A stretch of DNA of 33,579 nucleotides from Chloroflexota bacterium (lineage in GTDB: Bacteria > Chloroflexota > Limnocylindria > Limnocylindrales > CSP1-4). The stretch spans positions 1 to 33,579 of the forward strand of contig PMLK01000023.1 of NCBI GenBank assembly GCA_003158875.1, in the 5' to 3' direction. The notes below the pieces were generated by a model, which saw nothing but the letters and a program-made list of their open reading frames with translations, had not been told where the DNA came from and did no database searches. How positions within the stretch are numbered: the first letter of the stretch is position 1; each line of letters opens with the position of its first letter. Of the stretch, positions 1 to 33,579 are shown one piece after another. The position numbers and the translations under genes are program-made.

Positions 1-2528
1 TGGAGCATGTAGTAGCTGATGCCGCTGTACGTCGCGAAGTAGTTGTCGATGAACTCCTTGGCTTCGGCGCGCGAAATGCCGGCTCGCGACGACAGCCCGA
101 AGTCGCTCATACCGTACGCCAGGCCGAAGTTGACCATCTTGGCCATCGACCGCTCGTCGTGCGTGATTTCTTCGGGATCCTTGTGGAGCACTCGGGCGGC
201 GGTTTCGCGGTGGATGTCTGCGCCGCGGGCGAAGGCGTCGCGGAGGTGCTCGTCGCCGGATACGTGGGCGATGATCCGCAGCTCGATCTGGGAGTAGTCC
301 GCGGCGAGGAGCGTCACGTCCGGCTCGCCGGCGACGAAGGCACGTCTGATGCGGCGACCCAGGTCTGACCGGATCGGGATGTTTTGAAGATTCGGGTCCG
401 ATGAGCTGAGCCGTCCGGTCGCAGCCACGGCCTGGTGGAACGTGGTGTGCAGCCGGCCGTCACGATCCGACACGAGCGCCGGCAGGGCTTCGATGTACGT
501 GGAGCGCAGCTTTGAATAGAGCCGCCAGTCAAGCAGCTTGCCGATCATCGGATGGGCCGGCTTGAGTTCCTCGAGCACGGACGCGTCCGTGGAGTAGCCG
601 GTCTTAGTTCGCTTGCCTTTGGGCAGGTTCAACTCGTAGAAGAGGATCTGTTCGAGTTGCTTCGGGGAGCCGAGATTGAACTCGTGGCCTACGTCCTGGT
701 AGATCTCTGACTGGAGCCGCTCCATCTCGGAACTGAATTCCACGTCCAGTGTGGCGAGGGCCTCGAGATCGATGGCGACACCGGCGACCTCCATGTCCGC
801 CAGAACGGGGATCAGCGGCAGCTCGATCTCGCGGAACAACCGATCCAGCCCGACTTCGGCGAGGGCCTTCTCAAGGGGCTCGCGGGCGGCAAGGACCGCC
901 AGGGCGTCCAGGCCGACCCGGACCGCCACCGGTACGTCGGCGGCCGGCGGCAACGTGACGTTCAGCCGCTCCTGCGCCACGTCGGCGATCGTCTGGCTTC
1001 TCAGCGACGCGTTGAGCAGGTACGCGGCGATCTGAGTGTCGAACGCGACGGGCAGTGGCGTGGTTGCGCCTCCGGCCACGTTCGCCACCACGATCGGTTT
1101 GGTTTCGTGACCGACGACCGGCACGCCGGACTTGAGTAGGACGTCGCCGAGCCACCCGACGGCGGCGTGTTCCTCGGCCACGAGAACGCGGCCATCGCCG
1201 CCCGCCAGAGCGAGAGCCTGCGGCAAACCGCGCATCGGGCGCGGGTCGTCCATGACCAGGGCCACGCCCACTTCGGTAAGGGTCGCGAGCCACGCGGCCG
1301 CGTCTGCCGCGTCGGCGTCCGTGGCGTCGAACCTGCCGAGGAGCGTCGGGTCGGCCACGGCGGCGCGAAGGGCCGTTAACGGATCCACGGGCGTCGCGTT
1401 CTGGTCGGCGGGCCGCTTCTCGATCACGTGCGCGGCGACCGGGGCGGGTTCCACCAGGCCACTCGCGGCAAAGTCCATCGTCAGCTGCAGCTGCCCCGGA
1501 TCGGCCGCGGGACGACCGCCCCGCGCCGCCCCGGCCACGCCCCCAACGCCGGTGGTGCTGCCGCGAGCAACTCCCGGGTTGGCTGGCTGCCCGGCCACGC
1601 GCGCTGCCGGAACGGTGCCGGCAGCCGCTCGCAAAGCCTCGGCCGCGTCCATCGCCGACTCGCCGGCAAGCGGCGGCAATCTGTCGATGAGCGTCCGGAA
1701 CTCGAACTCGCGGAAGAGACGCACGACTTCGGCCCGGTCGTAGTCCGTCAGGCGGCTCGCCTCCAGGTCGAGTTCGATCGGCAAGTCGCGAACGATGCGG
1801 CTGAGTTCGCGGCTCCGGTAGACCTGCTCACGGGCTTCGACCAGCTTCCAGCGCAGCTTCTCGGGCTTCACCTCGGCAAGCCGCTCGTAGATGCCCTCGA
1901 GCGTGCCGAACTCGCCGACGAGTTTCGCCGCGGTCTTCTCGCCGACCCCGGGGATGCCGGGGATGTTGTCGCTTGGGTCGCCCTTCAGGGCCTTGTAGTC
2001 GATCATCTGGTCGGGGCGCAGGTCGAAGCGCTCGCGGATCTTGTCGGGGGTGTAGTAGACCGTCGAATCCACGCCCTGCCGCGTCGTCATAAGGCGCGTC
2101 GTCTCCGTCACGATCTGGAGCATGTCCAGGTCGCCGGTCACAACGGTCGTGTCGATTCCCCGAGCGTCCATGTCGCGGGTGATCGTGCCGATGACGTCGT
2201 CAGCCTCGTAGCCCGCCATCTCGTAGACGGGGATCCCGAGCGCGGCTACGACTTCCCGAACTTTGGGGAATTGGGCTCGCAGCTCGTCCGGCATAGGCGT
2301 GCGAGTGGCTTTGTACTCGGCGAATTGCTCGTGGCGGAAAGTGGGCCCGGGGAGGTCGAAGCAGGCGGCGACGTATTCCGGACGGACGTCCTGGATACCG
2401 CGGAGCAGGATGCTGCAGAAGCCGAAGACGGCATTCACCAGCTCGCCTTTGCTGGTGGTCAGCGGCGGCAGCGCATGGAAGCCACGGTAGATGAGGCCGT
2501 TGCTGTCGAGCAGCATGAGGCGGGGCAT
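1..2528 (-). CDS. polA: DNA polymerase I, 3' end cut by window edge
   Basis: This enzyme fills gaps and removes primers in lagging-strand synthesis and excision repair. About 842 codons are present. The N-terminus begins MPRLMLLDSNGLIYRGFHAL and is followed by the 5'-3' exonuclease domain, with YEADDVIGT and the helix-hairpin-helix region GDPSDNIPGIPGVGEKTA. The middle 3'-5' exonuclease-like domain lacks the DxE metal-binding motif (VALVMDDP stands there), so it is probably inactive, as in many bacterial PolA proteins. Polymerase motif A (AADYSQIELRI, near 270-305) and motif B (KMVNFGLAYG) are present. Motif C and the last roughly 100 residues lie outside the window. An Ala/Gly/Pro-rich linker sits between the exonuclease and middle domains. 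The ATG at 2528 has GAGG about 8 bases upstream. The reading frame is unbroken from that start through motif A to base 1. A TAGACT -10-like hexamer (2578-2583) lies upstream. Confidence 0.96.
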   Translation of the reverse strand, partial: MPRLMLLDSNGLIYRGFHALPPLTTSKGELVNAVFGFCSILLRGIQDVRPEYVAACFDLPGPTFRHEQFAEYKATRTPMPDELRAQFPKVREVVAALGIPVYEMAGYEADDVIGTITRDMDARGIDTTVVTGDLDMLQIVTETTRLMTTRQGVDSTVYYTPDKIRERFDLRPDQMIDYKALKGDPSDNIPGIPGVGEKTAAKLVGEFGTLEGIYERLAEVKPEKLRWKLVEAREQVYRSRELSRIVRDLPIELDLEASRLTDYDRAEVVRLFREFEFRTLIDRLPPLAGESAMDAAEALRAAAGTVPAARVAGQPANPGVARGSTTGVGGVAGAARGGRPAADPGQLQLTMDFAASGLVEPAPVAAHVIEKRPADQNATPVDPLTALRAAVADPTLLGRFDATDADAADAAAWLATLTEVGVALVMDDPRPMRGLPQALALAGGDGRVLVAEEHAAVGWLGDVLLKSGVPVVGHETKPIVVANVAGGATTPLPVAFDTQIAAYLLNASLRSQTIADVAQERLNVTLPPAADVPVAVRVGLDALAVLAAREPLEKALAEVGLDRLFREIELPLIPVLADMEVAGVAIDLEALATLDVEFSSEMERLQSEIYQDVGHEFNLGSPKQLEQILFYELNLPKGKRTKTGYSTDASVLEELKPAHPMIGKLLDWRLYSKLRSTYIEALPALVSDRDGRLHTTFHQAVAATGRLSSSDPNLQNIPIRSDLGRRIRRAFVAGEPDVTLLAADYSQIELRIIAHVSGDEHLRDAFARGADIHRETAARVLHKDPEEITHDERSMAKMVNFGLAYGMSDFGLSSRAGISRAEAKEFIDNYFATYSGISYYML

Positions 2529-2641
2529 TTGGGCCTCGATCGATACTTCCCCGGCGGGGGCATGGGCCGGCCAGTCAAGTCTACCTGTCGACGCCGGGCC
2601 CAGCGAGCGCAGCGCCGACGCGAGTCGGGCGGTGGGAACGC

Positions 2642-3451
2642 TTAGCGGTTCTGGCGGCGGCGAATCCGGGTCAACGCTGTCGGCAACAGAAGAGTGGCGA
2701 GCCCGACCGCGAACAGAGCGGCGAACCCAATCAGCCACAGCATTCGCGAGTCCATGCCGGTCACAGGCGAAGTGTCCGGCTGGGACGCCGTGCCGCCTTG
2801 GGCTGCCCCACCCGCGCCGTCGCCGTAAGCCGGGTTCGCAACAGCGATCGGAGCCGACGACGGCGCAGCCGGCGGCGTCCCCACTTGTTTGCCACCGGAT
2901 CCGTTGAGGGTGTCGGCGACGGAACTCTGGGCCCCAACCATGGAACCTGTTGTTGCCGCAGGCATAGCCGGTGAGGCCGCCGCAAAGCCCACGTTCGAGC
3001 CGTCCGCGGCGGGAACCTGAGGAGCGGCCGCCAGCCCGCTCAAGCTCTCCGGTGCAGCGGCATTGGATTGGTCGAGCGTGGCCGCGCCGCCGCCCACAAC
3101 CGACAGAGCGCTCATCAGAACCACGCCCGCCAGGCCGAGCGCCGCGAGTGCTCCGCCCAGTGAACGGCGCAACCCGAACCAGGCCCGACCGGCGCCGTCG
3201 CGCCCGCCGTTCAACCGGGCGGCATCCGCCTCGGTCAGGGCAAAGTCACGCGGCCTGGCCGGAACAGGCATAGCCACCGTCGCGGCGGCGATTGAACCCA
3301 TGTCGGCGAACAAGCCGGCGCACTCGGCACAGTCCGCCATACGGTCCAGCGCGCGGGCCCGCTCCGACTCGTCGACGTCACCACCGAAGAGCCGCACGAT
3401 CAGCATCTGGTCGTGGCGCAAGTGTGTCGCGGGAGTGGTTCGATCCATCAC
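2642..3451 (-). CDS. Membrane anti-sigma factor with degenerate zinc finger
   Basis: The gene directly follows the ECF sigma factor, with 15 bases between them, so it is most likely its anti-sigma factor. It encodes 269 residues. The N-terminal 60 residues resemble a ZAS-type anti-sigma domain: His13, then Cys41-x2-Cys44. The His normally four residues before the first Cys is replaced by Arg37, so zinc binding may be altered or lost. Hydrophobic segments at about 97-120 and 237-258 suggest two membrane passes, joined by about 115 Ala/Ser/Pro/Gly-rich residues that are probably extracytoplasmic. A short basic tail (RIRRRQNR) ends the protein. Two-pass topology is unusual, since most such factors cross once. 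The start is ATGATG, with GAGG about 8 bases upstream of 3451; either ATG could be used. Position and domain layout support the call, and no substrate signal can be inferred. Confidence 0.8.
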   Translation of the reverse strand: MMDRTTPATHLRHDQMLIVRLFGGDVDESERARALDRMADCAECAGLFADMGSIAAATVAMPVPARPRDFALTEADAARLNGGRDGAGRAWFGLRRSLGGALAALGLAGVVLMSALSVVGGGAATLDQSNAAAPESLSGLAAAPQVPAADGSNVGFAAASPAMPAATTGSMVGAQSSVADTLNGSGGKQVGTPPAAPSSAPIAVANPAYGDGAGGAAQGGTASQPDTSPVTGMDSRMLWLIGFAALFAVGLATLLLPTALTRIRRRQNR

Positions 3452-3466
3452 GATCCTCAGACGGTC

Positions 3467-4027
3467 TCAGCCACGAAACAGTTCCCGATTGCCGGCGAGA
3501 GCGTTGCGCAACGCGAGCCGGCCTCGGTGAATGCGCGACTTCACAGTTCCAACCTCCACATGCACGATCTCAGCAATCTCGGAGTACCCGTAGCCCTCGA
3601 CGTCGAACAGGACGATGCAGCTCCGCTGTTCTACGGGCAAATCGGCCAGTGCCCTTGCCAGAGCCTTCGTCCGCTCCCCTGCCAGAACGCGGCTTTCGGG
3701 CTCTTCCTCCGGCTGGGTCGGGGGCTGCCAACTGTCATCCTCGAACTCCGGGTAGGGCTGACTGGGGCGGCGGCGGCGGGAACGCTGCAGGTCCATAGCC
3801 CCGTTGACGGCGATGCGGCCGAGCCAGCCGCGGACGCTTCCACCCCGGAACGAGGCCAGGTTCTTGTAGGCGCTAAAGAACGCTTCCTGCACGACGTCGG
3901 CTGCCTGATCCCGGTCCGGGACCAGTCTATATACGAGTCCGAAGAGGTGGTCCTGGTGACGAGACACCAGCTCGTTGAAGGCCTCGAGACGGCCGCCGCG
4001 AGCCTCCTCGATCAGGGCGAGGTCCAT
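3467..4027 (-). CDS. ECF-type RNA polymerase sigma factor (RpoE-like)
   Basis: This 186-residue sigma-70 family factor has only regions 2 and 4. Region 2 includes DVVQEAFFSAYKNLASF, and region 4 contains LPVEQRSCIVLFDVEGYGY followed by the helix-turn-helix stretch ending GTVKSRIHRGR. An acidic, proline-rich linker joins the two. It should direct RNA polymerase to a stress or envelope regulon and be held inactive by the membrane protein encoded just downstream. The open frame runs up to 4318, but the upstream part lies antisense to the tRNA-Leu gene and reads as low-complexity Arg/Pro/Ala, so it is not coding. The ATG at 4027 (MDLALIEEARGG) matches where the family normally begins but has no clear Shine-Dalgarno sequence. 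GTG at 4099 or 4111 are possible alternatives. A -10-like TATCCT lies at 4158-4163. Confidence 0.93.
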   Translation of the reverse strand: MDLALIEEARGGRLEAFNELVSRHQDHLFGLVYRLVPDRDQAADVVQEAFFSAYKNLASFRGGSVRGWLGRIAVNGAMDLQRSRRRRPSQPYPEFEDDSWQPPTQPEEEPESRVLAGERTKALARALADLPVEQRSCIVLFDVEGYGYSEIAEIVHVEVGTVKSRIHRGRLALRNALAGNRELFRG

Positions 4028-4262
4028 GGTCTGGCCGAGCGCATCGGCGCCGGGCCGATCGTCCGCTCTGGCCCCGGTTGAGACTCTTCCGTCAGCCACT
4101 CTCTCGTCCACGATCGCATAGTCAGGACTGGGCGCGCGGATGGCCCGCGGCGGCGCGAGGATAGCATGGCGGCCGCCACGATCACTGGACTTACGCCCAC
4201 CCGGCGACGCCCGTCGCTCGGCTGGGTTCCGCGCCGGGGCCACCGGGTGGCGCCGGAGGCTG

Positions 4263-4268
4263 TACCAT
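4263..4268 (+). promoter_or_regulatory. Candidate -10 element for tRNA-Leu
   Basis: TACCAT lies 13 bases before the mature 5' end of the tRNA, which would place transcription start about 7 bases before it. No TTGACA-like -35 is visible at the normal spacing. Confidence 0.4.
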
Positions 4269-4281
4269 GCGCGCCGGACCT

Positions 4282-4368
4282 GCCGACGTGGCGGAACTGG
4301 CATACGCGCTCGACTCAAAATCGAGTGGCCGTGAGGTCATGCGGGTTCAACTCCCGCCGTCGGCACCA
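4282..4368 (+). tRNA. tRNA-Leu (anticodon CAA)
   Basis: This is an 87-base class II tRNA. Acceptor arms GCCGACG (4282-4288) and CGTCGGC (4358-4364) pair perfectly, followed by discriminator A and an encoded CCA end (4366-4368). The anticodon stem CTCGA/TCGAG closes the loop CTCAAAA, with anticodon CAA at 4316-4318 reading UUG. A long variable arm and a standard T-loop (GGTTCAACTCC) fit tRNA-Leu. It stands alone, divergent from the sigma factor gene and convergent with the LCP gene. Confidence 0.97.
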
Positions 4369-4415
4369 CTTCCCGATTTCAAACGACCAGGACCGCACGT
4401 GTGGTCCTCGGCCGT

Positions 4416-6173
4416 CTAGCAGCTGAAGCCGCTGCCGCCGCTGCCGCCGCTGCCGCCGCTGGCCGGTACGGCGTTGTCCAGACTGTGCGCTACGAGGCTC
4501 TTTGCCTTGGCCCACAGCGCCGGCGTGAAGTAGACCTGGCTGCCCCTGACCCCAAGCGTCGCGGGATCCAGGTTCACCGTCGCAACGTTGTTGCCCAGGA
4601 TGTGCTGAGCCAGTCCGGCCCACTGGCCCGCGTCTGCGAGTGGCATGTTGGTCGATACGGCGTTGCCCAGGCTGTTGATCAGGTCCGGGACCTTGGGCAG
4701 GATCGTGCACGGATCGAGACTGGATCGCAGCGACTTGAGGACCAGTTGCTGCCGCTTGATGCGGTCGAAGTCGGTCGTGTAGATGCGGGTTCGGGCATAG
4801 GCGAGGGCCCAGTCGCCGTCCATATGTTGCTTTCCGGCCTTGATCAAGAAACCGATGTCGTAGCCATTCGGCGACGAGTAGGTGATCGTCTGCATCCCGT
4901 TCGAGTTCTTGGCGTCGGCGACCATCTGCTGCGGGATCGAGCCGTTTGCCTCCGGAACCCCGTACCCGTCATGCGGCGGGTTCAGCGCGCATACCCGGTA
5001 TTTCGATTCCCACGTTCCCGCCGGACCGCACGGCTTGTCGTAGACCTGAGTCGGGACGGTGATGTCGATGCCCCCGAGGGCGTTGATGAGACCCACCAGG
5101 CCCATCAGATTGATCATCACGTAGCCGTCGATGTTCAGGCCGGTGAGCGTCTCGATGGCCTGCTCAGTGGCAGTGATGGCCCGGGCATAAGTCTGGTCGT
5201 TACCCTGAGCGTCTTTGCCCTGCAGGAAGGGGTAATAGCTCGGATGGTTCCAGCCCGCATCGTTGGCCAGCCAGTTGAGCATGTAGGGCCACGTGCCGCC
5301 CGAGCAACCGTTCTGGGCCTTGGCATAGTGCGCGGCCACAGCCTGCGGCAGAGGAACGCACATCGTGTTGCGCGGAATGCCGATCATCGCGGCCTTGCCC
5401 GTCTTGATGTCCAGATGAAGCACGATCATCGAGTCAGGCCGCAAGCCGGAATTTCGGCTCCCGCCGTTGCCGCTATCGATGCCTAGCAGCAGGACGTTTA
5501 GCTGGCCGTCGGCGGCCCAGTTGCCCGAGTCCGGGGTCGTGATGATATTTGGCAGCTTGCTGATGTCGAATGAACCACCCGGGCCCTGAGAGGCGCCCGG
5601 ACTGGAGGTGTCTCCCGGGTCGTCGGTTACTAGGGAGATGTTGGCATCGTCGCTGGTGATCGGGATCGTCTCGCCCGGCTGGAGCGTGCCGGTCACCCAA
5701 CACGGCGTAAGGGCGGTGATGCAGTTGATGGTGTGCTGGAAGTCCATGTCCATCGAAGCCACTCCGGCGTGAACGGCGACCGTGCTGGACAGGATCAGTC
5801 CCACACCCAAGACAGCGGCCACAGTTGTGGGGACTCGCTTGCGGCGTCTCTGGCGCGGATCGGCGCCGGAGTATCCCGCGGCGATAAAGGCGTCGACGAC
5901 GGCCCATAGGTGGTATATGAGGGCTGCGATGTCGACGATCAGAAGGCTGGTCAACCAGCCCGGATCCACGGCCGAGCCGAAGATCGCGCTGCGGTCGAAG
6001 ATGGCGATGAGCAGGAAGGCCCCGACAACCGAGAGCGCGGGTATCGCGACGATGGCAGCACGGCTGCGCTGTCCGGCGGCCGCTTGACCGAGTCCGGGAA
6101 AAATCGCAGAGAGCAGGGCCGCCCCGACAGGCCGCTTGAACCACATCTGGAGCATCGCCATGAACTGCTGCAT
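4416..6173 (-). CDS. LytR-CpsA-Psr (LCP) family cell-wall glycopolymer transferase
   Basis: LCP proteins attach undecaprenyl-linked glycopolymers to peptidoglycan or similar acceptors on the outer face of the membrane. The product has 585 residues. Hydrophobic segments at about 16-35, 39-58, 74-100 and 114-137 make the N-terminus multi-pass, where classical LCP proteins have one anchor. The LCP core starts near residue 225 (LNVLLLGIDS) with the expected Arg/Asp set: RPDSMIVLHLD (245-255), IPRNT (267-), and later YARTRIYTTDFDRIKRQQ. The C-terminus ends in a short Gly-Gly-Ser repeat and FSC. The ATG at 6173 has AGGGAG about 10 bases upstream. It lies downstream of dnaE on the same strand but has its own candidate promoter. 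No glycopolymer synthesis genes adjoin it, so the substrate is unknown. Confidence 0.93.
   Translation of the reverse strand: MQQFMAMLQMWFKRPVGAALLSAIFPGLGQAAAGQRSRAAIVAIPALSVVGAFLLIAIFDRSAIFGSAVDPGWLTSLLIVDIAALIYHLWAVVDAFIAAGYSGADPRQRRRKRVPTTVAAVLGVGLILSSTVAVHAGVASMDMDFQHTINCITALTPCWVTGTLQPGETIPITSDDANISLVTDDPGDTSSPGASQGPGGSFDISKLPNIITTPDSGNWAADGQLNVLLLGIDSGNGGSRNSGLRPDSMIVLHLDIKTGKAAMIGIPRNTMCVPLPQAVAAHYAKAQNGCSGGTWPYMLNWLANDAGWNHPSYYPFLQGKDAQGNDQTYARAITATEQAIETLTGLNIDGYVMINLMGLVGLINALGGIDITVPTQVYDKPCGPAGTWESKYRVCALNPPHDGYGVPEANGSIPQQMVADAKNSNGMQTITYSSPNGYDIGFLIKAGKQHMDGDWALAYARTRIYTTDFDRIKRQQLVLKSLRSSLDPCTILPKVPDLINSLGNAVSTNMPLADAGQWAGLAQHILGNNVATVNLDPATLGVRGSQVYFTPALWAKAKSLVAHSLDNAVPASGGSGGSGGSGFSC
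4428..4460. repeat. 9-base tandem repeat encoding Gly-Gly-Ser
   Basis: GCCGCCGCT is repeated three times in tandem, with a partial fourth copy. It encodes the GGS tail at the C-terminus of the LCP protein. Such a tract could vary in copy number between strains without shifting the frame. Confidence 0.9.
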
Positions 6174-6240
6174 TCGGTGAAGTCTCCCTTGCCCCTGCGG
6201 GTCGGCCGAGCGGCCGCAATAGGTCGCCCGACGGTTCGGA

Positions 6241-6246
6241 ATTGTA
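6241..6246 (-). promoter_or_regulatory. Candidate -10 element for the LCP gene
   Basis: The minus strand reads TACAAT, about 67 bases upstream of the LCP ATG, giving a predicted leader of roughly 60 bases that includes the AGGGAG ribosome site. It lies in the 181-base gap after dnaE. No good -35 is visible. Confidence 0.4.
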
Positions 6247-6354
6247 CCGGAACCACCCTAAACCCACTCCCTGAGAGACGCTTCCACGAGTGAAATGCGC
6301 CGCTCATCAGCCTAAGGAGTGGCTAAGAAGGCTTCATGTTCCGCCCGGCGTAGC

Positions 6355-9300
6355 TCAACTCGCCGCCCCGACCTCGAGTCTCACGAGGCCCTCGCCAAGC
6401 CTGCGTCTAACGTCGGCGAGCAGCTCGGCGTCGTAGGCGACACCGTCGCGCAACTCCATCGGCAGGGTCGAGCCACGTTCGGCGGGCAGGTGGAGGACAA
6501 CCCGCGTGGCACCGGGTCGGGACTTGAAGACGGCGCGCAGCTCCTCCATGGCGGTGACTATTCGGCTCGTGTCGGCGCCGCGCGTGAACCTCACATTCAG
6601 CACGCCCGACGCCGGAGCCTCGATCGGATCGGTCGGTGTCGCAGCGGTGCGAACGGCCGAAGCCACGGCCTCCTCAGGCAGCGCCGACTCCTCTCGCTCC
6701 GGCGCGAACGTCGCGAAATCGTCCGGAGCGGGAGCGGCCGAGATCGGTGCTCGCGGCGACAGCATGGCCGGCGAGCCCGAGGTTCGCGGCGCGGGCAGTG
6801 TCGCGGGCCAGGGCTCCACTCCCCCGCCTCGCAGCGGCGAGACCCTTGTTCGAGACGTTGGCGGAGTTGGATGTGAAGCCTCCGCAGATGCCGTCGCCGC
6901 TGCCGTTTGAGCGGCCACGGGCGGCACAACGGGCGCGGCCACGGGCGGCGCAGGGACCACGGGCGCCGCGGGACGCGACTGGCCGCCGCCGTTGCCATTG
7001 CCGCCGCTATTGCCATTGCCGTTGCCCCAGCGTCGGTTGCCGCGCTGCCTGTCGCCGGCCGCCACTTCCTGGGCGATCGCCGAAGGCCCACGGACGACGG
7101 CGTCCTCCCAGACCCACACACCGTCCGCCAGCAGCGAAGACTCCTCGCCGCGGTGATCGACCCGCCCGGCAATGAGCAGAATCGCGCCGTCGCTGAAGGT
7201 GCCGCCGCTCGTGGCGTACATGCGCGGGAAGACCACCACTTCGAGCGTCCCCTGCAGGTCCTCGACCGTCGCGACGGCCATCGTTTCCTTGTTGCGCGTC
7301 GTGACCGTGCGGATGCCCGTCACGATCCCGCCGATTACGACTCGCTGCCCTTCGAGGGACTCGTCCTTGAGGTCGCCCGAGTAGACCGGGTTGAACGTGG
7401 CCATCTGTTCGGCAATCGAGCCGAGCGGATGCTCGGACAGGTAGAGCCCCATGAGTTCCTTTTCCCAGCGCAACCGTTCGCGTGACGGGGCCTCGGCAAC
7501 CTCCGGGAGCGGCCTCTCGAGACCGGCCGCATCGTCGTCGCCGCCCATGTCGAAGAGCGATGTCTGACCGCTGACTCGGTCCCGCTGCACGGCCTGCCCG
7601 GCGGCCATGGCGTCGTCAAGGGCCGCGAGCAGCTGAGCGGGATGGCCGAAGCGATTCATCGCCCCGACCTTGATGAGCGACTCCATGACGCGCCGATTGC
7701 CGAGGCGCAGGTCCACGCGCGAGCAGAAGTCGGCAAGGGAGTGGAACGGTCCGTCGGCCTGGCGGCAGTCGATGATCGACTGGATGGCGCCCTCTCCGAC
7801 GTTCTTGACCGCGAGGAGCCCGAAGCGGATGGCGTCGCCTTCGACCGTGAATTCGATGAACGAACTGTCAACGTCGGGCGGCCGAACTTCAAAACCCAGC
7901 CGGCGGCATTCGGCCACGGCGGCGGCAACCTTTTCTTCGTTGTCCCGGAAGGCGGTCAGCACCGAAGTCATGTATTCGACGGTGTAGTTGGCCTTCAAGT
8001 ACGCGGTCTGGTAAGCGATCAGACCGTAGCAGGTGGCATGGGCTTTGTTGAAGCCGTAGCGCTCGAACGGCTGGAAGGCATCGAAGACGGCGTCGATGAC
8101 CTGCGGCGTCACGCCTCGCTCGGCAGCCTGGCGGACGAACTTGCCGCGCATCTCGTCCATGAGCGCCTTCTTCTTCTTGCGGATCGCCCAGCCGAGCGTG
8201 TCGGCCTCCGCTCCCGTGAACCCGGCCAGCGCCTGCGAGGCGGACATGATGTCCTCCTGGTAGACGAAGACGCCGTACGTTCGGTTGAGGTAGGGCTCGA
8301 GCAGGGGGTGCAGGTACGTGACCTTTTCCCGACCGTGCTTGCGGGCGATGTAGGTTGGGATGTTGTCCATCGGACCCGGCCGGTAGAGCGCGACCATGGC
8401 TGCCAGGTCGAATACGGTCGTGGGTTGCAGCTCGCGAATGTAGCGACGCATGCCCGCGGACTCGAGCTGGAAGACGCCCGTAGTCTCGCCTTCGGCAAGG
8501 AGGGCGAACGTCTTGGAGTCGTCGAGCGGGATCCGCTCGAGATCTATCTCTTCTCCACGCTCCTGGCGGATGAGGTCGACGGCCTGGCGCAGGATGGTCA
8601 GGTTCGAAAGGCCGAGGAAGTCGAACTTGAGCAGGCCCAGCGCCTCGACGCCGTGCATCTCGTACTGGGTCATGACCCCGTCGGAGTTCGTGGCCTTCTG
8701 GAGAGGCATCAGCTCCGTGAGCGGTTCGCGGCTGATCACGACCCCGGCCGCATGCGTGGAGGCGTTGCGAGCGACGCCTTCGAGATGCCGGGCGAAGTCG
8801 ATCACGCGCCGGACGGCGGGCTCGTTGGCGACCATCTCTTTGAGCGGCGGGCTTGTCTCGATCGCTTCGTCGAGCTTTATGCCGAGCTGGTTCGGGACCG
8901 CTTTCGCGATTCGATCGCCTTCGCCGTAGCTCATTCCTACGACCCGGGCCACGTCTCTGATCGCCGCTTTGGCGAGCATCGTGCCGAAGGTGATGATCTG
9001 GGCCACGTGATCCGAGCCGTACTTGCGGCTGACGTAGTTGATGACCTCTTCTCGACGTCCATCCTCGAAGTCGACGTCGATATCCGGCATCGTGACCCGG
9101 TCCGGATTGAGGAATCGCTCGAACGGCAGCTGGTAGTGGATCGGGTCTACCGGAGTGATGCCGAGGGTGTAGGTGACGATCGATCCGGGCGCGGACCCGC
9201 GGACGGTGATCGCGATGCGCTGGTCGCGGGCGAACTGAGTGAAGTCGGCGACGATCAGGAAGTAGCCGGCGTAGCCCATGCGACAGATGATGTCGAGCTC

Positions 9301-10281
9301 GTAGTCGAGGCGGGCCTGCAACTCGGGCGTGACGATCCGGTAGCGGCGCTCGAGGCCCTTCTGGCACTCCTTGCGCAACCACGTTTCGATGGTCTCGCCT
9401 TCGGGCACGGGGAAGCTCGGGATTCTGAGCTGGCCGAACGGCAACTTCATGTCCACCCGTTCGGCGATCTCGCGGGTCCGGTAGATGGCGTCGAGGTTGT
9501 CGGGGAAGATCGCCGCCATCTCCGCGGCCGATTTGAGGTAGAACTCGTCCGTCTCGAAACGCATTCGATTGGGCGTGTCCAGGTTTGAGCCCGTACCTAC
9601 GCACAGCAGGACGTCGTGGGCATCGTGCTGATCGCGCCTGACGTAGTGCAGGTCGTTTGTGGCAATCAGGTTGACACCGGTCTCACGCGACAACTTCACG
9701 AGCTTGGGATTGAGAGCCCGCTGCTCCTTGAGCCCGTGGTCCTGGAGCTCGTAGAAGAAGTTGTCCTTGCCGAGGATGTCCGCGTAGATACCCGAGACCT
9801 TGCGTGCTTGATCCCAATCGTCGGTTTCCAGGGCCTGAGCGACTTCGCCACCGAGGCAAGCCGAGCCGCCGATCAGCCCTTTGGAGTACCGGGCCAGGCG
9901 GTCGTGGTCGATGCGAGGCTTGTAGTAATAGCCCTCGAGATGCGCGTCGGTGATCAGCCGGCAGAGGTTCTGGTAGCCCTCCCACGTCTGGGCGAGCAGG
10001 ACGAGGTGGTAGGGCTGGCTGTCGGCCTTGCCTTCCTTGTCGAGCATGCCGCGACGGGAGACGTAGGTCTCGACGCCGATGATGGGCTTGATGCCTTTGC
10101 TCGTGCAGGCCTGGTAGAAGGCCACTGCCCCGTACAGCGCACCGTGGTCGGTGATCGCCATCGAGTCGAACCCGAGTTGCGACCCCTGTTCGGCAAGCTC
10201 GTTGATGCGTCCGAGTCCGTCCAGCAGGCTGAACTCGGAGTGGAGATGCAGGTGGACGAAATCGTTCGGCGCGACGCTCAC
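6355..10281 (-). CDS. dnaE: DNA polymerase III alpha subunit
   Basis: This is the replicative polymerase catalytic subunit, 1308 residues. The N-terminal PHP domain has HLHLHSEFSLLDG (10-), DHGALYG (45-) and NDLHY (209-213). The metal-binding His/Asp residues look intact, which in some bacteria gives built-in proofreading. The palm motif PDIDVDFED is at 399-407, and the preceding nucleotide-binding segment reads RGSAPGS (361-367), with Pro where Ala or Gly is usual. An OB fold follows (RVVIGGIVTGIRTVTTRNKE), then about 150 residues rich in Ala, Pro, Gly and Asn (6600-7060), then a compact C-terminal domain starting LNVRFTRGADTSR. This is longer than the usual 1150 or so residues because of that linker. 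The start is GTG at 10281, with no Shine-Dalgarno sequence but TACCAT 7 bases upstream. Confidence 0.98.
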   Translation of the reverse strand: MSVAPNDFVHLHLHSEFSLLDGLGRINELAEQGSQLGFDSMAITDHGALYGAVAFYQACTSKGIKPIIGVETYVSRRGMLDKEGKADSQPYHLVLLAQTWEGYQNLCRLITDAHLEGYYYKPRIDHDRLARYSKGLIGGSACLGGEVAQALETDDWDQARKVSGIYADILGKDNFFYELQDHGLKEQRALNPKLVKLSRETGVNLIATNDLHYVRRDQHDAHDVLLCVGTGSNLDTPNRMRFETDEFYLKSAAEMAAIFPDNLDAIYRTREIAERVDMKLPFGQLRIPSFPVPEGETIETWLRKECQKGLERRYRIVTPELQARLDYELDIICRMGYAGYFLIVADFTQFARDQRIAITVRGSAPGSIVTYTLGITPVDPIHYQLPFERFLNPDRVTMPDIDVDFEDGRREEVINYVSRKYGSDHVAQIITFGTMLAKAAIRDVARVVGMSYGEGDRIAKAVPNQLGIKLDEAIETSPPLKEMVANEPAVRRVIDFARHLEGVARNASTHAAGVVISREPLTELMPLQKATNSDGVMTQYEMHGVEALGLLKFDFLGLSNLTILRQAVDLIRQERGEEIDLERIPLDDSKTFALLAEGETTGVFQLESAGMRRYIRELQPTTVFDLAAMVALYRPGPMDNIPTYIARKHGREKVTYLHPLLEPYLNRTYGVFVYQEDIMSASQALAGFTGAEADTLGWAIRKKKKALMDEMRGKFVRQAAERGVTPQVIDAVFDAFQPFERYGFNKAHATCYGLIAYQTAYLKANYTVEYMTSVLTAFRDNEEKVAAAVAECRRLGFEVRPPDVDSSFIEFTVEGDAIRFGLLAVKNVGEGAIQSIIDCRQADGPFHSLADFCSRVDLRLGNRRVMESLIKVGAMNRFGHPAQLLAALDDAMAAGQAVQRDRVSGQTSLFDMGGDDDAAGLERPLPEVAEAPSRERLRWEKELMGLYLSEHPLGSIAEQMATFNPVYSGDLKDESLEGQRVVIGGIVTGIRTVTTRNKETMAVATVEDLQGTLEVVVFPRMYATSGGTFSDGAILLIAGRVDHRGEESSLLADGVWVWEDAVVRGPSAIAQEVAAGDRQRGNRRWGNGNGNSGGNGNGGGQSRPAAPVVPAPPVAAPVVPPVAAQTAAATASAEASHPTPPTSRTRVSPLRGGGVEPWPATLPAPRTSGSPAMLSPRAPISAAPAPDDFATFAPEREESALPEEAVASAVRTAATPTDPIEAPASGVLNVRFTRGADTSRIVTAMEELRAVFKSRPGATRVVLHLPAERGSTLPMELRDGVAYDAELLADVRRRLGEGLVRLEVGAAS

Positions 10282-10288
10282 GGGGGGT

Positions 10289-10294
10289 ATGGTA
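10289..10294 (-). promoter_or_regulatory. Candidate leaderless -10 element for dnaE
   Basis: The minus strand reads TACCAT, then 7 bases, then the GTG start. The usual -10 to start-site distance places the first transcribed base at or next to the GTG, so the mRNA would be leaderless. No Shine-Dalgarno sequence is present. Confidence 0.45.
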
Positions 10295-10389
10295 GCCGCT
10301 GCGACCGGCCACGCGGCGGACAGGGGCCGCCCGACGGTTCTGCCGGTTTGGCGCGGCCTGGTTCGGCGTGGTGGGGCCGGGCGCGCCGT

Positions 10390-11682
10390 CTACGCCACGG
10401 GCTCGCGCGGACGCAACTCCCAGGTCGTGCCGTCGGGGGCATCGTGGAGTTCTATCCCAGCCGCCACGAGACGGTCGCGAATGGCGTCTGCGGCGGCCCA
10501 TTCGCGAGATGCCCGAGCCCGGACGCGTTCGGCCAGCAACGCCTCGACGAAGGGCCGCACCACGTCCGCCGGATCGCCACTGCCTACCTCGGCCATCTCC
10601 CCCAGGCATACGATGGCGGCCCGCAGGGCAGATCTGGCGGTGGCCAGCGCGTCGGATTGGTCCGTGTCGTGCGACCACGATTGGATCGTCTCCTCCAGGG
10701 CCAGGATGGCCCGAACCGCGGCCGGGGCATCGCACTCGTCGAGGGAGTTGCTGAAGACGGCTTCGAGCCGGGCTACTTCGTCGCGCAGGAGGCCCGACGG
10801 CGGATCGGCGAGAGTGGCGGACGCCACGGCCGGTGCGACGGACGCCGCGGCCGTGACCCGCGACGAACTCGTGCTGCCGCCACCGTGAGCGGCCGCCGTC
10901 AGATCGGCAATCGTCATCTCGGTCCCGGAGGCGAAAACGGTGCTGCGGCCGTTCTTTCGCACGGTGACACTTCCCAGCCCCATCACCGTCGCCGACCCCG
11001 AGTCCACATCCACGACGAGAGCCGTGTGTCCGTCTACGCCGAGCACGAACACGTCGTCCGGCAGTTCTCCCTCGAGCATCGCCAGTCGCCGTTCGCCCAG
11101 ATAGCAGAACCTCGTGTCGTGGTTCCCGCCTTCGGCGTTGTCGTAGTGCGGCACAACCGCGACCGAGAGACCCAGCGGCGTGAGCAGATCGAGTCCCTCG
11201 AGCCAGTGCGGCGCTTCGCCGACTTTGTAGATCTCGTACACGGGGATGGTGTAGCGCCCCAACGTGAGAGCGGCGGCGCTGGCCATGGTGACCGCCCCGC
11301 CACGGGCCAGCTTGTCGGCGAGGAGGCGCGGAATCTCCGACCCGGCCCATTGCCGCAGCGCGTAGGAGGGGCTTCCGGGACCCGTGAAGACGAGTCGGGC
11401 CTCGCGAATCCGAACCAGAGCGGTCTCCCTCGTGAGGGCGTCCGCGTCGGCCGAGAGGAACGACGCGACGCTGATTGGAGCCCCGACAGTGGTGCGGAAG
11501 TAGTCGACGGTGCGGGCGGTGATGTCCTCGGCGTTCTCCTGAAAGCCGTAGGGCGTGTCGACCACGACCGCTGGAACTGGACGCTCCCCAAGCCTGTCGA
11601 GGATCAAGCGATGAACTTTGGCCATCGTCGGCGTGGTCTCGCCCGAGCCCATGATCGTCAGGATCCGAGGCAGAGCCGTCAT
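10390..11682 (-). CDS. Class I amidotransferase-like (S51-type) domain fused to CysRS C-terminal domain
   Basis: The product has 430 residues. Residues 1-265 match the peptidase S51/cyanophycinase-like branch of the class I glutamine amidotransferase fold: ILTIMGSGETTPTM, GPGSPSYALRQW, then ARGGAVTMASAAAL, where Ser135 sits at the nucleophile elbow, followed by PHYDNAEGGNHDTRF. A Ser/Ala linker (265-298) leads to residues 300-424, which read as the DALR and C-terminal regions of cysteinyl-tRNA synthetase (ECDAPAAVRAILALEETI, then REWAAADAIRDRLVAAGIEL and DGTTW). The synthetase catalytic domain with HIGH and KMSKS is absent. The ATG at 11682 overlaps the hydrolase stop as ATGA, so translation is coupled; the longer frame to 11865 is an overlap artefact. 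A peptidase or amidase acting on a cysteine- or tRNA-related substrate is conceivable, but the function is unknown. Confidence 0.85.
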   Translation of the reverse strand: MTALPRILTIMGSGETTPTMAKVHRLILDRLGERPVPAVVVDTPYGFQENAEDITARTVDYFRTTVGAPISVASFLSADADALTRETALVRIREARLVFTGPGSPSYALRQWAGSEIPRLLADKLARGGAVTMASAAALTLGRYTIPVYEIYKVGEAPHWLEGLDLLTPLGLSVAVVPHYDNAEGGNHDTRFCYLGERRLAMLEGELPDDVFVLGVDGHTALVVDVDSGSATVMGLGSVTVRKNGRSTVFASGTEMTIADLTAAAHGGGSTSSSRVTAAASVAPAVASATLADPPSGLLRDEVARLEAVFSNSLDECDAPAAVRAILALEETIQSWSHDTDQSDALATARSALRAAIVCLGEMAEVGSGDPADVVRPFVEALLAERVRARASREWAAADAIRDRLVAAGIELHDAPDGTTWELRPREPVA

Positions 11683-12671
11683 GCGGGAACTGCTCCACCG
11701 AACAGCCCGTCCCGAACCGCCTGGAGTATCGCCTCGGCCAGTTCGGCCGGATGCTGGGCATGGATATCGTGATCGCCGCTGAACCATTTCACTCGAGCTG
11801 GCGTGCCGATCGCCCCGGTTGCGGCGAGTGCGGCGTCGGCTCCGCCCCGCTTCGCCTTCAACCAATCGCCCTCACCGCCATCCACGGGCAAGATCAGGGC
11901 CGGGACTCTGAGGGCTCGCCACAGAGCTGCCGTGCGCTGGCTCCACATCGACTCGAGGATCGCCTTGTGGTGCTCGCGCGACAGCCAGGGCGCAATGGTC
12001 ATGTCCGATCTGATCTCGAAGTTCGCGAGCGAACCTTCGAAGCCTTCCTCGGGCCAGTCGGCGTGGGCGCTCCGGAAATAGCCCTCGACCGACGCCAGGG
12101 GCATCCCCACCAGCGGCGGAGGCGCCAGCCGCTCCCAGCAGACGTCCCAGGTTGGGAACGCATCCCCAAGGTCGGTCAGACCGCCGTCGACCAGGACGAT
12201 GCCGCGGGTCAAGCCCGGATACCTGACGGCGAAATCGAGCACCACTCCGGCGCCCCAGGATTGGCCGGCGAGGATCGGCCGATCGAACTCCGGACCGAGC
12301 CGCCCGATGAGATCCCGCAGATCGTCTGAGATCGTGGCGAAGTCGTAGCCGGTGTCGGGCTTGTCCGATCGGCCGTGACCGCGTAAGTCCACGGCCGCGG
12401 AACTGTGTCCCGCGCCGGCGAGTCGCCGAGCCACTCCGTCCCAGAGTCGGGCGTTGGATGCGAGGCCGTGGACGAGCACGAAGGGCGTCATGCCGGCGTT
12501 CGCGGCCGTGCCAGCTGCTATGCCGGTCGCCGTGCGCGCGCCCGCCCCGGCTGGCGTGTCCGAGTCCGCACTCGCGCCCACCGCCGAACTCGCCATCCAA
12601 CGCAGTACCCGCAGGCTCAAGCCGTCGGCAATTTGAATTCGCTCGTCAATCGGATTGGATCGTTCGCCCAT
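11679..12671 (-). CDS. Alpha/beta hydrolase
   Basis: This 330-residue alpha/beta-hydrolase fold protein has the oxyanion motif LVHGLASNARLWDGV (66-), DLRGHGRSDKP (95-105), nucleophile elbow GQSWG with Ser138, and a C-terminal GDHDIH (299-304) supplying the catalytic His. These features fit an esterase, lactonase or haloalkane-type hydrolase; the substrate cannot be told. Residues 28-60 are an Ala/Thr/Gly-rich insertion before the core sheet. The ATG at 12671 is chosen because AGGAG (12678-12682) lies exactly 6 bases upstream; the ATG at 12677 abuts that site, and the longer frame to 12761 has no ribosome site. A TAGCAT hexamer lies just upstream. Its stop overlaps the start of the amidotransferase-like/CysRS fusion, so the two form an operon. 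Confidence 0.9.
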   Translation of the reverse strand: MGERSNPIDERIQIADGLSLRVLRWMASSAVGASADSDTPAGAGARTATGIAAGTAANAGMTPFVLVHGLASNARLWDGVARRLAGAGHSSAAVDLRGHGRSDKPDTGYDFATISDDLRDLIGRLGPEFDRPILAGQSWGAGVVLDFAVRYPGLTRGIVLVDGGLTDLGDAFPTWDVCWERLAPPPLVGMPLASVEGYFRSAHADWPEEGFEGSLANFEIRSDMTIAPWLSREHHKAILESMWSQRTAALWRALRVPALILPVDGGEGDWLKAKRGGADAALAATGAIGTPARVKWFSGDHDIHAQHPAELAEAILQAVRDGLFGGAVPA

Positions 12672-12789
12672 CGCCATCTCCTGCCGCCATGCTAGTCCGC
12701 CAGGCAAGTCTGACCGCCAGACGGAACCGCGCGAACGGTTACTCGTGTGGTTCCAGCGCATGGGCCGGTGGCTCAGTCGCGATCGCCCC

Positions 12790-12795
12790 TACAAT
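12790..12795 (+). promoter_or_regulatory. Candidate near-leaderless -10 element for the BMP lipoprotein gene
   Basis: TACAAT is followed by 9 bases and then the ATG at 12805, so the predicted transcript would start within a few bases of the start codon. No Shine-Dalgarno sequence and no clear -35 are visible. Confidence 0.45.
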
Positions 12796-12804
12796 TTCGC
12801 CACG

Positions 12805-13935
12805 ATGATTCGCGCCAAGAAGCAGTTCCTCGCCCGCGCTGTGACCCTCGTTGGGTCGGTCGCGTTGCTCGCCGGATGCGGCATGTTCTCCAACGCGTCA
12901 CCGCCTAACCCCGACCGCAACGCCTCGCCCACCGGCGGAATGAACATCTCGGAGCAAACTGCGACGCCGGTACCGACGCCGCAGTTTGTCAAGTCCGTAC
13001 TGCTCGTCGCCCACCTGGGTGAGGCATCGGACGCCACGCCCGCCGGCCTGTCGTGGAGTGGCGTCAAGACCGCCGCGGCCAAAATCGAGGCCACTGCAAC
13101 GCACATCGAGTTGGCCTCAAACGCCGAGCTGGCCGCCGACCTGGAAAGGGCGGCCACCCCGTCGGCCGCGCTGGTGGTCACGGTCGGGACGGACGCATCC
13201 GCTGCGGTTGCCAAGGCCGCTGCCGCTCACCCCGCTACGCAATTCCTGGAGCTGGACGTCACGGTCGACGATTCGGCTCCGGCCAACGTTCACGGCATAG
13301 TCTTCGACCAGGCCGAGGCCGGCTATCTTGCCGGCTACGTGGCCGCGACCTTCGCCGCCGGCGGCCGGGTCGGCATCGTCGGCGACACTACGTCGGACCC
13401 AAGCGCCGCGAATTACGCGGCCGGACTCAAAGCCGGGGCGTCCGAGGCCGGCACGGGCAACACCGTTTCCGTTGCCTATGCCGGCAGCGCGGACTCGCCG
13501 TCTAAGGGACGGACTGCCGCGGCCGGGCTCGTCAAGGCGGGCAGCAATGTCATCGTGGCCACACCCAGCTTGTCGGGCATCGGCGCTCTTCGCCAGGCCT
13601 GTGCCGCGGGCGCGAAGCTCGTGGCCTTCGCGACGGACGCCTGGCAGACGGTTCCCGATGTGCAGTCGTGCCTGATCGCGAGTGTGCTGAACCGATACGA
13701 CACCGCTGTTTCCGAGGCCCTTGCAACACTCGCCGCGGGCAGATCGATGCCTCACCAGACCATCGCCGATGTCGCCAGCGGCGGCCTCTCGATCAGCGAC
13801 TTCCATGTGGACCTGCCGGACGGATTCCAGACGAAGCTCAACGCCGTCATGGGAGCACTGGCGAACCGCACGATAGCTTCGCCCGGCACGATCGGGTTAT
13901 CGGTCCCGACGTCATCGCCGGTGCCGGTCGCATGA
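12805..13935 (+). CDS. BMP-family substrate-binding lipoprotein
   Basis: The product has 376 residues. The signal peptide (MIRAKKQFLARAVTLVGSVA) ends in the lipobox LLAGC with Cys25 as the lipidated residue, followed by an Asn/Pro/Ser-rich spacer. The mature part resembles basic membrane protein/PnrA-type binding proteins: a GIVFDQAEAGYLAGYVAA segment, GRVGIVGD, a hinge region, and VLNRYDTAVSEALATLA near the C-terminus. Known relatives bind purine nucleosides or similar solutes for an ABC importer. No permease or ATPase gene adjoins, so it is an orphan binding protein here or has a sensing role. The ATG at 12805 begins a proper signal peptide; the open frame upstream to 12655 does not. The 3' end overlaps the next gene as ATGA. 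Confidence 0.9.
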   Translation: MIRAKKQFLARAVTLVGSVALLAGCGMFSNASPPNPDRNASPTGGMNISEQTATPVPTPQFVKSVLLVAHLGEASDATPAGLSWSGVKTAAAKIEATATHIELASNAELAADLERAATPSAALVVTVGTDASAAVAKAAAAHPATQFLELDVTVDDSAPANVHGIVFDQAEAGYLAGYVAATFAAGGRVGIVGDTTSDPSAANYAAGLKAGASEAGTGNTVSVAYAGSADSPSKGRTAAAGLVKAGSNVIVATPSLSGIGALRQACAAGAKLVAFATDAWQTVPDVQSCLIASVLNRYDTAVSEALATLAAGRSMPHQTIADVASGGLSISDFHVDLPDGFQTKLNAVMGALANRTIASPGTIGLSVPTSSPVPVA

Positions 13936-14384
13936 TCCCCGGCGACTCAGCCGACGGACCGATGCTTCTCGATGACGCGGGCACCGCCGAACTGCTTCGC
14001 TCATCCCGCACTCTCGCCGTGGTTGGGGCATCCTCCAACCCGACTCGGCCCTCGCATGGAGTATTTCGGACTCTTCTTGCGTCGGGCTACCGCTGCGTTC
14101 CCGTGAACCCCGGCGAATCCGAAGTCCTGGGGGTTGCCGCCGTAGCGACACTGGCGGAAGCGGCCGAGGCGCTGGGCGGCCATATCGACATCGTCGACGT
14201 ATTCCGACGGGCCGAGTTCACAGCGGATGTTGCCCGCGAAGCTGTCGCCGTCGGAGCTCGGGCGTTGTGGCTGCAGCTCGGAATCGTCAACTGGGAGGCT
14301 GCGAGCATCGCCGCTGCGGGCGGACTCGTCGTTGTGATGGATCGCTGCACCGCGATTGAGCTGCGAAGGCTTCCGCGAGGGTGA
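13932..14384 (+). CDS. CoA-binding domain protein (YccU-like)
   Basis: This 150-residue protein is essentially a single Rossmann-type CoA-binding domain: TLAVVGASSNPTRPSHGVFRTL, VPVNPGESEVLG, IDIVDVFRRAEFTADVAREA, ALWLQLGIVNWEAA and VVMDRCTAIE. The ordered blocks match the small stand-alone CoA-binding proteins related to the N-terminal part of succinyl-CoA synthetase alpha. The biochemical role of the family is poorly known. The start at 13932 overlaps the lipoprotein stop as ATGA, indicating coupling; an ATG ten codons further in is also possible. It is the last gene of this two-gene plus-strand unit, followed by a strong hairpin at 14467-14502. Confidence 0.9.
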   Translation: MIPGDSADGPMLLDDAGTAELLRSSRTLAVVGASSNPTRPSHGVFRTLLASGYRCVPVNPGESEVLGVAAVATLAEAAEALGGHIDIVDVFRRAEFTADVAREAVAVGARALWLQLGIVNWEAASIAAAGGLVVVMDRCTAIELRRLPRG

Positions 14385-14466
14385 CCGGCTTCCTGTCGGC
14401 GGGCAATCCTCATTCTCTCGGCCGGGCGGCTTCCTGGGCTCCGAGCAACCTTGGCGCTCCGCGTTA

Positions 14467-14502
14467 ACTCACGACGCCGACCCAAGGGCCGGCGTCGTGA
14501 GT
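14467..14502. terminator. Perfect 13-bp hairpin between convergent genes
   Basis: ACTCACGACGCCG (14467-14479) and its exact complement (14490-14502) flank a 10-base loop. There is no T-tract on either side, so if it is a terminator it is of the strong-stem, tail-less kind and could act in both directions. It lies in the 284-base gap between the CoA-binding gene and the gatB-operon tail; otherwise this gap shows only the hairpin at 14621-14647. Confidence 0.6.
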
Positions 14503-14620
14503 GCTGCCTGAAATGTTCGTGTTCGCAGTCCGTGTCCGTCGAGTAACCTCGATGGAAGCTGACCGCCGCATTGTGACACCGCTTCGGGCCGTTGCCGTTG
14601 ACCCCACCGTTGCACCGGAT

Positions 14621-14647
14621 GGGCTCACCTTCGGACCAGGTGAGTCC
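14621..14647 (-). terminator. Hairpin after the gatCAB-operon small membrane gene
   Basis: A 10-bp stem with one G-T pair (14621-14630 with 14638-14647) and a 7-base loop lies about 20 bases past the stop of the last operon gene. No T-tract follows. Confidence 0.45.
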
Positions 14648-14668
14648 GGTACTTCCTACGTAGACGGC

Positions 14669-14944
14669 CTAGTGAACCGCGAACCCCACTACGAGCAAGA
14701 CGAAACCCACGGCCACGATGGAACCGCCGATCTGGGCCCGGCGTCGGAGCTCCTGAGCCATGATCGACGCTGCGCTGGGTCCCTCGTCTCGCACCCGCTT
14801 GCCACGCCACGTTTCGTAGCGGGCCAGGTTCGCCTCCTGGGCCTTCAGCTCCTGATACCGCGCCCAAGGGCCGCGGGCGCGTTGGTAACCCACGACGATC
14901 AGAACTACGCCGAGTGCCCAGCAGACCAGATTGATCACGCCCAT
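14669..14944 (-). CDS. Small two-pass membrane protein, unknown function
   Basis: The product has 91 residues. The N-terminal hydrophobic segment (residues 3-19, INLVCWALGVVLIVVGY) and the C-terminal one (residues 72-90, IGGSIVAVGFVLLVVGFAV) bracket a charged, probably helical middle with many Arg, Glu and Gln (RARGPWARYQELKAQEANLA). It begins 17 bases after the gatB stop on the same strand, so it is probably the last gene of the gatCAB operon. The longer frame to 15541 lies inside gatB and is not coding. I do not recognise the family. A role with the GatCAB enzyme is not implied by sequence, only by position. Confidence 0.75.
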   Translation of the reverse strand: MGVINLVCWALGVVLIVVGYQRARGPWARYQELKAQEANLARYETWRGKRVRDEGPSAASIMAQELRRRAQIGGSIVAVGFVLLVVGFAVH

Positions 14945-14961
14945 CGCCGCCCTTCCCCGCC

Positions 14962-16443
14962 CTATTCGGCCGCTTCCAGGCGCTCGCGGAGAGCGGTCTG
15001 GACCATGGCTGCGTTGGCCTGACCCCGTGTGGCCTTCATGACCTGGCCGACGAGGAACCCTACGGCAGCGGCCTTGCCGGCGCGATAGTCGGCGACCGCG
15101 GCGGGATTGGCCGCCAGCGCGTCGTTTATGGCCTTGCCGAGCGCCCCGGAGTCCGAGATCTGGCGGAACCCGCGCGCTTCGACGATCGAGGCAACGGGGG
15201 CGGCCGAGGCGTAGTGCTCGGCCAGTACTTCCTTGGCGTTCGTGCCTGAGATGGCGCCGTCCGCTACGAGCCTGGCGAGAGCGGCCAGTTCCACCGGATC
15301 GACCGACCCACCGCCGGCATCGCCCTTGGCCAGTCGGAGGTACTCGCCCGTCACCCAGTTGGCGAGCAGCTTGGGGGACACTCCAGCTCCGACCGCCAGC
15401 GCCCCTTCGAACAGGGCCGTGGCGGAAGCGTCGTTCACCAGGACATTGGCGTCGTATGAGGACAGACCGAACTCGCCCGTGTACCGCGCCCGCCGCACCG
15501 ACGGCAACTCCGGAATGCGGGTCGCGATTTCCGCCAGCCATTCCGGGGTCGTCATCAGTGGCGGTAGGTCCGGCTCGGGAAAGTAGCGGTAGTCGTTCTC
15601 TTCTTCCTTGGGCCGCATATGGTACGTCGACTGACTGGGCTCGTCCCAGCCGCGGGTTTCCATGCGAACCTTGTCCCCGCCGTCGATCAATTCGGCCTGA
15701 CGCTCAATCTCAAAGCCAATCGCCCGTTCTACAGCCTTCATGGAGTTCATATTCTTGACTTCGACGCGCGTCCCGAAAGCCTCGCGGCCGATCGGACGAA
15801 TCGAGACATTGGCCTCGACGCGCATCTGGCCGTTCTCCATTTCGGCGTCCGAAGCTCCGATCGTGCGCATCAGCAGCCGCAGCTCCTCGGCATAGCGTCG
15901 AGCTTGCTCGGCCGTCCTGATATCAGGCTCGGTGACGATCTCCATGAGCGGCATGCCGGACCGGTTGAAATCGATGAGGCTCGCCCGGCGTCCGGCCATC
16001 TCCTGATGGATCAGCCGCCCCGTGTCCTCCTCGAGATGCGCCCGCCGAATCCTGACCGTGACCGGCCCTGCGCTGGTATCGAAGGTCAAGCGACCGTTGG
16101 CCGCCAGCGGCAGCTGATACTGGCTTATCTGGTAGCCCTTGGGAATGTCGGGGTAGAAGTAGTTCTTGCGATCCCAACGCGTGGCCGGCGGGGTCTGCGC
16201 CTCGATGGCGAAACCGGCGGCGATGACCCATTCCACAGCCGACTTGTTGATTGTCGGCAGCGTGCCGGGCAGACCCAGGCAGACCGGGCAAGTGTGGCTG
16301 TTCGGAGCTGCTCCATCGATGTCGGTGGAGCAGCCGCAGAACATCTTGCTGGCGGTCTTGAGCTGGCAGTGAATCTCGATGCCGATCACGGCCTCGTAGC
16401 GTGCCAGCGCGCCTTTGGCGGCCTCTGCGGGCGCGGTTGTCAC
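14962..16443 (-). CDS. gatB: Asp-tRNA(Asn)/Glu-tRNA(Gln) amidotransferase subunit B
   Basis: GatB binds the mischarged tRNA and phosphorylates the acyl group before ammonia from GatA is transferred. The 493-residue product opens with YEAVIGIEIHCQL and carries the zinc-site cysteines (FCGC and CPVCLGLPGTLPTIN), the kinase-like core (YFYPDIPKGYQISQYQ; RAHLEEDTGRLIH; DFNRSGMPLMEIVTEPD; MNSMKAVERAI) and a C-terminal YqeY-like tail (GFLVGQVMKATRGQANA). The start is taken as GTG at 16443, because AGGGA (16450-16454) sits 6 bases upstream and the codon overlaps the aminotransferase stop as GTGA. An in-frame GTG at 16458 has no such site. Confidence 0.97.
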   Translation of the reverse strand: MTTAPAEAAKGALARYEAVIGIEIHCQLKTASKMFCGCSTDIDGAAPNSHTCPVCLGLPGTLPTINKSAVEWVIAAGFAIEAQTPPATRWDRKNYFYPDIPKGYQISQYQLPLAANGRLTFDTSAGPVTVRIRRAHLEEDTGRLIHQEMAGRRASLIDFNRSGMPLMEIVTEPDIRTAEQARRYAEELRLLMRTIGASDAEMENGQMRVEANVSIRPIGREAFGTRVEVKNMNSMKAVERAIGFEIERQAELIDGGDKVRMETRGWDEPSQSTYHMRPKEEENDYRYFPEPDLPPLMTTPEWLAEIATRIPELPSVRRARYTGEFGLSSYDANVLVNDASATALFEGALAVGAGVSPKLLANWVTGEYLRLAKGDAGGGSVDPVELAALARLVADGAISGTNAKEVLAEHYASAAPVASIVEARGFRQISDSGALGKAINDALAANPAAVADYRAGKAAAVGFLVGQVMKATRGQANAAMVQTALRERLEAAE

Positions 16444-17696
16444 GCTTCGTCCCTGCACCGTTTCACGAAGCGCTCGATTCGAACCAGAGCCTCCCTGAGC
16501 TCCGCCTCGCTCGTCGCATAGCAGCAGCGAATGTGGCCCTCGCCCGCACTACCGAACGCCGTGCCCGGAACCACGGCCACCGATTCCTCGCGGATCAGCC
16601 GCTCGGCAAATTCGTCGCTCGTGAGACCGGTGGACGTGATCTGGGGGAAGGTGTAGAACGCGCCGCGCGGCTCGAACGTGGTCAAGCCGATCTCGTTGAA
16701 ACCGTCCACCAGCAGCCGGCGGCGGCGGTCGTATTGGGCAAGCATCATGGCGACGTCCGGTTCGCCGGTCTTGAGCGCTTCCAGGGCCGCGTCCTGGGCC
16801 ACGGTGGCCGCGGACATGATCATGTACTGGTGGACCTTGAGAATCCCCTCGAGGATCTCCGACGGAGCGCAGATGTAGCCGATTCGCCAGCCCGTCATGG
16901 CATACGCCTTGGAGAAGCCGCCCATCAGGATCGTCCGGCGGCGCATCCCCGGCAGCGAGGACATGGTGCGCATCTGGTAGCCGCCGTACACCAGACGATC
17001 GTAGATCTCATCGCTGTAGACGAGCAGATCGTGGCGAACCGCGATGCGGGCGATCTCGTCCTGCACTTCCGGATCGAGCACCGCGCCGGTTGGGTTGCAG
17101 GGGTAGTTGAGCAGAATCGCCTTGGTCCGCGGCGTGATCGCCGCCTCCACCTTGGCCGGATCAAGCGAGAAGTTCTGGTCGATTGTGGTGTCGATCCCGA
17201 CGGGGACTCCGCCAGCGAACACGACCGCCGGCCGGTAAGAGACGTAGGACGGCTCGTGGAGGATGACTTCGTCGCCCGGATCCAGGGTGGCCCGGACCGC
17301 CATGTCCAGCGCTTCCGACGCACCCACTGTGATCAGAATCTCTTCCGACGGGTCGTACTTGACGCCGTACAGCCGCTCGAGATGGTGGGCCAGCGCGCGG
17401 CGCAACTCGATCGTGCCGTAGTTGCTGGTGTAGTGAGTCCTACGGGACTGCAGGCTGTGGACCCCGGCCTCGATGACCTGCTGCGGCGTGTCGAAGTCTG
17501 GCTCCCCTACCCCGAGGCTGATGACGTCGGTCATCGTGGCGGTGATGTCGAAGAAGCGGCGGATACCGGAACGCGGAACCTCATCCACGCGTCGAGCGAG
17601 GACGCGAGTCGAGAGCGGCGGCCGCTCCGGCTCGGCTTCGGAATTCAGAAGCGACGGGTCCGTCTTGAGCCGGTTGCTGGTAATGGGCGTGGTCAT
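16440..17696 (-). CDS. PLP-dependent class I/II aminotransferase
   Basis: This 418-residue fold-type I aminotransferase resembles aspartate or aromatic aminotransferases of the AspC/PatA group. Visible residues include SLGVGEPDFDTP (60-71), the cofactor-binding NPTG (201-204), YSDEIYD (227-233), the Schiff-base Lys263 in GGFSKAYAMTGWRIGY, and the C-terminal substrate-carboxylate Arg in HIRCCYA. The first 40 residues are a poorly conserved extension. The gene starts 2 bases after the gatA stop and overlaps gatB by 4 bases, so it is embedded in the amidotransferase operon and tightly coupled. Aspartate/glutamate exchange would fit that setting, but substrate specificity cannot be read from the sequence. 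Confidence 0.93.
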   Translation of the reverse strand: MTTPITSNRLKTDPSLLNSEAEPERPPLSTRVLARRVDEVPRSGIRRFFDITATMTDVISLGVGEPDFDTPQQVIEAGVHSLQSRRTHYTSNYGTIELRRALAHHLERLYGVKYDPSEEILITVGASEALDMAVRATLDPGDEVILHEPSYVSYRPAVVFAGGVPVGIDTTIDQNFSLDPAKVEAAITPRTKAILLNYPCNPTGAVLDPEVQDEIARIAVRHDLLVYSDEIYDRLVYGGYQMRTMSSLPGMRRRTILMGGFSKAYAMTGWRIGYICAPSEILEGILKVHQYMIMSAATVAQDAALEALKTGEPDVAMMLAQYDRRRRLLVDGFNEIGLTTFEPRGAFYTFPQITSTGLTSDEFAERLIREESVAVVPGTAFGSAGEGHIRCCYATSEAELREALVRIERFVKRCRDEA

Positions 17697-17698
17697 CG

Positions 17699-19315
17699 TC
17701 AGGTCCTTTTGGACTGGTCGCCCGCCCCGGCGGATGTGGCCGTCAGGCGCTCCATCCGCTCGATCGGGCTGGGCGTAGTGGGATCGTCGGTCAACTCAAG
17801 TTCGGCGGGCTCCAACGCCCGCCAGGGTGCTCTGGCCGTGATCCCTTCATATGCGCGGGCCAGACGTAGCATCGACAACTCGCTCCACGGCGCTCCAATG
17901 ACCTGGAGACCGACGGGCAGGCCGTCGGCGAGACCGGCCGGGATGGACATTCCCGGCAGACCCGCCAAATTCAGCGGGAGAGTGCAGGCGTCGACGAGAT
18001 ACATGGCCACGGGATCCTGCAATTTGGCGCCCAGCGGGAAAGCTGTGACAGGACTCGTCGGCGCGCAGATGGCGTCGAAGCCGGCCGCCCATACGGCGTC
18101 GAAGTCCGACTTGATGAGCGTCCGGACCTTCTGGGCCTTGAGGTAATAGGCGTCGTAGTAGCCGGCCGACAGAGCGTACGTGCCGAGCATGACGCGGCGC
18201 TTGACCTCGGGTCCGAAACCGGCGCCGCGTGTTCGCAGGTAATCCGCGATGAACTCGCCCGAAGTGCGGTCGTTCAGACCGAACCGAACCCCGTCAAAGC
18301 GGGCAAGGTTGGAACTCGCTTCGGCCGGGGCGATGATGTAGTAAGCGGCCAGGCCGTATTCGGTGTGCGGCAGCGAGACTTCCTCGACAATCGCACCGGC
18401 CTGTTCCATGGTCGCCACCGCCTCGTGAATACGGGCCGCGACGCCCGGGTCCATTCCGGCGACGAAGTACTCCTTGGGCAGAGCGATGCGGAGGCCCTTC
18501 AGATACGCGGCGGCTTCGTCGTCGCTCGACGGCAGATCGAGCAGTTCCGCCGGGACGGGCACAGGCGCACTCGTGGCATCGCGCTCGTCGCGGCCCGAGA
18601 CGGCGTGCAGCAGCGCGGCGGCGTCTCGCGCGTCACGCCCGAACGGCCCGATCTGATCCAGGCTGCTGGCAAAGGCCACGATGCCATAGCGGCTGACGCG
18701 GCCGTATGTGGGCTTCATCCCCACGACGCCGCACATGGAACCGGGCTGGCGGATGCTGCCGCCCGTGTCCGTGCCGATGCAAACCGGGGCGTGATAAGCG
18801 GCCACGGCCGCCGCGGAGCCACCCGAGCTGCCGCCGGGGACGCGCCCCAGGTTCCACGGGTTGGCGGTTGGACCGTAGGCCGAGTGCTCCGTGGAGCTGC
18901 CCATCGCGAACTCGTCCATGTTCGTCTTGCCCATGATCACGGCGCCCGCCTCGCGCAGGCGGGCCGTCACCGTGGCGTCGAACGGGGCGCGGTAGCCTTC
19001 CAGAATCTTCGAGCCGGCGGTGGCCTGGCCGCCTTTCACCGACACAAGGTCCTTCAGCCCGACGGGCACTCCGCACAGCGGGTGAAGGCGAGCCAGGGCA
19101 TCGGCGCCGGACCGGCGCGCTTCGGCGATGCGCATGTCGGCGACATCGGCCTGGGCCAGGGCCGCCTCGCGATCGATCGCCAGCCAGGCGTTGAGGGCCC
19201 GGTTCTGCTTCTCGGCGACAGCGAGGTGGGCTTCGGTCAGCTGACGCGATGAGGCTTCGCCACTCCGCAAGAGCGTGGCCATTTCATAGGCATGGAGTCG
19301 CGTCGGATCCGCCAT
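17699..19315 (-). CDS. gatA: Asp-tRNA(Asn)/Glu-tRNA(Gln) amidotransferase subunit A
   Basis: GatA hydrolyses glutamine and channels ammonia to GatB. The product has 538 residues, somewhat longer than the usual 480-490. The amidase signature is complete: Lys88 in VGLKDLVSVKGG, the cis-Ser (Ser163) in PGGSSGGSAAAVAA, and nucleophile Ser187 in GTDTGGSIRQPGS, with spacing matching characterised GatA proteins. The conserved QPAS is QPGS here. The last 30 or so residues are a Thr/Ser-rich tail. The ATG at 19315 follows gatC by 2 bases. Together with gatC and gatB it forms the complete transamidosome enzyme, implying that at least one of GlnRS and AsnRS is missing in this organism. Confidence 0.97.
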   Translation of the reverse strand: MADPTRLHAYEMATLLRSGEASSRQLTEAHLAVAEKQNRALNAWLAIDREAALAQADVADMRIAEARRSGADALARLHPLCGVPVGLKDLVSVKGGQATAGSKILEGYRAPFDATVTARLREAGAVIMGKTNMDEFAMGSSTEHSAYGPTANPWNLGRVPGGSSGGSAAAVAAYHAPVCIGTDTGGSIRQPGSMCGVVGMKPTYGRVSRYGIVAFASSLDQIGPFGRDARDAAALLHAVSGRDERDATSAPVPVPAELLDLPSSDDEAAAYLKGLRIALPKEYFVAGMDPGVAARIHEAVATMEQAGAIVEEVSLPHTEYGLAAYYIIAPAEASSNLARFDGVRFGLNDRTSGEFIADYLRTRGAGFGPEVKRRVMLGTYALSAGYYDAYYLKAQKVRTLIKSDFDAVWAAGFDAICAPTSPVTAFPLGAKLQDPVAMYLVDACTLPLNLAGLPGMSIPAGLADGLPVGLQVIGAPWSELSMLRLARAYEGITARAPWRALEPAELELTDDPTTPSPIERMERLTATSAGAGDQSKRT

Positions 19316-19317
19316 CG

Positions 19318-19626
19318 CTACGCCCCGCCCTCGCCGCCGAGAATCGCCGGCACCACGAAATGGCCCGATGCGCTTCGCTCGGGGGCATTCGAGAGGGCCT
19401 CGTCCACGGAAATCGACGGCTGGACGACGTCTTCGCGCAGGATGTTGGCCAGCTCGATGGTCTGTGCCGTCGGCGGAATGTGCTCCGTATCGAGCGTCTG
19501 GAGGATGGCGTACTGCTCGAGGATATGGTTCAGCTGACCCTCGAGGCGAGCCATCTCAGCCTCGGTGAGACCGAGGCGAGCGAGGAACGCAACGTGCTCG
19601 ACATCGGCACGGGTCAGGTTGGCCAT
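19318..19626 (-). CDS. gatC: Asp-tRNA(Asn)/Glu-tRNA(Gln) amidotransferase subunit C
   Basis: This is the small 102-residue subunit that wraps GatA and GatB together. It has LTRADVEHVAFLARLGLTEAE at the N-terminus, LNHILEQYAILQTLDTE in the middle, and the C-terminal LREDVVQPSISVDEALSNAP-type segment that contacts GatA. It is the first gene of the operon. The start is the ATG at 19626 (MANLTRAD); the open frame upstream to 19668 is not conserved-looking. No Shine-Dalgarno sequence is present, but TATCAT lies 6 bases before the ATG, suggesting a leaderless transcript. Confidence 0.96.
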   Translation of the reverse strand: MANLTRADVEHVAFLARLGLTEAEMARLEGQLNHILEQYAILQTLDTEHIPPTAQTIELANILREDVVQPSISVDEALSNAPERSASGHFVVPAILGGEGGA

Positions 19627-19632
19627 GCCGCG

Positions 19633-19638
19633 ATGATA
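19633..19638 (-). promoter_or_regulatory. Candidate leaderless -10 element for the gatCAB operon
   Basis: The minus strand reads TATCAT, then 6 bases, then the gatC ATG. This is the spacing expected if transcription starts at the start codon. No -35 or Shine-Dalgarno sequence is seen. Confidence 0.45.
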
Positions 19639-19729
19639 CCGAACCGAGGCCAAACCCGAGTGGACCATAGAGCGGGCATTCCTTGCGGCAACTAGAATCT
19701 ATCGTCGAACCAACTTCACAGGGGGCCGA

Positions 19730-21058
19730 ATGAGCGTTCGGGGTCGCACGGCGCAGCTGATATTGAATCCCGTCATCGTGTTTGTCGTGGCCGGGTTTGG
19801 CGCCTTGTACGGCGCACTGTCCAACATGGCGGTAAGTTGGGACGGGTCGTACTACCTGTTCAACACACTCGAATCACAGCAGCCATTCGAGCCGCACCTT
19901 CGCTTCGTGAACGCAATCACCCAAGCGCCGACTCTCATCGCCCAGCGATTCACCGACCAGCTTCCGCTCCTTCGCCTGATGTATGGGATGACATACATGG
20001 CCGTCCCCTTGCTGGCCCTTATCGCGAGTTGGGTGGTCCTCCGACGGGGTCACCGACATATGTTCGTCTGGCCGGTTCTGGCAGTTCTTGTCGCCACCCT
20101 CCCAGGACAGGTCAACGCCACGTGCGAGGCACTGCAGTCCGCTCAGCTGGTGTGGCCGGCACTGTTGGCGGCGATCGTGGGCGTCGAACGCGGAGACCGA
20201 CTTGCCTGGTTCGTGATCGCCATCTCTGGCCTCTTCGCAGCCGTCGCTCACCCCTATGGTGTCGTCCTCATGGCCGGCGTGCTGGTCGTCTGCCTCCTGG
20301 GCCGCCGGAAACGAGAAGCGATGCTCACGGCCGTCTTGTTGGTCAGCGCAGTGGCCAACGCGTGGTGGAGCTTCGACCCATACGAATCCCACCAGATCAC
20401 GACCGGAGTGATCCACACCGGTTTCATGAACGCCGTGTGGGGCGGTCCGATGGTCGCAATCGGAAGCTCCGCCATCGGTGCGGCCCTAATCGCTCTTGGC
20501 GATCGCTCGCGTCATCGCACGCTGCTGGCCGCAACCGGGGTCGCGTGCCAATTTCTTGCTTTAGCGTCCCTGGTGCCTTGGGCAGCTAGTCCGACGCTTT
20601 GGGACGGCGCTCTCGATTTTCGTATCTTCACTCCAGTCGTAATTGTCCCGATGGCAATCGTGGCCTTATTCGACGGCCGCCGGTCCGCACCCGCCGACTT
20701 GAACTGGCGCCAAATTGCCGCCGTGACTGCTGCGGCCGGCTTCGCGGCGATCATGGTCGTGCAAGGGTTGAGCGTCCAACGACTCGACGCGGCCTTGACG
20801 GATGCCATCGACTCCGGCACCAGCGGTTGTGTTACCCAGGCGGACATCCAGGGCAGCCAGGGCACGGTGCTCGACGCCTGGTCCACGCCGGCACGCTCAA
20901 TCCTGTTCGGCAGCAGAACGCCGATCGCCGTCGTTCTTCCGGGCAACCAATGCGCGGCTCTGGACGGTTCCAGGGTCTTGCCGTTGGCGGCCGGGGACGG
21001 CCGGCCAATCGACACACCCGGCTGGTTCGACCTCACGAGACTTGTCAGAAACCCCTGA
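19730..21058 (+). CDS. Polytopic membrane protein of unknown function
   Basis: The product has 442 residues with roughly nine to ten hydrophobic segments between residues 13 and 350, followed by a soluble C-terminal part of about 85 residues containing two Cys (SGCVTQADI and GNQCAALDG). The first loop, just after the first membrane segment, carries SWDGSYYLFNTLE. Early-loop Asp residues like this are seen in GT-C type lipid-sugar transferases, so that fold is possible but unproven. The ATG at 19730 has AGGGGG 6 bases upstream, a strong ribosome site. It is monocistronic, divergent from gatC and convergent with mgsA. Its base composition appears slightly lower in GC than its neighbours. I do not recognise a named family. 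Confidence 0.85.
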   Translation: MSVRGRTAQLILNPVIVFVVAGFGALYGALSNMAVSWDGSYYLFNTLESQQPFEPHLRFVNAITQAPTLIAQRFTDQLPLLRLMYGMTYMAVPLLALIASWVVLRRGHRHMFVWPVLAVLVATLPGQVNATCEALQSAQLVWPALLAAIVGVERGDRLAWFVIAISGLFAAVAHPYGVVLMAGVLVVCLLGRRKREAMLTAVLLVSAVANAWWSFDPYESHQITTGVIHTGFMNAVWGGPMVAIGSSAIGAALIALGDRSRHRTLLAATGVACQFLALASLVPWAASPTLWDGALDFRIFTPVVIVPMAIVALFDGRRSAPADLNWRQIAAVTAAAGFAAIMVVQGLSVQRLDAALTDAIDSGTSGCVTQADIQGSQGTVLDAWSTPARSILFGSRTPIAVVLPGNQCAALDGSRVLPLAAGDGRPIDTPGWFDLTRLVRNP

Positions 21059-21156
21059 CATTTGCTCGTTGGCAAACAGGCGCATAGGTTCACGCGTTTC
21101 CAACGCACCAATGAATACGCCCATTGGGAAGCCCAGATGCTCTGAACCGTCGAACG

Positions 21157-21174
21157 CCTCCGAAACGACGGAGG
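21157..21174. terminator. Short hairpin in the gap between convergent genes
   Basis: CCTCCG (21157-21162) and CGGAGG (21169-21174) form a 6-bp stem with a 6-base loop. The 253-base gap 21059-21311 holds this and a weaker GGTCC/GGACC stem near 21243-21255; I see no gene in it. There is no T-tract, so a terminator role is only possible. Confidence 0.3.
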
Positions 21175-21311
21175 AAGGGCTGTGACGAATGGTCCTCTGG
21201 GGAAACCTGCGTTCTGAGTTCGCCAAACGTTCTCCAGTCCTCATGGTCCTGGGGACCGCTGGTGGTCGTCGTGAGCGTCGGGCAACCGCCGGGAGCGCTC
21301 CGTGGCGAGAG

Positions 21312-21839
21312 CTAGTTCGCCGAAACCGCCTCAGCTGTCGGCGAAGTCGACGTGGCCGCTGGATCGTCGTCCGTGTCGCCGATGTCAACGGGCACGCTTC
21401 GCTCGTTGTGAGCTGTGTAATCCGGGATGTGCCGCTGGTACGCGCCGGTCATAAGGGGCGAGCTGATCATGAAGTCAGCCGAGGCCCGGTCGCACGCGAC
21501 CGGGATGTTCCACACGACCCCGATCCGCAGCAGCGACTTCACGTCCGTGTCGTGCGGCTGAGGTTCCAGCGGATCCCAGAAGAAGATCAGCATGTCGATC
21601 ATGCCGTCGGCGATCATCGCCCCGATCTGGAGATCGCCGCCGAGCGGCCCGGATTGCAGCTGCTCGACCGGTAGGTCCAACTCGCGTCTGAGCATGTTGC
21701 CCGTCGTTCCCGTGGCGACGAGGTCATGGGCCTCGAGCATGCCGCGGTTGTAACGAGCCCATTCGATCATGTCTTGCTTCTTGTTGTCGTGGGCGACGAG
21801 CCCAATGCGCTTACGTGGCGCAGTTTCGATGCTTTTCAT
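21312..21839 (-). CDS. mgsA: Methylglyoxal synthase
   Basis: This enzyme converts dihydroxyacetone phosphate to methylglyoxal and phosphate, a bypass that frees phosphate when sugar phosphates build up. The 175-residue product has RIGLVAHDNKK with His17, ATGTTGNML, SGPLGGDLQIGAMI with catalytic Asp69, FFWDPLEPQPHDTDVKSLLR with His96 and Asp99, and IPVACDRASADFM. All expected active-site residues are present. A tail of about 25 acidic, Thr/Ser/Ala-rich residues makes it slightly longer than most family members. The ATG at 21839 is favoured; a TTG at 21869 is in frame but lies inside a hairpin. Only a weak ribosome site is visible. It follows ligA on the same strand after about 90 bases and may be separately expressed. 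Confidence 0.95.
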   Translation of the reverse strand: MKSIETAPRKRIGLVAHDNKKQDMIEWARYNRGMLEAHDLVATGTTGNMLRRELDLPVEQLQSGPLGGDLQIGAMIADGMIDMLIFFWDPLEPQPHDTDVKSLLRIGVVWNIPVACDRASADFMISSPLMTGAYQRHIPDYTAHNERSVPVDIGDTDDDPAATSTSPTAEAVSAN

Positions 21840-21858
21840 GGTCACAGAATGACAGATG

Positions 21859-21877
21859 CCCGTTAACAACGGGTTTT
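21859..21877 (+). terminator. Small hairpin with T-tract upstream of mgsA
   Basis: The plus strand reads CCCGTT-AAC-AACGGG-TTTT, a compact stem with a T-run, yet no plus-strand gene reads into it. On the minus strand the same hairpin would lie in the mgsA leader, about 20 bases before its ATG. It could stop antisense transcription or shape the leader. Confidence 0.3.
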
Positions 21878-21931
21878 CGGCAGGTTCTGTCGCTCATACG
21901 TTGTGGCGCGGCCGCTCCGCGGCGGGTCGTT

Positions 21932-24322
<2,391 letters not shown>

Positions 24323-25366
24323 CTACAACACGCCTTCGTGATGACCCGGCAGTTCCGCAACTGCCGAGAGCGGAGCCCAGGTGTTCCGTACGGTGCCGTC
24401 GTCGGATACGCGGCGATGGTGATACAGCGGGCACTGCTTCACGTAGGCCATTACTTCGCTGAACCGGGCAGTGGCCAGTCCGACTACGGAATCCCCTGCA
24501 CCGTAGTAAAGATGCAGTTGATCGGCGTCATGGTCCAGGACCCAGCCGTTGGGGAAGATCACCTTGTCGACGTCACCGACGGACTCGTACGAAGTGACTG
24601 GACCCATGACCCATTCATCCGACCGGCGCAAGACGATTTCGGGGTGGTCGAGGTCGAGCAGCGCAAGGCCGACGCGATAGATCGGGCCGGATGCGGTTTG
24701 GTGAGCTCCGTGATACATGAGCAACCAGCCATCGTCCGTTTCCAGAGGCGGCGGGCCGAGGCCTATCTTTCCGGCGTCCCACCACGCCCCTTCACGAGCC
24801 TCGAGCAGTACCGAGTGGTCGCCCCAGTGGCGAAGGTCGGGCGAATACGAGATCCAGATGTTGGCCGGGCCCTGTATCGGCGCAGGCCGATGAATCATGA
24901 CCCAGCGGCCGTCAAAGCGACGGGGGAAGAGAGCCGCATCCTTGTCGTCGGGCGGCATAACGGGTCCCAGTCGGCGGACCTCCCGGAAGTCGTTCGTCAC
25001 TGCCAGTGAGACGAGCGGGCCACGACCGCTATATGCGGTGTAGGTGATCGCCCATTGCTTCAGTTCGGGCAAGTACACGAGGCGCGGATCCTCGCAACCC
25101 CAGACCTCCTCAGGGTGGCCGGCATCGGGGGCCAGCAGCGCTTCGTCATCGAGTCGCCAGTCGCCGAACCCGTCGGTGCTACGAGCGACGTGAAGCCTCG
25201 AGATGCCGCGAAGGTCCTCCACGCGCAGGAGGAGGACGGTCTCTTCGCCGACCCGCGCCGCACCCGGGTTGAAGACCGTATTGGCCGGATACGGCAGATC
25301 ATCGGCTGTGACGATCGGGTTCGAAGGGTGGCGGACGAAGAGCTTGCGACCGTTGCTCAGCGTCAT
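24323..25366 (-). CDS. GH130 family beta-mannoside phosphorylase or related enzyme
   Basis: This 347-residue five-bladed propeller glycoside phosphorylase starts RKLFVRHPSNPIVTADD and shows VFNPGAARVGEETVLLLRVED, the catalytic-acid motif CEDPR with Asp93, DKDAALFPRR and MIHRPAP (141-163), and GLGPPPLETDDGWLLMYHG. Known family members phosphorolyse beta-1,4- or beta-1,2-mannosides to mannose-1-phosphate, and some only hydrolyse. Basic residues in FPRR and HRP, near where phosphate is held in phosphorylases, are retained, but linkage specificity cannot be told. The ATG at 25366 overlaps the stop of the upstream gene as ATGA, so it is translationally coupled as the last gene of the GT4 cassette. 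The longer frame to 25825 is antisense-like noise inside the upstream gene. No signal peptide is seen, so it acts in the cytoplasm. Confidence 0.93.
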   Translation of the reverse strand: MTLSNGRKLFVRHPSNPIVTADDLPYPANTVFNPGAARVGEETVLLLRVEDLRGISRLHVARSTDGFGDWRLDDEALLAPDAGHPEEVWGCEDPRLVYLPELKQWAITYTAYSGRGPLVSLAVTNDFREVRRLGPVMPPDDKDAALFPRRFDGRWVMIHRPAPIQGPANIWISYSPDLRHWGDHSVLLEAREGAWWDAGKIGLGPPPLETDDGWLLMYHGAHQTASGPIYRVGLALLDLDHPEIVLRRSDEWVMGPVTSYESVGDVDKVIFPNGWVLDHDADQLHLYYGAGDSVVGLATARFSEVMAYVKQCPLYHHRRVSDDGTVRNTWAPLSAVAELPGHHEGVL

Positions 25367-26511
25367 TCCGGGTGCCTCAAAGGCGCAGTCGCGAGTGAGC
25401 GCGTCGGCTGTCTTTTGGCACGCCGTTCGCGCCATCCGCCGGATTCGCTCGAATGCCGCAGTTCGCGCATGGTTTCCAGCGCTGTGAGCCACATCAGCGT
25501 CGACTCGGCGCCCTGATTGATACTCGCACCCCTCGGGTTGAGGCCGTCGAAGCAGCCGCCGCTTGCCGGATCGGCCAGCGGAACGCCGACGTCGTTGTCG
25601 CCGAGGAACCAGGCGTACGCAGCCTCGGCCGCTCTCTCGTACCGGTCGTACCCGGTGGCATGGAACGCGTCGGTGGCCGCCAGGACCATGGTCGCGGCTT
25701 CGATCGGCTGCTGGTCGAAGCGGCTCCGGGTCTTCCCCGGCCACCACCATTCTGAGTTGCCTATCGGTGAGAAGTTGCCCGACTCGGATATCTGAACCTC
25801 GATCAACCAGTCGAGCACGAAGCAAGCGGTCTCTACCACCGCCTGCCGCCCGGTACGGGCTCCGGCCGCAAGCAGCGCTCGAGGCACGATGGGGTTCTCG
25901 TATGTAAGCACCGGCTCCGGCCAGGGCCAGTCGCCGTCAAGCTGGTCACAGTCATCGATCAGCCGCGAGGCCAGCTTGTCGAAGACGGGGGCAGCAGACG
26001 GCGCCACACCGGCCTCGATCACGATGTCGGTGGCGAGGAGCGCCGCCGAAATTGGTCGAATCGCCCGGAACGTCAAAGCTGCCGGGAGCGACAGCAGGAA
26101 CAGGTCGCGGGCACGGTCGGCCAGCTCCGTGCCGGGGATCTGGGCCATCAGCATCGCCAGACTGTGCAAGGCTCTGGCGTGGCAGTCTTCGGAAGGCTCG
26201 GCGTCGAGCCACTCCCCATCCGCGTCGCGGAAATTGAGGAACCTGCCGGTGACGCGGTCGAACGCCGCCGTTAGAAACCTGACGCATCCGGCGGCCGACT
26301 CGTCAACCGCCCGCCAGCCGAGTTCGCGCGACTGCAGCACGTGCACGACGAGCGCTCGAGCCACATCGTCGGTGCAGTAGCCGAACCGCGGATCTGGATC
26401 CGATCCACGTGCGTGCTGCCACACCCCAATCTCTGTGGTCATGGCTTCGAGATGGATGCGCGATACGTCGTAGAGCGGTCTGGCAGGTTCCTGGTCTTCG
26501 GTGGCGCCCAT
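25363..26511 (-). CDS. Alpha/alpha-barrel-like protein of a GT4-GH130 cassette
   Basis: The product has 382 residues and appears all-helical, with repeated Ala/Trp-rich helices and conserved stretches such as GYCTDDVARALVV, SEDCHARALHSLA, WPWPEPVLTYENPIVPRALL, PIGNSEWWWPGK, DQQPIEAATMVLAA and CFDGLNPRGASINQGAEST. Such patterns are typical of (alpha/alpha)6-barrel carbohydrate-active proteins; homologues are often annotated only as glycosyltransferase-associated or hypothetical. Acidic residues in CTDD and SEDC are candidates for an active site. The ATG at 26511 leaves a 7-base gap after the GT4 stop; the ATG at 26544 would overlap it and is also possible, since neither has a strong ribosome site. 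Its 3' end overlaps the GH130 gene by 4 bases. It may be a glycosidase or glycan-binding partner. Confidence 0.8.
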   Translation of the reverse strand: MGATEDQEPARPLYDVSRIHLEAMTTEIGVWQHARGSDPDPRFGYCTDDVARALVVHVLQSRELGWRAVDESAAGCVRFLTAAFDRVTGRFLNFRDADGEWLDAEPSEDCHARALHSLAMLMAQIPGTELADRARDLFLLSLPAALTFRAIRPISAALLATDIVIEAGVAPSAAPVFDKLASRLIDDCDQLDGDWPWPEPVLTYENPIVPRALLAAGARTGRQAVVETACFVLDWLIEVQISESGNFSPIGNSEWWWPGKTRSRFDQQPIEAATMVLAATDAFHATGYDRYERAAEAAYAWFLGDNDVGVPLADPASGGCFDGLNPRGASINQGAESTLMWLTALETMRELRHSSESGGWRERRAKRQPTRSLATAPLRHPE

Positions 26512-26518
26512 GCTTCGG

Positions 26519-27718
26519 TTAAGCACGAACCACGCCCATCTCATGCGATTCCATCGACGAACCGAGGCTGGCCGCAGCTACGAGTTCACGTGTATCGAGG
26601 GCACCAACGCGATCGAAGATACGTCTATACCGCGCTCCGACCTCCGGCCAGATCATCGTCCGGCTGAACTCGTACGCCTTTCTGCCCAGTCTGGCCCTCA
26701 GGCCGCGATCGCCGATCAGTCCGATGAGGGCTCCTCCGAGATCGTCGCTTGCACTGGACGGTACAAGCAGACCACGGCCCGCTTCGAGCATCTCGACCGC
26801 ATAGCTGTAACGGGTCGACACGATCGCCTTGCCGGCGCTCATTGCGTACGCCAGGGTTCCAGACACGATCTGATCGGGGTTGGGATACGGAGTTACGAAG
26901 ATGTCGGCCGCGGTGAGCCACGTTCCCAGCTCGGCACGGGTGACGAAACGATCGACGAAGTTGACGTGATCGGCCACGCCCAGCCTGACCGCCCGCTCTT
27001 TGAGCCCATTTCGGTAGGCCTCGCCTTCGCGCCGCAGCAGTTCCGGGTGAGTGGCGCCGAGGATCACGTAATAGGCGGTCGGGTCGGCCGCCACGACCGA
27101 CGGCATTGCCTCGATCACGGCCTCGTAGCCCTTGCCCGGCCCCAGGAGCCCAAAGCTCAGAATCATCGGCGCGATTGGCATGCCCAGTCTGGGCTTGATC
27201 GAGTCGGGCTCTGCACAAGGCAGGTGCGGCACTCCGTGCGGCACAACGTCCAGGGTCGTTTTGTCCACACCGTAGACACGCTCCAGCAGGGAGGCCGCAG
27301 ACCGCGACATAACGACCGAAGCGGCGCTGGCCCTGATCAGGCTCATCAGGACGCGGCGCTGGCCGGGCGAAGGGTGCTGTGGAACGGTATGGAGCGTCGA
27401 GACCACAGGCTTGGTCAGCGCGGCGACGAAATCGAGCACGTATGAGCCGTCCACTCCGCCCCAGATTCCGTATTCGTGCTGAACCGAGACGACCCGCGCG
27501 TCAGAGTCGTTCAGAGCCCGAGCCACACGCACGTAGTCACCTCGGACGTCGCGGCGGATCCGATGCTTGACCTCGCTCGGATAGACGTCCGGACCGTCCG
27601 GTGAATGCAGCACGGCAATCGCGGCATCGCCGCACGCACCGGCAAGATCCAGGGTAAAAGTGGCTATGCCGCAGCGACGCGGAGGGTAAGTAGCGACGAA
27701 AACGTTGCGTGCAGTCAT
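26519..27718 (-). CDS. Family 4 glycosyltransferase
   Basis: This 399-residue GT-B fold retaining glycosyltransferase begins VFVATYPPRRCGIATFTLDLA, a hallmark start of one GT4 subgroup. It continues with VSVQHEYGIWGG, LHTVPQHPS, VVPHGVPHLP, ILSFGLLGPGKGYEAVIEAM, VNFVDRFVTRAELGTWLTAADIFVTPYPNPDQIVSGTLAYAMSAGKAIVSTRY and VEMLEAGRGLLV. The C-terminal donor-binding part has the expected Glu in SYAVEMLEAG. The sugar donor is probably GDP- or UDP-linked but is not shown by the sequence. It is cytoplasmic or peripheral, with no membrane segments. The ATG at 27718 has AAGG about 5 bases upstream. It is the first gene of a coupled three-gene unit with a barrel-like protein and GH130. Confidence 0.93.
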   Translation of the reverse strand: MTARNVFVATYPPRRCGIATFTLDLAGACGDAAIAVLHSPDGPDVYPSEVKHRIRRDVRGDYVRVARALNDSDARVVSVQHEYGIWGGVDGSYVLDFVAALTKPVVSTLHTVPQHPSPGQRRVLMSLIRASAASVVMSRSAASLLERVYGVDKTTLDVVPHGVPHLPCAEPDSIKPRLGMPIAPMILSFGLLGPGKGYEAVIEAMPSVVAADPTAYYVILGATHPELLRREGEAYRNGLKERAVRLGVADHVNFVDRFVTRAELGTWLTAADIFVTPYPNPDQIVSGTLAYAMSAGKAIVSTRYSYAVEMLEAGRGLLVPSSASDDLGGALIGLIGDRGLRARLGRKAYEFSRTMIWPEVGARYRRIFDRVGALDTRELVAAASLGSSMESHEMGVVRA

Positions 27719-27745
27719 GGCGCCTTTCGAGCAATCTGCCGGCGA

Positions 27746-27751
27746 AATCTA
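27746..27751 (-). promoter_or_regulatory. Candidate -10 element for the GT4 cassette
   Basis: The minus strand reads TAGATT, about 28 bases before the GT4 ATG. It is flanked by a 5-bp inverted repeat (GCCGG at 27738-27742 and CCGGC at 27753-27757), which could be a weak operator. The rest of the 236-base gap to the pcrA stop shows nothing I can name. Confidence 0.35.
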
Positions 27752-27954
27752 ACCGGCCCGGTCATTCCGGAGTGATGCCCTTCGGTCGGACTCCCGCGAA
27801 CGTGGGACCCAAGGCGGCGGCGACATGCCACCTGAGTGCGGACTCAAGCCAACCTGTCCGCCTCTAGTTCCGAGTTACATGGTCAACGTCATCCACTTTA
27901 CTCGCTATTCCCGGTACTGCATAGCCGAGGTACGAATGGCGGAACCGGACCGTG

Positions 27955-30951
27955 CTACCCGATCAGATCCAGGTTGGCGATACTTGCCAGCAGCGTCTTG
28001 ATGCCGCCGCCGTTGGAGAAGGCCACGGTGACTTCCTCGTCGTTGCGGGTCAACTTCGAGGTGACGACGATTCCGTCGCCGAGCCGGGCGTGACGAACGC
28101 GGTCGCCGTCGCGAAACTGCCGCTCACCCGGAATGCGTGGTCGGGAGGCGATCGGCGGCCGCGCCTGGCCCGGTTTCGCGCCGAGTCCACGGTCCTCGCC
28201 GTCCCAGTGCGCGCCGCTTCCCTCGACAACTACGTCCTGGTCGCCGTCCGCGTGGGCGCCGGCATCGAGGCTACCTGACCGCGCGCCGGCCCGATACGCA
28301 TCGCGGCGCGCCCCCAGGTCGCGGCTCGGCTGGAACTGCTCGCCGGGCCGCGGGGCACCGGGCCGACCGCTGCCGGTCCGCCACGCCCCACCGCCGGCCC
28401 CGATGGGCGTCCCGAAGCGGCTCGACTGGCGCCGGCCGAAGATCATCTCCGGGTCGATCTGACCCACATCGTCGTCGAAGTCGGCGACTGCGCCCAGGCG
28501 CGGGCCACTCATCAACTCCGCCGGAATCTCGAACAGGAACCGGCTCGGAACCGATAGGCCGCCCTGGCCCCACGTCGCGCGGCGAGCGGCATGAGAGAGG
28601 AACAACCGCCGCTTGGCCCGAGTTATGCCCACGTACGCGAGCCGTCGCTCTTCCTCTAGCTGCTTCTCGTCATCGAGCGAGCGGCTGTGCGGGAAGACGC
28701 CTTCCTCCAGCCCGGCGATGAACACGACGGGGAACTCGAGGCCCTTGGCGGCATGGAGGGTAATGAGCGTCACGGCGTCGGCACCGGCTTCGTAGGAATC
28801 CTGGTCGGCGACGAGAGCGGTCTCCTCCAGAAACCTGTCCAGAGCATCGTCGGGCGTCAAGTCGTCGTAGCGGGTCGTGACCGAACGCAGCTCGAGCAGG
28901 TTGTTCCAGCGCTCCTCGCCGTCTTCGGAGCCGTCGGCCAGCATGGCCCGATAGCCGGAATCCTCGAGGACGGCATCGAGCAACTCCGGCAACGGCAGCA
29001 CGCCTATGCGGCTGCGAAGGCGCGTGACCAGAGTCGCGAATCCGGCCAGCGACGTTCGCGCCCGCGACCCCAACGTCGGGAGACGACCTTCGGCCCCATC
29101 GACGATGGCGCTCCAGTACGTTGGCTCGGCGGGGATTGAGTCCAATACAGAGGCCGAGCCCTGAGCGGACCCAGAGCCTGAGGCCGGTTCCGTCGCGTCA
29201 TGGTCGAGGTCCAGCAATCCATCGGGTGCGCTCGGGCGGGCGACGATCGTCCGTCCGCCGGCCGCGGCGACCCGCAACTCCTCCAGACTCTTGTCGCCGA
29301 TACCGCGGGCGGGCACGTTCAGGATCCGCTCGAAACTGACCTGGTCCGTGTCGTTGCGCAGGATCCGCAGGTACGCCAGAGCGTCCTTGACCTCGCGGCG
29401 CTGGTAGAACCGAGTGCCGCCAACGAGCTGGTAGCGAATGCCGTAGCGCAGGAACGCTTCTTCGATGGCACGGCTTTGAGCGTTGGTTCGGTACATCACC
29501 GCCACGTCGCCGCGGTCCCAGCGTTCGATCTCCTCGTCGGCGCGACGCGTCAGAGCCGAGCCCCGGCCACCGGTCAGATCCTCGATCTGCCGGGCGATCC
29601 ATTCGGCCTCTTCCTCTTCGTTGTAAGCCTCGAAGCGGCCGATCTGGCGGCCGCCGGAGTTGTCCGTCCAAAGTTTCTTGTCTTTGCGCGACGAGTTGTG
29701 GGTCACCACGGCATGGGCGGCGTCCAGGATCAACTGAGTCGAGCGGTAGTTCTGTTCGAGCTTTATGACGGTCGCGTTGGGATAGTCGCCTTCGAAGTCG
29801 AGGATGTTGCGGATGTCCGCCCCGCGCCAGGAATAGATCGACTGGTCGTCGTCACCGACAACGCAGAGGTTTCCGTGAGCGGCGGCCATGGCCTTGACCC
29901 ACAGGTACTGAGGCCGGTTGGTGTCCTGATACTCGTCGACGTGAATGTAGCGCCACCGACCCTGATACCGCTCGAGCACGTCCGGTGCATCGTGGAAGAG
30001 CCGCACGGCCTCGAGCAGTAGATCGTCGAAATCGAGCGCCGCCGCCGACTTGAGGCGGGCTTGATAGCGCCGATACAGCCGGGCGATCTCCCTCTCTCGA
30101 TGTGTATGGGCGTTGGCCGCGATGAAGTCAGCGTCGAGCATCTCGTTCTTGGCCCGCGAGATCGCGCCCAGGATGGCACTCGGTTTGTACTCACCGGTTA
30201 TGGGCAGATCCTCATCCTTGAGGATCTGCTTCATCAGGGCCTGCTGATCGTCTGAGTCGTAAACCACGAAATGGCGGTCCAGGCCTATGGCGCCGCCGTC
30301 ACGGCGGAGTACGCGGGCGCACAGTGCGTGGAACGTACCCATCGCCACTTCCCGGCCGGCCTCCTCCCCGACCAGACCGATGATTCGGGCCCGCAGTTCC
30401 GCCGCCGACTTGTTCGTGAACGTGACCGCCAGGATCTGCCACGGCCGGACCCCCTTGACGCCCACCAGATAGGCGACTCGATGCGCCAGGACGCGAGTCT
30501 TGCCGCTGCCTGCCCCGGCCAGAATGAGAACCGGTCCGTCCGTCGTCGTGACCGCTCGACCCTGCTCTGGATTGAGCCGGCCCAGAATCCGCTCCGCGAG
30601 AGCGTCCGCCGCAGCCTGGCGCTCCGCTTCTCCCACCGGGGACGGCTCGAACGGCGACGGCTCGCGCGGCTCTATGCGCGGTCCGTCGAACGCCTCCGGG
30701 GGAGCCTCGTCCGGCAGCGGGGCATCTTCGGGAAGGACACCGACGAGCTGCCGGCCGTCAGCGCCAGTTGTGGCGCCGGCCGGGGCGGTTGCGTTGCCGT
30801 CCGACGCCGTTGGTGCGCCGGTCGGGTCCGCGGGCGCCACGGAATCCGAGTCTGCGGGCATGTCCCACCAGCCCTCGACGGGGTCGCGTGTCACCTTGCC
30901 GCGGTTGCGTTCATTCGGGGCGTCGTGCCCGCGGGACGATGTCGGATTCAC
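27955..30951 (-). CDS. pcrA: ATP-dependent 3'-5' DNA helicase (PcrA/UvrD)
   Basis: This superfamily 1 helicase of excision repair and fork maintenance has 998 residues, well above the usual 720-780. Motifs include the Q motif LNPEQGRAV (126-), Walker A GAGSGKT (146-152), FTNKSAAELRARI, GTFHALCARVLRR, Walker B HVDEYQDTN, GDDDQSIYSWRGAD, LEQNYRST, ITLHAAKGLEFPVVFIAGLEEG and LAYVGITRAKRRLFLSHA. The C-terminal GDRVRHARLGDGIVV segment is the Tudor-like domain that contacts RNA polymerase in PcrA. Extra length comes from a Pro/Ala-rich N-terminal extension of about 120 residues and an insert near 29100-29270 with Gly/Ser repeats. GTG at 30951 lies 6 bases after a TACAAT; ATG at 30861 is an alternative with GAGGG about 10 bases upstream. 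Either would leave the helicase core whole. Confidence 0.96.
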   Translation of the reverse strand: MNPTSSRGHDAPNERNRGKVTRDPVEGWWDMPADSDSVAPADPTGAPTASDGNATAPAGATTGADGRQLVGVLPEDAPLPDEAPPEAFDGPRIEPREPSPFEPSPVGEAERQAAADALAERILGRLNPEQGRAVTTTDGPVLILAGAGSGKTRVLAHRVAYLVGVKGVRPWQILAVTFTNKSAAELRARIIGLVGEEAGREVAMGTFHALCARVLRRDGGAIGLDRHFVVYDSDDQQALMKQILKDEDLPITGEYKPSAILGAISRAKNEMLDADFIAANAHTHREREIARLYRRYQARLKSAAALDFDDLLLEAVRLFHDAPDVLERYQGRWRYIHVDEYQDTNRPQYLWVKAMAAAHGNLCVVGDDDQSIYSWRGADIRNILDFEGDYPNATVIKLEQNYRSTQLILDAAHAVVTHNSSRKDKKLWTDNSGGRQIGRFEAYNEEEEAEWIARQIEDLTGGRGSALTRRADEEIERWDRGDVAVMYRTNAQSRAIEEAFLRYGIRYQLVGGTRFYQRREVKDALAYLRILRNDTDQVSFERILNVPARGIGDKSLEELRVAAAGGRTIVARPSAPDGLLDLDHDATEPASGSGSAQGSASVLDSIPAEPTYWSAIVDGAEGRLPTLGSRARTSLAGFATLVTRLRSRIGVLPLPELLDAVLEDSGYRAMLADGSEDGEERWNNLLELRSVTTRYDDLTPDDALDRFLEETALVADQDSYEAGADAVTLITLHAAKGLEFPVVFIAGLEEGVFPHSRSLDDEKQLEEERRLAYVGITRAKRRLFLSHAARRATWGQGGLSVPSRFLFEIPAELMSGPRLGAVADFDDDVGQIDPEMIFGRRQSSRFGTPIGAGGGAWRTGSGRPGAPRPGEQFQPSRDLGARRDAYRAGARSGSLDAGAHADGDQDVVVEGSGAHWDGEDRGLGAKPGQARPPIASRPRIPGERQFRDGDRVRHARLGDGIVVTSKLTRNDEEVTVAFSNGGGIKTLLASIANLDLIG

Positions 30952-30957
30952 CTGCAG

Positions 30958-30963
30958 ATTGTA
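30958..30963 (-). promoter_or_regulatory. Candidate leaderless -10 element for pcrA
   Basis: The minus strand reads TACAAT, then 6 bases, then the GTG at 30951, so the predicted transcription start falls on the start codon. The hexamer shares one base (30963) with the terminator-like hairpin of the upstream lipoprotein gene. Confidence 0.5.
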
Positions 30964-30987
30964 CGGGCGGTCGACCGGGCCGCCCGT
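30963..30987 (-). terminator. 8-bp hairpin after the upstream lipoprotein gene
   Basis: ACGGGCGG (30963-30970) pairs perfectly with CCGCCCGT (30980-30987) across a 9-base loop, 13 bases past the lipoprotein stop. There is no T-tract; TACAAT follows at once. Confidence 0.5.
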
Positions 30988-31000
30988 CTACCGACGATCG

Positions 31001-31993
31001 CTAGTTGCTCGCGACCGGCGCAGGCGTGACGACCTGGTTCGGAGCAGGCCCACTGATGATCCCGACGCGGTTCCAGTTCGACAGGACGAGTCGGATGATG
31101 GCGGTTCCGGCAGCCGGATCCGCGGTCGAGAACTCGAGCCGCTCCAGCTGGAAGTCGTTCTGGGTGATCCACAGATCCAGTTGGCCGGTGCCCTGGTTCT
31201 GAACAGCGCCGAGATTCGCGAGCTGCGCGCTCAGAGCCGACTGGGTCACGCTAACGCGGATGTGATAGCAGGAGCCGCCCGGCTCTTGCTCCGTGCCAAC
31301 CAGGACTGGGCTGAGGCTCTTGTCGCTGGCGGCGGCCACAACTTGCTGAACGATATATAGGCTCTGGCTCGAGAGGGCCGGATCCACAGCCAATTCCGAT
31401 GAACCCTGCTCGTGGAACCTGGTCTCGCCATAGCCACGGAAGTAGGCGTAGGGCTCAACTACGAGCAGCTCGCCGGAGACGCCGGGCAGGCCGGGCATTC
31501 CGCCGATGACGTGAGCGGTGCCTTTGCCGAAGTCGATGTCGCCATCGGCGACTGTGCCCGCCAGAGATACCGGAACGGCGGTGTATACAGGCGTGGGGGT
31601 TGCGGTCGGAGACGCGGCCTCGCTCGGCGATGGGCTGGCCGTCGGTTCCGGAGTCGGTGAGGGACTCGGCGAGGGGCTGACAGAGGCCCCGGCAGAGCCG
31701 GAAGCTGCCGCCGAAGTCGAGGCACTGGCAGAAGCTTCCGTGCTGGCAGAGGGTTCCGTGGAAGGCGTGTCGGATGGGACTGGAGTATCGGCGGCACTGG
31801 CCTCAACGCCGACCGCGAACTGGCCGCCCGCCTCGAGATGGAAATGGACGGACTGCAGGTTGGTGATCGAGTTGTCCACCTTGTTGAGGATCTCGCGCGG
31901 GTCCGTCAGGTTGGCTTGCGAGCAACCTTCCAGGAGCGACGTCACGGCCAGCAGGCCAGCGACGATGACGGCGAGTGACTTCCGACGAGACAC
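31001..31993 (-). CDS. LppX/LprG-like lipoprotein with long Ser/Pro/Thr-rich insert
   Basis: This 330-residue secreted lipoprotein has a signal peptide ending SLLEGC with Cys24 as the lipidation site. After DPREILNKVDNSITNLQSVHF the chain enters a Ser/Ala/Pro/Thr-rich stretch of about 75 residues (62-138), then returns to beta-rich sequence (AVPVSLAGTVADGDIDF, LLVVEPYAYFRGYGETRF, CYHIRVSVT, LDLWITQNDFQLERLEF). The pattern fits the LppX_LprAFG fold, which in mycobacteria carries lipids or glycolipids to the outer envelope. The insert interrupts the first beta-sheet connection. GTG at 31993 is chosen because GGAGG (32000-32004) lies 6 bases upstream; GTG at 32008 overlaps that site. It is the second of two related lipoprotein genes, separated from the first by a strong hairpin. 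Confidence 0.85.
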   Translation of the reverse strand: MSRRKSLAVIVAGLLAVTSLLEGCSQANLTDPREILNKVDNSITNLQSVHFHLEAGGQFAVGVEASAADTPVPSDTPSTEPSASTEASASASTSAAASGSAGASVSPSPSPSPTPEPTASPSPSEAASPTATPTPVYTAVPVSLAGTVADGDIDFGKGTAHVIGGMPGLPGVSGELLVVEPYAYFRGYGETRFHEQGSSELAVDPALSSQSLYIVQQVVAAASDKSLSPVLVGTEQEPGGSCYHIRVSVTQSALSAQLANLGAVQNQGTGQLDLWITQNDFQLERLEFSTADPAAGTAIIRLVLSNWNRVGIISGPAPNQVVTPAPVASN

Positions 31994-32081
31994 CTGACTC
32001 CTCCACACGAAATGCCGACACGTGGCCGCACGGCCGCTCCACCGTCAGCACAAGGCGCACCTGCGCGCTACGGCGTCCTGC

Positions 32082-32087
32082 AGTGTA
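32082..32087 (-). promoter_or_regulatory. Candidate -10 element for the downstream lipoprotein gene
   Basis: The minus strand reads TACACT, about 90 bases before the GTG at 31993. It lies after the strong hairpin at 32136-32173, which fits independent transcription of the second lipoprotein gene. No -35 is evident. Confidence 0.35.
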
Positions 32088-32135
32088 ACCGCACCGGGGC
32101 TGGTGGCGCCTGAAACAAGCGCCGGCCCCGGACTA

Positions 32136-32173
32136 GTCAGGAGCCCCTGGGCTTGCGCCTCGGGGCTCCTGAC
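32136..32173 (-). terminator. Perfect 12-bp hairpin between the two lipoprotein genes
   Basis: GTCAGGAGCCCC (32136-32147) pairs with GGGGCTCCTGAC (32162-32173); an inner GGC/GCC pairing extends the structure. It follows the first lipoprotein gene in transcription order. No T-tract is seen. A smaller GGCGAC/GTCGCC stem (32195-32209) lies just before it. Confidence 0.65.
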
Positions 32174-32218
32174 CGCGATTACGTGTGATTTGTCGGCGAC
32201 GAAGTCGCCTTTGCCAGG

Positions 32219-33073
32219 CTACGGATTGACGTCGCCAGCCGCCGGTGCGGAAATCGTCACGGCCTTGTCGTAGTCCGTGATCGTGACGACGAGATCGAGA
32301 CTTCCTAGCGACGACGACGCGCCCTTGATCTCGAACTGGGCGGGTCGGTTGTTGGACGTGTATACCCAGAAATCGACTGACGCGGAGTCGAGCTTCATGG
32401 ACGTATCGCCGCTGGCCTCGGCCGCGATTTCGGCATTGACCTTGTCGAGAGGAACGGAAACGTTGAGGTGATACGCGTCCTGGCCGCTCACCTTGTCCAC
32501 GCCGACGAGCGTCGCCTTGACGCCCGCATCGTCCATCTGCTTCTTCAACTGGGTGATCTCGTCCGTCAGGCCCGACGCGCCGGCGGTCGGCAGGACGCTC
32601 GGGATGGCCATGGGAATGGAACTGCTCAGACTGCCCAGGTCCTGCTTGGAGTACTTGGCGCTCAACAGGCTGACCTTGTAGTAGAGAGCCTTGTCAGCAA
32701 CGATCAGGTCGCCGGTGATGGGCACGTTGCCCAGCATCGCCAGAGCCGGAACGCTTAGGGCCAGATGCGCAGCCTGATTTGTTACGTCGACATCGCCCTC
32801 GAGTGTGGTTCCGTCCAGCTTCAGGTCGCCTGTGACCGGGATCCCGACATCGGCCGTGGCGGACTTCAGGGCCGCCGCGTTGATGGTTCCGTTCACCGCG
32901 ATCTTGATGTGGAACGATTTGATATCGGCACCGCCGTTGATGGCGGCACTGATGATCGAGTTCGGGTCGCTCAGTTTTGCGTCGCTAGAGCCACCGCCGC
33001 CCGTACAGGCACCTGCAGCCACGAGAACGAAACCGGCTACAAAGGCGAGAGCCATCTTCGGCATTCGTGTCAA
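32219..33073 (-). CDS. LppX/LprG-like lipoprotein
   Basis: The product has 284 residues. The signal peptide ends with lipobox AGAC and lipidated Cys23, followed by a Gly/Ser spacer. The mature domain runs DPNSIISAAINGGADIKSFHIKIAVNGTI, GDLKLDGTTLEGDVDV, GDLIVADKALYYKVSLLSAKYSKQ, AYHLNVSVPLDKV, VDFWVYTSNNRPAQFEIK and LVVTITDYDKAVTISAP, a repeating beta pattern like LppX/LprG lipid-carrier lipoproteins. It is probably a paralogue of the next gene downstream, without that gene's disordered insert. The start is TTG at 33073, because GGGAGG (33082-33087) lies 8 bases upstream; the ATG at 33064 would be 17 bases away. Known relatives bind triacylated lipids, but the ligand here is unknown. Confidence 0.87.
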   Translation of the reverse strand: MTRMPKMALAFVAGFVLVAAGACTGGGGSSDAKLSDPNSIISAAINGGADIKSFHIKIAVNGTINAAALKSATADVGIPVTGDLKLDGTTLEGDVDVTNQAAHLALSVPALAMLGNVPITGDLIVADKALYYKVSLLSAKYSKQDLGSLSSSIPMAIPSVLPTAGASGLTDEITQLKKQMDDAGVKATLVGVDKVSGQDAYHLNVSVPLDKVNAEIAAEASGDTSMKLDSASVDFWVYTSNNRPAQFEIKGASSSLGSLDLVVTITDYDKAVTISAPAAGDVNP

Positions 33074-33231
33074 CGCGTAATCCTCCCTGATTGGTGTCTC
33101 GGCACAAGCATTCTCCGAGAAATCTCATCTCCCGGTAATAGGACCCTGAAACCGAGGCAGAGGTTCGCCGCGACCTCTCGACATGTCAACCTACCGCTGA
33201 CCAGCGGACCGGTTGTCTCACCCTGCACACA

Positions 33232-33266
33232 GAGAAGGCCCCGAGCTCGTCGCCCGGGGCCTTCTC
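33232..33266 (-). terminator. Terminator hairpin after groL
   Basis: GAGAAGGCCCCG (33232-33243) and CGGGGCCTTCTC (33255-33266) form a perfect 12-bp stem with an 11-base loop, about 37 bases past the groL stop. On the minus strand the stem is followed by TGTGTG, only a partial T-tract. Confidence 0.75.
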
Positions 33267-33303
33267 GCGCCGGCAAGCCGGCACTTATCCGTAGCAGGGG
33301 CGG

Positions 33304-33579
33304 CTAGAAGTCCATCTCTCCGCCGTGGTTGTGACCGCCGGCAGCAGCTTCCTTCTTCTCCGGGATATCGGTGATCAGGGTCTCGGTGGTGAGGACCATC
33401 TTGGCGATCGAGGCCGCGTTTTCGAGCGCGGATCGGGTCACCTTGGCGGCATCCACGATGCCCTTCTCGAACATGTCCCCGTACTCGCCGTGAAGGGCGT
33501 CGTAGCCGAAGCCTGGCTTCATTGCTCGAACCTGGTCCACGATGACCTCGCCGCGGTCGCCGGCGTTGTCGGCGATCTG
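33304..33579 (-). CDS. groL: Chaperonin GroEL, C-terminal end only
   Basis: Only the last 91 codons are in the window; the frame is open to its right edge. The segment from [14 protein letters not shown] through [46 protein letters not shown] matches the C-terminal equatorial domain of GroEL, the 60-kDa ATP-dependent folding chamber. The extreme C-terminus reads [11 protein letters not shown], where most GroEL proteins end in Gly-Gly-Met repeats; His-containing tails are typical of one paralogue type in some phyla, and which copy this is cannot be judged from the fragment. A strong hairpin follows the stop. Confidence 0.95.

Follow-up and report, generated by a model that had tools for sequence, protein, structure and literature searches.

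A conserved fusion of an S51-like hydrolase domain with the anticodon-binding module of cysteinyl-tRNA synthetase, encoded beside an alpha/beta hydrolase

Introduction

Peptidase E, an aspartyl dipeptidase, and the cyanophycinase CphB belong to the S51 family, whose enzymes are mostly dipeptidases. S51 enzymes cut amide bonds after acidic residues, and the clade of MccG cleaves aminoacyl-nucleotides that mimic the intermediates of aminoacyl-tRNA synthetases; MccG itself, an S51 enzyme, cleaves processed microcin C, and its stand-alone homologs protect Escherichia coli (PMC9239234). The catalytic triad is Ser120-His157-Glu192 in peptidase E (PepE) and Ser133-His168-Asp196 in MccG (PMC9239234), and Ser134-His170-Asp198 in Streptomyces Orf2 (PMC11078827). 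The third triad residue is variable across S51 enzymes.

To our knowledge, cysteinyl-tRNA synthetase (CysRS) is usually said to lack an editing domain, and we know of no trans-editing factor that is built on an S51 enzyme, that bears the CysRS anticodon-binding module (CysS_C) or that reads the tRNA-Cys anticodon. In the E. coli enzyme, R427 and D436 hydrogen-bond to anticodon base G34, W432 makes a stacking contact with the base and R423 reaches it via water (PMC12684709, citing Hauenstein 2004).

Here we describe a gene in which an S51-like domain and CysS_C are joined. It lies in a stretch of 33,579 nucleotides from a Chloroflexota bacterium (contig PMLK01000023.1), referred to below as the window. 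Our search of the open-access literature, which also covered stand-alone CysRS anticodon domains and CysS/YqeB C-terminal domain proteins, found no paper on an S51-CysRS-module fusion.

Results

Architecture of the fusion protein

The original prediction for this gene was an S51-type N-terminal half fused to the DALR plus C-terminal region of CysRS (residues 300-424) without the catalytic domain, and coupled to an alpha/beta hydrolase gene by an ATGA overlap. The features of the locus are given in Table 1. Translation gave a frame uninterrupted by stops over the full 430 aa and confirmed the GPGSPSY (residues 101-107) and MASAAAL (containing S135) motifs on which the S51 prediction had drawn. 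The AF2 model of the whole protein was confident (pLDDT 86.8).

Table 1. Features of the fusion gene, its product and the partner gene (window coordinates).
Feature	Residues	Position	Strand	Basis
S51/CysS_C fusion gene	430 aa, ATG start	10390..11682	(-)	Translation; relatives of same length and architecture
ATGA stop/start overlap of fusion gene and alpha/beta hydrolase gene		11679..11682	(-)	Sequence; overlap also common in relatives
S51 (peptidase E/cyanophycinase) fold domain	5-262 (about)	10897..11670	(-)	PF03575 below cut-off; profile match to 6nqc; Foldseek
Presumed nucleophile (ASAAAL)	Ser135	11278..11280	(-)	Invariant; aligned with SAGA serine of 6nqc
Presumed catalytic His (PHYDN)	His179	11146..11148	(-)	Invariant, 86/86; aligned with PHF of 6nqc
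Presumed third triad position: Gly in window protein, Glu (GxDEHT) in most relatives	Gly218	11029..11031	(-)	Alignment and tree
Disordered linker	273-295	10798..10866	(-)	pLDDT < 50
Helical segment, long form only	299-374	10561..10788	(-)	Helices in predicted models
CysS_C, CysRS anticodon-binding module	379-421	10420..10548	(-)	PF23493; Foldseek to 1u0b; conserved signature
Partner alpha/beta hydrolase with GQSWG nucleophile elbow (S168) and invariant H331	360 aa	11679..12761	(-)	Pfam Abhydrolase_6, E = 3e-19

The S51 nature of the N-terminal half was upheld by both profile and structure searches. Pfam Peptidase_S51 (PF03575) matched residues 9-191 at 21.3 bits (E = 2.4e-4), just below its cut-off of 23.9, and we class this half as S51-like and not as a curated member of PF03575. 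Foldseek searches with the whole AF2 model returned S51 structures (6nqc, 3e-13; 3en0, 2e-10; 1fy2, 3e-9; also 6a4r). A profile of 62 family members searched against the PDB matched both the S51 structure 6nqc (E = 1.9e-6) and the CysRS structure 8qhp (E = 8e-12).

At the C-terminal end, Pfam CysS_C (PF23493) passed its cut-off (28.1 bits vs. 23, E = 2.3e-6) and was matched in all 62 close relatives. In a phmmer search of the PDB, E. coli CysRS matched residues 307-422 (E = 2.8e-10). The sole significant Foldseek match of the C-terminal half alone was the E. coli CysRS:tRNA-Cys complex 1u0b (E = 1.2e-4); superposition on it gave a large rmsd across the whole stretch, showing that the helices ahead of CysS_C are placed differently. 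The class I CysRS catalytic domain is absent, as had been predicted, with only positions 344-464 of TIGR00435 matched (36.5 vs. 340 bits).

The assignment of residues 300-424 as DALR plus C-terminal region therefore stood for its CysS_C part (379-421), whereas the DALR identity of residues 300-374 gained no independent support: a profile of residues 296-374 searched against the PDB had no CysRS among its matches, and the DALR family was absent from a Pfam scan of 57 members. The helical segment is conserved and has a motif of its own, WSxDTxQSD. In the linker region (residues 266-297) mean pairwise identity within the family is about 15%.

Because 94 distinct sequences, drawn from three phyla, share this full-length architecture, a frameshift, a chimera or an assembly artefact could be ruled out; the S51-CysS_C fusion is genuine and conserved, and its gene is intact. 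The window's genome has a separate full-length cysS on another contig (C67), and a cysS match over cut-off was found in 20 of 24 carrier genomes, several of these being incomplete MAGs.

Presumed active site

S135 was invariant in all 94 family sequences and in 86/86 of a wider sample; Y149, E150 and K153 were also invariant (86/86 members). Position 218, which aligns with the GIDE motif of 6nqc, is Glu in 76 of 86 members. The Ser-His-Glu triad was assigned by alignment alone. Gly or Ser at position 218 is restricted to the family of the window protein, where every sampled member has one or the other (51 rows), and the loss of Glu218 maps to a single change within this family on the S51-domain tree. 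The Glu of GxDEHT, otherwise near-invariant, has thus been lost from a single Limnocylindria-type family, in which the Ser and His are retained. Because neither Gly nor Ser can act as an acid, another acid or an altered mechanism must be assumed at the triad of the window protein.

Residues of the CysS_C module that correspond to G34 contacts

Alignment to E. coli CysRS equated R386, R390, W395, D399, R402 and D414 with E. coli R423, R427, W432, D436, R439 and D451, respectively. R386, R390 and D414 were present in 81/81 module-bearing members, in which residue 395 was always aromatic (W, F or Y), and D399 and R402 were present in every such member aligned at those positions. All 19 of 19 CysRSs from these genomes retained R427 and D436, with an aromatic residue at 432. 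The retention of G34-contact residues across the module-bearing members indicates that the base-recognition pocket is preserved in the module. An enzyme acting on tRNA-Cys or on a cysteinyl conjugate, as originally suggested, would fit these conserved residues. CysS_C is retained even in members without the extra helices.

A second non-CysRS carrier of CysS_C occurs in the window's genus, where an N-terminal CysS_C-like module is fused to a GT2-like glycosyltransferase (identified by eye; L117:487-1668 on contig C38 of the window's genome, and L224-L239). The R/R/W/D signature is also kept in 16/16 of the GT2-fused CysS_C modules of the genus, so it may reflect the module itself and not tRNA-Cys binding; a guanine ligand common to these proteins may occupy the pocket, or the pocket may have a partly structural role.

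Partner hydrolase and other neighboring genes

The predicted ATGA coupling was found to be one instance of a pairing conserved across phyla. By tblastn, 67 of 80 close relatives have an alpha/beta hydrolase gene immediately upstream, its stop overlapping the start of the fusion gene by 4 bases in 43 of the 67 and by 1 base in 16. Distant members have hydrolases that share the GQSWG and VDGGF motifs in rearranged positions beside the gene, either directly downstream (L211), upstream and overlapping (L189) or adjacent on the opposite strand (L195, L215). These rearrangements favor a functional pair over inherited gene order. As the hydrolase adjoins the gene in so many close relatives, mostly with an overlap, and does so in other layouts too, the fusion protein and the alpha/beta hydrolase probably work together. 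The pairing is not obligatory, since many short-form genomes have no alpha/beta hydrolase neighbor. The nearest solved relative of the partner is 3kxp, an N-acetylaminomethylene-succinate (C-N) hydrolase (E = 2.7e-22).

None of the neighbors that recur across lineages was recognized as tRNA- or translation-related, or as a microcin C or nucleotide-antibiotic gene. DNA polymerase III alpha was rejected as a partner, adjoining the gene only in close relatives of the window; its product, encoded at window positions 6355-10281, carries an extended stretch of low complexity, inserted at about residues 1080-1210 ahead of its C-terminal part. Zn ABC-transporter genes, ctaA and DUF2017/clpS-type neighbors (named by eye) were seen in single lineages and were read as synteny. 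The DUF2017-like gene (by eye), of the kind that adjoins clpS, lies near the fusion gene in some Actinomycetota (L053, L060, L061, L023). A link to mycothiol was also rejected as not general: Actinomycetota carriers have a second partial CysRS match, whose MshC-like identity is judged from the extent of the match, and the window's genome has none.

Distribution and history of the family

Numerous bacteria of soil and freshwater carry a member of the family. A single scan of species genomes gave 367 relatives; the best 80 are fusions, and they come from Chloroflexota, Actinomycetota and a single Dormibacterota genome. Taxonomic placement drew on kinship codes and record titles, some group names being inferred from that of the reference locus. 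Within the window's genus most genomes have the gene. Across its phylum 50 of 201 sampled genomes carry it, as do 39 of 119 sampled from the class of an Acidimicrobiia-type carrier; a full-length gene was found in 10 of 149 genomes of the order of Kineosporia. Two annotated Streptomycetaceae plasmids were examined, and on both the annotation reads ‘hypothetical protein’.

This large family has short, long and module-less forms. The 86 aligned members comprise five with the S51 domain only (~270 aa), 31 short forms with S51 domain, linker and CysS_C (~345-390 aa), and 50 long forms, the window protein included, which have the helical segment in addition. The S51-domain tree required 6 architecture changes, compared with a mean of ~30 after shuffling; the architectures are therefore clustered and old. 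The window's family grouped with Actinomycetota long forms and away from its sister family, which has the short form; this suggests operon transfer between phyla, the branch support of 83 being suggestive only. In the window's order, genomes of ~1.1 Mb (L174-L177) encode S51 plus CysS_C without the helical segment and without an alpha/beta hydrolase neighbor.

Discussion

The joining of S51/MccG chemistry to the anticodon reader of CysRS points to a hydrolase that would be directed to tRNA-Cys or to a related conjugate of an amino acid and a nucleotide. Our preferred reading, to which we assign a probability of about 0.35, is that the S51 domain would act as an amide or ester hydrolase, docked by CysS_C on the tRNA-Cys anticodon or a related guanine ligand, and would cleave an aminoacyl-type conjugate of the tRNA or of a nucleotide, for which MccG sets the precedent. 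In its favor are the presence of CysS_C in every close relative and its retention without the extra helices, the conserved G34-contact residues, the invariant S135, H179, E150 and K153, and the alpha/beta hydrolase next to the gene in more than one layout. Through CysS_C the enzyme would sit on the tRNA-Cys anticodon loop, or the same pocket would hold some other guanine-containing ligand, and the flexible linker would allow the S51 active site (Ser135 and His179, with Glu218 in most relatives) to reach the amino-acid conjugate. The conjugate to be hydrolyzed would be either a tRNA carrying an aminoacyl or acyl group or a free aminoacyl-nucleotide, and the operon-coupled alpha/beta hydrolase would then act on the same substrate or on its product. 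The existence of S51-only members implies that the S51 core is able to work without the module. These members, together with the loss of Glu218 in the window's family, the signature kept in GT2-fused modules and the lack of any recognized tRNA- or translation-related gene among the neighbors recurring across lineages, count against a hydrolase docked on tRNA-Cys. It seems unlikely, from what the sequences offer, that the proteins form a new class of tRNA-Cys-directed serine hydrolases, in which a captured CysRS module has recruited the S51 enzyme to tRNA-Cys and which would act in trans, with the co-translated alpha/beta hydrolase, either to clear tRNA-Cys of incorrect or modified acyl groups or to harvest a metabolite derived from Cys-tRNA.

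A different reading, which we rate as equally probable, takes the S51 domain as a small-molecule amide or peptide hydrolase that carries out a two-step degradation with the alpha/beta hydrolase; CysS_C would then be a mobile helical hairpin for protein contacts or dimerization which has lost RNA binding. The dipeptidase activity of most S51 enzymes, the C-N hydrolase (3kxp) as best solved relative of the partner, the presence of CysS_C on a GT2-like protein and the occurrence of S51-only members are all consistent with this. However, the G34-contact residues are as strictly kept as in CysRS, a degree of conservation that a generic scaffold should not require.

We consider it improbable that the protein detoxifies aminoacyl- or peptidyl-nucleotide inhibitors of aminoacyl-tRNA synthetases, or abortive aminoacyl-AMP, in the manner of MccG and with CysS_C serving to sense a nucleotide or a tRNA. 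The microcin C cleavage by MccG, the protection that its homologs give to E. coli (PMC9239234) and the patchy distribution of the family fit such a role, but the recurring neighbors include no recognized microcin C or nucleotide-antibiotic genes and the gene, which is chromosomal, is conserved across most of the genomes in the window's genus. Less probable still is a pseudo-enzyme adaptor in the window lineage, binding its ligand rather than cleaving it after the single loss of the triad Glu seen as Gly or Ser in all 51 sampled rows, as that same family keeps S135, H179 and the motif around them without change and the third residue is Asp in other S51 clades (PMC9239234; PMC11078827), so that another acid may serve.

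With a widespread hydrolase that has the exact G34-contact residues of CysRS, trans-editing at the tRNA-Cys anticodon becomes testable. The preferred reading of a hydrolase docked by CysS_C would place S51 enzymes, recently found through MccG to cleave aminoacyl-nucleotides, beside translation in two large phyla. In the annotated records that were examined, the genes of this family are labeled ‘hypothetical protein’ at best; they can now be assigned a consistent partner enzyme.

Comparison with known systems

Each of the two parts of the protein is of a known kind; the open-access papers searched describe neither their combination nor its breadth or its partner. With the S51 peptidases (peptidase E, CphB and MccG) the family shares the fold, the positions of Ser and His and, in most members, the GxDE motif. 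It differs from them in having SAA and not SAG after the nucleophile, in its PVYEIYKVG and HDTRFCY motifs, in the C-terminal CysS_C and in a Pfam S51 score slightly below cut-off, and the window lineage differs further in lacking Glu218. With the anticodon-binding domain of CysRS (CysS_C, E. coli ~403-461) it shares sequence, fold and all G34-contact residues, whereas the catalytic domain is missing, the equivalent of Glu450 is His, Arg or Gln, and the preceding helices are not recognizably DALR. The S51 fold and serine chemistry are shared with MccG, in which the triad acid is Asp in contrast to the Glu, or Gly/Ser, at the aligned position of the fusion family. An anticodon-binding module is absent from the described MccF, MccG and other aminoacyl-nucleotide hydrolases. 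With free-standing trans-editing factors, the fusion protein would have in common the idea of a tRNA-guided hydrolase that stands apart from the synthetase.

Follow-up and report, generated by a model that had tools for sequence, protein, structure and literature searches.

The closest described systems come from Thermoanaerobacter, mycobacteria and Leishmania. In the available text of PMC4264767, the Thermoanaerobacter cluster Teth514_1785 to 1796 combines genes for a GT4 glycosyltransferase and a mannose-1-phosphate guanylyltransferase with those of neighbouring beta-1,2-mannoside phosphorylases of the cytosol. In the mycobacterial methylmannose polysaccharide (MMP) cluster, an intracellular GT-B alpha-mannosyltransferase (ManT) is accompanied by an (alpha/alpha)6 endomannosidase (MmpH) that re-primes synthesis, according to sections of PMC9883506. 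Leishmania makes and degrades mannogen, an intracellular beta-1,2-mannan, by means of GH130-like propellers via mannose-1-phosphate (excerpts of PMC8950772). According to passages of PMC4264767 and PMC8950772, characterised GH130 phosphorylases act on beta-mannosides, and the beta-1,2 GH130 markers given in part of PMC4599007 are a Glu beside the catalytic Asp and a Lys at the +1 subsite. No published description of the module reported here was found among open-licence PMC papers, where searches for the trio and related systems yielded the Thermoanaerobacter paper and reviews.

This module lies in a window of 33,579 nucleotides, the whole stretch of DNA analysed, from a Chloroflexota bacterium (contig PMLK01000023.1), and probably makes and recycles an intracellular mannose-based compound. 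It consists of a GT4 glycosyltransferase, an all-helical protein and a GH130 enzyme, encoded head to tail on the minus strand (Table 1). The original prediction described these genes as packed with a 7-base gap and a 4-base overlap, and the coordinates match exactly: the GT4-to-barrel gap is 7 bases when the barrel starts at ATG 26511, and the GH130 start lies inside the barrel gene's stop (ATGA, four shared bases). The longest frame of the barrel gene opens at 26544 and encodes 393 aa up to the stop at 25363; barrel residues were numbered from this opening at 26544. The predicted cytoplasmic location agreed with a simple hydropathy scan, in which none of the three proteins has a signal-peptide-like hydrophobic N-terminal stretch, and no transporter gene is present within the trio or adjoining it in the window. 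Neither a mannose-supply gene adjoining the trio nor a methyltransferase gene within it was found in the window.

Table 1. Features of the trio (window coordinates) and the basis of each assignment.
Feature	Position	Strand	Basis
GT4 glycosyltransferase, 399 aa, first gene of the trio	26519..27718	-	Pfam, GT-B model, cross-phylum conservation
Invariant GT4 Gln283, aligned with or next to the position where EX7E usually has its first Glu	26870..26872	-	Alignment
(alpha/alpha)6-barrel protein without Pfam family, 382 aa from ATG 26511	25363..26511	-	Pfam scan, model, fold matches
Barrel Asp59-Asp60 (YCTDDVAR), candidate catalytic acids	26365..26370	-	51/51 members
Barrel Glu347 (NQGAEST), candidate catalytic acid/base	25504..25506	-	51/51 members; retained in 7tem
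GH130 mannoside phosphorylase-type enzyme, 347 aa	24323..25366	-	PF04041; TM1225 nearest solved structure; own cassette-linked clade
GH130 catalytic Asp93 with preceding Glu92	25088..25093	-	Alignment; role from PMC4599007 (in part)
GH130 Lys142, beta-1,2 specificity lysine position	24941..24943	-	Alignment; PMC4599007 (in part)
GH130 Arg160, phosphate-ligand position	24887..24889	-	Alignment
GH130 Lys200, phosphate-ligand position	24767..24769	-	Alignment
GH130 His219, phosphate-ligand position	24710..24712	-	Alignment
GH130 Tyr230, phosphate-ligand position	24677..24679	-	Alignment

The trio is conserved as a unit far beyond the genus. Homologous loci numbered at least 578 after confirmation; the best 80 were named, and phylum counts drawn from them are therefore no census. 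Within these 80 loci, which come from many phyla, GT4 and the helical domain form one fused protein in 56, and a GH130 gene is nearby in 58 of the 66 with at least 1.5 kb of downstream flank, the other 8 having none nearby; lack of conservation as a unit, the outcome that the original prediction named as refuting, was not found. The same partners are present, in a different order, in trios of distant lineages. Among 400 genomes of the phylum, GH130 lies within 5 kb of at least 35 of the 44 strong barrel genes, a lower bound since 150 of the GH130 matches were used, versus a chance expectation of roughly 0.2, for which the density of GH130 genes and the genome size were assumed. Seven fragment rows (three from G030 C53 and one each from G083 C554, G075 C100, G343 C21 60297 and G394) were dropped before this count. 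A chance neighbourhood was rejected, as the observed pairing is far above expectation.

The GT4 protein is conserved across phyla and combines the two features by which membership of the family was judged, a GT4 domain match (PF00534, 7e-16; PF13439, 4e-8) and a GT-B fold (model pLDDT 90.7), its nearest folds being retaining GT4 enzymes including PimA, PimB' and ManT. The usual GT4 motif is EX7E, although some GT4 enzymes lack it; in our alignment, which has a one-residue gap there, the trio GT4 appears to lack the usual glutamates, with the invariant Gln283 and a near-invariant Tyr291 at the aligned positions. Since these glutamates appear to be absent and UDP-sugar enzymes match the fold equally well as GDP-mannose enzymes, the donor is not secured. 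Enzymes of family GT4 retain configuration, and a GDP-alpha-mannose donor would therefore give an alpha bond.

The helical protein was expected to be barrel-like, and its model (mean pLDDT 92.1) indeed matches (alpha/alpha)6 barrels, with glycosidases and sugar epimerases as neighbours when AlphaFold models were compared at the fold level. The window protein has no Pfam family and no NCBIfam name, and its assignment to a known Pfam family was rejected: the best, PF07944 (GH127), matched 3 of 51 members at 3.8e-6, and all others were at 0.025 or worse. Its nearest structure (Z 38.5), and its only sequence relative in the PDB (3e-19), is YPO2471 (PDB 7tem), annotated as exported and of unassigned function, which shares the DD, DG and GAEST motifs with the barrel but lacks its FDQQPIE motif. 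Asp59, Asp60, Asp120, Asp333 and Glu347 are invariant in all 51 members, and the Asp59-Asp60 pair is retained in 7tem and in the distant branch; the invariant acids are glycosidase-like.

The GH130 protein matched PF04041 at 1.1e-53 (182.7 bits, cut-off 26) and retains the catalytic acid together with each of the four phosphate-ligand positions in the alignment. By sequence alignment, Arg160, Lys200, His219 and Tyr230 match the presumed phosphate ligands of seven characterised enzymes, and the literature search found no paper naming GH130 phosphate ligands by residue number. A hydrolase, in which the basic residues are replaced, was rejected on these retained positions; the hydrolase-only outcome, sought as the opposite of the predicted phosphorylase, was not found, and the enzyme is most simply read as phosphorylase-type. 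Glu and Lys markers are carried by 4/4 beta-1,2 references, Tyr and Arg by 3/3 beta-1,4 references, and the window enzyme has E92, D93 and K142, the beta-1,2 pattern. The best-scoring cassette GH130s have Glu beside the acid and the beta-1,2 Lys in 41/41, with Arg, His and Tyr at the ligand positions in 41/41 and Lys (40) or Arg (1) at the fourth; among the 30 low-scoring GH130s, most of which are long, 20 carry Gln at one of the phosphate-ligand positions. In a phylogeny, as proposed in the original prediction, the window GH130 belongs to a separate, cassette-linked clade (44 rows, support 100/99) and falls outside the clade of TM1225, Uhgb_MP and RaMP2 (support 100/100), presumably GH130_2 references. 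Three GH130 clades are cassette-linked. The NCBIfam beta-1,2 GH130 equivalogs NF050092, NF052550 and NF058598 were unmatched (205, 177 and 82 bits versus cut-offs of 550, 450 and 550, respectively). A GH130 paralogue on contig C121 was rejected as part of a second trio: in L002 neither a GT4 nor a barrel match adjoins it, and none was recognised when the frames of the 8.7-kb contig were inspected.

Trio operons of Alphaproteobacteria include genes for mannose-6-phosphate isomerase (PMI), phosphomannomutase (PMM) or GDP-mannose synthase/mannose-1-phosphate guanylyltransferase (GMP), upholding the mannose connection of the original prediction, and several adjoin chaperone genes. A Sphingobium amiense plasmid carries PMI, PMM and GMP all around the trio, with groES-groEL alongside, and GT4-PMI fusion proteins occur in several clusters. 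The window's genome has GMP adjoining PMM, and a type I PMI. The plasmid regions examined were 16 of 66 records with a match, many of the sphingomonad rows being near copies; neighbour clustering served only to choose genes for Pfam, since shadow frames of close relatives had inflated part of it.

We lean towards a module of the cytosol for both synthesis and turnover of an oligo- or polysaccharide that contains mannose. In the scheme that we infer for donor, linkages, direction and barrel activity, the GT4 would move mannose from GDP-mannose onto an internal acceptor, forming an alpha bond, and the barrel, fused to GT4 in most relatives, is predicted to be a glycosidase-type enzyme trimming or re-priming the GT4 product. 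The GH130 would reversibly add or remove beta-1,2-linked mannose via mannose-1-phosphate, and mannose units could therefore be stored and recovered without ATP. The suggestion that a single glycan is made by the synthase and recovered by the phosphorylase did not hold in its simple form: GT4 enzymes are retaining, with an alpha product expected from GDP-alpha-mannose, and GH130 cuts beta bonds, so that the same bond is not simply made and recovered, and either two linkages are present or GH130 itself forms the beta bond. A storage or stress polymer, also suggested, fits the chaperone genes beside some relatives' operons, the role itself being one that we infer.

Salvage is an unlikely alternative, in which GH130 would phosphorolyse imported beta-mannosides to mannose-1-phosphate, this would yield GDP-mannose, and GT4 would glycosylate a surface target while the barrel trims intermediates. 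It is the model published for Thermoanaerobacter, with two GH130s, an ABC transporter, GMP and GT4 (PMC4264767, in the text available). The trio in the window, however, has no adjoining transporter, the 97 proteins encoded next to it in relatives show, in their 25 commonest Pfam families (85 further families lie beyond), a single transporter, one nucleoside-transporter match, and relatives encode de novo supply through PMI, PMM and GMP, not import. It is unlikely that the module makes and recycles a small compatible solute (e.g. a mannosylglycerate-like mannoside) against heat, cold or salt stress. Sphingomonad plasmid operons are flanked by dnaK, grpE, Hsp20, universal stress protein, Dps and groES-groEL genes, and in Sinorhizobium a desaturase gene and a cold-shock gene come after PMI, GT4-barrel and GH130; but the rows with chaperone genes represent plasmid islands closely related to one another, and hence few independent cases, and the GH130 clade markers indicate oligomannoside (beta-1,2) chemistry.

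The fusion, the conserved pairing and the fact that distant lineages have the same partners in another order make it very unlikely that these are ordinary envelope-polysaccharide genes, neighbours by happenstance, even though exopolysaccharide clusters commonly hold GT4 genes and some cassettes have extra GT4s nearby (15 of the 97 neighbours examined in relatives); moreover, no flippase or polymerase family is among the 25 commonest Pfam families of these neighbours. Hardly credible is an AGE-type 2-epimerase forming with GH130 a beta-mannan catabolic unit to which GT4 is unrelated, for although cellobiose 2-epimerases are the second-best fold family for the barrel (Z about 31) and two Rhizobium plasmids carry a separate AGE gene after GH130, that gene is present in addition to the barrel, the barrel is fused to GT4 and not to GH130, and the two catalytic His in the barrel of AGE epimerases are without counterpart in its C-terminal half, its near-invariant His being H31 and H44 only, both N-terminal.

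The making and turnover of a mannose glycan can be given a more specific but less probable form, that of a bacterial counterpart of mannogen. This would be a cytosolic reserve of beta-1,2-mannan (or of alpha-primed, beta-1,2-capped oligomannan), widespread and partly plasmid-borne. Its priming and re-priming would fall to a fused GT4-glycosidase, with the barrel as a new glycosidase family, and its extension and recovery, with mannose-1-phosphate, to dedicated GH130 clades; in some hosts it would be tied to protein-folding stress. If the module does make and turn over a mannose glycan, bacteria of many phyla would have in common an unrecognised intracellular glycan of this kind, along with dedicated phosphorylases and a protein that fuses synthase and glycosidase. 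An enzyme family without Pfam entry would gain a function, several GH130 clades without characterised member in this tree would acquire a cytosolic synthetic, not dietary catabolic, role, and mobile plasmids would offer a testable tie of mannose metabolism to stress.

Compared with the trio, the Thermoanaerobacter cluster shares cytosolic phosphorylases beside a GT4 but has an ABC transporter and a GH5 enzyme, and the available text reports no GT4-barrel fusion (PMC4264767). The solved GH130s of that type belong to a clade different from that of the window GH130. The mannogen system is eukaryotic and uses GT108 instead of GH130, and we know of no GT4-barrel partner for it. Lin0857 and Uhgb_MS (GH130, beta-1,2) have the Glu and Lys markers in common with the window GH130 but belong to a different clade, and in sister lineages whose trios are reordered, Lin0857-like GH130s stand where the window has its own type. 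Unlike the trio, the MMP cluster has methyltransferases and, in the sections at hand, no GH130 (PMC9883506). The likeness of the MMP pair is one of fold only (GT4-ManT, Z 31.5; barrel-MmpH, Z 25.8), with identity of 10 to 19% and other folds outscoring both, and Asp47 of MmpH, like Asp59-Asp60 of the barrel, sits in the loop that joins the first helix to the second.

The analysis confirmed the three cassette genes, which lie on the window's minus strand with the 7-base gap and the 4-base overlap (ATGA) originally described. The window corresponds to one contig (C55) of a draft genome of 2.64 Mb, whose closest named relatives, among the best 80 of at least 578 homologous loci, are Chloroflexi metagenome genomes. 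Conserved frames flank the trio on both sides in close relatives (fen genomes). An amidase gene (gatA-like) and gatB are located farther out from the uvrD-trio-ligA stretch (21932-30951), and two adjacent genes at 31001-33073 show a weak Pfam likeness to LppX/LprAFG lipoproteins, one just above the cut-off and one below it.

Positions of the cassette genes, two GT4 residues and the neighbouring genes in the window
Feature	Position	Strand	Remark
GT4 glycosyltransferase	27718-26519	minus	
GT4 residues 283, 291	26870-26872, 26846-26848	minus	Gln, Tyr at or beside the usual EX7E Glu positions
Helical protein	ATG 26511, stop at 25363	minus	
GH130 enzyme	25366-24323	minus	
uvrD	27955-30951	minus	upstream of trio
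ligA	21932-24238	minus	downstream of trio

All three genes were present in 18 of 30 loci from close relatives (L003 to L032), several of the remaining ones being cut off at contig ends. The scan of named genomes used the best 80 of at least 578 loci, from Chloroflexota, Spirochaetota, Planctomycetota, Actinomycetota, Acidobacteriota, Verrucomicrobiota, Gemmatimonadota, Thermodesulfobacteriota, Gammaproteobacteria and Rhodothermus. Among these 80, GT4 and the helical (barrel) protein were encoded as one frame in 56 and by adjacent genes in 20; GT4 was off the contig in two and missing in two. GH130 was nearby in 58 of the 66 with at least 1.5 kb downstream, and was not found nearby in the other eight (L048, L053, L055, L062, L072, L073, L101 and L106). 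Across 400 genomes of the phylum, GH130 was within 5 kb of at least 35 of 44 strong barrel genes and of at least 17 of 35 genes of a distant barrel branch. Six regions of this branch were examined. In four, from sister lineages (L149, L150, L151, L153), GT4 comes first, then a Lin0857-like GH130 and last a divergent barrel; in two the barrel lay within a longer frame, with GH130 nearby and no GT4 match. The partners are thus kept together despite changes in order, fusion and GH130 clade. Decaying copies were observed: only a GT4 remnant precedes the barrel in L010, no GT4 match stands beside it in L040, L016 has in-frame stops in the barrel, and the fused gene is broken in L179.

The GH130 enzyme matched PF04041 (1.1e-53, Pfam), and TM1225 was the solved structure closest by sequence. 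In an alignment with seven characterised enzymes the catalytic Asp93 is kept, and so are four predicted phosphate-ligand positions, R160, K200, H219 and Y230, in agreement with the proposed phosphorylase; these positions were assigned through the alignment and the Bacteroides fragilis enzyme numbering. The enzyme carries E92 beside the acid and K142, a Glu and Lys pair common to the four beta-1,2 references, and Tyr and Arg are found in all three beta-1,4 references. According to PMC4599007, basic residues are lost in GH130 hydrolases, a Tyr/Glu change beside the acid tells groups apart, and beta-1,2 specificity is signalled by a lysine. A tree of 100 GH130 rows placed the enzyme in a 44-row clade (support 100/99) in which all rows except an own-genome paralogue (L002) come from loci with a barrel gene. 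None of the characterised enzymes used here falls inside this clade. Two more cassette-linked clades were well supported: 11 rows of second copies, with Arg replacing the beta-1,2 Lys, and 29 rows of long forms from Alphaproteobacteria, Acidobacteria, Verrucomicrobia, Desulfobacteraceae and others. Gln occupies one phosphate-ligand position in 20 of 30 low-scoring rows, which makes phosphorolysis by the long forms less sure. A second GH130 of the window's genome (L143, 4113-5204, contig C121) shares about 61% identity with the first, and neither a GT4 nor a barrel partner was recognised on its 8.7-kb contig.

The GT4 model (pLDDT 90.7) matched retaining GT4 enzymes, including the GDP-mannose enzymes PimA (Z 34.1), PimB' (32.3) and ManT (31.5). 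UDP-sugar enzymes scored equally or higher, and the donor therefore cannot be read from the fold. Conservation of this family between phyla is striking. GT4 enzymes usually, though not always, carry the two glutamates of the EX7E motif; neither was recognised here, with Gln283 invariant and Tyr291 nearly invariant at the aligned positions, where the alignment has a one-residue gap.

The helical protein had no match among Pfam and NCBIfam families. Its model (pLDDT 92.1, from a 51-row alignment) matched (alpha/alpha)6 barrels, the first being 7tem (Z 38.5, rmsd 2.6, 334 aligned), a Yersinia pestis protein of function not established and the only clear sequence relative in PDB (3.4e-19). Cellobiose 2-epimerases were second (Z about 31), followed by GH76 alpha-mannanases (to Z 28.6) and the methylmannose polysaccharide hydrolase MmpH (Z 25.8). 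Counted from the frame start at 26544, all 51 relatives share D59, D60, D120, D333 and E347, and the DD, DG and GAE motifs are kept in 7tem and in the distant branch that accompanies GH130 elsewhere in the phylum. An epimerase of the 2-epimerase (AGE) family was rejected because the catalytic histidines typical of such enzymes are missing. From this absence, the folds, the conserved acidic motifs and the placement of D59-D60 between the first two barrel helices, we infer a glycosidase-type enzyme. The putative acid of MmpH, Asp47 (PMC9883506), sits where the barrel has D59-D60.

Sixteen of 66 matching plasmid records were examined (L155 to L165, L179 to L183), where annotated homologues are named 'glycosyltransferase family 4 protein'. 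GH130 was in the fetched stretch of all 16, as called from annotation, or by profile in two unannotated regions and Deinococcus; the S. paeninsulae region has a broken fused gene, with GH130 and mannose-6-phosphate isomerase (PMI) on the opposite strand. PMI, mannose-1-phosphate guanylyltransferase (GMP), phosphomannomutase (PMM) or AGE isomerase genes were within the fetched stretch in 10 of 14 annotated regions. The order in Sphingobium amiense is groES-groEL, GMP/PMI, PMI, GT4-barrel, GH130, PMM, and several sphingomonad copies, closely related rows, adjoin dnaK and grpE, some also Hsp20 genes. GT4-PMI fusions were found in chromosomal clusters. In the window's genome, contig C124 has a GMP-type gene (278 bits, below the cut-off of that bifunctional model) adjoining PMM, and contig C60 carries a type I PMI.

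Other neighbours were also observed. On sphingomonad plasmids (L180, L163, L182, L183, L156) the mannose operon lies beside groES-groEL, dnaK, grpE, Hsp20, universal stress protein and Dps genes, and several of these plasmids have a gene for a tyrosine recombinase upstream. Between cassette genes, L084 (7017-8420) and L063 (7995-9371) have a GT4 domain fused to the PMI C-terminal (cupin) domain. On two Rhizobium plasmids the gene after GH130 (L162, 8652-9782; L181, 9652-10785) codes for an AGE-family epimerase/isomerase. Several Deltaproteobacteria-type genomes have a RelA/SpoT-type gene directly upstream of their cassette (L076, 3143-4678; similar frames in L067 and L110), with three members in the Pfam tally.

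The original prediction of a single loop, in which synthase and phosphorylase make and recover one glycan, fails on stereochemistry. A glycan with two linkages, or GH130 acting as a polymerase, would be compatible with the data. Fructose-6-phosphate would be converted through Man-6-P and Man-1-P to GDP-Man; GT4, as a member of a retaining family, would make an alpha-linked mannosyl product, and the barrel, tied to it by fusion or operon, would trim or cut this product. GH130 would add beta-1,2-mannose from Man-1-P or remove it, and since this reaction is reversible, mannose could be stored and recovered without ATP.

Every component of the trio has known relatives; no description of the trio, the fused GT4-barrel, the barrel family or these GH130 clades was found in the open-licence literature searched. 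The barrel may supply fresh primers in the way that MmpH serves ManT in methylmannose polysaccharide metabolism. For the polymerase, a precedent is given by Leishmania GT108 (PMC8950772), of which, in that role, the GH130 described here is a possible counterpart.
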